Translations under genes and position numbers: made by a program | Shown here: piece after piece, positions 1-48,677 of the stretch | Position numbering within the stretch: position 1 is the stretch's first letter | Layout: every line of letters starts with the position of its first letter | The notes under the pieces: generated by a model | The model's database searches: none | What the model was told of the DNA's origin: nothing | Seen by the model: only the letters and a program-made list of their open reading frames with translations | From: Nitrospirota bacterium | Lineage (GTDB): Bacteria; Nitrospirota; Thermodesulfovibrionia; Thermodesulfovibrionales; UBA6898 | Direction of reading: 5' to 3' | NCBI GenBank assembly: GCA_016215155.1 | Contig: JACRLQ010000082.1 | Span: 1-48,677 of the forward strand | DNA length: 48,677 bases

Positions 1-1
1 A

Positions 2-220
2 CAGGTCAACATAGCCATAATGCGGACATTTGTAAAGCTTCGGGAAATGCTGTCTTCAAACAAGGAGCTTGCTCACAAATTGACTCTGCTTGAAAACAGG
101 CTTGAAAAGCATGATGGGGAGATAAAGGCAATCTTTGGCGCTATAAGGCAGTTGATGTCTCCGCCGGCATCGACAAAAATGAAGGTAATAAGAGGTTTTG
201 ATAAGGCGAAAGATGGGTAA
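2..220 (+). CDS. ORF6N-domain protein, C-terminal part (cut by window edge)
   Basis: The reading frame is open from the window edge (Q-V-N-I-A-I-M...) to a stop, giving about 72 residues. The visible part, with MRTFVKLREML, a Leu/Glu-rich helix and IRQLMSPP near the end, matches the C-terminal half of ORF6N-domain proteins, a phage-derived DNA-binding family often found as cargo near defence and mobile genes. The in-frame ATG at base 20 is probably internal, because the family motif starts upstream of it. Function in a cell is not established; it is usually regarded as a phage regulatory or DNA-binding protein. The N-terminal domain lies outside the window, so completeness cannot be judged. 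Confidence 0.7.
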   Translation, partial: QVNIAIMRTFVKLREMLSSNKELAHKLTLLENRLEKHDGEIKAIFGAIRQLMSPPASTKMKVIRGFDKAKDG

Positions 221-347
221 CAGGGATAGGCTGAAGGTGGATAGACTAATTGTTGATAGTGGCCAGAATAAATATAAGGCAAAGAGAGGGCTTTTTTCCA
301 TTAAGGCAATAAAGGGAAACGCCGGAGTCCGTATTTATATTGTTTAA
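213..347 (+). CDS. Possible 44-residue small protein
   Basis: A short frame (begins MGNRDRLKVD, ends VRIYIV) overlaps the end of the ORF6N gene by eight bases and stops 12 bases before the McrB start. It is basic and has no recognised domain. No strong ribosome binding site precedes its ATG. It could be a real small gene of the island, a remnant of something longer, or chance. I do not recognise it. Confidence 0.22.
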   Translation: MGNRDRLKVDRLIVDSGQNKYKAKRGLFSIKAIKGNAGVRIYIV

Positions 348-359
348 AAGGAGATAATT

Positions 360-3149
360 ATGGCCATTCCAGATTTTCAAGCTTGCATGCTTCCACTACT
401 AAGATTCGCAACTGACAGCGGGCCATGCCATCTGGATGTCGCGACCAAGGCACTTGAAGATCACTTTAATTTGTCTCAGGAGGAAAAAGCACAGCTTTAT
501 CAGAGCGGCCAGACAGTAATCTGGAATCGCGTCGCATGGGCAAGGACCTACCTTAAGCAGGCAGGTCTTTTGGAGTATCCGGGACGAGGCATGCTGCAAA
601 TAACTGAGGAGGGAAAGAATGTCCTCAGTTCGGGAGTGGAGAAAATAGACACCAAGTACCTTGAACGCTATCCGTCTTTTATGGACTTTCGGAAACGATC
701 AAAATCTTCCGTTGAGAGCCCTGCGGGACTGAACCCTGATCAGTTGGTGGAGCTCCTGCTGGAATTCGCTGAAGTAGCAGATAATTGGTTTGCGGCCCCC
801 GAACGACATTTCGTTGTGGATTATTGGAAGTTCATGCGCGACTTCTTCGATGCCGAGAATCTTGAGAAGGTTGATTGGCCCGATATTCAAAGGCTCGGAG
901 AGCACATTCATTCTCTTCATTCTAATGCGCTTGCTAAGACTCGAGCCTTCGGTAATCCTAATTATTCTATAGAGCAATACCGCAAAACCCTATATACCTT
1001 GGCCCACGGACAAGGTGATGTGGAGGAGCGGATGCGGTGGTTTCTCATCGACGACAATGCTGCCTCCAAGTATCTCGGATCGAGTTCGGTCAGCGAGATT
1101 ATGGGGCAGCTTAATGCCGACACACATGTATTCTTTAATAAGCGAGATGAAGAAGCCGCAAGGTATTTGGGCATTGAACCTGGATTTACACGTGCGGATG
1201 ATGATGCCCGCCGTTTCGCCAAATTCAATCAGGCACTTCGACCAATATTCGAGGCTTACCGTGAGATTGTGGGTAAGAGAACAGAAGTACCTATCGGCAT
1301 TGAGATAGACCAGTTTTTCAGTTGGCTATATGAGACAAAAAATCTCGGCAAACGTCAGCCGCTCCCGCGCAACGGTAGTTCAAAGGTTTGGGAGTATGCT
1401 CCAGGGCCAAATGCAGTCTACTGGGAACAGTTCTATAAAGAAAGTATCGCTGCCATTGGATGGAACGGAATTGGTGATCTGCGGCAGTTCAGATCGAGGG
1501 AGGGTATTGCTGACGCAATCAAAAAGGTGCGTAACACTGAAGCTGAACCCCGAAACGACAGCTTGGCACTCTGGCAGTTTTGTAATGACATGCAACCTGG
1601 GGACATCATCTTAGTTAAGAAGGGTCGCCGAACACTTGTTGGAATGGGAGTTGTAGAGGGCGTGTATCAGTATCAGGAAGGGCGTCCTGATTATGATCAT
1701 GTGCGTAAGGTACGCTGGGAACAGAAAGGCAGCTGGCCCCTCCCTGAAGGATTGAACCTGACAACAAAGACTCTCACCGACCTTACACCATATCCTGATC
1801 ATGTCGCTAAACTCAAGGGGCTTTTTGCTAAAATCATACCCCTACCGGCACGAAATTACTGGTGGATAAATTGCAATCCCACAACCTGGGACATCGCAAA
1901 TGTCTCGATAGGGCAGAGGGAGATATTCACGAGTTACAATGCTGACGGGAACAAGCGTCAGAAGTACAAGTACTTTGAGGAAGTTAATCTTGGGGACGAG
2001 GTGCTGGCCTATGTCACTTCACCTGTGCGGCGGTTGACCAGTCGGCTTGTCGTCACCAAGGAACTCGAAGACACGCCTGAAGGCGAAGGCATTGAACTCG
2101 AAGTGGTTGAACACTTCGCTGTACAACCCGAATGGGAAACGCTGCAGAAAGATGACCGCCTCGCCGAGTGCGAGCCACTCAAAAACAATCAAGGTACTCT
2201 GTTCTCGCTTACTGAGAATGAAGTTGCTGCAATTAGGGAGATAATAGACGGCGTAACTCCGGACACGGCCGAGCCTTATACCGTTGAAGATGCATTGGAC
2301 GATCTATATATGCCAGAAGAGACTTTCAGAGACATTATAGAGCGGCTCAAGACAAAACGAAACGTTATCCTCCAGGGGCCGCCGGGAGTAGGGAAAACAT
2401 TTGTTGCCCAGCGCGTGGCTTACGCACTCATGGGTTATAAGGACCAGGACCGGGTGAGGATGGTTCAATTTCACCAATCATACAGTTACGAAGACTTTGT
2501 GCGGGGTTACCGCCCTTCTGAAAATGGCGGCTTTATATTGAAGGATGGAATCTTCTACGAATTTTGCCTGCGCGCAAGGGCGGATGAAAGGCCCTATGTC
2601 TTCATAATCGACGAAATAAATCGAGGCAATCTCTCTAAGATTCTGGGAGAACTGATGATGCTTATCGAACACGACAAGCGCACCCCTCTATACGCTGTGC
2701 CTTTGGTTTATCACAAAGATGGCGAAAGCAATTTCTTCGTGCCGGGGAATGTCTATATAATCGGCCTTATGAACACGGCAGACCGATCGCTTGCAATGGT
2801 TGACTACGCTTTGAGACGCCGTTTTTCCTTTACCAATGTTATGCCGGCTTTTGAAGAAGAGAAGTTCAGACAACGGCTTATCGAGATGTCGGGCGATGGA
2901 CTGGGCGACCGAATTGCCAAAATCTTCATTGAACTGAACAGAAAGATCGCTGAAGACGATAAGAATTTAGGTGCAGGATTCTGCATGGGGCATAGCTACT
3001 TCTGTATCGAGAAGACCGACTTTATCGACCGCCAAAGTTATCTTCGGATTATTGAGACTGAAATCGCGCCGCTTCTTCAAGAATACTGGTTCGACCAGCC
3101 TAAAACGGCAAAAGAATGGATTGCAGAGTTAAAAGCTGTAGCCGGATGA
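360..3149 (+). CDS. mcrB: McrB-type AAA+ GTPase with Mrr-N, PUA-like and EVE-like modules
   Basis: This 929-residue protein is the motor and DNA-recognition subunit of a type IV (modification-dependent) restriction system. Residues 1-90 resemble the Mrr N-terminal winged helix. A PUA-like segment lies around residues 340-490 and an EVE-like segment (NYWWINCNPTTWDIA) around 497-640; such folds read modified bases. The AAA+ core follows, with Walker A GPPGVGKT near residue 675, the McrB-typical FHQSYSYEDFV, Walker B IIDEINRGN and the sensor region MNTADRSLAMVDYALRRRF. An AGGAG site sits just before the ATG. The stop overlaps the McrC start (ATGA), so the two are translationally coupled. The target modification cannot be read from sequence. 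It is much longer than E. coli McrB (about 460 residues) because of the added reader modules. Confidence 0.9.
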   Translation: MAIPDFQACMLPLLRFATDSGPCHLDVATKALEDHFNLSQEEKAQLYQSGQTVIWNRVAWARTYLKQAGLLEYPGRGMLQITEEGKNVLSSGVEKIDTKYLERYPSFMDFRKRSKSSVESPAGLNPDQLVELLLEFAEVADNWFAAPERHFVVDYWKFMRDFFDAENLEKVDWPDIQRLGEHIHSLHSNALAKTRAFGNPNYSIEQYRKTLYTLAHGQGDVEERMRWFLIDDNAASKYLGSSSVSEIMGQLNADTHVFFNKRDEEAARYLGIEPGFTRADDDARRFAKFNQALRPIFEAYREIVGKRTEVPIGIEIDQFFSWLYETKNLGKRQPLPRNGSSKVWEYAPGPNAVYWEQFYKESIAAIGWNGIGDLRQFRSREGIADAIKKVRNTEAEPRNDSLALWQFCNDMQPGDIILVKKGRRTLVGMGVVEGVYQYQEGRPDYDHVRKVRWEQKGSWPLPEGLNLTTKTLTDLTPYPDHVAKLKGLFAKIIPLPARNYWWINCNPTTWDIANVSIGQREIFTSYNADGNKRQKYKYFEEVNLGDEVLAYVTSPVRRLTSRLVVTKELEDTPEGEGIELEVVEHFAVQPEWETLQKDDRLAECEPLKNNQGTLFSLTENEVAAIREIIDGVTPDTAEPYTVEDALDDLYMPEETFRDIIERLKTKRNVILQGPPGVGKTFVAQRVAYALMGYKDQDRVRMVQFHQSYSYEDFVRGYRPSENGGFILKDGIFYEFCLRARADERPYVFIIDEINRGNLSKILGELMMLIEHDKRTPLYAVPLVYHKDGESNFFVPGNVYIIGLMNTADRSLAMVDYALRRRFSFTNVMPAFEEEKFRQRLIEMSGDGLGDRIAKIFIELNRKIAEDDKNLGAGFCMGHSYFCIEKTDFIDRQSYLRIIETEIAPLLQEYWFDQPKTAKEWIAELKAVAG

Positions 3150-4231
3150 TTCCGATACAGAACGTCTATTTCCTTCTTTGTTACGCCTGGGATCGTTTTG
3201 ACGAAGGTGATATGAAAGAGGTGTCGAGTACCGATTGTCGAAACATCGCCGATCTTTTGGCGACTGTCCTTTGCCGAGGGGTTAGTCGGCTGCTTAAGAA
3301 AGGGCTTGACCGGGGATATGTGGAACAGGAAAAGATAATTAATACGGTTCGCGGGCGAATTGATATCGGATACACTGCGCGGCACGGTCTGCACCAACGT
3401 GGTCGCGTTCTTTGCCGGTTTGACGAACTTGAGTACGATGTTCTCCACAACCAAATTATTAAGAGCACCCTTCGCCTGCTTCTTCGGTTAGAAGAGCTGG
3501 GGGGGAAGAACATGCATGATGTATGGGGGCTTTACAGGCGTCTCACGGATATTGGAGAGACTGACCTTTCTGCTGCGACATTTAGTCGAATCACCTTTCA
3601 TCGGAACAATGGCGATTACCGTTTTCTACTTCACATTTGCGAACTAATCGCAACCTATGCTCTTCCTGAAGAGAAAACTGGCAGTTACAGATTCAGGGAA
3701 TTCCTGCGTGACGAGAAACGTATGAGCTACATCTTTCAACAGTTTGTCCTGAACTTTCTCTCAAGGGAATTAGCCAAAAAGCAAATCAGATGCACAGTCA
3801 AAGCTGAACGGCTTGATTGGCCTGCCGAAGCCATAGACGATGACAGAATCGGCGATCTTGATTACCTTCCTGCCATGTTTACCGATGTGAGTCTTCATTT
3901 TCCGGATAAAACTATTATCATTGATACTAAATACTATGCCGACGCCCTAAAATCAAACCAAGGGGGAGCGCCCAAAGCCAACGCAGCCAATCTCTACCAG
4001 ATCAATGCATACCTTAACAGTCTAGATGATTCACCGGATGGAGAGGCAGAGGGCATTCTACTTTATCCAACAAACGGCACGGATATAGATTTAGCGTGGA
4101 GAATTCATGACAATATCGTGCGAGTGCGTACGCTTGACTTGGGACGTCATTGGCACGAGATTCATGTGAATCTTCTGGGAATAGTCGAAACAAGCAGGGG
4201 GAACACGCACAGAGGGCAAAAGGGTCTTTGA
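3146..4231 (+). CDS. mcrC: McrC-type endonuclease subunit
   Basis: A 361-residue McrC homologue begins MIPIQNVYFLLCYAWDRF, the conserved McrC opening (PIQN-Y-LLCYAWD). Near the C-terminus lies a PD-(D/E)XK-type nuclease core: the D of FTDVSLHF followed by IIIDTKYY, giving the D...D-x-K residues that cut DNA. McrC also stimulates GTP hydrolysis by the McrB ring. The start used here overlaps the McrB stop by four bases; an upstream in-frame ATG at 3116 would add ten non-conserved residues and is unlikely. The frame is intact, so with McrB this looks like a functional modification-dependent restriction pair. No intact cognate methyltransferase is nearby, as expected for type IV. Confidence 0.9.
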   Translation: MIPIQNVYFLLCYAWDRFDEGDMKEVSSTDCRNIADLLATVLCRGVSRLLKKGLDRGYVEQEKIINTVRGRIDIGYTARHGLHQRGRVLCRFDELEYDVLHNQIIKSTLRLLLRLEELGGKNMHDVWGLYRRLTDIGETDLSAATFSRITFHRNNGDYRFLLHICELIATYALPEEKTGSYRFREFLRDEKRMSYIFQQFVLNFLSRELAKKQIRCTVKAERLDWPAEAIDDDRIGDLDYLPAMFTDVSLHFPDKTIIIDTKYYADALKSNQGGAPKANAANLYQINAYLNSLDDSPDGEAEGILLYPTNGTDIDLAWRIHDNIVRVRTLDLGRHWHEIHVNLLGIVETSRGNTHRGQKGL

Positions 4232-4397
4232 TCTTTGCATTTAGCGTAAAAGGCGGGAACAACGTTCTTTTACAAATATATGGTACGGTTTCCAATATAA
4301 ACAGCGTATGAGAAAAAGGTAATAATACATGGCCATACCTTCATTAAATCTGAGATGAATAAGTTTGAATGGAAATGGGAGAATATGGCAAGGAATA

Positions 4398-4575
4398 ATG
4401 CCAAGACTTGATTGGATAGGCCGGAAAGCTGTCGAGAATGACCCTCGGCAGGCGCCAACGAATAGTGATTCAGCTAGAAGGCTGAAGACTGAAGTGTCGG
4501 AATTACCTTCAGCATATCTACCCTTTAGTCTACCGCCCTGATCAGTTATCCGTGGGCGATCCCGGCAGCGGCAAC
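4398..4575 (+). pseudogene. Remnant A of a type III-like Mod DNA methyltransferase N-terminus
   Basis: The frame from the ATG reads MPRLDWIGRKAVEN, the hallmark opening of type III-like site-specific DNA methyltransferases (MPxLxWIGKxAVxNHH). About 90 bases later, in another frame, comes QLSVGDPGSGN (bases 4543-4575), which in intact family members follows almost directly. So a short insertion and a frameshift separate two authentic N-terminal blocks. After GSGN the homology stops at an interspersed repeat. Nothing of the catalytic DPPY region remains. This is a dead gene fragment beside an intact McrBC pair. Confidence 0.75.
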
Positions 4576-4627
4576 ACTTCGACTCCGCTCAGTGCCAGTT
4601 CAACGAAGTCGCTCAGCACAGGCCGAG
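4576..4627 (+). repeat. Short interspersed palindromic repeat
   Basis: Two related halves each contain CGCTCAG, and ACTTCG at the left is matched by CGAAGT 26 bases on as an inverted repeat. The type (cttcgact-cgctcagt) is a common intergenic repeat in many bacterial genomes. It sits exactly where homology of methyltransferase remnant A ends, so it may mark the break. The rest of the gap up to 4692 holds only a short AT-rich stretch with the ribosome site of the next gene. Bases 4232-4397 show nothing recognisable. Confidence 0.4.
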
Positions 4628-4692
4628 TCTGGTGAAGGCGTAGAACAAAAAAGTATAATTATGATAAAGGTCCAGTAAAGGAGGAAAGTGAG

Positions 4693-4986
4693 ATGATCAA
4701 ACTCCAGATTCAATCAGAGGCAAATGATAGCGCGGTTGAAATTATTAAATCTGCTATCTCCGCTGAGATCAAGAGGCTCGAATTCGGTCTGCAAAAGACG
4801 GAAAAGCAGATATGTCAATTCGAACAGATGTATAACATACTGTCTGAAAAATTTCTGGCTGAGCTCTCCGCCGAGGACATGAAGAATAAAGATGCTGAAT
4901 ATGTCGAATGGGCCGGGGAACTAAGGATCAGGGACAGAATAGCAGCGGATTTAAAGAGGCTTAGGGAAATCGAGTATGTTGCTTAG
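4693..4986 (+). CDS. Putative antitoxin partner of TumE-like toxin
   Basis: This 97-residue, charged, mostly helical protein has a likely coiled coil around residues 25-55 and no recognised DNA-binding motif. It has a strong ribosome site (AAAGGAGG) before the ATG. Its last 11 bases overlap the start of the following TumE-family gene, the usual arrangement of a toxin-antitoxin operon with the antitoxin first. The assignment as antitoxin rests on that context and on small size, not on sequence similarity to a characterised antitoxin; I do not recognise its family by sequence alone. Confidence 0.6.
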   Translation: MIKLQIQSEANDSAVEIIKSAISAEIKRLEFGLQKTEKQICQFEQMYNILSEKFLAELSAEDMKNKDAEYVEWAGELRIRDRIAADLKRLREIEYVA

Positions 4987-5356
4987 TGAGTATCTTTCCG
5001 ATATTGTCAGGACAATGGACGAATATTCAAAGACCGAACTTATTGCGCACTCCGATATAAGCAGTGACATCAGAACTCCGAAGGTCGGGATAATTAAAGG
5101 AACCATAACGTTTATCGACGACTCAAAGTTATATTTTACCGAATATGTTGATTCCAGATACAAAATCCAAAAGCTTTCTTATTCATTCCAATATCAAAAC
5201 AGCCGAAGCGAACTGAAATTCCGTTATGATAATGCGGTCCATAAACCAAAGTTGGCTTTTGCTGAACATAAGCACCTGATAGACGGCAGCATTGTTGAAG
5301 CCGACGCCCCGGAGTTCTCCGATATTCTTCGGGAGATAATAGATGCCTTTTTATGA
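4976..5356 (+). CDS. TumE-family toxin (DUF6516-like)
   Basis: The 126-residue protein has the pattern of the TumE/DUF6516 toxin family: GIIKGTITFIDDSKLYFTEY, then KLSYSFQYQN, then FRYDNAVHKP and a late HKH (AEHKHLIDG). TumE is the toxin of the TumE-TumA pair first described on a plasmid; its molecular target is not well defined. The gene overlaps the preceding small gene, so the two are co-expressed. The frame is intact and full length for the family. Confidence in the family is good; activity is inferred. Confidence 0.75.
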   Translation: MLLSEYLSDIVRTMDEYSKTELIAHSDISSDIRTPKVGIIKGTITFIDDSKLYFTEYVDSRYKIQKLSYSFQYQNSRSELKFRYDNAVHKPKLAFAEHKHLIDGSIVEADAPEFSDILREIIDAFL

Positions 5357-5453
5357 ACTACCGGTTTGTGAGATTACCCTCCCGTGCAAGCATTAACGTC
5401 TTGACAAAGCGTCGGCAAGGCGACTGTAGACCTTTGGCACCAAGGAGGCCAGG

Positions 5454-5663
5454 ATGAATGCAAGTGAGAAAGCTGTTTTTGACAAGTTTAAGTCATTGAT
5501 ACTGGAACGACTAAAGCTGTACAGACTGATTTTGTGCGGCTCAAGGGCAAGGGGCGATGCCGGCCCCTCCTCGGACATGGATGTCGTAGTTATTCTTGAG
5601 TTTGTACTGAAGGATATTTTTCCGAAAGATTCCAGGGACTATCCTCAAATATGCCAAAATTAA
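5454..5663 (+). pseudogene. Truncated MNT-type nucleotidyltransferase
   Basis: A strong ribosome site (AAGGAGG) precedes the ATG. Residues 1-48 match minimal nucleotidyltransferases, including GSRARGDAGPSSDMDVVVIL, which contains the GSxxRG and SDxD active-site motif. After residue 49 the sequence changes abruptly to an unrelated tail and runs into methyltransferase remnant B. Intact members are about 100-140 residues and are partnered with a HEPN protein (MntA/HepT type systems); neither the rest of the domain nor a HEPN gene is present. Probably a ruined toxin-antitoxin or defence gene, though a short peptide may still be made. Confidence 0.7.
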
Positions 5664-5738
5664 TTGGACAGGACGTAAAGCGGTGGAGAACCACCACCGA
5701 CAGGCGCCGACGAATAGGGCTTTAGGTCGAAGGCTGAA
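5651..5738 (+). pseudogene. Remnant B of a type III-like Mod DNA methyltransferase N-terminus
   Basis: Starting from ATG CCA AAA TT with one base missing, the frame reads NWTGRKAVENHHRQAPTN, the same N-terminal block as remnant A about 1.25 kb upstream. The two copies also share the following sequence through GAAGGCTGAA although this part is not typical of the family. They are similar but clearly diverged. Only about 30 codons survive. The truncated nucleotidyltransferase frame ends inside it. Confidence 0.65.
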
Positions 5739-5853
5739 CTGCATAGAGAGGACCAACAGAAAAAATGTCGCGTCTTGAAGTTAAAAAGGCTTGTTGTAAA
5801 ATAATATAAACTGACTATGGAGGCTTATCAGAGGAGAAATCCGACATTCTGAT

Positions 5854-6567
5854 ATGACATTTATGGATACCGATCAAAAAGAATCGATTCTGGTTGTTGA
5901 AGATGAGAAGAAGATTTCGGAGATAGTACGGGCCTATCTGGAAAAGGAAGGATATCAGGTCAGGGTGGCTCAAACGGGTCAGGAGGCCCTCGGATGCCTG
6001 AAGGAGAGGTATGACCTGATAATTCTCGACCTGATGCTTCCCGATATGCAGGGCGAGGACATCTGCCGGGTCGTAAGGGAGAACTCCGACACGCCGGTCA
6101 TAATGCTCACCGCAAAGAGCGGGGAGGAGGACAGGATCAGGGGCCTCGGCATAGGGGCGGACGATTACGTGGTCAAGCCTTTCAGTCCCAGAGAGCTCGT
6201 GGCCAGGGTAAAGGCCCTTTTAAGAAGGACCGGAAAGACAAAAAAGAAGGTCTTAAGTTTCAATCGGGCGGCGCTGCTGATAAATGCCGGCGACCGTGAG
6301 GTGACACTTGGTGGGAAACCGGTGATTGTTACACCCACCGAATTCAGGATACTGATGTCATTTGCGGAAAATCCGGGGAGGATATTTTCCCGGGACCGGC
6401 TGGCCACCATCGCCCAGGGTTTCGATTTCGAAGGTTACGATCGCACGATCGATGCCCATGTCAAGAACCTGAGGCACAAGATAGAATCGGATTCCAAGGA
6501 CCCTGAGTACATAAAGACGGTCTATGGGATAGGCTATAAATTTATAGGCATACCGGATGCGGACTAA
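5854..6567 (+). CDS. OmpR/PhoB-family response regulator
   Basis: The 237-residue protein has an N-terminal receiver domain with the acidic pair in VVEDEKK, phosphoacceptor Asp59 in LDLMLPDM, the conserved Thr in MLTAKSGEEDR and Lys in VVKPFSPREL. A C-terminal winged-helix OmpR-type DNA-binding domain covers about residues 135-232 (LTPTEF-like VTPTEFRIL, DRTIDAHVKNLR, IKTVYGIGYKF). It overlaps the histidine kinase gene by 11 bases, forming a two-component pair. No strong ribosome site is next to the chosen ATG; a second ATG three codons downstream is possible. Targets are unknown; the adjacent exported Spy-like protein gene suggests envelope or metal stress. Confidence 0.93.
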   Translation: MTFMDTDQKESILVVEDEKKISEIVRAYLEKEGYQVRVAQTGQEALGCLKERYDLIILDLMLPDMQGEDICRVVRENSDTPVIMLTAKSGEEDRIRGLGIGADDYVVKPFSPRELVARVKALLRRTGKTKKKVLSFNRAALLINAGDREVTLGGKPVIVTPTEFRILMSFAENPGRIFSRDRLATIAQGFDFEGYDRTIDAHVKNLRHKIESDSKDPEYIKTVYGIGYKFIGIPDAD

Positions 6568-7912
6568 ACTCTTCTTTGCGTTTATCACGGTCATAGTAGT
6601 GGCCCTTGTATCAAACCTTATATATGAAAGGTTGATGGTCAGGGATTTCGAGGACTATGTCAGCGGGGCGAAGGAGGACAAGCTTTACTGGATACTTGCG
6701 ACAGTCGAGGGGAGCTATTCTCCCGGGCGTTGGGAGCAGGCCGCTTTGCATGACGCAGCCCACTGGGCCGTGATGCTCGGGTTCGACATAAAAGTTCTGG
6801 ACGAAAAGGATGCCGAAATAATAAGTTCGGAACATGCGATCACCACGTTGTCACCGTCCATGAAGCGGAGGATGCAGGGGATTTCAGATATCGGAGCGGC
6901 CTCGGGAGATTATGAGCCGTACCCGCTTTATTCCGAGGGACGGGCCGTCGGCACGCTTTTGGCGCGGCAGTTGAACCAGATGGGGAATATAAGGGAGAAA
7001 GAGACTTTATTCAAGAAAAAGGGAAAGGAATTCCTGATCACCTCGTTTGTGATCGCCGGAGGCGGGGCCCTGGTCCTTGCGGTGTTCTTCAGTCTGTTTC
7101 TTTCCAGGCCGCTTAAGGACATGAAAAAGGCGGTCGAACAGCTCGCGCGGGGCGACTTCAGCGTCCGTGTAAGGGCAGGCTCACAGAGGGACGAACTGGG
7201 GAAGCTTGCGGAGAGTTTCAATTTCATGGCCGAGGCCCTTGAGCGGGAAGAGGCGCTGAGAAAGCGCCTTACGTCGAATATCGCCCATGAATTGAGGACC
7301 CCTCTGGCCATCGCCAAGGCCAATATAGAGGCGATGATAGACGGTGTTGTTTCAGACACGGCCGCGGGGATTGAGAATGTGAGGCTCGAAATAGAGAGGC
7401 TTATCAGGCTGGTCGAGGGCATCGAAGACATGACTAAGGCGGAGGCGAGTTTTTTTGTAAAAAGCGAATACAGAACTATCGACCTCATGGAGTTCCTCGG
7501 CGGGATCACCGCCAAATTGCTTCCGGTCGCGGAAGCAAAGGGTCTCGGCCTTTCACTTTCAGCCGGTCCCGCCATCAGGGTATCGGCAGACACCGATAAA
7601 CTAGAAAGGATCGTCCAGAATATTTTGACCAACGCAATAAAAAACACCGTTACAGGCGGGGTAACGGTCTCGACAGGCAAGACCGATTCGATGTTTTTCA
7701 TCAAAATTTCCGACACCGGAGTCGGTATCTCCGAAGAGGAGCAGCCCCTTGTTTTTAAAAGATTTTACCGGGGCGGGGAATCCGGCGGAATAGGGCTTGG
7801 ACTGGCGATAGTCAGGGAACTGGTCGATGTCATGGGCGGCAGAATCGAGCTTCAGTCCAGGGTCGGGGAAGGCGCCTCCTTCACTGTGTGGCTGCCGGTC
7901 AAGGCGGCCTGA
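6557..7912 (+). CDS. HAMP-containing sensor histidine kinase
   Basis: The 451-residue protein has a first membrane helix near residues 4-24, a periplasmic sensor domain of about 130 residues, a second helix near 155-180, a HAMP linker (SRPLKDMKKAVEQLARGDF) and a dimerisation domain with phospho-acceptor His244 in IAHELRTPLA. The ATPase domain has N box NILTNAIKN, G1 ISDTGVGIS, F box FKRFYRG and G2 GGIGLGLAIV. It autophosphorylates and passes phosphate to the overlapping upstream regulator. The sensor domain is not one I recognise, so the signal is unknown. Confidence 0.93.
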   Translation: MRTKLFFAFITVIVVALVSNLIYERLMVRDFEDYVSGAKEDKLYWILATVEGSYSPGRWEQAALHDAAHWAVMLGFDIKVLDEKDAEIISSEHAITTLSPSMKRRMQGISDIGAASGDYEPYPLYSEGRAVGTLLARQLNQMGNIREKETLFKKKGKEFLITSFVIAGGGALVLAVFFSLFLSRPLKDMKKAVEQLARGDFSVRVRAGSQRDELGKLAESFNFMAEALEREEALRKRLTSNIAHELRTPLAIAKANIEAMIDGVVSDTAAGIENVRLEIERLIRLVEGIEDMTKAEASFFVKSEYRTIDLMEFLGGITAKLLPVAEAKGLGLSLSAGPAIRVSADTDKLERIVQNILTNAIKNTVTGGVTVSTGKTDSMFFIKISDTGVGISEEEQPLVFKRFYRGGESGGIGLGLAIVRELVDVMGGRIELQSRVGEGASFTVWLPVKAA

Positions 7913-7973
7913 GAAACAGGCAATGGCCATCAAGCGGAATTCGGGGCAGGCGGCAATAAAAGAAAGACCTGAC

Positions 7974-8240
7974 ATGGAGTTACCATATAAAAAAATAAAA
8001 GACGGGATACGGGTTACGGTAAAGGTGGAGCCGCGGTCATCGAAACGCGCGGTTTCCGGTGTTATGGGTGATGTGATAAAGGTCAAGCTGACTGCGCCCC
8101 CGGTCGATGGGGCCGCCAATGAACAGCTGGTGGAGTTCCTGTCCGAAACCTTTCGCGTAAAGAAGTCAAGTATAAGAATTGTAAAGGGAATTTCCTCAAA
8201 AAATAAGGTGGTCGAGATCACAGGCATAAGCGGCATATAG
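7974..8240 (+). CDS. DUF167 (YggU-family) protein
   Basis: An 88-residue small soluble protein of the widespread DUF167/YggU family, recognised from VKVEPRSSKRAVSGV, VKLTAPPVDGAANEQLVEFL and IVKGISSKNKVVEI. Biochemical function is unknown for the family. The chosen ATG matches the usual N-terminus of the family; an in-frame ATG at 7923, right after the kinase stop, would add 17 residues. It lies close behind the kinase gene and may be co-transcribed. Confidence 0.88.
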   Translation: MELPYKKIKDGIRVTVKVEPRSSKRAVSGVMGDVIKVKLTAPPVDGAANEQLVEFLSETFRVKKSSIRIVKGISSKNKVVEITGISGI

Positions 8241-8286
8241 CGGTCTCTTCATATTTTCTTCATGAAGTTTCTCTAACATAAACCAT

Positions 8287-8610
8287 ATGATGGCGGCACA
8301 TAACTGGATAGGTTTTCTGGTTTTCATATCGATGACGGCCGTCTCATCCGCGGGCGCATATCAAGAGTGTATCACCCCGTATGGCGATTATTGTCTGGAC
8401 TATAACAGCTACGGCGCCGGCAAGGATGGAATAATACCGCATCAGGATGCTGTAAAGGCGATGGGTAGATATTACGGCCACAAGGGCTACAGGATAGGCT
8501 CCATGACGTACCGGGGGAGGTTCATAGAGGCCGATATTTTCAAGCAGGACAAACAGGTGGACAAGGTGATCTTTGACAGAAAGACCGGAAGGCTGAGGTC
8601 TATTTACTAA
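8287..8610 (+). CDS. Small exported protein, PepSY-like
   Basis: A 107-residue protein with a probable signal peptide (hydrophobic residues 8-22, cleavage near SAGA) and a short mature part. The ending, YRGRFIEADIFKQDKQVDKVIFDRKTGRLRSIY (given here only as a description of a pattern of basic and aromatic strands), resembles the strand-strand pattern of PepSY domains with the terminal DxxTGxI-like DRKTGRL. Two Cys (ECITPYGDYCLDY) may form a disulfide. It lies 22 bases before the Spy-like gene, so the pair probably forms a stress-response unit next to the two-component system. Function is unknown. Confidence 0.7.
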   Translation: MMAAHNWIGFLVFISMTAVSSAGAYQECITPYGDYCLDYNSYGAGKDGIIPHQDAVKAMGRYYGHKGYRIGSMTYRGRFIEADIFKQDKQVDKVIFDRKTGRLRSIY

Positions 8611-8632
8611 CCATTTAAAAAGGAGAAATTTC

Positions 8633-9232
8633 ATGAAAAAACTGTTTTTGTTACTGTCGGCGGCAGTCCTTTTGCTTGGACTGGCGGTATCGTCTGACGC
8701 CATGTCGAAAAAAGGCGGCGGGATGAAAAAAGGCCTGATGGAAAAACAGATGTGCGGCGAGCATATGATGATGGAAAAGTTGGCCTCGCTTGGTCTCGAT
8801 GACAGGCAGAAAGAGGAGATAAAAGGCATTCATCTGAAGACAAAGAAGGAGATGATAAGGAAGAAGGCGGACATTAAGGTCGCCGGGATTGAACTGAAGG
8901 AGATACTCGGTAAAGAGACGGTCGATCTTCAGGCCGCCGAAGCAAAGGTCAAGCAGCTCGAATCCTTAAAGACCGAGATGAAGATGACCCATATAAGGAC
9001 GCACGAGGAGGTCAAATCCAAACTGACCCCGGAACAGAGGAAAAAATTCAATGAAATGAAGGGGATGTGCTGCCTGGAGGGTGAGGACTGCGGCGGTTGT
9101 GAAATGGGCGGCGGCATGCGCGGAATGCGTGGAGGCATGGGGAAAAAAGAGGGCTGTGACAAGTGCTATATGAAGGGCGGTCCCGACGACGACATGAGCG
9201 GGGAAGGACATAAACACAGGCATAACAAATAG
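8633..9232 (+). CDS. Spy/CpxP-like periplasmic protein with metal-binding tail
   Basis: The 199-residue protein has a signal peptide (MKKLFLLLSAAVLLLGLAVS) and a helical LTxxQ-type core (LGLDDRQKEEIKGIH at about 52-66, KLTPEQRKKFNEM at about 131-143), the two half-motifs of Spy, CpxP and ZraP periplasmic chaperones. A C-terminal tail rich in Cys, His, Met and Gly (MCCLEGEDCGGCEMGGG, CDKCYMKGG, HKHRHNK) should bind soft metals. It has an AGGAG site eight bases upstream and is followed by a strong terminator. Located behind a two-component pair, it is a plausible regulatory output for metal or envelope stress. The role of the tail is inference. Confidence 0.82.
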   Translation: MKKLFLLLSAAVLLLGLAVSSDAMSKKGGGMKKGLMEKQMCGEHMMMEKLASLGLDDRQKEEIKGIHLKTKKEMIRKKADIKVAGIELKEILGKETVDLQAAEAKVKQLESLKTEMKMTHIRTHEEVKSKLTPEQRKKFNEMKGMCCLEGEDCGGCEMGGGMRGMRGGMGKKEGCDKCYMKGGPDDDMSGEGHKHRHNK

Positions 9233-9269
9233 CCGCCGGCAAGAAGATTGTTTTAAGGCCTGAAATACG

Positions 9270-9307
9270 CGGGGAGGCGGATTGGAAATATCCGCTTCCC
9301 CGTTTTT
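9270..9307 (+). terminator. Intrinsic terminator after the Spy-like gene
   Basis: A 13-base-pair GC-rich stem (CGGGGAGGCGGAT with ATCCGCTTCCCCG, one G-T pair) closes a seven-base loop and is followed directly by TTTTT. It should end the transcript of the small exported protein genes. Confidence 0.85.
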
Positions 9308-9376
9308 ATTGAAGACAAGAGGGAAAATACATAATCGAAGGTTTATAATAAATAAAATATTAGTAAGGAGAGGCAT

Positions 9377-9808
9377 ATGTCCATAGTGAAGGAAGGCGAC
9401 ACAGTAAGGATACATTACACCGGCAAATTCGAAGACGGCACTGTTTTTGACTCGTCCGAAGGGGGGGCGTCCCTTGAGATGAGGCTAGGCGGCTCCGAGT
9501 TCATTTTGGGACTCGAAGAAGGCCTTATCGGCATGAAGACCGGTGAGAAAAAGACCATATTCGTAAAGGCGGACAAGGCGTACGGAGCACATCATGCCGA
9601 CAGGGTATTTGAGTATGAAAGGGCGAAACTCGGAGAGATCGACCCTCAGATAGGTCAGCAGCTCCAGATGTACCGTGCGGACGGGCAGCCCATCCCTGTA
9701 GTGGTCACGGGAGTGTCCTCTACCACGGTCACCTTCGACTGTAACCATCCCCTTGCCGGAAAAGACCTTGTTTTTGAAGTCCTGCTCGAGGAGATTAACC
9801 CGGACTAA
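9377..9808 (+). CDS. FKBP-type peptidyl-prolyl isomerase (SlyD-like)
   Basis: A 143-residue protein with the FKBP opening VKEGDTVRIHYTGKFEDG, then TVFDSSEG, the inserted-in-flap pattern of SlyD-like isomerases, and the closing NHPLAGKDLVFEVLLEEI. It catalyses cis-trans proline isomerisation in folding proteins and acts in the cytoplasm, as no signal peptide is present. It lacks the His-rich nickel-binding tail of E. coli SlyD, so a metallochaperone role is less likely. It has an AAGGAG ribosome site, and the next gene starts nine bases after its stop, suggesting co-transcription with rlmN. Confidence 0.93.
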   Translation: MSIVKEGDTVRIHYTGKFEDGTVFDSSEGGASLEMRLGGSEFILGLEEGLIGMKTGEKKTIFVKADKAYGAHHADRVFEYERAKLGEIDPQIGQQLQMYRADGQPIPVVVTGVSSTTVTFDCNHPLAGKDLVFEVLLEEINPD

Positions 9809-9817
9809 GAAGTCCCG

Positions 9818-10843
9818 ATGATAAATAAGCTGAACCTTAAATCCCTCTCCCGTGATGAACTTGTCCTTTTTTTTAAGGAAACCGGTCTGCCCCGCTACAG
9901 GGCGGACCAGTTGCTGCACTGGGTTTACGAAAGGTTTGCGGAAGATATCCGTGACATTACCGAGTTCTCGGTTGACCTGAGGCGGCGGCTTGGCGGGATC
10001 GCCTCCATAAACGGGCTCAGGACGCTAAAAAGACTGTTTTCAGAGGATAAAACTGAAAAATATCTCTTCGAACTCGAAGACGGCGAGACCATCGAAAGCG
10101 TACTGATACCTGATAAGGACCGTCTGACCCTCTGCATATCATCCCAGGTGGGTTGTGCCATGGGCTGCAGGTTCTGCGTTACGGGGGGCCTCGGGCTCAT
10201 CAGAAATCTCAAGGCATACGAGATCGTCGACCAGGTTATCTCCGTAAACAGGACTATAGGGCCTGACCGCCGGATTTCGAATATTGTCCTTATGGGCATG
10301 GGCGAGCCGCTCGCTAATTTCGACAATGTGTCGGAGGCCCTATGGCGATTGACGTCGCTTCTGGGAATATCCAAAAGAAGGATCACACTTTCCACGGCAG
10401 GGCTTGTGCCTGGCATGCGTCTTTTGGCTGATAAGGCCCACGGCGTTAACCTGGCCATATCCCTTAATGCCTCGAACGACAAGGCGCGAAATGAGATCAT
10501 GCCGATAAACAAAAAATTTCCGATAAGGGTCCTGCTTGAGGCCTGCAGAAGGTTCCCTCTGCCCCCCGGCCGCAGGATAACGTTTGAGTATGTGCTTATA
10601 GACAACGTCAACGATTCCAGTGAGGATGCCGGACGACTGGCCGGTCTGGTCAAAGGCCTTCAGTGCAAGATAAATCTTATCCCGCTCAACCCTCATTCAG
10701 GGACCGGGCTCAGGCGGCCTTCGGACGAGGCGGTGCTCTCCTTCCAGAAGGTCCTCTCCCGAAATCACATTACCGCGCTTATACGGGAAAGCAGGGGGGC
10801 GGACATATCAGCGGCCTGCGGTCAGCTGAAGGCCTCGCACTGA
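9818..10843 (+). CDS. rlmN: Dual-specificity RNA methyltransferase RlmN
   Basis: This 341-residue radical-SAM enzyme methylates C2 of adenine 2503 in 23S rRNA and adenine 37 in some tRNAs. The radical-SAM cluster motif is CAMGCRFC near residues 114-121. Other family marks are VLMGMGEPLAN, the ISTAG-like LSTAGLVPGM, NLAISLNA and MPINKKFP. The C-terminal methyl-carrying cysteine is in ISAACGQL. It is full length. It is probably read from the same transcript as the FKBP gene. Confidence 0.96.
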   Translation: MINKLNLKSLSRDELVLFFKETGLPRYRADQLLHWVYERFAEDIRDITEFSVDLRRRLGGIASINGLRTLKRLFSEDKTEKYLFELEDGETIESVLIPDKDRLTLCISSQVGCAMGCRFCVTGGLGLIRNLKAYEIVDQVISVNRTIGPDRRISNIVLMGMGEPLANFDNVSEALWRLTSLLGISKRRITLSTAGLVPGMRLLADKAHGVNLAISLNASNDKARNEIMPINKKFPIRVLLEACRRFPLPPGRRITFEYVLIDNVNDSSEDAGRLAGLVKGLQCKINLIPLNPHSGTGLRRPSDEAVLSFQKVLSRNHITALIRESRGADISAACGQLKASH

Positions 10844-10900
10844 GGGATTGATGCGCGTAAAGACACCCCGCGCGATTGTCAAAGAAAGAAACGGACAGTG

Positions 10901-10930
10901 TTCAAAAAACCTAATCAAATAATATATAAT
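10901..10930 (+). promoter_or_regulatory. Possible sigma70-type promoter
   Basis: TATAAT with an 18-base spacer to a weak -35 TTCAAA stands in an AT-rich stretch, upstream of the methyltransferase gene. The -10 match is perfect and the -35 is poor, so this is tentative. Confidence 0.35.
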
Positions 10931-10948
10931 ATGAGCCCGTCTAAAAGG

Positions 10949-10985
10949 GCCTGCTTTCCCGGAAGCGGGCATTTAAAAAGCAGGC
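10949..10985 (+). promoter_or_regulatory. Leader hairpin upstream of the methyltransferase gene
   Basis: GCCTGCTTT and AAAGCAGGC form a perfect nine-pair outer stem around an inner CCCG-GAAG-CGGG hairpin. It lies between the possible promoter and the gene. It could be a weak terminator or attenuator without a long U-run, or an RNA stability element. Confidence 0.4.
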
Positions 10986-11013
10986 GGGGATATAAAGAAA
11001 ATAGGCACATATA

Positions 11014-11997
11014 ATGTCAGACCTTTTAGAATCTTCAATCCCCTGCAACCTTTGCGGTGCAACCAGTATCGAAGTGTTGTCTACTGTCGACAGAGAAAGA
11101 AAATATCTAAGAACCGTCATATGCAAGGCCTGCGGTCTTATTTGGACGGACCCGAGGCCGGACGAACAACAGTTGCGCAGCTATTACGAGAGAAGTTACC
11201 GACTTAAGTATAAAGGGACTTATGCGCCTAAATTAAAGCATGTGTACAGGGCTGGAAGAGTTGCCGCGGATAGATTTTCCATAATCCGAAAACATATTAA
11301 AAAAGGCGATAGGATTATTGATATAGGCTCCGGCGGGGGGGAGTTCGTTTACCTGCTGCGACAACTTCATTATAATGCCCGCGGCATAGAACCAAATGAA
11401 GGTTATGCTGCGTATTCTAAAAAAGAATATAACATCGAGATATATTCGGGGTTTGTGCAGGACTTTGAAATGGAAAGCGGCTTGACGTACGACGTTGCAA
11501 CCATGTTCCACGTCTTGGAACATATGGAAAATCCTTTCGGCGTTCTTCTGAAACTGAAAAAACTTATCGCGCCGGACGGGCGTCTCCTGATCGAAGTCCC
11601 TAATGCGGAGGCAACCTGTCAGGCCCCGGCAAACAGGTTTCATCGCGCCCATCTCTATAATTTCAATAACGCAACGTTGTCGCGGCTCGGCATTAAAGCC
11701 GGATTTGAAATCCTTGACACCGCCTTATCAAACGACGGCGCCAATATAATGATATTTTTCAGAAATGCGCCGGGTCCCGGGAAGACGGTGGATGGAAGAA
11801 TTGAAGGTAATTGCAACGACATTTCCAGACTGATTCGCCGCCATACCGCGTGGCGTCATTTTGCTTCGGGTTACCCATACAGTCGTTTTATCGACAAGGC
11901 AGTGAGACTTGTGAAGGAGGGTAATGCCATCCGCGGATTTTCTTGCGGCAGGGATATTTTGAATTATTATTACAAACGATGGATTTCAGCATTATAA
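11014..11997 (+). CDS. Class I SAM-dependent methyltransferase with N-terminal zinc ribbon
   Basis: A 327-residue protein begins with a four-Cys ribbon (CNLCG near residue 9 and CKACG near 38) and then WTDPRP and YYERSY, the usual layout of Methyltransf_23-type enzymes of polysaccharide and lipid clusters. The SAM-binding loop is IIDIGSGGGEFVYLL near residue 103, and MFHVLEHMENP is the conserved motif after it. The substrate is unknown. The next gene starts within its last codons, and the following genes concern lipid phosphate and lipid-linked sugar, so modification of an envelope glycolipid or glycan is plausible. Confidence 0.85.
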   Translation: MSDLLESSIPCNLCGATSIEVLSTVDRERKYLRTVICKACGLIWTDPRPDEQQLRSYYERSYRLKYKGTYAPKLKHVYRAGRVAADRFSIIRKHIKKGDRIIDIGSGGGEFVYLLRQLHYNARGIEPNEGYAAYSKKEYNIEIYSGFVQDFEMESGLTYDVATMFHVLEHMENPFGVLLKLKKLIAPDGRLLIEVPNAEATCQAPANRFHRAHLYNFNNATLSRLGIKAGFEILDTALSNDGANIMIFFRNAPGPGKTVDGRIEGNCNDISRLIRRHTAWRHFASGYPYSRFIDKAVRLVKEGNAIRGFSCGRDILNYYYKRWISAL

Positions 11998-12698
11998 GCC
12001 GCTTCAGACTCTTTGCGCTCAGCAGGTTTTTCCCCCTGACTGGTATACTTTCACTACTCATCTTTATCCCCTGTTTGATTTTTTTTGCCGACAAACCGCT
12101 TGCTTTGTGGGCTGAACGATTACGCGCCGCTCCTTTCGGCGGTGTCTACAGGGACTTGAACCCTCTGATATTCATTGTCACCCATGGAACGACTGCTGTC
12201 GCGGTTATCGCGGTTTTTTATTTATATGGGATGGCATTCAATGCCAGGGTAAGAGCTGTCGCCACGTCAATGTTCATCGCTTTTATGGTCTCCGGCATTT
12301 CAGTGCAACTCCTCAAGCATTTAATCGGAAGAGCGCGGCCAAGGTTAAGCATGACACCCCTGTTCCTTGGTCCGACCATTCAGCCCGGGTTTGATTCTTT
12401 CCCGTCCGGGCATACTACGGTGACCTTCTGTATGGCATATGTGCTTTCGCAGCGTGTTCCCAGGTACAGGGCGCTGTATTTTGCCTTTGCCTTTTTCACC
12501 GCCTTAGACAGAATACTGGGTCTTGCGCACTTTCTTTCTGATGTTGCCGCCGGAATAGCGCTGGGGCTTGCTGCCGGGATTCTGGTATCTGAATTTATCA
12601 GGCCTGAGGGAAGTCCGGATGGTATATTCTCAAAGAAGACCAACCCCTACCCCGCTGCCCCAAATACGGACGGACCGGAACGCTCGAACGCGCTTTAA
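11979..12698 (+). CDS. PAP2-family membrane phosphatase
   Basis: A 239-residue polytopic membrane protein with the three PAP2 phosphatase motifs: KHLIGRARPR, PSGHT and DRILGLAHFLSDVAAG (the first residue of the third motif, usually Ser, is Asp here). Such enzymes remove phosphate from lipid phosphates such as undecaprenyl pyrophosphate or phosphatidic acid. The start overlaps the methyltransferase end by 19 bases; a start at 11943 would add 12 residues antagonistic to the signal-anchor pattern. Together with the methyltransferase and the glycosyltransferase it suggests lipid-carrier or lipid A-related work. Confidence 0.88.
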   Translation: MDFSIISRFRLFALSRFFPLTGILSLLIFIPCLIFFADKPLALWAERLRAAPFGGVYRDLNPLIFIVTHGTTAVAVIAVFYLYGMAFNARVRAVATSMFIAFMVSGISVQLLKHLIGRARPRLSMTPLFLGPTIQPGFDSFPSGHTTVTFCMAYVLSQRVPRYRALYFAFAFFTALDRILGLAHFLSDVAAGIALGLAAGILVSEFIRPEGSPDGIFSKKTNPYPAAPNTDGPERSNAL

Positions 12699-12788
12699 AA
12701 AAGGCCTGTTTGTACCCGGGGGCGCAAGGCGGACGGAAAGTTTGTCCCGGAGGGCAGTTTTATCATCAATTACCGGTTGAGGAGGTTT

Positions 12789-12851
12789 ATGAAGATATCA
12801 GGGTTATTCTTTTCAGACAGCCTGCTGGCTGCAGGCTGTAAAAACAAGTGA
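12789..12851 (+). CDS. 20-residue leader ORF coupled to the glycosyltransferase gene
   Basis: A very strong ribosome site (GAGGAGGT) precedes an ATG that opens a 20-codon frame (begins MKISGLFFSD, ends CKNK). Its stop overlaps the GTG start of the following gene (AAGTGA). The downstream GTG has no ribosome site of its own, so translation of the big gene probably depends on ribosomes finishing this leader. The leader also includes a small hairpin (CAGCCTG-CTGGCTG-CAGGCTG). It resembles a truncated exported peptide; no function is known. Confidence 0.5.
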   Translation: MKISGLFFSDSLLAAGCKNK

Positions 12852-14464
12852 AGATTCAGACTGCCGCGCGCGAAAAACTTGTCCTGGTCGTGCTTGTCCT
12901 GGTCGCGCTGGTGTCCTTGTTCAGGCTGGGCGCGGTCTCACTTTTTGATGTGGATGAGGCTATTTTTGCCGAGGCCACCAAAGAGATGGTCATGAATAAC
13001 GACTGGCTTACCCCCACATATAATGGGGCCAACCGTTATGATAAACCCGTCCTTTTTTACTGGCTCATGGGCTTATCGTACAAGGTCTTCGGCATCAACG
13101 AGTTCGGCGCCAGGTTCCCATCCGCCCTGGCCGGGATAATTCTCAGCCTGTGCCTGTTTTATTTTGTAAGACGTGTGTGGGATGCCGGCCGTGCGTTATA
13201 TGCGGTGATGTCCTTTGTGTGTTCAATTTATTTTGTTGTGTATTCCCACGCTGCGGTGACGGATATGACCCTTTCGCTTTTTATAACCCTCTCGCTTTTT
13301 TCGTTTTATCTGCATGTTGCTGAAGCGGGCAGGGGGCGTTTCTATCTGCGGGGGTTCTACCTGTTTTCCGCCCTGGCCTTTCTGACAAAGGGGCTTGTCG
13401 GCATTGTCTTTCCCTTCGGCATTGCCGCCGCCTATATGGTGGCCAATCAGGGTGCATCTTCAGCGCTGCGGCTCTTCAGTGTCAGCGGCGCATTGCTTTT
13501 TATCGTTGTTTCTGCGCCATGGTACGCGGCTCAGTTATATGTAAACGGCCGTGAATTTGTGGACCAGTTTTTTATCAAGCATCACTTCAGAAGATACACA
13601 GATGTCATATCAGGCCACAAGGGGCCCTTCTATTTTTATATCCCTGCGCTTTTGGTCGGCCTCATGCCATGGATCATTTTTCTGCCGCGGGGGCTTGCGG
13701 ACGCTGTAAAGAAATTGAAGCGGCCGGAGCTGCCTGCAAGTGGACCAGAAGACCCTGTTGTCAGGGAACATTCAGCTGAATTGTTCGCCCTCATTTGGTT
13801 TTCGGCCATCGTAGTGTTCTTTTCACTGTCGACGACAAAGCTGCCCAATTATATACTCCCGGCCATACCCGCCTGTTCAATCCTGATAGCCTGCGGTATG
13901 AGTGGTCAGTCGGAGCGGGCGGCCCGCTACTCTCACGGCATGATGGCCTTTATAAGCCTGACGCTTTGCGCCGGGCTTATCGTCTCCCGGAGGTTTCTTG
14001 CGCAATATGGCATAACCGACACGGGCTGGATACTTGTGTTGTCCTTTATCATGTTCGGAGGCGCGGGGCTTAACGCCTATGCCGCGGTCAAGGGCAGAAG
14101 ATTTTTTGAATATGCCGGAATAATCACCCTTGTTTCATTGCTTATACTCACGTACAAGGCCTTGCCTATAGCCGGCGAGAAGCTGCAGGGTTCGCTTCTG
14201 GAATACAGTCTCTATGCTAAAAATCATCTCCCTATTGATGAAAAGATCGTGGCTTACAGGATTATATTCCCCAGTATTGTATTTTATTCCGGCCGCAACG
14301 TGGTCCAGGTCAACGACGATGCTTCACTTAAGGCGCTCGTCAGCGCTGATGGAGGCAGGCTGGCGATAGCCAGATCTTCTGATAAGGGAGCGCTGGAGGG
14401 GGCGGGGTTTATCATGATAAAAAGCGGTGAGAGGTATTCCCTGTTCGAGAGAAGAAATCAGTGA
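12848..14464 (+). CDS. ArnT/PMT-like lipid-linked glycosyltransferase (GT-C fold)
   Basis: A 538-residue polytopic membrane protein of the dolichyl-phosphate-mannose/ArnT type (PMT_2). The first extracytoplasmic loop holds the catalytic acidic motif FDVDEAIFAEAT, followed by YNGANRYDKPVLFYWL and GARFPSA, typical of the family. About ten or more membrane helices follow and a soluble periplasmic end (from about residue 440). Such enzymes move a sugar from a lipid-phosphate carrier to lipid A or to proteins. The start is GTG and is coupled to a 20-codon leader. No earlier start is possible because a stop lies nine bases upstream in frame. The substrate is unknown. Confidence 0.88.
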   Translation: MKIQTAAREKLVLVVLVLVALVSLFRLGAVSLFDVDEAIFAEATKEMVMNNDWLTPTYNGANRYDKPVLFYWLMGLSYKVFGINEFGARFPSALAGIILSLCLFYFVRRVWDAGRALYAVMSFVCSIYFVVYSHAAVTDMTLSLFITLSLFSFYLHVAEAGRGRFYLRGFYLFSALAFLTKGLVGIVFPFGIAAAYMVANQGASSALRLFSVSGALLFIVVSAPWYAAQLYVNGREFVDQFFIKHHFRRYTDVISGHKGPFYFYIPALLVGLMPWIIFLPRGLADAVKKLKRPELPASGPEDPVVREHSAELFALIWFSAIVVFFSLSTTKLPNYILPAIPACSILIACGMSGQSERAARYSHGMMAFISLTLCAGLIVSRRFLAQYGITDTGWILVLSFIMFGGAGLNAYAAVKGRRFFEYAGIITLVSLLILTYKALPIAGEKLQGSLLEYSLYAKNHLPIDEKIVAYRIIFPSIVFYSGRNVVQVNDDASLKALVSADGGRLAIARSSDKGALEGAGFIMIKSGERYSLFERRNQ

Positions 14465-14715
14465 CGAAAATAACTTCCGGCGCAGGCTTATCCATCACTT
14501 TGCAGGAGGGGTTATGATTTTCCAATCTCCACTGAAGCATTACCATACAGGTCGATGTTGCCATATGTTTTGATAAAAGGTCCATTCCAGTATTCCTTAA
14601 ATGTAGTTTTCAGAGGCTGCTGTAATCAAGACGCATTTCACGATGTGGATAACAAAACCTCCTGCGCCTATACCACTCCACTCACTTTTTACGCCGCAAC
14701 AAATGACTATTCTTG

Positions 14716-15474
14716 TTACTTCACCATACCAAAGGGGTCCGGCACTACGTGCTGATTCGCGTTGTTCCAAAAGTTCTGCAGCACAAAGCCGTACTCCGGC
14801 AGATTTTGGATAAAGGGTCCCAGCATGTCCTTAGCTGACGGGAGCTTCCAATCCGCCTGAAGCTCGCATGCGAGGGCAAAGGTCGTCACAAGTTCAGCGC
14901 CGGCGCACGCCATCCGCGACATGGCCGCTTCGGCCTCATAGTGGTTCCATGCCCCGCAGGCATCGACCACAGGGTAGACTTTGTAGCCGTCCTGCATCAT
15001 GGATAGGGTCGGCATGGCGCAGCATGTCCCGATGGTCACTCCGGAAATGATGATATGCCGGCGCCCAGTCCTGGTAACCACATCCTCAAATGCCGTGCGA
15101 AAGGTCGGATCCTCATAGCAGTTGATGATCCCAGTCCGCCGGTAAATCGGCTGGTCAGAGAAGAGTTCTTTGATCTCAGGCAGCGTGTCTCCGTTCTGCC
15201 ATTGCGCGTTTGACGAGGAGATCAATGCGGGAATCTTGAGTGCCTTGGCGACACGCGCAAGTCCTACGACGTTACTTCTGTATTCCGCCAGAGAACTGAA
15301 ATCTCGAATACCGGTCATCAGGCCGATCTGGTGGTCAATGAAAAGCATGAGGGTATTCTCGTGTGTGGGCTTGTCATAGGGAATCCGCCCCTGGCTGCGG
15401 GCATCGGTGTCTGTTGTTCTTGGCGGCATAATCTTGTTCGTAATCGGACTGACGATTTCCATCGAGTTTGACAT
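14716..15474 (-). CDS. Isochorismatase-like (YcaC-type) cysteine hydrolase
   Basis: A 252-residue cytoplasmic protein of the isochorismatase-like hydrolase superfamily. The catalytic Asp is in MLFIDHQIGLM, and the nucleophile Cys in SGVTIGTCCAMPTL, followed by VYPVVDACGA. A good AAGGAGC ribosome site precedes the ATG. The enzyme type hydrolyses C-N or ester bonds of small amides; the substrate is unknown. It is the last gene of a minus-strand operon with a Tat amidohydrolase and a second, exported isochorismatase-like enzyme. The 250 bases between this gene and the glycosyltransferase hold only short frames I cannot support. Confidence 0.9.
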   Translation of the reverse strand: MSNSMEIVSPITNKIMPPRTTDTDARSQGRIPYDKPTHENTLMLFIDHQIGLMTGIRDFSSLAEYRSNVVGLARVAKALKIPALISSSNAQWQNGDTLPEIKELFSDQPIYRRTGIINCYEDPTFRTAFEDVVTRTGRRHIIISGVTIGTCCAMPTLSMMQDGYKVYPVVDACGAWNHYEAEAAMSRMACAGAELVTTFALACELQADWKLPSAKDMLGPFIQNLPEYGFVLQNFWNNANQHVVPDPFGMVK

Positions 15475-15582
15475 GTAAGCTCCTTATTAATGAATTTAAT
15501 TTACGTTACAGCCAACGGCGGCGGCAAAACACCGGACACACCGTTGGTTCAGACAGCAATCGGCTCGAGACCTCCTTAGTGC

Positions 15583-17559
15583 TCAGAACGCATTGCAGTC
15601 GCAGCCCAAACCCCAGAAGTCACTATAGCGGGGAGCCGCAGCCTTGATGCCGACCAGGAGTTGGTGGGCAGCATGGTGACAGCCGTGCGCATGGCACTCG
15701 GCGGTATGTTGATGCCCAGGGACCGGGACGCCGGTGCGAGCGGCTTTGCGAACGTCCAGTGGCGCCCCGTATCCGCCATAAACCTTTATAGGCGACCATT
15801 CCGGAATCACTGGAGGAGGAGCCGGGTCCAGGTTAGAAAATTCCCCTGCGCCGTAAACAATCTTCCCGCCGACAATGGTAAGGACCGACTCGAGCCCCTT
15901 GATTTTCTCTTCCGGCACGGAGAAGTAATCTTCGGTAAGCGCAATGACATCTGCCAGTTGACCGATGGCTATTGCCCCTTTCCTGTCGCTTTCACCCGAA
16001 AACCAACTGCTGCCATGGGTATAGAGCTTCAGTGCTTCCTCCCGACTGAGGCGGTTTGCTCCGGAATACAACGAGGCGCCGCCGACTGTCTTTCCGGCAG
16101 CCAGCCAGTAAAGGACGAGCCAGGGGTTATAGCTGGACACGCGTGTCCCGTCGGTGCCCGCCCCCACGGGTATGCCAAGATCGAGCATTTTTCGAACCGG
16201 AGGTGTCCGCTCTGCCGCCTGCTTCCCGTAGCGATCCAGAAAATACTCGCCCTGGAAGGCCATGCGGTTCTGGATGGCAATGCCGCCTCCCAAGGCCTTT
16301 ACGCGGTCGAGGCTGCGGTCAGAGATGGTCTCGCAATGATCGAAAAACCATCTTATGTCTTTTAAAGGGATTTCGCGGTTCGCCTCTTCGAACACGTTCA
16401 GCATGCGGGAGAAGCTTTCGTCATAGGTCGCGTGAATGCGGAACGGCCATTTATTGGCGGCCAACAACGAAACGACCTCTTTCAGGTCCTTCTCCAGGCC
16501 GGAGGGGAGACCGGGCCGGGGTTCCATGAAGTCTTCGAAATCCGCCGCCGAGTAGACCAGCATTTCCCCGGCGCCATTGCAGCGATAGAAGTCGTCACCC
16601 TTGCCGGGCGCGGTCAGCTTCATGCAGCGCAGGAAATCCTCTTTTTCCTCTTTGGGTTTCTGAGTGAAGATGTTGTAGGCCATGCGCACCGTCATTTCAC
16701 CCCGTTTGTGAAGTTCCTCGATGATCGCATAATCATCAGGGTAGATATGCGATCCGCCCCCCGCGTCCACCAGGCTGGTTAGGCCAAGGCGATTCAACTC
16801 GCGCATGAAGTGTCGGGAAGAATTCATCTGGTATTCGGGAGGCAGCTTGGGCTGTTTGCCGACGGTGGCGTACAGAATGCCGGCATTGGGACGGGCGATG
16901 AGCAGCCCGGTCGGATTGCCATGCTTGTCGCGCTGGATTTCACCGGAGGGCGGATTCGGAGTGTCTTTCGTGTAGCCGCAGGCCCGCAGAGCGGCCTTGT
17001 TCAATAGTCCGCGGCAATACAGGTGCAGGACGAACACCGGCGTATCGGGGGCGACGGCATTGATTTCATCTAGCGTGGGCATGCGACGCTCGGCAAACTG
17101 GAATTCACTCCAACCGCCGATGACCCGCACCCACTGGCCGGGCGGAGTGCGTTGCGCCTGCTCTTTCAGCATGCGCAAGCCGTCGGCGAGAGATGGGACC
17201 CCGTCCCAGCGAAGCTCCAGATTGTAGCTGAGACCGCCGCGGATGACATGGGTATGAGAGTCGTTGAGGCCGGGAATGACTGTCCTGCCCCGCAGGTCGA
17301 TTACCTGCGTCGATGCGCCCCGGAAGGCCATGACATTTCTGTCGTCCCCGGTTGCCGTAAAAAGGCCGTCCTTGATGGCAACAGCCGACACAGTGGGGTC
17401 GCTTCCCATAAGCGTAGTGATCCTGCCGTTAAAAAGGATAATGTCCGCGGACATATCTGTCCGCTGCGTCAGTCCGTTCGGTGTTTTGCAACCATAAAGG
17501 GCGAGCAGTCCGGCGGTTCCCGCGCCCAGAAAGGCCCGTCTGGTAATTCCGTGGGGCAT
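15583..17559 (-). CDS. Tat-exported metal-dependent amidohydrolase (YtcJ-like)
   Basis: The 658-residue protein starts with a twin-arginine signal (TRRAFLGAGTAGLLALYGC) that ends in a Cys, so it may be a Tat lipoprotein. The amidohydrolase body has ADIILFNGRITTL, VIPGLNDSHTHVIRGG with the metal-binding HxH, a later DHCE-like FDHCETISD, and GAGTDGTRV with the late Asp. This matches the YtcJ-like imidazolonepropionase-related group; the substrate is unknown. The start was chosen at an ATG with a GGAGGT site; an upstream ATG would add 22 residues before the Tat signal. The C-terminus is His/Cys-rich (HQHTAECHAHGCHH). It lies between two isochorismatase-like genes on the same strand. Confidence 0.87.
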   Translation of the reverse strand: MPHGITRRAFLGAGTAGLLALYGCKTPNGLTQRTDMSADIILFNGRITTLMGSDPTVSAVAIKDGLFTATGDDRNVMAFRGASTQVIDLRGRTVIPGLNDSHTHVIRGGLSYNLELRWDGVPSLADGLRMLKEQAQRTPPGQWVRVIGGWSEFQFAERRMPTLDEINAVAPDTPVFVLHLYCRGLLNKAALRACGYTKDTPNPPSGEIQRDKHGNPTGLLIARPNAGILYATVGKQPKLPPEYQMNSSRHFMRELNRLGLTSLVDAGGGSHIYPDDYAIIEELHKRGEMTVRMAYNIFTQKPKEEKEDFLRCMKLTAPGKGDDFYRCNGAGEMLVYSAADFEDFMEPRPGLPSGLEKDLKEVVSLLAANKWPFRIHATYDESFSRMLNVFEEANREIPLKDIRWFFDHCETISDRSLDRVKALGGGIAIQNRMAFQGEYFLDRYGKQAAERTPPVRKMLDLGIPVGAGTDGTRVSSYNPWLVLYWLAAGKTVGGASLYSGANRLSREEALKLYTHGSSWFSGESDRKGAIAIGQLADVIALTEDYFSVPEEKIKGLESVLTIVGGKIVYGAGEFSNLDPAPPPVIPEWSPIKVYGGYGAPLDVRKAARTGVPVPGHQHTAECHAHGCHHAAHQLLVGIKAAAPRYSDFWGLGCDCNAF

Positions 17560-17636
17560 GGCACACCTCCTGGAAGAAGGATTGCGCACCGGATAAACCA
17601 ATGATGCCGGCAATCCGGTGCGCAATACAGTTAAGG

Positions 17637-18377
17637 TTACTTTGACGCGCCTTCGCCGGCGTGTTCTCCAAGCATGCTCTTTGCGTAGCCGATGCCCTGG
17701 CCATAGGCCCCTCCGTGCTCCTTGGCAACGGCAAGGACGGCATCATACGTTTCCTGCCGCGCCCAATCCCTCTGCCATTCAAGCAATACCTGGAGCCACG
17801 TGACCGGGACGGCGCCTGCCTGGACCATACGCTTGATCGCCATATCGTGGGCTTCGGTGGTCACGCCGCCTGATGCGTCAGTGACAATGTAGACCTCGTA
17901 GCCGCTGTCAAGGGCTGAAAGGGCAGCGGTAGCCAGACATACCTCTGTCCAAAGCGCGGCCATAACGAGCTTCTTCTTTCCCGTCTTTTTTACGGCATCA
18001 ACGAAATTGTTGTCTTCCCAGGCATTCATTGACGTGCGGTCAATAGGCTTCAGGCCGGGGAATACAGACTGAACTGTCGGGAATATCGGACCGCTGAAAC
18101 TCTTTGCCGCGACAGTGGTAAGAACGGTCGGGACGTTAAAAACCTTTGCAGACTTCGCAAGTCCGGTAACATTGTTGACGAGTGTCTGGCCGTCGATCGA
18201 ACGCGTTGCAAATGCCATCTGGGGTTGGTGGTCAATCAGAACAAGCGCGGAGTTCAGCGGTGTCAGCAGCCGCGGACTCGGCCCCTGGTTTTTACCGGCA
18301 GGCGTTTCAGCGTATGCAAATGAGCAGAGAAGCGCCATGGATAAAAGTGCCATAAAAAAAGTCTTTGCTGTTTTCAT
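17637..18377 (-). CDS. Exported isochorismatase-like hydrolase
   Basis: A 246-residue protein with a clear signal peptide (MKTAKTFFMALLSMALLCSF, cleavage near AYA-E) and an isochorismatase-like body: catalytic Asp in LVLIDHQPQMAF, nucleophile Cys in LWTEVCLATAAL, and YIVTDASGG. The GAAGGAGGAAGAG ribosome site fixes the start; an in-frame extension upstream is the remnant of another gene. It is the periplasmic counterpart of the YcaC-like enzyme two genes downstream in the same operon. Periplasmic location fits the exported amidohydrolase. Substrate unknown. Confidence 0.88.
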   Translation of the reverse strand: MKTAKTFFMALLSMALLCSFAYAETPAGKNQGPSPRLLTPLNSALVLIDHQPQMAFATRSIDGQTLVNNVTGLAKSAKVFNVPTVLTTVAAKSFSGPIFPTVQSVFPGLKPIDRTSMNAWEDNNFVDAVKKTGKKKLVMAALWTEVCLATAALSALDSGYEVYIVTDASGGVTTEAHDMAIKRMVQAGAVPVTWLQVLLEWQRDWARQETYDAVLAVAKEHGGAYGQGIGYAKSMLGEHAGEGASK

Positions 18378-18638
18378 TTCTCTTCCTCCTTCATTAGGTT
18401 TTCTGGAAAGACGCATTATTCGTTCTCTGGCATGACAGCGCAATGGCACGCTCTTTTTTGCGGTAAGATCTGCTGCGATTGTCTCGCGAGCCTTTTTACT
18501 TCCGCCAGCGGCGTAACTGCCAATAACCGCGCCAGTAGCAGGATTCAGGCCACCGAGGTCTTGCTCTGAGTTTCGCCAACTGCCGGCAATCCAGTGATTG
18601 TCAATTGCGTTTGTATTGTGTATGTTATCGTATGCCAT
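18378..18638 (-). pseudogene. Aldehyde dehydrogenase N-terminal remnant
   Basis: The frame opens with a good ribosome site (AAGGAGAT) and reads NHWIAGSWRNS, then LNPATGAVIGSYAAGG, which is the N-terminal signature of NAD-dependent aldehyde dehydrogenases. After about 60 residues the similarity ends; nothing of the catalytic Cys or NAD-binding parts remains. The frame continues without a stop into the following hydrolase gene. This is what remains of a deleted first gene of the operon; its translation signals may still drive the operon. Confidence 0.72.
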
Positions 18639-18814
18639 GGGAATCTCCTTAAAAAATTATATCGGATTATCTGCCGTAGTCAAGAGGTCGTTGAGTTCCT
18701 CACAGAATCCTTTCGCCTTCTGAATTTTTATAATTCATCCCCCAGCATAACGAACCCTGCTTCTACGGGACTGCCTCGATCACGCCGCCGTCCAATTTTG
18801 GGACGATTGACGGC

Positions 18815-19015
18815 ATGAAGTCCGCCACTGGCAATTTCCAGTCTATTGCCGACATTGACGCCTCTGCATGGTCAGGTATGTCTCCTCTGTTTGTCACTTT
18901 TACAGACCTTTTTGTTAACAATCCAACGGCCTGGTCATGGAATTTTCATGACGACACAGCAAGTTCACTCCAAGGTCTTCCTCCAGTGCTGCCAATTATT
19001 AACCTTGCAAATTGA
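18815..19015 (+). pseudogene. PKD-domain fragment
   Basis: A 66-residue frame carries SPLFVTFTDLFVNNPTAWSW and NFHDD, the core of a PKD domain (xVxFTDxSxxxPTxWxWxFGDG). The second half of the domain and any flanking protein are missing. The rest of the gap between the aldehyde dehydrogenase remnant and the ATPase gene holds nothing else I can recognise. Probably a leftover of a large surface protein. Confidence 0.45.
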
Positions 19016-19039
19016 ATGACAATCATTTAAAATGCAAGC

Positions 19040-20191
19040 ATGATAAAACGGGTATTGCAGGATAAAATAGTCGGCTCCCTGCGGAATTTTCCTGTCGTGG
19101 GTATCGTCGGGCCCAGACAGACAGGCAAGACCACTCTGGCAAAACAGATTGCCGGCAGCCACAGCGGAAAGGTCGTCTACCTCGACCTTGAACTTCCCTC
19201 CGATATGAACAGGCTGACGGATGCGGAACTCTATCTTTCATCCCGTCAGGATTGTCTTGTGATCGTCGATGAGATCCAGAGAATGCCTGAACTCTTTCCA
19301 TTGATGAGGGCTCTGGTGGACAAAAAAAGGCGCAACGGCCGGTTCCTGATACTCGGTTCAGCCTCGCCTGATGTCCTGAAGAATGCCTCCGAAAGCTTGG
19401 CCGGAAGGGTAGTCTATCACGAACTCACACAATTTAGCCTCTCAGAAACCGGAGCTGACCATCTCAACAGGCTGTGGATCAGGGGCGGATATCCTCTCAG
19501 TTATCTGGCTAAATCGGACTCTCTGAGTCTGGGGTGGAGGGAGGCCTTTATAAAAACCTACCTCGAGATGGACATCCCTCAGCTTGGCATACGCGTACCC
19601 GCGGGCCAGCTGCGGCGGTTCTGGATGATGGTGGCCCACCTGCACGGCCAGCTGTGGAATGCAAGCTCAGTCGGACGTGGACTTGGTGTTTCGCCGGTCG
19701 CCGTGAGGCATTACCTGGATATCCTTGATTCCACCTTTATCGTCCGGCAACTGCTGCCGTATTTCCACAACACGAGGAAGCGACTTGTCAAAGCCCAAAA
19801 GGTATATATCAGGGATACAGGGCTTCTGCATTTGCTGCTGAATATTAAGTCGGACGATGAACTGCATGGCCACCCCGCTATAGGAAGTTCGTGGGAGGGT
19901 TTTGTTGTCGAGCAGATTCTCGATCTTATGCCTGCCGGCTGGCAGCCCTTCTTCTACCGCACCGCAGCCGGAGCAGAGATTGACCTTTTGCTCACCGGCC
20001 CCGGGGACAGAAAAATAGGCGTTGAGATCAAGTATTCACTAAGTCCGCGCCCGGCAAAGGGCTTTTGGACCGCGATGGAAGAACTCGGTTGCAGCAGGGG
20101 ATTTGTAGTCTATCCGGGGGAGGAAGAGTTCCCGCTTTCGGGCAAAACAAAGGTTTTACCTGTTACAGCGATCAGCGATATATTCAGGTGA
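19040..20191 (+). CDS. AAA ATPase with DUF4143 domain
   Basis: A 383-residue protein with a P-loop GIVGPRQTGKTTLA near residue 22, Walker B LVIVDEIQRMPELFP, and sensor LILGSASPDVL. The C-terminal half matches DUF4143, with KAQKVYIRDTGLLHLLL, GSSWEGFVVEQI and a nuclease-like core FFYRTAAGAEIDLLL ... IGVEIKYS. The family is abundant in bacteria and archaea, its cellular role unclear; the C-terminal fold is related to restriction-type nucleases. It stands alone, with no partner in either direction. Confidence 0.9.
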   Translation: MIKRVLQDKIVGSLRNFPVVGIVGPRQTGKTTLAKQIAGSHSGKVVYLDLELPSDMNRLTDAELYLSSRQDCLVIVDEIQRMPELFPLMRALVDKKRRNGRFLILGSASPDVLKNASESLAGRVVYHELTQFSLSETGADHLNRLWIRGGYPLSYLAKSDSLSLGWREAFIKTYLEMDIPQLGIRVPAGQLRRFWMMVAHLHGQLWNASSVGRGLGVSPVAVRHYLDILDSTFIVRQLLPYFHNTRKRLVKAQKVYIRDTGLLHLLLNIKSDDELHGHPAIGSSWEGFVVEQILDLMPAGWQPFFYRTAAGAEIDLLLTGPGDRKIGVEIKYSLSPRPAKGFWTAMEELGCSRGFVVYPGEEEFPLSGKTKVLPVTAISDIFR

Positions 20192-20448
20192 CACCCGGCA
20201 GACCCTATCAGACAAAATACATTTTGTCAGAATGTTCTGTCCCGGGATCAACTAAAGCTACCCTGAAAACATATAGATCGGGGGTGTGAGGTCAGGAGGT
20301 GTTATGATTTTTCATGCACACTGATGTGTTATTTGCCTTTCCGAAATAATTTCAAATTATCCTTGCCTATTTTCAACGATATTAGCGATAATCATATTCA
20401 GTTAATCCGGGCCTCAGGAGGGCGTTGCGTTGTGGGATATAAATTGCA

Positions 20449-20515
<67 letters not shown>

Positions 20516-20594
20516 TTTAAACCTTAGAAGCAGTTCAGTCAGTCCTCAGTGATTTTTAGATTCTCACGCCCGCAATTCTTCGCAAAATAACGCA

Positions 20595-22910
20595 ATGAGT
20601 AAATACTTCATAAAAGTGATTGGATGCATCTTCTTTGTTATCATATTTGTCTTTCAGTTTGAGGGCGCGTTTACTTTTGCTGATGCCTTCGAACTTCCAG
20701 ACACTGGGCAAACTAAATGTTATCAGTCCGGTAGCCCTTATGGTGAAATTCCCTGTGCAAACACTGGGCAGGACGGGGCTTACAATATTAATCCTATGAG
20801 CTTCACCGATAATGGCAACGGCACGGTGACGGACAACAATACCGGGTTGATGTGGCAGCAGGATGACCATTCGGATATCACCTGTAATGGAGCAAATGCA
20901 TATTGCGACGGCCTCGCCATAGACGGGTATTCGGATTGGCGCGTGCCTGGGAAACACGAGTTGACCAGCCTGATTGACTACAGCATCTCTTATCCCGGTC
21001 CGACTATCGACACCGTCTTTTTCCCTACATCAGATCAACCCCATTGGTCCAATTACTGGTCTACTGCGTATGCTGGTAATTCGAGTTCTGCGTGGAACGC
21101 GACCTTCAGCCGTGGCAGCGTCACCTCCCACGATAAAGACAATGCAGATATCATACTTTACTGCTATCCGGGGGGGTATCCTTGTTCCTTCACCTACTAT
21201 CATAATGTCCGGTGTGTTCGCGGTGGGGTGGTTACCCCATCGTTCACTGACAAGGGCAACGGCACTGTAGCCGATAATAATACTGGGCTTGTGTGGCAGC
21301 AGGGTGAACCCGGAACGATGACATGGGGTTCTGCCCTTTCATACTGCGAAGGGCTTACCCTCGGAGGCGATTCGGGTTGGCGCCTTCCGAATGTTAAGGA
21401 GCTTGAATCTCTGACCGATGATTCAAGATATCCTGCGATTGATACCAACTACTTTCCAAATGTAATTAGGTCCTATTACTGGTCGGCTACTACTTACGCA
21501 CTCGACCCGATCTACGCGTGGTTCGTTGGCTCATACAGCGGCAGCGTCGAGTACTTGTACCCTTACTTTGTTAACGACGTCCTCTATTATTACGATAAGA
21601 CCAACGACATTGCTGCCGTCCGGTGTGTCAGCAATTGTCAGTATTCTATATCGCCAACAGGCAGTCCGACTTTTCCTGCTTCCGGAGGCAATGGCAGCAT
21701 CACCGTCACGACGTCTGGCAGCTGTAATTGGACAACTGATTTGGGAGACTGTGGCTGGGTCCATATTACTTCCGGCGGCAGCGGGACTGGGAATGGCACG
21801 GCGTCCTATTCAGTTGACGGAAACACGTCAGCCGATTCACGGGCATGTTCAATGACTGTTGCGGGGCAGCCATTTGCCGTGAATCAGATTGGCGCCGTGG
21901 TTGCGCCTTCAGCTGCGACCAATTCAGCCACTGCAATCACAGCTAGCGGGGTGACGCTTAACGGAACTGTGAGCGCCCATAATGCAAGCACCACAGTAAC
22001 ATTCCAATATGGTTTGACGGCCTCTTACGGCAATACAGTAACTGCTGCTCAGAGTCCTGTAACCGGCAATGCTAACACCCAGGTAAGCAAGGTAATAACA
22101 GGGCTTGCAAAAGATGTGATCTATCACTATAGGGTAAAAGCCGTCAATTCGGCAGGAACTACTTACGGAACTGATATGACATTTACGATACATGCCCCTG
22201 GGGTTACAACCAATGCGGCTACAGAAATAACATCTGCCGGAGCGACGCTTAACGGCACAGTCAATGCCAACAATGCAAGTACGGACGTTACCTTCGAGTA
22301 TGGATTAACGACTTCTTACGGCAGTACGGTAGCTGCAGACCAAAGTCCGGTGACTGGCAGTGCAAATATACCTGTCAGCAGTGCAATAACAGGGCTTGAG
22401 CCTAACAGGCTCTATCACTATAGAGTGAAAGGTGTCAGTTTAGTGGGCGCGAAAAGTGGAGCAGATATGACATTCATTACGTTGGCAATACCCCCGAATA
22501 TATCGACCAATGCGGCAACGTCAATAACGGCTACCGGGGCGACTCTTAACGGTACGGTGAATGCCAATAATGCAAGCACAACCGTAACGTTCGAATATGG
22601 ATTGACGACTTCCTATGGCAATACTGTAACCGCCGTCCAGAGCCCTGTGACCGGCAATGCAGACACACCTGTCAGCAGGGCAATAGCAGGTCTTGAGATG
22701 AATAAGACCTATCACTTCAGAATAAAGGGTGTCAACTCGGCAGGATCTGCATACGGTGATGATATGACTTTTGAATTACTACCTGTTAATGTTTTGGCCG
22801 TGGGCGATGGATCGAGTTTTAATCTAAACAGCAGCACATTAAATGTGCCGGGTATCATCGAAATTAAGGGTATTATCCAATCTACCACAGGGGTAATAAA
22901 TGTGCAGTAA
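20595..22910 (+). CDS. Secreted multidomain DUF1566 / BACON-like / Fn3-like protein
   Basis: A 771-residue exported protein. After a signal peptide (cleavage near FADA), two DUF1566 (Lcl C-terminal) domains follow at about 70-210 and 215-350, with NTGLMWQQ and NTGLVWQQ and the DWRVP/GWRLPNVKEL motif. A BACON-like domain comes next (about 352-430), then three tandem Ig/Fn3-like repeats of about 97 residues (VTLNGTV, TVTFQYGL, YHYRVKAVNSAG). Such proteins are exposed adhesins or binding proteins. No good ribosome site precedes the ATG. The CAGA tract lies just upstream, so expression may vary. Function is unknown. Confidence 0.82.
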   Translation: MSKYFIKVIGCIFFVIIFVFQFEGAFTFADAFELPDTGQTKCYQSGSPYGEIPCANTGQDGAYNINPMSFTDNGNGTVTDNNTGLMWQQDDHSDITCNGANAYCDGLAIDGYSDWRVPGKHELTSLIDYSISYPGPTIDTVFFPTSDQPHWSNYWSTAYAGNSSSAWNATFSRGSVTSHDKDNADIILYCYPGGYPCSFTYYHNVRCVRGGVVTPSFTDKGNGTVADNNTGLVWQQGEPGTMTWGSALSYCEGLTLGGDSGWRLPNVKELESLTDDSRYPAIDTNYFPNVIRSYYWSATTYALDPIYAWFVGSYSGSVEYLYPYFVNDVLYYYDKTNDIAAVRCVSNCQYSISPTGSPTFPASGGNGSITVTTSGSCNWTTDLGDCGWVHITSGGSGTGNGTASYSVDGNTSADSRACSMTVAGQPFAVNQIGAVVAPSAATNSATAITASGVTLNGTVSAHNASTTVTFQYGLTASYGNTVTAAQSPVTGNANTQVSKVITGLAKDVIYHYRVKAVNSAGTTYGTDMTFTIHAPGVTTNAATEITSAGATLNGTVNANNASTDVTFEYGLTTSYGSTVAADQSPVTGSANIPVSSAITGLEPNRLYHYRVKGVSLVGAKSGADMTFITLAIPPNISTNAATSITATGATLNGTVNANNASTTVTFEYGLTTSYGNTVTAVQSPVTGNADTPVSRAIAGLEMNKTYHFRIKGVNSAGSAYGDDMTFELLPVNVLAVGDGSSFNLNSSTLNVPGIIEIKGIIQSTTGVINVQ

Positions 22911-22971
22911 ATGACCAGGAACGGCGTCAGGGTTATCCGCAGATGCGACTTTGGGCTGATGTTGCTTTCGT

Positions 22972-23047
22972 CGTCATGCCGGACTTGATCCGGTATCCAG
23001 AGGTTTGTAGAACACTGGATTTCGGCGTAAGACCTGCCCGAATGACG
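22972..23047 (+). repeat. Palindromic intergenic repeat
   Basis: CGTCAT and ATGACG end an imperfect palindrome; inside, CCGGA-CTTGA-TCCGG forms a hairpin and TATCCAG faces CTGGATT. A related half unit ends with GGAATGACGG near 23098. This is the common mobile palindromic repeat type built on CGTCATxCCxG. It fills most of the gap between two exported protein genes. Confidence 0.6.
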
Positions 23048-23152
23048 ATCTAAACCTTAAAAACATGGATTCCCGATTAAGGACTTCTGGAATGACGGAC
23101 TGAAGAAAAGGATTCAAGAACATATATGCGTACCAAAGGAGGTTGTAAAAAT

Positions 23153-23935
23153 ATGAAAGAGCTTTACAGAATCAACAAAGGTTGTTTGCGGTTTGTTCTG
23201 TTTCTTATCCTGGTCTGTGCGCCAACGAGCGCATATGCGGCAAATATAGAGGCGAAGCTCGCAGACAGTGTCGGGACAAATGCCTTTGTGGTTCAGAACA
23301 AGGATGGCAATGCATTGATGAATGTACAGTCGGACGGCAGCGTTGAAATAGGACCTAGTCCGGGGGCAAGGCTACAAGTGAGCGGGGGTGAGGTTGCCAT
23401 TGTGAGAAGCGGTAATGTAATACAACCCGTTGGACTGCTGATCCAAACAAGAGATGTTGGAGAAGGCAGAGCTATGTCTATATTTACTGCCGGCAATGGT
23501 TTGGACACCAGCCTTGTGATAGAAAGCGCGCATAGTGACGGGCAACGCAATGTTCTCCTTGTAAACGGGATGACCGGTAACGTCGGCATTGGCACGGGGA
23601 GCCCGCAGGGGAGGTTAGATGTGAATGGGACTATTTATCAGCGAGGAGGCCAGCTCTATGCCGATTATGTCTTCGCGCCTGATTATAATTTGGAAAGCAT
23701 TGAGGACCATGCTGATTTCATGTGGAGCAATAAGCATCTAAGTGCCGTTCCAAAGGCTAAATCTGATGAAAACGGCAAGGAAATCGTTGATGTCGGAGCC
23801 CTGAACAGGGGGGTGCTTGAGGAATTGGAGAAGGCCCACGTGTACATCGAACAGTTAAACAGAAATCTAAAGGAGTTAAAGGCGGAAAGTGAAGAGCTGA
23901 AAGCCAGAATGTCGGCATTAGAAGCCGGGCGATAG
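23153..23935 (+). CDS. Exported tail-fibre-like protein with C-terminal coiled coil
   Basis: A 260-residue protein with a signal peptide (CLRFVLFLILVCAPTSAYA) and repeats typical of tail-fibre and surface stalks: NAFVVQNKDGNALMNVQSDG and GNVGIGTGSPQGRLDVNGTI. A region YVFAPDYNLESIEDHADFMW and a Leu/Glu-rich C-terminal coil (about residues 220-258) resemble the end of endosialidase-chaperone-related proteins, but the self-cleaving Ser/Lys pair was not evident. Probably a trimeric surface or matrix protein. The start was set at the ATG with a GGAGGT site; an ATG nine codons upstream lacks one. Confidence 0.7.
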   Translation: MKELYRINKGCLRFVLFLILVCAPTSAYAANIEAKLADSVGTNAFVVQNKDGNALMNVQSDGSVEIGPSPGARLQVSGGEVAIVRSGNVIQPVGLLIQTRDVGEGRAMSIFTAGNGLDTSLVIESAHSDGQRNVLLVNGMTGNVGIGTGSPQGRLDVNGTIYQRGGQLYADYVFAPDYNLESIEDHADFMWSNKHLSAVPKAKSDENGKEIVDVGALNRGVLEELEKAHVYIEQLNRNLKELKAESEELKARMSALEAGR

Positions 23936-24017
23936 AAGGGCATCTCATTCTATCTTTGGTATTTCCGATCCGTTGCTCTTACATCAGCTGCCATGCTTTA
24001 GTGGGAGACAATTCTTT

Positions 24018-24183
24018 ACAGGCTGTTGAAAAAGTGTTTATTTTGTCAGTTAAAGCCGTCATACTCGTGCTTAAGGCACCTACTGTTGGCGAAGGCGGGT
24101 ATCCAATCTTCTTAAAAACAATGGATTCCCGTCTGCACGGGAATGACGGAAAAACATCTGAAAACACTTTTTCAACAGCCTGT
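24018..24183 (+). mobile_element. MITE-like element with 22-bp perfect terminal inverted repeats
   Basis: The ends (ACAGGCTGTTGAAAAAGTG... and its exact complement) match over 22 bases, 166 bases end to end, with no coding capacity. Within it lies a second palindrome bounded by CCGTCAT and ATGACGG and containing GGATTCCCGT and CACGGGAATG. No clear target duplication was found. The GGCTGTTGAAAAAGT end is a known type among non-autonomous elements. It occupies the gap before the TPR lipoprotein gene. Confidence 0.75.
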
Positions 24184-24312
24184 TTAAGCCTTCAATAAGT
24201 TATACACGCAAACAGTTGTCATTTTCGAGGCCGGGGCAGTTCCAAAGGCTTGCAAGAGAGCCCTCCAAGGTATAGAATATGTTCATCTTATTACAAGGGC
24301 AGGGTTTATCCA

Positions 24313-25035
24313 TTGAAAATACCTGGAATTGGATGTCTTATTGTTATCGTTGCCTTTACCCTTTCATGTTCAGCATCCCGGGTGCAAAAAGATGAACAAC
24401 ACGCGCAGGCGACCGCGCACTACCGGCTGGGGGTGTCATTCCTCAACGAAAAGAAGGTCCAGCAGGCGTTTGTAGAGTTCCATAAGGCGCTTGAACTCAA
24501 CCCCAAGGACAAAGAGATCATAAACGCCATAGGGATAACCTATCTTCTTCACCTTGAAGACATACCCAAGGCCATTGTGTATTTCGAGAGGGCCGTCGCG
24601 GTGGCTCCCGATTATTCGGAGGCCTACAATAATCTGGGTTACGCCCACTACAAATCAGGGAATTACGAAAAAGCGGTCCCGCTTTACCAGAAGGCCATTT
24701 CCAATCCACTTTACATTACCGTAGAAAAGGCGTATTACAATCTTGGCAACGCTTACTATAGGCTCGGCAAATACGAATCCGCCCTCGCGGCCTACAGGGA
24801 GGTCCTCAAAAGGGAGCCGGGGTTAAGCCCGCCCTATATGGGGATGGCCCTTTGTTATAACAAACTCGGCAGATATGCGGATGCCGCGACCGCCATGGAC
24901 GAGGCGGTAAGACTCGACCCGGCCTATAACGGGAGCAGGGAAAAAGCGATAGAGGCCCTGAGCCTGAAAAAGCTGAGGGTCTCGGGCGCCGAGGAGGCCG
25001 ACCTGCGGGATTATCTGGATATCCTCAGGTATTAG
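24313..25035 (+). CDS. TPR-repeat lipoprotein (PilF/PilW-like)
   Basis: Starting at a TTG, the 240-residue protein has a compact lipoprotein signal (MKIPGIGCLIVIVAFTLSC with lipobox TLSC) and then five or so tetratricopeptide repeats, such as AHYRLGVSFLNEKKVQQAFVE and AYNNLGYAHYKSGNYEKAV. This is the layout of PilF/PilW, the lipoproteins that help assemble type IV pilus secretins, but no pilus gene is nearby, so another adaptor role is possible. An in-frame ATG at 24250 exists but would put 21 residues before the signal; the TTG gives the better signal peptide. Confidence 0.72.
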   Translation: MKIPGIGCLIVIVAFTLSCSASRVQKDEQHAQATAHYRLGVSFLNEKKVQQAFVEFHKALELNPKDKEIINAIGITYLLHLEDIPKAIVYFERAVAVAPDYSEAYNNLGYAHYKSGNYEKAVPLYQKAISNPLYITVEKAYYNLGNAYYRLGKYESALAAYREVLKREPGLSPPYMGMALCYNKLGRYADAATAMDEAVRLDPAYNGSREKAIEALSLKKLRVSGAEEADLRDYLDILRY

Positions 25036-25049
25036 CGGCGCAAATAATA

Positions 25050-25078
25050 TTGCACCGGGATTTAAACGGTGATATGAT
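25050..25078 (+). promoter_or_regulatory. Possible promoter for the OmpA-family gene
   Basis: TTGCAC, a 17-base spacer and TATGAT (5 of 6 -10 matches) stand 25 bases before the ATG of the OmpA-family gene. The hairpin CACCG...CGGTG overlaps the spacer. The -35 is weak. Confidence 0.42.
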
Positions 25079-25103
25079 GTAAAAAAAATTACAGGGAGGA
25101 AAA

Positions 25104-26090
25104 ATGAGAAAGTCTTTGGCGTCTTTTTTATTGTTGCTGGTCGTAATGTCTTTTCCGGCAATCTTGTCGGCTGAGATCAGGGAGGGCAGTTTCGAGATCA
25201 GTCCCTTCGTCGGCTATTCTTTCCCGAGCCATGATTTCAATGACAGAGAGGCATATGGTATACGCGTGGGATATAACATTACGAAGAACTGGGGGGTCGA
25301 AGCGGCGTATGATTACCTGAGATCAACCGCAGACCTCTATCATGCCGACGTCCTTTATCATTTCACTCCTGAGCAGAAATTCAACCCCTTCCTTTTTGCG
25401 GGAATAGGCTCGGCCCATATAAGAAAGGTCTCGGACAATGAATTCATGGGCAACGTGGGGCTCGGCTTTAAATATTCCTTTACCGATACGGTAGCGCTCA
25501 GGGCGGACGTCAGGGAGGTGTTTACCGATTTTAACGCGGTAATCGCCACCGCGGGGTTTACCTTCAGCTTCGGGGGGAAGACACCGAAGCCGGCGCCTGT
25601 CGTGAGCCCGCCCGCGCCCAAACCTGAGCCCAAGCCCGAGCCGAAGCCTGAACCCAAACCTGAGCCTAAGCCCGAACCCAAACCCGAACCGAAGCCCGAG
25701 CCCAAGCCGGTTACACCCGCGCCTGAACCGGTAAGGATCATACTGGAAGATATACATTTTGATTTTGATAAGGCCACATTGACGCAGGCTGCAATGGATA
25801 TACTTAAGAAGAATGTCAAGACCATGAAGGACAACCCCGGCGTGAGGGTCCAGATCGAAGGGCACGCGTGTGCCCATGGCGCCGAGGCGCATAACATGGC
25901 GCTGAGTGAAAGAAGGGCAAATGCAGTGAAGGAATACCTCGTCAGGGAGGGCATATCCTCGAACAGGCTCACCACCATATCCTACGGTGAGACGAGGCTC
26001 GCCGTGCCCGAGGTCCCCACACCGCGCAACAAGGAATCAAAAGAAGCGAAGATGAACAGAAGGGTCCATTTCGAGGTCATAGTAAAGTAG
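25104..26090 (+). CDS. OmpA-family outer-membrane protein with Pro-rich linker
   Basis: A 328-residue outer-membrane protein. A signal peptide (to about residue 23, SA-E) leads into a beta-barrel of roughly 145 residues (SFEISPFVGYSF, GFTFSFGG). A linker of tandem PKPE units (about residues 170-205) links it to an OmpA C-terminal peptidoglycan-binding domain: ILEDIHFDFDKATLTQAA, IEGHACAHGAEAHNMALSER and the closing NRRVHFEVI. The conserved Asp and Arg contacts of the OmpA domain (NMALSERRANAV) are present. It anchors the outer membrane to the cell wall. A promoter-like sequence lies just upstream. Confidence 0.9.
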   Translation: MRKSLASFLLLLVVMSFPAILSAEIREGSFEISPFVGYSFPSHDFNDREAYGIRVGYNITKNWGVEAAYDYLRSTADLYHADVLYHFTPEQKFNPFLFAGIGSAHIRKVSDNEFMGNVGLGFKYSFTDTVALRADVREVFTDFNAVIATAGFTFSFGGKTPKPAPVVSPPAPKPEPKPEPKPEPKPEPKPEPKPEPKPEPKPVTPAPEPVRIILEDIHFDFDKATLTQAAMDILKKNVKTMKDNPGVRVQIEGHACAHGAEAHNMALSERRANAVKEYLVREGISSNRLTTISYGETRLAVPEVPTPRNKESKEAKMNRRVHFEVIVK

Positions 26091-26098
26091 CTGACCAG

Positions 26099-26138
26099 AG
26101 TTTAACACTGGCCGGATGAATCCGGCCGGTGTTAAACT
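26099..26138 (+). terminator. Long inverted repeat between the OmpA-family and propeller genes
   Basis: A 19-base-pair stem with a two-base loop and a single G-T pair (ending ...GGCCGGAT and ATCCGGCC...) lies between the two genes, ending six bases before the next ATG. It has no U-run, so it may stop transcription weakly, or block the start of the next gene in the mRNA. Confidence 0.55.
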
Positions 26139-26143
26139 AGACT

Positions 26144-27958
26144 ATGACTGGCGTGAAAAAAGCGGTTTTTTTAATTGTTGTAGGTCTGTGTGTTCTAAGC
26201 TCCTGCATGCCAAAAGAGGAGGTTGTCTATACGCCTCCCGTTGTAATTTCCCCACCGGAGCCTCCCCCTGTTATTGCGGAGCCGCCCGTTTCCCCGGTCC
26301 CGCCGCCTGTAACGAGGTATGAAAAACACCTGAAGTGCGAGGATGACACACGTATTGTCTTCAACAGCTGCGGACTGGACATACTGCCGTTTCTGAGACC
26401 TGTGTTTGCCGATATCGACCAGGACGGCATCAGGGACCTGGTAGCAGGCTCGAAGGATGGCGCGATCAGACTCTATAAAAAGGAGGGGACTGATGAAAGG
26501 CCTGTGTGGCGGCTGGTCGAACATTATTTCGACGGTATAGAGGCGGGGGCATTCTCAGCGCCCGCGGTGGGCGACATTGATAACGACGGGAGGCCCGAGG
26601 TATTGGTGGGGACCGGCGGATTTTCCCCGGATTCCGGCAGGGTTTTGGTCTATCGCAATATCGGCACACCGGCCGGTCCGGCCTGGAAAATGATAGAAGG
26701 TTTAAATATCAGCGTCGGAAATGACGCGACTCCGGCGCTTTTTGATGTCGACGGGGACGGAAGACCTGATCTCATAGTCGGGAACTCCACGGGCGGTCTG
26801 GTCCTTTACAGGAACAAGTCGGATTCAAGGGGCGCGGCGTTCAGAAAGGACACTGCCTTCTTTAACGGGACCAACGCGGGGATGTATGCGGCCCCAGCCG
26901 TTGCCTCTTCCGGCAATAAGACGCTTATGGTTGTAGGCGACAGCATGGGGAGGCTGTTGCTGTTCGAGAAATCCGGGAAGGGGGACCCGAAGTGGTCACG
27001 GTCCAGGCTGAATATCAATGTCCCTAATTTCGCCTCGCCGACATTTGTGACGGGGGAGGGCCCCGGAAGGGCCGACCTCGTTGTGTCCGATGGCGATGGA
27101 CAGATGTATTATTTCAGGAACAAAAAAGGGGATTTTCGCAAGTGGGAGGAGCTGCCTGAATATTTCAGCGGCAGAATTTTCGCTGGCCCGGCATGTACAC
27201 CCTCGGTTTCCTACAATAGCGGCGGGAGGTTCATGGTGACGGGCAACATCGGAGGCGGAATAAAACTCTTTGAGTACGTCCAGGGCCCGGCGAAAATCCC
27301 ATGGAAGGAAAAAAAAGATTTTTTCAGCGGTATCCGGCTCAGCAGTTTCTCGAGGGGGGTCCTGACGGAATGGGACGGTAAAGACCTTTTAATAACAGGT
27401 CAGCAGGATGGGCTGAGGGCATTTACTAACAAAGGGGACCGTGACAAGACGTCCTGGACGGAGATGAAGGACTTTTTTCAGGGGACAGGCAGGATCATGC
27501 ATGCGGCGCCTGCCGTGTATGATCTTGAAGGAGACGGCAGTTGGGAGCTTGTTGTCGGCGACGCTGAGGGACGGGTCCGGGGTTTCAGGCAAAGACGCGG
27601 CGACGGGGACATGCATCCGCAATGGGAAGAAATAATCGGACCCTTCAGGGACATAAAGGTTGACGGCTATGCCTCACCGTCCGTTTTTTCCGAGGGCGGA
27701 GCACTGTATATCCTCGTGGGGCAACAGGACGGCAGGCTCGTTGTTTTTTCCGCCGGGACCGGTCATGACGGGCAATATGTTTTCAGGCGTCACCATTACC
27801 TGTCTGATATAAAGGTCGACAATCACAGTTCTCCCTCCGTTGTTGCCGGTGACGGCCGCGTCGATCTGTCCGTAGGCGACTATAACGGCAGTCTCAGGCA
27901 TTTTGCCTGTAGAAGTGTCGATGTGGAAATCGGGCAGGACCGTGTCGAAAAATACTGA
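26144..27958 (+). CDS. FG-GAP/VCBS beta-propeller lipoprotein
   Basis: A 604-residue protein with a lipoprotein signal (FLIVVGLCVLSSCMPKE) followed by a Pro/Val-rich linker and about seven FG-GAP-like blades, with Ca-binding loops such as DIDQDGIRDL, DIDNDGRPEVL, DVDGDGRPDLI and DLEGDGSWEL. It probably sits on the outer membrane and binds ligands or partners. No ribosome site is apparent before the ATG; a GTG three codons downstream is an alternative. The 19-pair hairpin just upstream may affect expression. Confidence 0.8.
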   Translation: MTGVKKAVFLIVVGLCVLSSCMPKEEVVYTPPVVISPPEPPPVIAEPPVSPVPPPVTRYEKHLKCEDDTRIVFNSCGLDILPFLRPVFADIDQDGIRDLVAGSKDGAIRLYKKEGTDERPVWRLVEHYFDGIEAGAFSAPAVGDIDNDGRPEVLVGTGGFSPDSGRVLVYRNIGTPAGPAWKMIEGLNISVGNDATPALFDVDGDGRPDLIVGNSTGGLVLYRNKSDSRGAAFRKDTAFFNGTNAGMYAAPAVASSGNKTLMVVGDSMGRLLLFEKSGKGDPKWSRSRLNINVPNFASPTFVTGEGPGRADLVVSDGDGQMYYFRNKKGDFRKWEELPEYFSGRIFAGPACTPSVSYNSGGRFMVTGNIGGGIKLFEYVQGPAKIPWKEKKDFFSGIRLSSFSRGVLTEWDGKDLLITGQQDGLRAFTNKGDRDKTSWTEMKDFFQGTGRIMHAAPAVYDLEGDGSWELVVGDAEGRVRGFRQRRGDGDMHPQWEEIIGPFRDIKVDGYASPSVFSEGGALYILVGQQDGRLVVFSAGTGHDGQYVFRRHHYLSDIKVDNHSSPSVVAGDGRVDLSVGDYNGSLRHFACRSVDVEIGQDRVEKY

Positions 27959-27965
27959 CCCGGCA

Positions 27966-27974
27966 TGATATAAT
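27966..27974 (+). promoter_or_regulatory. Extended -10 element before copA
   Basis: TGATATAAT contains a TGn extension and a perfect TATAAT, 42 bases before the copA ATG. No good -35 is visible at the normal distance, which an extended -10 can tolerate. Confidence 0.4.
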
Positions 27975-28015
27975 TAAAAAGTTTCGCAACTAAAAAACAA
28001 CCGTATTGTAAAACT

Positions 28016-30481
28016 ATGAGTGAAGATAATGACAAAAAAGTAAAATCGACCGATCTGCCCGTAACGGGCATGTCATGCACGGCCTGTTCATCCCACATTG
28101 AAACCGCCTTGTCGGCGATGGAGGGGGTACTTACGGCCTCGGTAAATTTTGCTTCGGAGAAGGCCTCCGTAAAATACGACAGCTCGGCGCTCTCGATTAA
28201 CGACCTTGTTTCGGCCATAAAGGACCAGGGCTACGGCGTGAACGTCTCGGACGTCACGCTCCCCATAAAGGGGATGTCGTGCGCGTCGTGTGTTTCAGCG
28301 GTTGAAAATACTCTCAGGTCGATGGAAGGGGTGCTGTCGGCGTCAGTGAATTTCGCGTCCGAAAACGCGACCGTCAAATATATCCCCGGGCTTGTCAGCG
28401 TCAGGGACTTCAAAAAGGCGGTGACTGACGCGGGGTATGAGCTAGTCGAGGCGGAAAAGGGCGAGGACCTCGTCCTTAAGGAGCAGAGCGAAAGGGAGGC
28501 GGCCTACAGGCAGCTTAAGATCAAGGTCATCGCCGGGGCGATGCTCGCGCTTCCCCTGATGGTCCTTATGCAGTGGCGCCATATAGGTCTGTCACACCTG
28601 ATAGACCTTCCGATGAGGACAAACTTCATAATTCAGCTGCTCCTTGCGACCCCTGTGCAGTTCTGGATAGGCCGCCAGTTTTATTCCGGCGCTGTTTCGG
28701 CGGCCCGTCATGGGACTACCAATATGAATACCCTGATAGCCGTCGGCACGTCGGCGGCCTATGTCTATAGTGTCGCGGCGACGTTCTTCCCTGATCTTTT
28801 TGCGGTCAAGGGGTATTCCGCGGCGGTATATTTCGATACATCGGCAACGATAATCGTGCTGATACTGCTGGGCAGATTGTTCGAGGCCAGGGCAAAGGGA
28901 CGCACATCGGAGGCGATCAAGAAACTTATCGGGCTTCAGCCGAAGACGGCCAGGACCGCAAGGGGTGATACAGAACTCGATATCCCGGTCGAAGAGGTAG
29001 AGATCGGCGATATTATAGTGGTCAGGCCGGGGGAAAAGGTCCCTGTCGACGGAGTGGTGATTGACGGACGCTCGTCCGTTGACGAATCGATGGTGACCGG
29101 AGAGTCGATCCCGGTCGAAAAAGGCAGGGGCGACCATGTCATAGGGGCCACCATCAACAAGACCGGCTCATTCAGGTTTGAGGCCCTCAAGGTCGGAAGG
29201 GACACGATGCTTTCGCACATTATCGAACTGGTCCAGTCGGCGCAGGGTTCGAAGCCCCCGATAGCAAGGATGGCGGACCTCATAGCGTCATATTTCGTGC
29301 CGGCAGTGATGGGAATTGCCTCAGTGACCTTCGGCGTCTGGTATTTTTTTGGCCCAGAGCCCTCGTTTACCTATGCCGTCCTTAATTTTATAGCAGTCCT
29401 CATAATAGCCTGTCCCTGCGCTCTCGGGCTTGCGACACCAACCTCCGTAATGGTCGGCACGGGCAGGGGGGCGGAAAGTGGCGTACTCATCAGAAGCGGT
29501 GAGGCCCTTGAGACCGCCCATAAGATCACCACTGTAGTGTTCGACAAGACCGGGACCCTGACGAAGGGCAGGCCCGAGGTGACGGATATAATCCCCGCGG
29601 GCATTTCTGATGAAAAGCTTCTTTATTATGCCGCGTCCGCGGAGAAGGGCTCCGAGCATCCGCTTGCCGAGGCGATTATGAGAAAGGCAGCGGATATGGG
29701 GGTGACTGTAAAGGACCCTGAAGCCTTTAACGCCGTGCCCGGTCATGGGATCATCTCTGAAATCGACGGCAATACGGTCCTCCTTGGAAACGAAAGGTTT
29801 ATGAGGGAAAACGAAATCGACATAGACCGGCTGTCGTCCGAGGCAGCCAGACTCTCAGGGCTCGGCAGGACCCCGATGTTCATAAGTGTGGGCGGGAAGG
29901 CCTCAGGTATTGTGGCGGTCGCCGATACGTTGAAGGACAGTGCGGGGGAAGTGGTAAGTATGCTTCATAAGCTTGGGATAGAGGTTGTAATGATAACCGG
30001 CGACAACAGATTGACCGCGGAGGCTGTTTCAAAACAGGCCGGCATAGACAGGGTATTTTCAGAGGTCCTCCCGCATGAGAAGGCCGAAAAGGTAAAAGGT
30101 CTGCAGGCTGAAAAGCGGGTAGTTGCGATGGTGGGTGACGGTATCAACGATGCGCCTGCCCTTGCACAGGCCGACATAGGCATCGCCATCGGCACGGGGA
30201 CCGATGTCGCCATGGAGGCCGCGGACATAACCCTCACCGGAGGAGACATAAAGGGTGTCGTCACCGCCATATCCCTTTCGAAGGCCACGATGCGCAATAT
30301 CAGGCAGAACCTTTTCTGGGCCTTTGCCTACAATGTCATACTCATCCCTGTTGCGGCCGGAGTATTGTTCCCGTTTTTCGGGATACTCCTCAACCCGATG
30401 CTTGCCGCCGGGGCGATGGGTTTTTCTTCCGTTACCGTGGTAACGAACGCCCTGCGCCTAAAGAGAATCAGACTCGCCTGA
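28016..30481 (+). CDS. copA: Copper-exporting P1B-type ATPase CopA
   Basis: An 821-residue membrane ATPase that pumps Cu(I) out of the cytoplasm. Two N-terminal metal-binding domains hold [12 protein letters not shown] and [12 protein letters not shown]. The membrane helix with the CPC site is [15 protein letters not shown]. The phosphorylation motif is [10 protein letters not shown], with TGES ([10 protein letters not shown]), the SEHPLAEAI nucleotide site and [12 protein letters not shown]. The frame is full length. No copper regulator or chaperone is adjacent, unlike many cop clusters. Confidence 0.95.
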
Positions 30482-30594
30482 GTCCGGTTTTTCTTTCTAT
30501 CGGGGCTGTTCACATATTCTTCAACATTCTCTGTTTTAATGATAATATGGAACCAGGAAATATGCAGACGAAACAGAAAAGAGAGGATGAAATC

Positions 30595-32172
30595 ATGAAG
30601 AGTTTAAGGTCGTTAATGCTTCTGCTGATGATGGTTTTTGTGCCTTCGATGGTCTTTGCCGCGGGCCTTGGGGAACTGCGTGTAAGCCTCCTGGAGGGGG
30701 ACGTTCAATTCTGGAATGAAGACACGGGTGAATGGGTCGCCGCATCAATCAATATGCCTCTCAGGGAGGGCGACAGGTTGTGGGCGCCGGAGGGAGGAAG
30801 GCTCGAATTAATGTTGCGGGACGGCACCTGTCTGCGGCTGGATGAAAATTCCGCCCTCGAAATTCTGACTCTGGACAGGGATTCATCCCAGTTCTACCTG
30901 ACCGAAGGCTACGCATACGTCAATTTCAGACCGGGAAGGGGCGGGGTCTTCCAGCTCGACACGCCTGCCGCTTCGATCAGGGCATATGAAAAAGCTGTCT
31001 TTAAGGCGGAGGTTGAAAGAGACGGAGACGCCGAGGTCTCTGTTTTTAAGGGGGCCCTCTATGCGGAGTCACGTTCCGGAAATACAAAGGTATCAGCCGG
31101 CAGGGCGCTTCATATTAAAAGCAGGGAGGAATACGCCGACCTTGCGCCTCTTGGGGGCGTCGATAACTGGGAGCGCTGGAACAAGGACCGGGACGGCAGG
31201 GTTTACAACTCCAGATACAGTTTAAAATATCTCCCGGAGGAGCTTGAGTCCTATGCGTATGATTTTGATGAAAACGGCAAGTGGGTCTATACAAACGAAT
31301 ATGGATATGTCTGGACCCCGACTGCCGGGATCTCCGCCGGCTGGGCGCCGTACAGGCTCGGGCGGTGGACCTGGATCATGGGGGATTATGTATGGGTAGG
31401 CTACGAACCGTGGGGTTGGGCCCCATACCATTATGGAAGGTGGATTTCCCACAATCAATACGGTTGGTGCTGGGTGCCTCCGGCGAAGGGTTCCGCATTT
31501 TGGGGCCCTGGTTATGTGGGGTGGGTAAACACCTCATCTGCCGTGGCCTGGGTGCCTCTGGCCCCTGATGAAATATATTACGGATACGGCAATTACGGTC
31601 CAAACTCTGTTAATATCAGCGTCGGCATAGACCTTGGACGAAGGCCGAGGTATAGAAATGCCTTTGTCAACAATGGGGTCACGACTCTTCATATCGATAC
31701 GTTCCTGAGGGGCAGGCATGTCGACCATGACTTCAGGGATAATCCGTTCAGCTCTGATAATTTTGTATTCGGGAGGCCGAAGCGTTTGCCTGAAAAGATC
31801 ATCTCACGGCCTGTAATAAAGGAGATACCCCTTTTCAGAAGACCTCCGAAGACGTTGAATGATTATAGAATCCATGAACTGAAGGCCTCCAGACCATTAG
31901 TGAGGGAGAAAAACCGGTCCATATTTACTCCGCGGGCGGCCCCAAAGAATATGCCTTTAAGGAATCTCAGAGAAAAAAAGGCCAGAGATCCCAGGACGCC
32001 GTTTGGCGGGGCACAGCCCGAGAGGGACAGACATGCCCCGGACATCAGGCGGCCCCAGACCCAGCCAAAGTCCGCGGCCGAGATAAACGAAGAAGACCGC
32101 AGGCGCAACCCCATGAAAAATGCCTGGCAATCCTTCGACTGGTCAAGGCGGCAAAACAGGGTCCCCGAATAG
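30595..32172 (+). CDS. Exported FecR-domain / DUF6600 protein
   Basis: A 525-residue exported protein, signal peptide MKSLRSLMLLLMMVFVPSMV (cleavage near FA-A). Residues about 25-170 match a FecR domain (LEGDVQFWNEDTGEW, LRLDENSALEIL, VFQLDTPAASIRAY). The middle, rich in Trp, Tyr and Gly (GYVWTPTAGISAGWAPYRLG, YHYGRWISHNQYGWCWVPP), is the DUF6600 type. The C-terminal 150 residues are basic and Pro/Arg-rich, likely disordered. The start is the ATG with an AGAGGA site; an upstream ATG adds 16 residues. Function unknown; FecR domains often sense or bind ligands in the periplasm. Confidence 0.83.
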   Translation: MKSLRSLMLLLMMVFVPSMVFAAGLGELRVSLLEGDVQFWNEDTGEWVAASINMPLREGDRLWAPEGGRLELMLRDGTCLRLDENSALEILTLDRDSSQFYLTEGYAYVNFRPGRGGVFQLDTPAASIRAYEKAVFKAEVERDGDAEVSVFKGALYAESRSGNTKVSAGRALHIKSREEYADLAPLGGVDNWERWNKDRDGRVYNSRYSLKYLPEELESYAYDFDENGKWVYTNEYGYVWTPTAGISAGWAPYRLGRWTWIMGDYVWVGYEPWGWAPYHYGRWISHNQYGWCWVPPAKGSAFWGPGYVGWVNTSSAVAWVPLAPDEIYYGYGNYGPNSVNISVGIDLGRRPRYRNAFVNNGVTTLHIDTFLRGRHVDHDFRDNPFSSDNFVFGRPKRLPEKIISRPVIKEIPLFRRPPKTLNDYRIHELKASRPLVREKNRSIFTPRAAPKNMPLRNLREKKARDPRTPFGGAQPERDRHAPDIRRPQTQPKSAAEINEEDRRRNPMKNAWQSFDWSRRQNRVPE

Positions 32173-32232
32173 GGCCGGTCAGCAGTAGGCTATAACAGAA
32201 AGGGGGAGTGATATGTTCCCGTCATTGGGTCT

Positions 32233-33426
32233 TCACTTCCCCTTTCCGGTTTTTTTGATCAGGCGGGCCGCAGCTGTCCTTGCGCTTTCGAGAACTTCGA
32301 TGAGAGGCAGGCCGCTTTTTTCGGAGACCCTCCGGCAGTCTTCATATTCGGGCGTGACCTTGAGTATGCGATTTTTATATATTGAGACCTTGACGCCTAT
32401 TTTGCCCGCAGGGGTCTTAACGTGGTCAATGCGGCGCTCCATTATATTCCGGGAGACATCGTAGTATCTGACGCCCAGGCTGGTCGTCTCCCTTAACAGT
32501 ATTTCCGAGATCTCGTCCAGTCTGCCCCTGACCGTCAAAACACTGAGCTTTACGGCGGGCCTCATCTTCTTCATCATTATCTGAGTCAGCCAGGCATCCA
32601 GGGCGCCTGCCTTCAAAAGCAGGCCGACAACATGTTCATAGACCTGCGGGTTCATGTCGTCGATGTTCGTTTCGACCACGACGAGGGGCCCGTCCGCCGG
32701 GGGCGCTGACATACTGCCGACGGTAACCCGCAGTATATTGGGCATGGAGTCCGGGTCTTTTCCCCCGGCTCCATGGCCCGTTTTTTCGGGGATGAAAAGA
32801 GGCATTGCGCCGAAATCCGCCGAGATTGACTTAATAAGAGCAGCGCCGGTCGGCGTCGTCATCTCAAAAGACCCCCCGGAGGAATAAACGGGAACGCCCC
32901 GGAGAAGCTCCAGCGTGGCCGGAGCAGGGACCGGAAGCAACCCGTGCGAGGTCCGGACAGAGCCGCTCCCGAGGTTCAAAGCTGAGGCGTATATCTTGTC
33001 CACCCCAAGCAGGTCAAGCCCTATCAGTGTGCCGAATATATCGACGATGCAGTCAACGGCCCCCAGTTCATGCAGGTGGATCTCCTCAAACTGTCCTCCA
33101 TGCACGGAGGCTTCAGCCTCAAAGAGCGACCTAAATACAGACAGACCCTTTCTTTTGAGACCCGAGGAAAGTCCGGAACCGACGATGATTTTACTGATAT
33201 CCGCCCACTTTCTTTCCTGTGTCTGTTTTCCCTTCAACAAAACCTCTGCCCTGGTGGCCGCGATCCCGCAGCGAGTGACTTTTTTTTGCGATATGGAATA
33301 ACCGGGCAGGTGGAGTTTTTGCAGCCGGCTGGTCAGTTTTTCGAGGGGCACGCCGGCGTCGATAAGCGCGCCGAGGCACATGTCGCCGCTGATGCCGGAA
33401 AAACAGTCGAAATACGCGATCTTCAT
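32233..33426 (-). CDS. larC: LarC nickel-insertion protein for nickel-pincer nucleotide cofactor
   Basis: A 397-residue protein of the LarC family, which inserts nickel into the pyridinium-based nickel-pincer nucleotide cofactor of lactate racemase and related enzymes. It begins IAYFDCFSGISGDM, carries IHLHELGAVDCIVDI, GLLPVPAPATLELL, and VVVETNIDDMNPQVYEH, all conserved. In some bacteria a programmed frameshift joins LarC1 and LarC2; here a single frame encodes both. No larA, larB or larE is in this window, so the client enzyme is elsewhere. The start fits the family N-terminus; in-frame ATGs 6 and 9 codons upstream are possible. Confidence 0.93.
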   Translation of the reverse strand: MKIAYFDCFSGISGDMCLGALIDAGVPLEKLTSRLQKLHLPGYSISQKKVTRCGIAATRAEVLLKGKQTQERKWADISKIIVGSGLSSGLKRKGLSVFRSLFEAEASVHGGQFEEIHLHELGAVDCIVDIFGTLIGLDLLGVDKIYASALNLGSGSVRTSHGLLPVPAPATLELLRGVPVYSSGGSFEMTTPTGAALIKSISADFGAMPLFIPEKTGHGAGGKDPDSMPNILRVTVGSMSAPPADGPLVVVETNIDDMNPQVYEHVVGLLLKAGALDAWLTQIMMKKMRPAVKLSVLTVRGRLDEISEILLRETTSLGVRYYDVSRNIMERRIDHVKTPAGKIGVKVSIYKNRILKVTPEYEDCRRVSEKSGLPLIEVLESARTAAARLIKKTGKGK

Positions 33427-33495
33427 CGTCTTGTTCTCTGCCATGGTTTTCATATTTTATAGGAGAACCGGGAGAAATGGAAATTTATACGGAAT

Positions 33496-33533
33496 CCCCC
33501 TCACCCTGACCCTCTCCCTCCGGGGGCGAGGGG
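33496..33533 (+). repeat. CCCTC-type palindromic intergenic repeat
   Basis: CCCCTC...GAGGGG bracket a C-rich left arm (CACCCTGACCCTCTCCC) and a G-rich right arm. This is a widespread intergenic palindromic repeat type. A second copy is found about 440 bases on, inside the following gene. Confidence 0.7.
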
Positions 33534-33565
33534 ATAATTGTTGTAATGAAGTTTATAATGATATT

Positions 33566-34657
33566 ATGTACGGACGGATTATGACACCTGCATGCATCAT
33601 AGGACTTTGCGGCCACTCAGGGTCAGGCAAGACCACCCTTATAGAAAGGGCCCTGCCTGAATTAAAGAAGCAGGGTCTATATGTTGGAGTACTAAAACAT
33701 ACGCATCATGCCATGCAGGGACTCGACGCCCGGGGCAAGGACACCGCCCGTTTTTTTGATGCAGGAGCGGATTTTGTTATGGGTCATGATGACTCTCAGG
33801 GGTTTGCAAGGTATCATCAGACAGGGGCGGAAGTTGAAAAGGCGATAATTAAATTCCCCTCCGGTCTGGATCTTATTATCGTTGAAGGTCACAAGGCCTC
33901 AGGTATTTCCGGCGTTTGGCTTGAGAAACAGTCGTCTCTCCCCTCCCCCTCGCCCTCGCCCACCGGGGGAGAGGGGTGTAAGATTTCAAGTAAAAAAATC
34001 ATGTATCGTGACGATCCGGATTACGTTGAACTGTTCCTTTCGTATATCCATCGGGAACTGGAGGCCCATCACGCATGGAGGTCTATAATGTCGGGGCTTC
34101 TCATCGGAGGCAAAAGCAGCCGGATGGGAAGTCCGAAGGGGCTGCTTGAGGCAAACGGAAATACTCTCTCCGAGCGGGCCTTTAATACACTTTCATCGGT
34201 GACGCCGCGTGTGCTTCTGCTTGGGGCCGCGGAACTTCCGCTCTGCCTGGGACGCAATGAAAGGCTGCCCGATGTCCTGGAGACAGCCGGTCCTCTTGCC
34301 GGCATGCTGAGCGCCTTCAGGTGGGCGCCCGATTGCGCGTGGCTTATATCGTCTGTAGATATGCCTGTTATGAATGAGAAGGCGTGGCAATGGCTGCTGG
34401 GGCATAGAAGGCCCGGTGTATGGGCAGTAATTCCCCGCAGGGCAGGATCTGAGAAATTGGAAACAACCGGGGCCTGTTACGAGCCGATGCTCTTTGACCA
34501 TGTGGAGTCGCTGCTACTGGGCGGAAAGCCGGCGCTGCAGCGGATCGCAGATCACCCCAAGGTACTCAAACCTGTTATACCAAAAGAGCTAGAGGATTGT
34601 TGGAGGAATATAAATACCCCTGAGGATTGGGACGACGTGAAAGGGTTTTTGAGGTGA
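33566..34657 (+). CDS. MobB-MobA fusion for molybdopterin guanine dinucleotide synthesis
   Basis: A 363-residue fusion. The N-terminal part is MobB, a GTP-binding protein with P-loop GLCGHSGSGKTTLIE, VLKHTHH and LIIVEGHK. The C-terminal part is MobA, which joins GMP to molybdopterin: GLLIGGKSSRMGSPKGLL, LPDVLETAGPLAGML and SVDMPVMN. MGD is the cofactor of formate dehydrogenase, whose operon lies just downstream, so the gene fits. Between the two modules the frame crosses an in-frame CCCTC-type repeat (about residues 124-138, LPSPSPSPTGGEG). An alternative start is the ATG five codons downstream. Starts further upstream would overlap larC on the other strand. Confidence 0.88.
   Translation: MYGRIMTPACIIGLCGHSGSGKTTLIERALPELKKQGLYVGVLKHTHHAMQGLDARGKDTARFFDAGADFVMGHDDSQGFARYHQTGAEVEKAIIKFPSGLDLIIVEGHKASGISGVWLEKQSSLPSPSPSPTGGEGCKISSKKIMYRDDPDYVELFLSYIHRELEAHHAWRSIMSGLLIGGKSSRMGSPKGLLEANGNTLSERAFNTLSSVTPRVLLLGAAELPLCLGRNERLPDVLETAGPLAGMLSAFRWAPDCAWLISSVDMPVMNEKAWQWLLGHRRPGVWAVIPRRAGSEKLETTGACYEPMLFDHVESLLLGGKPALQRIADHPKVLKPVIPKELEDCWRNINTPEDWDDVKGFLR
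33936..33976 (+). repeat. CCCTC-type palindromic repeat inside the MobB part
   Basis: The same palindromic repeat type as at 33496 (C-rich arm, CACCGGGGGAGAGGGG right arm) lies within the coding frame without breaking it. It is translated as a Pro/Ser stretch between conserved MobB blocks. Confidence 0.7.
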
Positions 34658-34701
34658 TGTGTCAGATATTATCGGGGCAGTAAACAATTTCTTCTTAAAT
34701 T

Positions 34702-36504
34702 CTAGTGGCTAAAGGTCCCCTCTTCATAATTCTTCAGCATCTTCCTGTAGAGCTTCTTGTTTTTTACGACAGGCAGGGAAAAATCACCCTTTAAATTCCA
34801 TTTGTCTTTAAGCGGGATAAGATCTTTTGGAGTAGTCCCTGTCTCAGAGTCCCTGAAGCCGGTCACCCTCAACCCTTTCGTGTCAGCCATGATAGCATAG
34901 CTCCCGTCGTCGAGGTCCTTGTATGAGCCGCCTTCGAATTTTACAGCTATCTTCTGTGTTCGCGAGGCATGGCAGTCATCACAGCGGAGTGACTTTCCTG
35001 TCGCGTGCGCGACCCGGTCGAGGTTCATCCAGACCATCGTATCGTGGTCTTTTTCGTCAAGGTTTTTCACTAATCCCGTTACCGCGAAGGAATCGTTCGA
35101 GAAATACCGCCTGTCGATTTCAGCGTCAGGCCTGTTTCTGAACATAAGGCGTTTCGACAGCTTCACTTCTTCAACCTTGACATTTCCGGAGGTATGAGGG
35201 ACAAGATGGACCGGTATCCATATGCCTTTAGGATTCTTGATAAGAAGGGGTCTTGTCGCCCCGGTCTGATAATCCTGAATCCTTGTAAGCGGGTTTTCGC
35301 CCCCCGCAGGTCCAACCGCAGACCAGAAATTAAAGGCATACCCTCCGATGAGTGAGGTATGGCACGAGGCACAGTCAACCTTTTTATGGACCCCGTTTTC
35401 GTGAGAACTGACCACTTTCGCGTGACACTTTCCGCAGGAGACACTGCGCGAAAGATCAGCATGCGCGCCCGTCTTTTTATTCGGTTCGTGGCAGTCAACG
35501 CAACCTATATTCTTTTCCAGGTGGACGTCCGGATTTTTTTTCAGAATGTCCTTTCCGCTTTCAGCCGCCTGTGTGAATTCTCCTCTGATATATCCGTCCC
35601 CACGTCTCCGCTCGAGCGGCCCGGCATGACAGATGAAGGCCCTGCCGCCGCCGTAACACGTAAGCGATGAAGGTTTTTTTACAAAGGTGTGGGCGGTGGA
35701 CTGACCTTCCCCGTCCTTTTTACTTAAATCCAGATGGCAGTCAAGGCAGCCGGCGTGGCACTTATTGCAGGTCCTCTGGTTATTGAATGCCGTCTTGTCG
35801 TTAATCCGCATGGTGGAATGCTCATTATAAAAAGTCATGTTCTCATCAGAAAACCTGTCCTGAGCAGGCACGGAGAGAACCCCTGTCCATAACCCGCAGC
35901 TCTGGGGCCCTGTTTTTGCGGTCCAGGCCCTGTATTGGCTCTGGGTATGTGCGCCTTTTGATCCGCCCATCGGGCTTTGGAGGAAACTTTTAACGATCCC
36001 TGCATGGCATTTCCCGCAGGTCCTCTCCGCAATTTCCGGATTGAAGGCAAGCGTCCCCGGGTTTTTGTCGTGGAGGAGGACGAGGTTATGTTGGGGATGG
36101 TCCCTCCGTCTGCCGTCGATGACAGTTTTAGGAAGAAGCCCTGTAGCACGGTTTTCTCCGGAACTCCGGAGCTGTCTGAATAATTCCCGGTCCGCGGGTT
36201 TTAACGAGTCTCTCGCTATTACGTTGAATTTGGCGTCAGAAAGTTTTACCGAAACTATACCTTTATGGGCTTCTTCTTTTGAGACCGCATCGGGATTCCC
36301 CAGATGACAATCGGCACATGAGGCTGGCATATGAGTCTGTTTTGCGACTTCCTCCGCGGGCATGAAGAACTCGGGATGCCCAAGGCCGGACATTTTTGAT
36401 TTATCTGCATGACAGGCGACGCAGCTGTCCGCGGCATAAGAAAGCTGGGGAAGGACATAAAGACTTGATAAGATTATATGAATAAGCAGATGATGCAATA
36501 CCAT
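34702..36504 (-). CDS. Multihaem cytochrome c (nine CxxCH plus one atypical site)
   Basis: A 600-residue exported cytochrome with a signal peptide (about 1-24, SYA-A). Nine canonical haem sites are seen: CVACH, CADCH, CGKCH, CNKCH, CLDCH, CVDCH, CGKCH, CASCH and CDDCH. A tenth candidate, CYGGGRAFICH, has eight residues between the two Cys. The ribosome site (AAGGAGA) precedes the ATG. The gene diverges from the formate dehydrogenase operon, so it could take electrons from it or from the quinone pool in the periplasm. It is not one of the small tetrahaem families; I do not recognise the exact family. A redox partner is inference. Confidence 0.85.
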   Translation of the reverse strand: MVLHHLLIHIILSSLYVLPQLSYAADSCVACHADKSKMSGLGHPEFFMPAEEVAKQTHMPASCADCHLGNPDAVSKEEAHKGIVSVKLSDAKFNVIARDSLKPADRELFRQLRSSGENRATGLLPKTVIDGRRRDHPQHNLVLLHDKNPGTLAFNPEIAERTCGKCHAGIVKSFLQSPMGGSKGAHTQSQYRAWTAKTGPQSCGLWTGVLSVPAQDRFSDENMTFYNEHSTMRINDKTAFNNQRTCNKCHAGCLDCHLDLSKKDGEGQSTAHTFVKKPSSLTCYGGGRAFICHAGPLERRRGDGYIRGEFTQAAESGKDILKKNPDVHLEKNIGCVDCHEPNKKTGAHADLSRSVSCGKCHAKVVSSHENGVHKKVDCASCHTSLIGGYAFNFWSAVGPAGGENPLTRIQDYQTGATRPLLIKNPKGIWIPVHLVPHTSGNVKVEEVKLSKRLMFRNRPDAEIDRRYFSNDSFAVTGLVKNLDEKDHDTMVWMNLDRVAHATGKSLRCDDCHASRTQKIAVKFEGGSYKDLDDGSYAIMADTKGLRVTGFRDSETGTTPKDLIPLKDKWNLKGDFSLPVVKNKKLYRKMLKNYEEGTFSH

Positions 36505-36611
36505 TACTCTGTTCTCCTTATTAAATCAATTATAGTCCTTTTTGGTCTATTGTTCATCAAAAAATAATAAAAGGCCCGGGCCCAATCCATCTGCCGTGTG
36601 CGCTGCTGCAG

Positions 36612-36679
36612 GGGCGACATTCATGACGCCCGGTTTTCACAAGCAGGTTGTCGTCAGGGCGCAATGAATTGCGTCCCTG
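36612..36679 (+). repeat. Paired palindromic repeats in the divergent gap
   Basis: GGGCG-A-CAT-TC-ATG-A-CGCCC is a near-perfect palindrome, and CAGGGCGCAAT...ATTGCGTCCCTG (25 bases, one bulge) is a second. Both belong to the common GGGGCGATTCATGAATCGCCC-like intergenic repeat. Short frames here, including a 67-residue one on the minus strand, are likely by-products of these repeats. The remaining parts of the 430-base gap show no promoter I could support with confidence. Confidence 0.55.
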
Positions 36680-36934
36680 AAATACGGGACAGCCTGTTGC
36701 CTTAAACATCGCTGCGTTAACATTTCTGTTTTGAAAAGTCATTGACACTTTAGCCTTCATTATGATAAAAAATACGCATCGTATGACTTATGAGCTGATA
36801 AGTTTCTCTAATGAATATTTACCGTCCCCGTGCGGGAATGAGAGCAATACATTTCCTGATTGCCGGGTTGTCCATTTTTATTCCATAAAAACGTTCAAAT
36901 TCGCATAAACTGTCCGATCCTAAGGAGGTTAAGC

Positions 36935-39900
36935 ATGGCATTATCAAGAAGAGATTTTTTAAAGCTGTCCGGCGGAGCTGCGGTAGTCGGGGCGGTGGCT
37001 GCCGACGTTCCCGGGGCCGAGGCCAAGGCCGTTACGAAAGACCCGAGGACGAAGGGCGCGAAGGAGACCACTACCATCTGCCCTTACTGCTCGGTCGGCT
37101 GCGGTATAGTCGTCCACACCAAAGACGGCAAGGTGATCAACACAGAGGGAGACCCGGAACACCCTATCAGCGAGGGAACTCTCTGCTCCAAAGGCGCCTC
37201 TCTCTATCAGGTCGTCAATAATCCGAAACGCCTCACAAAACCGATGTACCGCGCAGCAGGCGCCGCCGAATGGAAAGAGGTCGAGTGGGACTGGGCCCTT
37301 GATGAGATCGCAAAAAAGGTCAAGGACACCCGGGACAGGACCTTCAAGGTGATGTCGAAGTCGAAGGTAAAGGAGAAGCAGCCGGACGGCACTGAAAAAG
37401 AGGTCGAAAAGGAATTTGTGGTCAACCGCACCGACGGCATCGCGCACGTAGGTAGCGCGGCCCTCGATAACGAGGAATGCTATATTCTTCAGAAATGGCT
37501 CCGCTCACTGGGACTTGTATATATAGAACACCAGGCCCGAATATGACACTCCGCAACTGTTGCGGCTCTGGCAGAGTCGTTCGGACGCGGTGCAATGACA
37601 AACCACTGGATAGACCTCAAGAACGCTGATGTAATTTTGGTGATGGGCAGCAACCCCGCCGAGAACCATCCGATCTCGATGAAATGGATGATGAGGGCCC
37701 GAGAAAAGGGCGCCAAACTGATCGTGGTGGACCCGAGGTTCACCCGGACGGCCGCGAAGGCCGATCTTTACGCCCCGCTCCGCTCGGGCACCGACATCGC
37801 CTTCCTGGGCGGCATGATCAAGTATATAATCGACAATAATCTGTATTTCAGGGAATATGTAGCCAACTACACCAATGCCTCCTTCCTCGTGAACCCCGAG
37901 TACAAAGGCCCGGGTGAGCTTGAGGGTGTCTTCTCCGGTTACGACGCCAAGGCCAGAAAGTATGACAAGAAGACCTGGTCTTATCAAATGGAAGAGAGCG
38001 GAGTGCCCAAGAGGGACATGACCCTTAAAGACCCCCGCTGTGTATTTCAGCTCATGAGAAAACATTATTCCAGATACAACCTGGACAAGGTCTCCGACAT
38101 TACCGGCACGCCGAAGGAAAAGCTTGCGGAGGTCTATAAGACCTATGGCTCGACCGGCAAGCCAAACAGGGTCGGCACCGAATGCTATGCGATGGGATGG
38201 ACCCAGCATACGGTCGGCACCCAGAATATAAGGGCGATGTCGATCATTCAGCTCCTGCTTGGCAATATAGGCATGGCGGGCGGCGGCATCAACGCCATGA
38301 GGGGCGAGTCAAACGTGCAGGGGTCGACCGATTTCGGCCTGCTTTTCCATATCCTGCCCGGATATGTGCCTGTGCCCTCGGCAACCCTGGCCGACCTTAA
38401 GGCCTACAATGAAAAATTCACACCAAAGACAAAGGAACCCAGGAGCGTCAACTGGTGGGGGAACAGACCTAAATACATTACCAGCTATCTCAAGGCCATA
38501 TACGGAAACGCAGCGACGGCAGACAACGATTACGGCTATGCCTGGCTTCCGAAGATCGACGAGGGCATGAACGCCTCGTGGCTGATGCTCTTTGACCAGA
38601 TGTATAAGGGCAAGTTCGAGGGCTTCTTCGCCTGGGGCCAGAACCCGGCCTGCTCGGGGTCGAACGCCGGCAAGGTGAGGAAGGGGCTTGCAAAACTTAA
38701 ATGGATGGTCAACGTGAATCTTTTTGACAATGAGACCGGATCGTTCTGGAGAGGGCCGGGCGTCAATCCCAAGGACATTCAGACAGAGGTCTTTATGCTC
38801 CCGTGCTGCTCTTCGGTCGAAAAAGAGGGAAGCATCTCTAATTCAGGCAGATGGGTGCAGTGGCGCACGGCGGCGGTCCCGCCTATTGCGGGGTCGAAGC
38901 CTGACGGCGAGATCATCAACGAACTCCACTACAGGGTGAAGAAGCTCTATCAGACAAAAGGGGGGAAGTTCCCTGCCCCTATAACCAACCTCACCTGGAA
39001 TTACGGCAGGAAGGACAAGGACGGCAAAATTCATGAGATCAGCACCCATCTGATCGCCAAAGAGGTCAACGGCTATTATCTCGACGACATTGTCGATGCA
39101 AAGGTGACCCCTCCGAAACAGCTCGGCAAAAAGGGTGAGCTCTGTACCAATTTCGTGACGCTTCAGGCGGACGGGAAGACCTCCTGCGGTAACTGGATCT
39201 ATAGCGGCAGTTATACCCAAAAGGACGGCAAAGAGATCAATATGATGGCCCGCCGGAAGAAGGCTGATCCGACCGGCCTCGGTATGTTCCCTGAGTGGGC
39301 CTGGGCCTGGCCTGTCAACCGTAGGATCATCTATAACCGCGCCTCGGTCAACCCCGAGGGCAGACCCTGGGACCCAAAGAGGGCTGTAATAAAATGGAAT
39401 CCCGATAAACTGGACCCTGTTACGAACAAGGTAGTTCCGGGGTGGGACGGTGATGTGCCGGACGGACCCGCGCCGCCCATGGCCACTGAAAAAACAGGTA
39501 AGCTTCCGTTTATCATGATGGCGTCCGGAGTGGGCGGACTCTTCGGGCCCGGGCTTGCGGACGGGCCGTTCCCCGAGCATTATGAGGCGCTTGAATGTCC
39601 GCTCCAGGAAAACCTGATGTCAAAGACAAAGATAAATCCCGCGGTGAAGATATTTACAGACAAGGACAGCGGCGCGGCCGAGGACGTCTTCTTCTCCTGC
39701 GATATGAGATATCCCTATGTGGCAACGACCTACCGTGTCTCCGAGCATTGGCAGACGGGAGTTATGACGCGCCATGTGCCATGGCTTGCCGAGGCGGTGC
39801 CGCAGCTGTTTGTGGAGATGAGCATGGAACTCGCAAAAGAAAAGGGCATCAGTAACGGCGACAAGGTGATAGTCAAGTCCGGCCGCGGAGAGGTATTGGC

Positions 39901-40108
39901 AAAGGCCGTAGTAACAAAACGCTTCAAGCCGTTTAAGGTCGGAGGCTCCACGATCCATCAGGTCGGTCTGCCGTATCATTTCGGGTGGCAGTTCCCTGAG
40001 GACGGCAGCGGGGGCGACAGCGCAAACCTGCTCACCCCGACCATCGGCGACGCGAATACGATGATACCTGAGACAAAGGCCTTTATGGTCAATGTCCAGA
40101 AGGCTTAG
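36935..40108 (+). CDS. fdnG: Selenocysteine formate dehydrogenase, catalytic subunit (FdnG-like)
   Basis: The 1057-residue, molybdenum or tungsten bis-MGD enzyme oxidises formate to CO2 in the periplasm. It has a Tat signal (SRRDFLKLSG), a [4Fe-4S] motif CPYCSVGCG (Cys49, 52, 56), and an in-frame UGA at bases 37544-37546 coding selenocysteine 204: HQARI-U-HSATVAALAESFGRGAMTNHW (split here by hyphens) matches the FdnG/FdoG active site exactly. The C-terminal molybdopterin domain ends with MIPETKAFMVNVQKA. Length and order fit E. coli FdnG (1015). The AAGGAGG site fixes the start. A hairpin beginning five bases after the UGA may act as SECIS. SelB and SelC are not in this window. Confidence 0.95.
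37544..37590 (+). promoter_or_regulatory. Candidate bacterial SECIS element
   Basis: Immediately 3' of the UGA, CCGCAA-CTG-TTGCGG can form a six-pair stem; overlapping it, CGGCTCT-GGC-AGAGTCG can form a seven-pair stem whose loop lies about 26 bases after the UGA, close to the position of the E. coli fdhF loop. Which fold is used for SelB recognition cannot be decided by eye. Confidence 0.5.
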
Positions 40109-40117
40109 GAGGGCGAT

Positions 40118-40933
40118 ATGGCTGCTACTAACATGACACCCAAAGGAGCGTTGATAGATCTGACGAAATGCATAGGCTGCCGCGGCTGCCAGATATCCTG
40201 CAAGAGCTGGAACCAGCGCTCCACGAAAAAGACCGTGATGACCGGCAATTTTACCAGTCCGGGGGATATGAATTCCGAGACATACACCCTGGTCAAATTT
40301 GTTGAAACAGAAAAGGACGCCGACGTAAGCTGGGATTTCATCAAAGTCCAGTGCATGCATTGCAAGGACCCGGCCTGTGCCTCGGCCTGCCCGGTGGGGG
40401 CGTTCACGAAGACCGCCGCGGGTCCGGTTACCTATGAGCCGGAAAAATGCATCGGCTGCCGTTACTGCATGATGGCCTGTCCGTTCCAGGTGCCCAAGTA
40501 CGAGTGGGACAAGCTCTATCCCATCGTCCAAAAGTGCACCTTTTGCGCCGAGCGGATTGCCGACGGTATGGAGCCGGCCTGTGTGAAGACCTGTCCTCCG
40601 AACGCGATCATCTTCGGCGACCATGACAAGATCGTGGCCGAGGCGGAGCGGAGAATAAAGGAGCATCCCGGAAAGTACGTCAACCATATCTATGGAAGGC
40701 AAGAGGCGGGCGGCACTGCCTGGATGTATCTGTCGTCGGTCCCCTTTGAGGCGATGGGGTTTAAGACCAACATACCCGCGAAGGCGCTGCCTGATCTTAC
40801 CTGGGCCTCTCTTTCGAAGATACCATATGCGGTCGGCGGGCTTGCCGTCGTCCTGTCCGCCATAGCCTTCATCAGAAACCGCGGCAACGGCGACGGCGGG
40901 CCGTCAGCGTCCGACAAGGAAAAGGAGGGTTAA
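40118..40933 (+). CDS. Formate dehydrogenase iron-sulfur subunit (FdnH-like)
   Basis: A 271-residue ferredoxin-type electron-transfer subunit with four cubane binding motifs: CIGCRGCQISC, CMHCKDPACASACP, CIGCRYCMMACP and CTFCAERI...CVKTCP. A C-terminal single membrane helix (about 230-250, VGGLAVVLSAIAFIRN) anchors it to the membrane, as in FdnH. Electrons pass from the catalytic subunit to the membrane subunit. An AGGAGGG site precedes the ATG, nine bases after the catalytic gene. It lies between the catalytic and membrane subunits, the classical fdn order. Confidence 0.93.
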   Translation: MAATNMTPKGALIDLTKCIGCRGCQISCKSWNQRSTKKTVMTGNFTSPGDMNSETYTLVKFVETEKDADVSWDFIKVQCMHCKDPACASACPVGAFTKTAAGPVTYEPEKCIGCRYCMMACPFQVPKYEWDKLYPIVQKCTFCAERIADGMEPACVKTCPPNAIIFGDHDKIVAEAERRIKEHPGKYVNHIYGRQEAGGTAWMYLSSVPFEAMGFKTNIPAKALPDLTWASLSKIPYAVGGLAVVLSAIAFIRNRGNGDGGPSASDKEKEG

Positions 40934-40936
40934 GCC

Positions 40937-42379
40937 ATGCAGGACAATAGAAATAAGGTATCACTGTTTTCTATCGGATCAGTCATACTTCTGATACTTA
41001 TCGCGGCAGGTATTTACGCGGCGGTCAATCGTTTTTCCACCGGCCTCGGTGCCTCCACAAACCTCAGTGACGAAGTACCCTGGGGGTTGTGGGTTGCCTT
41101 TGACGTATTATGCGGCGTCGCCCTTGCCGCGGGAGGTTTCACGATCACGGCGGCAGTGTATATCTTCAATATGAAGAAGTATAAGCCTATCGCCCGGCCG
41201 GCCATCCTGACGGCGTTTATCGGCTACCTTATGGTCGTTTTGGGCCTCATCGTTGACATAGGACAGCCCATGAGGTTCTGGCATCCGCTGGTGATGTGGC
41301 AGCCCAGATCGGTCATGTTCGAGGTCGTCATGTGCATATCTTTATATACAACGGTGCTGGCCCTTGAATTTGCCCCTGCCTTCCTCGAGAAGCTTGGGCT
41401 AAACGCTCTGGTAAAGATACTCAAATTCTTTACCTTTCCGCTCGTGATAGCCGGAATTATTCTTTCTTTTCTGCATCAGTCGTCCCTTGGGGCATTCTTC
41501 CTGATAATGCCGGCCAAGCTCAACAGCCTCTGGTATTCCCCATATATGCCGCAGTTTTTTTATGTCTCCGCGATTGCGGTGGGCCTCGCGATGGTATCCT
41601 TCGAGGCGATTGTCGGGGCCTGGGCCTTCAAAAGGCCGCAGGAGACCGAACTGCTTAAGGGGCTTGGCAAGGGCACGGCCATAACACTTTTTGTCTACCT
41701 TGTTCTTAAGGTCGCGGACCTTTCGATGAGGGGGGCCCTGCCGTTGGCCTTCGACGGGTCCATGGCGAGCAGGTTTTATATGGCAGAGATCGGCCTTGGC
41801 GTTATATCCCCGATGATACTCCTTGCGATAACGGGTGTGAGGGAGTCCTTATTCGGGGTGCTGGGGTCTTCGGTGCTCGTGATCGGAGGAGTTATCATGA
41901 ACCGCTTCAATACCAACGTAAATAGGGTCAACAAAAAAGCGGCCGCGGATTTATCGTGCGGCCGCTTTTTTCCTTCTTATTATAAGGGCGATGAGGAGGA
42001 CAATGAGGGCACCCGCCATGACCAGCAGCCAAAGCAGGTTGACGGGAAAGGTATAGGCCTCATAAAGCGGCTGTACGTCCGTCGGCTTGTCTTGCTGCCG
42101 TGGCGGGGAAGCAGGCGCAGCGGCTTTTTCCGGGGCGGCCGGGATGTTTTCAGGCAGCGGCGGCCCAGGCGGTTTCAGATCATTTTCCGGTGTAGTCACT
42201 TCAGCGACAGGGGCGGCCTGCCGCCTGGTTTTATTATCAACCCGGAGCGGTCTTCCGTAATCATCATGGTGATGATACTCTCCGATGTACAGGTCCCAGA
42301 CGCTGCAGTCCTTCCGGCACGAATGTCCTCCGCTGCGGTCGGTCTTTCCGGGATGAGCTCCAGCCGGGAGCGAAAATAA
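40937..42379 (+). CDS. NrfD/HybB-type membrane subunit, C-terminally disrupted
   Basis: The quinone-reactive membrane subunit of the formate dehydrogenase operon, of the NrfD/HybB type rather than the haem-b FdnI type. About nine membrane helices are seen to residue 332 (ending GGVIMNRFNTNVN). The family normally continues with a YFPSWxE loop and a tenth helix; here the frame goes through a terminator hairpin (NKKAAADLSCGRFF) and then runs antisense through a convergent gene for about 140 residues of non-conserved sequence. So the true protein is either truncated or tailed with junk. A strong AGGAGGG site precedes the ATG. It probably passes electrons from the iron-sulfur subunit to menaquinone. 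Confidence 0.75.
   Translation: MQDNRNKVSLFSIGSVILLILIAAGIYAAVNRFSTGLGASTNLSDEVPWGLWVAFDVLCGVALAAGGFTITAAVYIFNMKKYKPIARPAILTAFIGYLMVVLGLIVDIGQPMRFWHPLVMWQPRSVMFEVVMCISLYTTVLALEFAPAFLEKLGLNALVKILKFFTFPLVIAGIILSFLHQSSLGAFFLIMPAKLNSLWYSPYMPQFFYVSAIAVGLAMVSFEAIVGAWAFKRPQETELLKGLGKGTAITLFVYLVLKVADLSMRGALPLAFDGSMASRFYMAEIGLGVISPMILLAITGVRESLFGVLGSSVLVIGGVIMNRFNTNVNRVNKKAAADLSCGRFFPSYYKGDEEDNEGTRHDQQPKQVDGKGIGLIKRLYVRRLVLLPWRGSRRSGFFRGGRDVFRQRRPRRFQIIFRCSHFSDRGGLPPGFIINPERSSVIIMVMILSDVQVPDAAVLPARMSSAAVGLSGMSSSRERK
41933..41971 (+). terminator. Bidirectional intrinsic terminator
   Basis: AAAAAA, a perfect eight-pair stem GCGGCCGC, an 11-base loop, and TTTTTT. It works in both directions: it ends the formate dehydrogenase transcript and, using the same stem, the convergent YHYH-like gene, whose stop codon lies in the loop. 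It is inside the open frame of the membrane subunit. Confidence 0.88.
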
Positions 42380-42418
42380 CATACAGAATATCGAAATGTA
42401 TAAAAGAAGTCCCCTCAC
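41951..42418 (-). CDS. Exported YHYH-like protein with C-terminal membrane anchor
   Basis: A 155-residue protein starting at GTG with a signal peptide (LLLYISIFCMLFSLPAGA) and mature start HPGKTDRSGGHSCRKDC...GEYHHHD, which resembles the short HPGKTDxxGCHxC...YHCH-type (YHYH) metal-binding motif, here with two Cys and an HHH. A Pro/Ala-rich linker leads to a C-terminal helix (LLWLLVMAGALIVLLIALII) and a basic end (RRKKAAAR). The stop lies in the loop of the terminator. It is convergent with and overlapped by the open frame of the membrane subunit; its own frame has clear protein features, so I regard it as real. Function unknown. Confidence 0.72.
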   Translation of the reverse strand: MRGLLLYISIFCMLFSLPAGAHPGKTDRSGGHSCRKDCSVWDLYIGEYHHHDDYGRPLRVDNKTRRQAAPVAEVTTPENDLKPPGPPLPENIPAAPEKAAAPASPPRQQDKPTDVQPLYEAYTFPVNLLWLLVMAGALIVLLIALIIRRKKAAAR

Positions 42419-42637
42419 GGAGTGATTTTATACCATCAGGCCCGAAGAGTCAACTGACCGTATCGGTCTGTCAGTGACGGTTGTTGATCATACGAACGGA
42501 CATCTGCTAACATACTCAAAATAAACCCTGATTATGGGAAACATTTCCCTGGACTGTGCAGCTTGCGGTTTAATGCAATACTAAGGTCAATATTTATTGT
42601 AAGATCACATGATCACGATTGAAAGGCGATAAGAGTT

Positions 42638-43351
42638 ATGGAACAGGAAGAAAATGAAATAGTGATAAAGACCCTGGGGCCGGCCTGCAAAGAGTGCAGG
42701 TCCATGCGGGGACATAAAGAAGACTGCCAGGCCGGAAAACGGGAACTCGAAGAATGGAAAAAACTCTTCGGAGGCAAACCCGTCGAGGAATTTCCTGAGG
42801 ATGGCCGGCCGAAAAATGTTTTTACGCCCAAGCCCCCTGCGGACATCAGGGAAGTCGAAGATGACTCCCGAGACCCTTTCCTGAACGAACTGCCGAAGAA
42901 ACTTGAACCCATCCGCATGGTCCTGGTCAACGATGTCCTGAGATTCGCGTATAATTTCGCCACCGACAAGGGAAAGGTAAGGTTGGAGGAGGTATTCAGG
43001 GAAAAAAGGGAGAAGACCAAAGACGTCTCGAAACTTCTGGGTGAAGACCTGTTCCAGATACTAAAAAGCGATATGAAGGGACTTCTGACCGAGGAAGAGA
43101 GGGCGCGTCATTTTGAGGGCATGAAGCTTTTTATCAGCAAGGAGTTCGAGCAGGTGTCCCAAAAAAGCGGCATATCCGAGGACGACTGGCGTCACGTCAT
43201 CATCGATCTGGTGAAGAACATGGAGAAGTTCTGCGGTGATATAGAACGCAATGACGAGGGCGCTCTTAAAATCATGAAGAGTCTTATCGCAAAAATGTTC
43301 CTGGATGATAAAGACCTGGAGAAGATGAAGGAGTATATTGTCTTAAGTTAA
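42638..43351 (+). CDS. Hypothetical soluble helical protein with N-terminal Cys motif
   Basis: A 237-residue, highly charged protein with an N-terminal CKECRSMRGHKEDC (three Cys and a His, possibly metal binding), a Pro-rich linker, and a helical C-terminal part (MVLVNDVLRFAYNF, FQILKSDMKGLLTEEE, WRHVIIDLVKNMEKF). No signal peptide or membrane helix. I do not recognise the family. It stands alone between the YHYH-like gene and the DHS-like gene. The frame is clean and codon use fits the neighbours, so it is likely real. Confidence 0.75.
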   Translation: MEQEENEIVIKTLGPACKECRSMRGHKEDCQAGKRELEEWKKLFGGKPVEEFPEDGRPKNVFTPKPPADIREVEDDSRDPFLNELPKKLEPIRMVLVNDVLRFAYNFATDKGKVRLEEVFREKREKTKDVSKLLGEDLFQILKSDMKGLLTEEERARHFEGMKLFISKEFEQVSQKSGISEDDWRHVIIDLVKNMEKFCGDIERNDEGALKIMKSLIAKMFLDDKDLEKMKEYIVLS

Positions 43352-43468
43352 CCGTCTGCATTCGTCTTAAGCCCCTATCCTGATATTGGTTTTATTTCCC
43401 GTTTTTCATAGAGAATACGCGCGGCCGTTGATCATATTCCGGCAGTTTTGCTAACATAATCCGAATCA

Positions 43469-44413
43469 ATGAAAAAATACAGACCGGTCTCACTGAAATC
43501 AGTCAGGTCCTATCCCCTCTGTTCCAGAAAGAGCAAGGAATCGATCAAGGGCTTTGCTAAGATATATAAAAAAGGCGATACCCTTCCGGCGTTCCTTGAA
43601 AAACTGCCGCAAAGCCTTGCCGCAAAGGACCTCAGGAAGGTAGCGGATGAGATCGTATCGGCCCGAAAAAACGGCAGGCCGGTCGTCCTCGGCATGGGGG
43701 CGCATGCCGTCAAACTGGGGCTTTCTCCCTTGATCATAGATCTGCTTAACCGGGAGATCATAACCGCGGTCGCGACGAACGGGGCGTGCGCCATACATGA
43801 CTATGAAATAGCGCTCGCCGGTCATACTTCAGAAGATGTCGGCCCCGAATTATGCAAAGGCACTTTCGGGATGGCCAGGGAGACAGGCAGAGGCCTGAAC
43901 CAGGCGATCAACAAAGGGGTAAAAAAAGGCCTGGGAATAGGCGGAGCTGTCGGAGAGGCAATTTCGGGCCGGCGCTTCAGGCACAGGGACAAAAGCATTT
44001 TTGCGGCGGCCCATGACATCGGCGTGCCCGTTACTGTCCATATCGCCATAGGAACTGATATCATACATATGCATCCCGAGGCGGACGGCGCGTCCCTGGG
44101 AAAGGGCAGCATGACCGATTTCAGACTTTTTGCCTCTGTTGTTTTCGACCTTGAAGGCGGGGTCTATATCAACCTTGGCTCGGCCGTGATCCTGCCGGAG
44201 GTATTTCTTAAGGCCTTGAATATAGCGCGCAATCTTGGCAACAAGGTGGAGGATTTTACGACGGTGAATATGGATTTTATACAGCATTACAGGCCGGGCC
44301 AAAATGTGCTTAAAAGGCCCACGGCGTCGGCCGGCCGCAACTACGCGCTGACAGGGCACCACGAGATCATGTTTCCCCTCCTCTGCGCCGCCGTGCTTGA
44401 GGGGATTTCATGA
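43469..44413 (+). CDS. Deoxyhypusine-synthase-like protein
   Basis: A 314-residue Rossmann-type protein with VVLGMGAHAVKLGLSPLIID, ITAVATNGACAIHDYEIAL and, near the end, GRNYALTGHHEIMFPLLCAA, comparable to the NAD-binding and closing parts of deoxyhypusine synthase. Bacteria lack the eukaryotic substrate eIF5A; bacterial homologues are known to make homospermidine or are uncharacterised. Here the exact substrate is unknown, and whether the catalytic Lys is the one in NVLKRPT is unsure. The stop overlaps the ATG of a ferredoxin gene, suggesting one functional unit. No good ribosome site precedes the ATG. Confidence 0.65.
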   Translation: MKKYRPVSLKSVRSYPLCSRKSKESIKGFAKIYKKGDTLPAFLEKLPQSLAAKDLRKVADEIVSARKNGRPVVLGMGAHAVKLGLSPLIIDLLNREIITAVATNGACAIHDYEIALAGHTSEDVGPELCKGTFGMARETGRGLNQAINKGVKKGLGIGGAVGEAISGRRFRHRDKSIFAAAHDIGVPVTVHIAIGTDIIHMHPEADGASLGKGSMTDFRLFASVVFDLEGGVYINLGSAVILPEVFLKALNIARNLGNKVEDFTTVNMDFIQHYRPGQNVLKRPTASAGRNYALTGHHEIMFPLLCAAVLEGIS

Positions 44414-44601
44414 ACGTTCAGGTGGACCAGGACATATGCATAGGCTGCGGCAGATGCGAGGAGATATGCCCGTCCGTCTTCCATGTCAGCGAGGTCACGG
44501 GGAAGTCCGAGGTGATCGATGCGGAGGCCTGCGAGTTTGTGGGGTGCTGCGAAGCGGCCGAGGAAAACTGCCCTGTAGACGCCATAAGCCTTGGGGAATA
44601 G
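44410..44601 (+). CDS. Small ferredoxin
   Basis: A 63-residue ferredoxin with CIGCGRCEEICP for one cluster and a later CEFVGCCEAAEENCP. The spacing suggests one [4Fe-4S] cluster closed by the C-terminal CP and possibly a second one with irregular spacing. It overlaps the DHS-like gene by four bases, so the two are co-translated. It may donate or accept electrons for that protein or for an unknown partner. Cytoplasmic. Confidence 0.88.
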   Translation: MNVQVDQDICIGCGRCEEICPSVFHVSEVTGKSEVIDAEACEFVGCCEAAEENCPVDAISLGE

Positions 44602-44654
44602 GGCATAAATAATTTGCTGTTTTTTTTAGCGACGGAAAATAATCAGGAGGGAAG

Positions 44655-45431
44655 ATGTTTCCTGTACTTATAAAAATAGGGCCTTTGACCATTCATACAT
44701 ATGGTTTTCTTATTGCGGCCGGATTTCTAGTGGCGCTGTGGCTTGCGGTCGGCCGCGCAAAAAAGACCGGCGTCCCTGATCAGAAAATAATAGACCTGGC
44801 CTTTTACTGTCTTATCGCCGGGATAGCAGGCTCAAGACTTTTCTTCATATTCACCAACCTTTCATATTTTCAGGACCGTCCCCTTGACGTGTTCAAGATA
44901 TGGGAGGGGGGGCTGGTCTTCTACGGAGGTCTCCTCTTCGCGGTACCCACCGCGTTACTGTTTATAAAAAGGGCCGCGCTGCCTTTATGGCAGACTTTCG
45001 ACCTCTTCGCGCCCTCGATAGCGATCGGGCACGCCATAGGAAGGCTGGGGTGCTTCTGCGCGGGGTGTTGCTACGGCCGTCCGGCCGAAGGCCTGCCGTG
45101 GTCGGTCATATTCAGGTCTCCCGATACGCTTGCCATCAGGGGCATCGCGCTTCATCCCTCCCAGCTGTACGAGTCGGCCGCGGAGTTTCTGAATTTCCTG
45201 ATACTTGTAATGGTAAGGAAACGCCAGTCGTTTAACGGCCAGATATTTTTTCTTTATCTCATAAACTATTCGGTCATAAGGGTCGTTGTGGAGCAGTTCC
45301 GGGGGGATGAAGTCAGAGGGTTCATAGTGCCCGGCATTTCGATATCCACGGGGATAAGCATCCTTATGTTCGCTTTCGGCGCGGTGATGTTTTTCATACT
45401 TAAGAAAAAAGGGGGGAAAGACCCCCTTTAG
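44655..45431 (+). CDS. lgt: Prolipoprotein diacylglyceryl transferase Lgt
   Basis: A 258-residue membrane enzyme that adds diacylglycerol from phosphatidylglycerol to the lipobox Cys of preprolipoproteins. The opening IGPLTIHTYGFLIAAGF, the EGGLVFYGG motif, and the signature GHAIGRLGCFCAGCCYG (Lgt signature around the essential Arg) with LHPSQLYES are all present. About seven membrane helices. The GGAGGG ribosome site precedes the ATG. Several lipoproteins in this window would be its substrates. Its end overlaps a convergent gene by four bases. Confidence 0.95.
   Translation: MFPVLIKIGPLTIHTYGFLIAAGFLVALWLAVGRAKKTGVPDQKIIDLAFYCLIAGIAGSRLFFIFTNLSYFQDRPLDVFKIWEGGLVFYGGLLFAVPTALLFIKRAALPLWQTFDLFAPSIAIGHAIGRLGCFCAGCCYGRPAEGLPWSVIFRSPDTLAIRGIALHPSQLYESAAEFLNFLILVMVRKRQSFNGQIFFLYLINYSVIRVVVEQFRGDEVRGFIVPGISISTGISILMFAFGAVMFFILKKKGGKDPL
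45408..45429 (+). terminator. Possible shared hairpin at the lgt end
   Basis: AAAGGGGG-GAAAGA-CCCCCTTT is an eight-pair stem at the converging 3' ends of lgt and the glycine-zipper gene. A-runs upstream and a short T-run make a weak bidirectional terminator possible. Confidence 0.4.
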
Positions 45432-45850
45432 TATCTTCTTTCGGGTCTGTCGTACCTTTCCTCGCAGATTTCACGTTCCCGGTCCCTGACCAGCCTGCCG
45501 TCTTCCCACACCCTCTCGTGGATCCTCTTGCAGCGGGTCCTCTCGTTATAACCCAAAGGTTCCGCACGGTAGAGACCGCGTCCGTCTTCGGTCCTGTATT
45601 CGACCGGTCTGTCATGCTGCGCGGCCTCCTGCGCGGCCCTGTAGGAGATGTCTGAAATTGTCGCGCCCACTATCGCCCCTATTACACCGCCGATGATGCC
45701 GCCCCTCCAGGGGTTCCTGCTGTCGAGTATGGCCCCGCTTATGCCTCCGACGGCGGCGCCTGCCGCTGTCCCCTGCCGCTGGTGCGGAGCGCAGCCCCAG
45801 CTCAGCCCTAACAGTGAAATTACCAATATAAAAGACGTTATTTTCTTCAT
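45428..45850 (-). CDS. Glycine-zipper lipoprotein
   Basis: A 140-residue protein with a lipoprotein signal (ITSFILVISLLGLSWGC, lipobox near WGC) and a glycine-zipper stretch of about 45 residues (GTAAGAAVGGISGAIL and GGIIGGVIGAIVGATI). The C-terminal part is charged with two Cys (CKRIHERVWEDG, REICEERY). Family members are outer-membrane or periplasmic (YMGG-like/Gly-zipper_2). A GGAGGA ribosome site precedes the ATG. Function unknown. Confidence 0.82.
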   Translation of the reverse strand: MKKITSFILVISLLGLSWGCAPHQRQGTAAGAAVGGISGAILDSRNPWRGGIIGGVIGAIVGATISDISYRAAQEAAQHDRPVEYRTEDGRGLYRAEPLGYNERTRCKRIHERVWEDGRLVRDREREICEERYDRPERRY

Positions 45851-45973
45851 GGGTTCCTCCTGGTATTAAATCCTCTCTGTCTAGTAACATGTAATCACAC
45901 TGCGGACCCAAATGCAAATTAAAATTGCTTAACGCTGTTTCACGCTTGTCCGGGGGAAAAACATTCTTTTTTC

Positions 45974-46002
45974 TTGACATCCGTCATATTTACCGATAAG
46001 CT
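45974..46002 (+). promoter_or_regulatory. Possible promoter before the RHS-like gene
   Basis: TTGACA is perfect, the spacer is 17 bases, and the -10 TAAGCT is weak (3 of 6). About 84 bases before the RHS-like ATG. Confidence 0.35.
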
Positions 46003-46085
46003 CATAACTGCAAGGATCAAATGATAATTTTTGTTGTTGTTGGGATCAGTTCAGGATGGATTTTGGAACAGTAAGAGGGGAGTTC

Positions 46086-48677
46086 ATGAAAAAAACTATT
46101 CTTGTTGCAGCTATTTTATTATTGATATGCACTTTCCCAAATCTTTCATCAGCTTACCGTTGTCAGGTATGGACAGGCCCGATTCTGGCAAGCAGTTACC
46201 CAACTTACTGGTATTTTTTTGAAGACTATTATTCTGTTCCGGGCAATGCGAACTTAGTTTGTATCGATTATAGGGGGTATGCCCCTTGCGGTGTGGGTGT
46301 GCCCGAGTGCAGTGCGGGGTCGTCGTGCCCACCTGTGGAGAACTGTGTATTTTACGGGGATTGCTATTATTGTTGCGGAAGCACGATTGCTTGTTGTGAC
46401 GGTGTCGGCCCCTGTTGTGCGAGCGACGATCCTTGCTGCGGGAGCAATGACCCCTGCTGCAATGGCGCGGGTTCCTCCTGCGAATGTCCTCTGAACCTTC
46501 CTGTTGAGTCTGCGGCAAATGCTGCAAGCGGCAGCCTTTCGCACAGCCAGGACGTTTTCTCTATAAAAGGCACGGGGCTTACGACGAATATGTCCCTGCA
46601 TTATAACAGCATTAGTACACGCACAGGGCCGCTCGGGCCAAGCTGGACTCATAGTTACGACATGGACCTTTCTCAAATTTATACAGATTCAATAGCCTTC
46701 AACGAAGGCACTGGCAAAAGAAGGATCTATAAGCAAGATGGACTCGGTGGCTATGATTCGCAGGCAGGGGATTATTCCATCCTCACTCAGAATCCGGACG
46801 GTACTTACGTTATCACCGAAAAAGACGACCTCGAATACAATTTCGATGCAGGCGGGAAAATAGTATCCATTGTTGACCGCAGGGGTGACGCAATGACTTT
46901 TACTTACACAACCGGCAATCTGACAGGTATAACCGACTCTGTCGGCAGGTTAACAACCCTCGACTATTATCCCGGCACCAGCAAGCTAAAGACGATTACG
47001 GGGCCTGATCCCAATAGACCCAAAACAGTGACGTTTATCTACGAGGCCGGCACCGGCTACCTTTCGACTGTCAGGGATGTCCTCAATCATGAGTGGCATT
47101 ATACCTATCACACAGAGGGCAATGGCGCGGGCAAGCTTTGGACCAAGGCCGACCCTAATGGGAACACAACTACCTATAGTTATCTATCGGACGGCAAGCT
47201 CCAGTCCGTTCTTGACCCTGAGGAACATACAAAGGGCATGTCATACAGTCCATCCGCCAGAACCACGACGGTGACCGAGAAAGACGGGGGTGTCTGGACA
47301 TACATTTACGATAACCGTCTCGGCAAACTGATGCAGAAGAGCGACCCTCGGGGGAACACCACGAGCTATACTTACGACTTCGTGACCAAGAATATGCTTA
47401 CCAAAAGAGACCCCAACAATAACGTTACAACGTATCAAAATTATAATGGCAACGACAAGGTGACCGCCGTGATAGACCAACTCGGAAACACGACGACCTA
47501 TACTTATAATTATTGTCCCTATTTTACGTATAGCGGCGTTTGTGAGACCAATAACGGCTTCGGCCAGATAGCGAGCATGAAAGATCCGGACGGCAACAAA
47601 ACGACATATGGATATGACTCTATCGGCAACCTTAAGACGATCACCGGTCCTACAGGCAGCATCATTACATACGAATATTATCCGGTCGGTACTTATCATG
47701 GCAATCTGAAGTCCATCACAAACGCCGAAGCCGAAAAGACTCAGTTCGATGCCTATGACAGCAACGGCAATCCGACACAGATTACCGATGCGGCAGGGAT
47801 CGTTACAACGTACATCTACGACACAAACGGCAATATGACGGACCAGACGGTGGGAGAGAAGACGACTCATTTCGATTACACCGTCCTCGATCAATTATGG
47901 AAGGTGACAGACCCGCTTGGTAATATAACCGAATATACCTATGACAATAACGGCAATAGAAAGACGGTAAAAGAGCCCAAACTGCCGTCGGAGACTATAG
48001 ATAAAATAACGACTTACGACTACAACTACCTCGGACAGGTCAAGAAGGTAACGGATGCCCTTAATAATGTAACGGAATATGCATATGAGGGAGGGGTCTG
48101 CTCATCCTGCGGAGGTGGAAGCGGCTCGGGCAGACTCACCCAGGTTAAAGACGCCAATCTCCATACCATCGGCTATGAGTATGACCCGCAATACAAGACC
48201 GGCAGGCTCACCAGGATCACTGATCAGCTAGGGCAGATAGAAACATATGACTATGATCCGGCAGGCAATCTCGTCTCAGTAATCGACAGGAAAGGTCAGA
48301 AAACCAAATACACCTATGACAGCCTGAACAGGATAATACGGATTGATTACTATCTTGATAGTGCCGAAAACAATCTCGAAAGCTACACGACCTATGAGTA
48401 TTACACCCCCGCCGACAACCAATCGACCGGGAAAATCAAGACGATAACCGATAGCGTGTCCGGGACGATTACGTACACCTATACCACGACAAGCAATGCC
48501 CCGATGCCTATAGGATTAGTCCGCACTGAGACTACGCCGCAGGGGACAATAACCTATGAGTACGACAAGACAGGCCGGAGGACTAAGATGACTGTTGCAG
48601 GCCAACCTGCGGTCAATTATGGATATTACACCTCTGCCAGGCATAACGACATAACCACGACCATCAACGGGCAGTCG
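46086..48677 (+). CDS. RHS/YD-repeat secreted protein, 5' part (runs off the window)
   Basis: An uninterrupted frame of 864 codons continues past the window end. It starts with a signal peptide (MKKTILVAAILLLICTF, cleavage near SSA-Y) and an AGAGGGGAG ribosome site. Residues about 75-140 are rich in Cys pairs (YYCCGS, ACCDG, PCCAS, PCCGS, PCCNG). Then comes a DUF6531-like RHS start (NMSLHYNSISTR, PSWTHSYDMDL) and many YD repeats (TTYTYDxxGN type, for example ITEYTYDNNGN-like NITEYTYDNNGNRKTV). RHS proteins build a shell around a C-terminal toxin or adhesin; the C-terminus lies outside. A 217-residue frame on the other strand here is a shadow. Confidence 0.85.
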   Translation, partial: MKKTILVAAILLLICTFPNLSSAYRCQVWTGPILASSYPTYWYFFEDYYSVPGNANLVCIDYRGYAPCGVGVPECSAGSSCPPVENCVFYGDCYYCCGSTIACCDGVGPCCASDDPCCGSNDPCCNGAGSSCECPLNLPVESAANAASGSLSHSQDVFSIKGTGLTTNMSLHYNSISTRTGPLGPSWTHSYDMDLSQIYTDSIAFNEGTGKRRIYKQDGLGGYDSQAGDYSILTQNPDGTYVITEKDDLEYNFDAGGKIVSIVDRRGDAMTFTYTTGNLTGITDSVGRLTTLDYYPGTSKLKTITGPDPNRPKTVTFIYEAGTGYLSTVRDVLNHEWHYTYHTEGNGAGKLWTKADPNGNTTTYSYLSDGKLQSVLDPEEHTKGMSYSPSARTTTVTEKDGGVWTYIYDNRLGKLMQKSDPRGNTTSYTYDFVTKNMLTKRDPNNNVTTYQNYNGNDKVTAVIDQLGNTTTYTYNYCPYFTYSGVCETNNGFGQIASMKDPDGNKTTYGYDSIGNLKTITGPTGSIITYEYYPVGTYHGNLKSITNAEAEKTQFDAYDSNGNPTQITDAAGIVTTYIYDTNGNMTDQTVGEKTTHFDYTVLDQLWKVTDPLGNITEYTYDNNGNRKTVKEPKLPSETIDKITTYDYNYLGQVKKVTDALNNVTEYAYEGGVCSSCGGGSGSGRLTQVKDANLHTIGYEYDPQYKTGRLTRITDQLGQIETYDYDPAGNLVSVIDRKGQKTKYTYDSLNRIIRIDYYLDSAENNLESYTTYEYYTPADNQSTGKIKTITDSVSGTITYTYTTTSNAPMPIGLVRTETTPQGTITYEYDKTGRRTKMTVAGQPAVNYGYYTSARHNDITTTINGQS

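Follow-up and report, generated by a model that had tools for sequence, protein, structure and literature searches.

We propose that a genome rearrangement has truncated the membrane subunit of a formate dehydrogenase (FDH) in an uncultured Nitrospirota genome and made its gene a nonstop gene, and that this lesion is recent and impairing. We give this explanation as a whole somewhat better than an even chance, and we consider a real join with truncation, whether the anchor is impaired or functional, to be fairly probable. The window, meaning the whole stretch of 48,677 nucleotides that was analysed, is one entire contig (G000:C73) of a draft of 3.43 Mb rated 100% complete and 1.8% contaminated. 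The features on which the argument depends are as follows.

36860-40108 (+), fdhA, catalytic subunit, putative selenoprotein, two abutting frames taken as a single gene
40118-40933 (+), fdhB, four-cluster iron-sulfur subunit, HmcB/HybA-like (Pfam Fer4_11, 5.7e-23; NCBIfam HmcB, 4.5e-81)
40937-41917 (+), membrane subunit, conserved part, residues 1-327 (PF03916 NrfD, 1.4e-24; 79% identical to G004; AlphaFold model)
41917-41918, junction at which similarity to relatives ends and none begins (DNA and protein alignments; uncertain by 1-2 nt)
41918-42379 (+), read-through extension of 153 codons plus stop (no family similarity, chance-level length, pLDDT 34-50)
41933-41971 (either strand), bidirectional terminator-like hairpin, A6-GCGGCCGC-N11-GCGGCCGC-T6 (folding energy, genome-wide arm search)
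41951-42418 (-), convergent YHYH-type gene, 155 aa, intact, with its stop codon in the hairpin loop (NCBIfam YHYH_alt)
42638-44601 (+), right flank: 237-aa orphan gene, deoxyhypusine-synthase-like gene, ferredoxin

Apparent loss of the C-terminal end of the membrane subunit

The FDH operon starts at 36860 and encodes the catalytic, the iron-sulfur and then the membrane subunit. The fdhA gene contains an in-frame TGA at 37544-37546 in a selenocysteine-like context (HQARI-U-HSAT), which we infer is decoded as selenocysteine, and the compared part of the alpha subunit is 88-94% identical to those of G001 and G004. Where relatives of the locus are named, they are metagenome-assembled genomes of Nitrospirota. 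The score of fdhB against HmcB falls under the equivalog cut-off. The membrane-subunit frame runs from a start at 40937 to a stop at 42377-42379 (480 aa) and passes the curated cut-off of PF03916, the NrfD/PsrC family (87.7 versus 25.8 bits), with a match that spans residues 41-324 and profile positions 3-302 of 313. Its nearest profiles are HmcC (NF045714, 296 of 550 bits) and HybB (NF008133, 253 of 450 bits), yet these whole-protein scores lie under both equivalog cut-offs, and on its profile matches the subunit is related to HmcC/HybB and fileable as neither equivalog.

The first-pass annotation had family similarity ending after GGVIMNRFN. The loss of similarity is real, but it sets in two residues later, since the last residues with similarity in both DNA and protein alignments are GGVIMNRFNTN, ending at residue 327 (nt 41917), while the normal end would be at 378 residues. 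That the last helix has been lost was also claimed, and this is borne out by both relatives and models. At all 84 relative loci (29 and 55 from two sets of searches, with at least three pairs on the same contig and six, L025-L030, being distant paralogues of 36-38% identity) the protein continues for 40 to 306 further residues past the match end, through a last helix to a stop, and the window protein has neither where the relatives have both. The AlphaFold model of the window protein has nine long membrane helices rather than ten and a poorly modelled tail, and that of the G004 orthologue shows one additional confident helix at 344-367. The tails of close relatives share FFAQ..YFPS/T..E..ITxGL..LYRLAV..LPV. 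Relatives with the window's own tail had been named as a finding that would speak against this loss, and there are none among the 84 loci. At the G012 locus, a candidate tail carrier, the open frame of 479-481 aa is an upstream extension.

The frame has no stop ahead of the hairpin and its U-tract, and therefore about 150 residues, mostly antisense to the YHYH-type gene, are added to the membrane subunit. The predicted read-through past a terminator into a convergent gene thus stands, as the frame is open through the hairpin to 42379, inside the YHYH gene. The hairpin has a perfect 14-bp stem; folded on one strand and the other, it has energies of -28.5 and -25 kcal/mol (z -5.2 and -4.1), a stability matched by none of 200 shuffles on either strand. 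The GCGGCCGC arm pair is present at a single place in the genome. Judged from its sequence, it can terminate transcription in both directions. It is missing from the output of a simple terminator scan, which permits only loops of 3-8, and a search of 34000-48677 for Rfam elements gave no match at gathering score. The YHYH gene contributes, through its final codons, one arm of its own terminator. This gene scores 28.5 bits against YHYH_alt, for which the cut-off is 30, and has homologues in 24 other genomes of the 176 in the order, with a best identity of 40%; the same hairpin was absent from the 17 homologue 3' ends searched. When the YHYH gene was recoded synonymously 5000 times, the antisense frame stayed open as far or further in 16.5% of cases, and so long a read-through is accordingly unremarkable and chance-like. 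On this length and the lack of a confident fold, a conserved or coding tail was rejected.

Gene order, assembly and age of the junction

In G004, G003, G012, G027 and L057 the FDH genes are followed by a gene for a DsbA-like selenoprotein and then by a cytochrome-c-peroxidase-like (CcP) gene. In the window's genome the DsbA-CcP pair lies inside another contig, the 36.7-kb C54, where it diverges from rpsT and has holA, lptE and leuS as neighbours; these gene names are presumptive. On contig C85 of G004, rpsT is located ~5 kb from a deoxyhypusine-synthase-like gene (DS), and the same DS gene follows FDH, YHYH and the gene at 42638 in the window. Hence both broken ends have joined each other's partners: the pairings of FDH with DsbA and of rpsT with DS in G004 correspond to those of FDH with DS and of rpsT with DsbA in G000. 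Apparently a reciprocal exchange, such as a single inversion would yield, broke within the membrane-subunit gene and lost ~50 codons. The original proposal of a deletion joining two 3' ends is therefore retained for the loss of the last ~50 codons and set aside for a plain deletion of the intervening DNA, because the DsbA-like selenoprotein and CcP persist on C54 beside rpsT. Pfam identifies the four genes between rpsT and DS in G004 as an amino-acid ABC transporter pair and two multicopper oxidases, and the window lacks counterparts of them. In G001 and G003 the genes to the left of DS are different again, and the rpsT neighbourhood of G004 is unlike both, so that the path, direction and number of steps of the rearrangement are unsettled. 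To the left of FDH, the order copA, 30547, larC, mob and multihaem cytochrome is found whole or in part in G002, G003 and G004 with no FDH alongside.

The DsbA-like protein, both beside FDH in relatives and on C54, has an in-frame TGA (DFQ-U-PHC) at the site of the DsbA-type CPHC motif and is a probable selenoprotein, as in L002:702-1320 (-) and L034:1494-2090 (-). The 237-aa gene at 42638-43351 has no Pfam or NCBIfam match and one weak match (E 7.8e-4, in G004) among seven other genomes. At 43469-44413 is a well-conserved 314-aa protein with weak likeness to deoxyhypusine synthase and ArgZ, present in all eight genomes searched, with a ferredoxin next to it in most. An RHS-repeat protein with a DUF6531 domain (46056-48677) extends to the contig end.

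The rearrangement that we favour would have split the linkage of FDH, DsbA-selenoprotein and cytochrome c peroxidase inside the membrane-subunit gene. Breakage after codon 327 would have cost it ~50 codons, which comprise a periplasm/membrane loop and the tenth helix along with the stop, and would have placed it against the 3' flank of YHYH, 15 nt from the bidirectional terminator of that gene. The main competitor, which we consider unlikely but by no means negligible, is that the assembly is at fault, either by the dropping of ~200 bp (tail and terminator) or by a mis-join at 41917/41918, and that the anchor of the living organism is normal. The sequence is a metagenome-type draft in 101 contigs, the lesion is located exactly at an otherwise intact and normally evolving gene and in none of the other loci compared, and a local assembler loss of ~200 bp would give the same picture. 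Against this, the DsbA-CcP pair is interior to C54 with different neighbours, and therefore FDH cannot precede it as in the relatives. Furthermore, a search of the entire genome for the lost tail gave no match at E < 1 (best E 1.06), and neither a 19-kb stretch of C54 nor the window itself contained a remnant of it. Both flanks of the junction carry single best-orthologue genes of the same genus, and the sequence to the right of the join has a composition inside the range seen to the left. Exact strings common to both junction regions reach at most 9 nt in direct and 11 nt in inverted orientation, a length insufficient to make an assembler swap contigs at a repeat; a repeat-mediated contig swap was thereby rejected.

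Substitution rates are consistent with either a real or an artefactual lesion. In codons 1-327, the counts of lineage-specific amino-acid changes for G000 and G004 are 26 and 23 when one outgroup is used, 14 and 17 for two, and 7 and 8 for four, and divergence by codon position (0.193/0.098/0.526) is mostly at third positions. With no rate excess in G000, relaxed selection on these codons was rejected, and judged by the codons alone the normal rate fits a lesion that is recent, harmless or an artefact. Because the remainder of the gene is intact, the lesion is probably recent.

Consequences for the anchor

If the join is real, most FDH transcripts would terminate in the U-tract before any stop codon is reached, ribosomes would stall near residue 345, and trans-translation would tag the protein; the genome has a tmRNA gene (202 bits). 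A minority would read through, and their product would be 480 residues long with a tail that is basic and unstructured. The anchor would thus probably be made in small amounts or tagged. Translating ribosomes can suppress hairpins inside frames, and nonstop transcripts may therefore be fewer than assumed. We infer that the missing stop is a greater problem than the lost helix.

A sequence search for a solved structure gave none at E <= 0.001, and fold comparison was used instead. The full-length model of the G004 orthologue aligns over residues 2-378 with the ActC structures of alternative complex III (6btm, 6f0k, 6lod and 8k9e; Z 34.5-36.0, rmsd 3.1-3.3, 368-370 residues), and the eight-helix PsrC (2vpw_C) aligns only to model residues 46-337 (Z 17.7). 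The lost helix is therefore outside the PsrC-type core, and the eight-helix core is present in the window protein in so far as this is collinear to residue 327 with the G004 orthologue, whose model was the one used in the fold search. According to two papers, the PsrC core holds the quinone site and, by homology, so does that of QrcD (PMC6303296, PMC13059093). As the lost helix is outside the quinone-site core, the window protein is not obviously dead.

These considerations bear on whether a shortened nine-helix anchor is functional and has been retained, with a dispensable tenth helix and an end that comes about near residue 345 through ribosome rescue, or else by read-through. The position of the lost helix outside the eight-helix core and the ordinary evolution of codons 1-327 are in its favour, as are the nine-helix TtrC known in the NrfD/PsrC family (PMC6303296) and the QrcD variant E413A, altered far along the chain, which is reported to retain 68% activity (PMC13059093). 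We nevertheless regard it as improbable, as the tail is present at every relative locus, the HmcC/HybB/QrcD/ActC branch is described as ten-helix (PMC6303296), the frame length is chance-like, and an end with neither stop nor conserved tail gives no hint of adaptation. Our leading reading remains that membrane attachment or quinone reduction by the window FDH is probably impaired.

If the join is real, the locus represents a clean natural case in which a nonstop gene arises from a breakpoint beside the bidirectional terminator of a convergent gene, and it tests in nature whether the HybB/HmcC/QrcD/ActC branch needs its tenth helix. If it is an assembly slip, the truncated FDH anchor call in G000 needs checking before formate respiration is inferred.

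Comparison with known systems

In its sequence, its operon place after a four-cluster iron-sulfur subunit, nine of the ten helices and the conserved quinone-side residues that it keeps, the window protein is like the HmcC/HybB/QrcD ten-helix branch. It differs in the absence of the tenth helix and stop codon and in having an antisense read-through as its tail. The likeness to ActC is in the fold of the full-length G004 orthologue, but ActC has the last helix that the window protein does not. Truncations at rearrangement breakpoints likewise separate partner genes and lose a 3' end, but here the break beside a bidirectional terminator would yield a nonstop gene and not a plain truncation.

The arfA gene of E. 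coli also has a terminator hairpin within its reading frame before any stop, and its transcripts may end stopless; this terminator inside the ORF is reported to give a nonstop mRNA that tmRNA represses, and the upstream zntR is subject to a polar effect (PMC10107115). If FDH transcripts end at their hairpin without a stop codon as those of arfA do, tmRNA tagging of the anchor is likely, and the counterpart of the lowering of zntR would be that of fdhAB. By extension of this analogy, the anchor gene might now be of the nonstop kind, with its output governed by ribosome coupling and trans-translation, in a cell that lives with a rescue-ended nine-helix anchor, having gained arfA-like control in one step via the terminator of a neighbour, although we think this very improbable. 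In arfA the arrangement is a conserved regulatory device, whereas that in the window is confined to a single genome and has the look of an accident.
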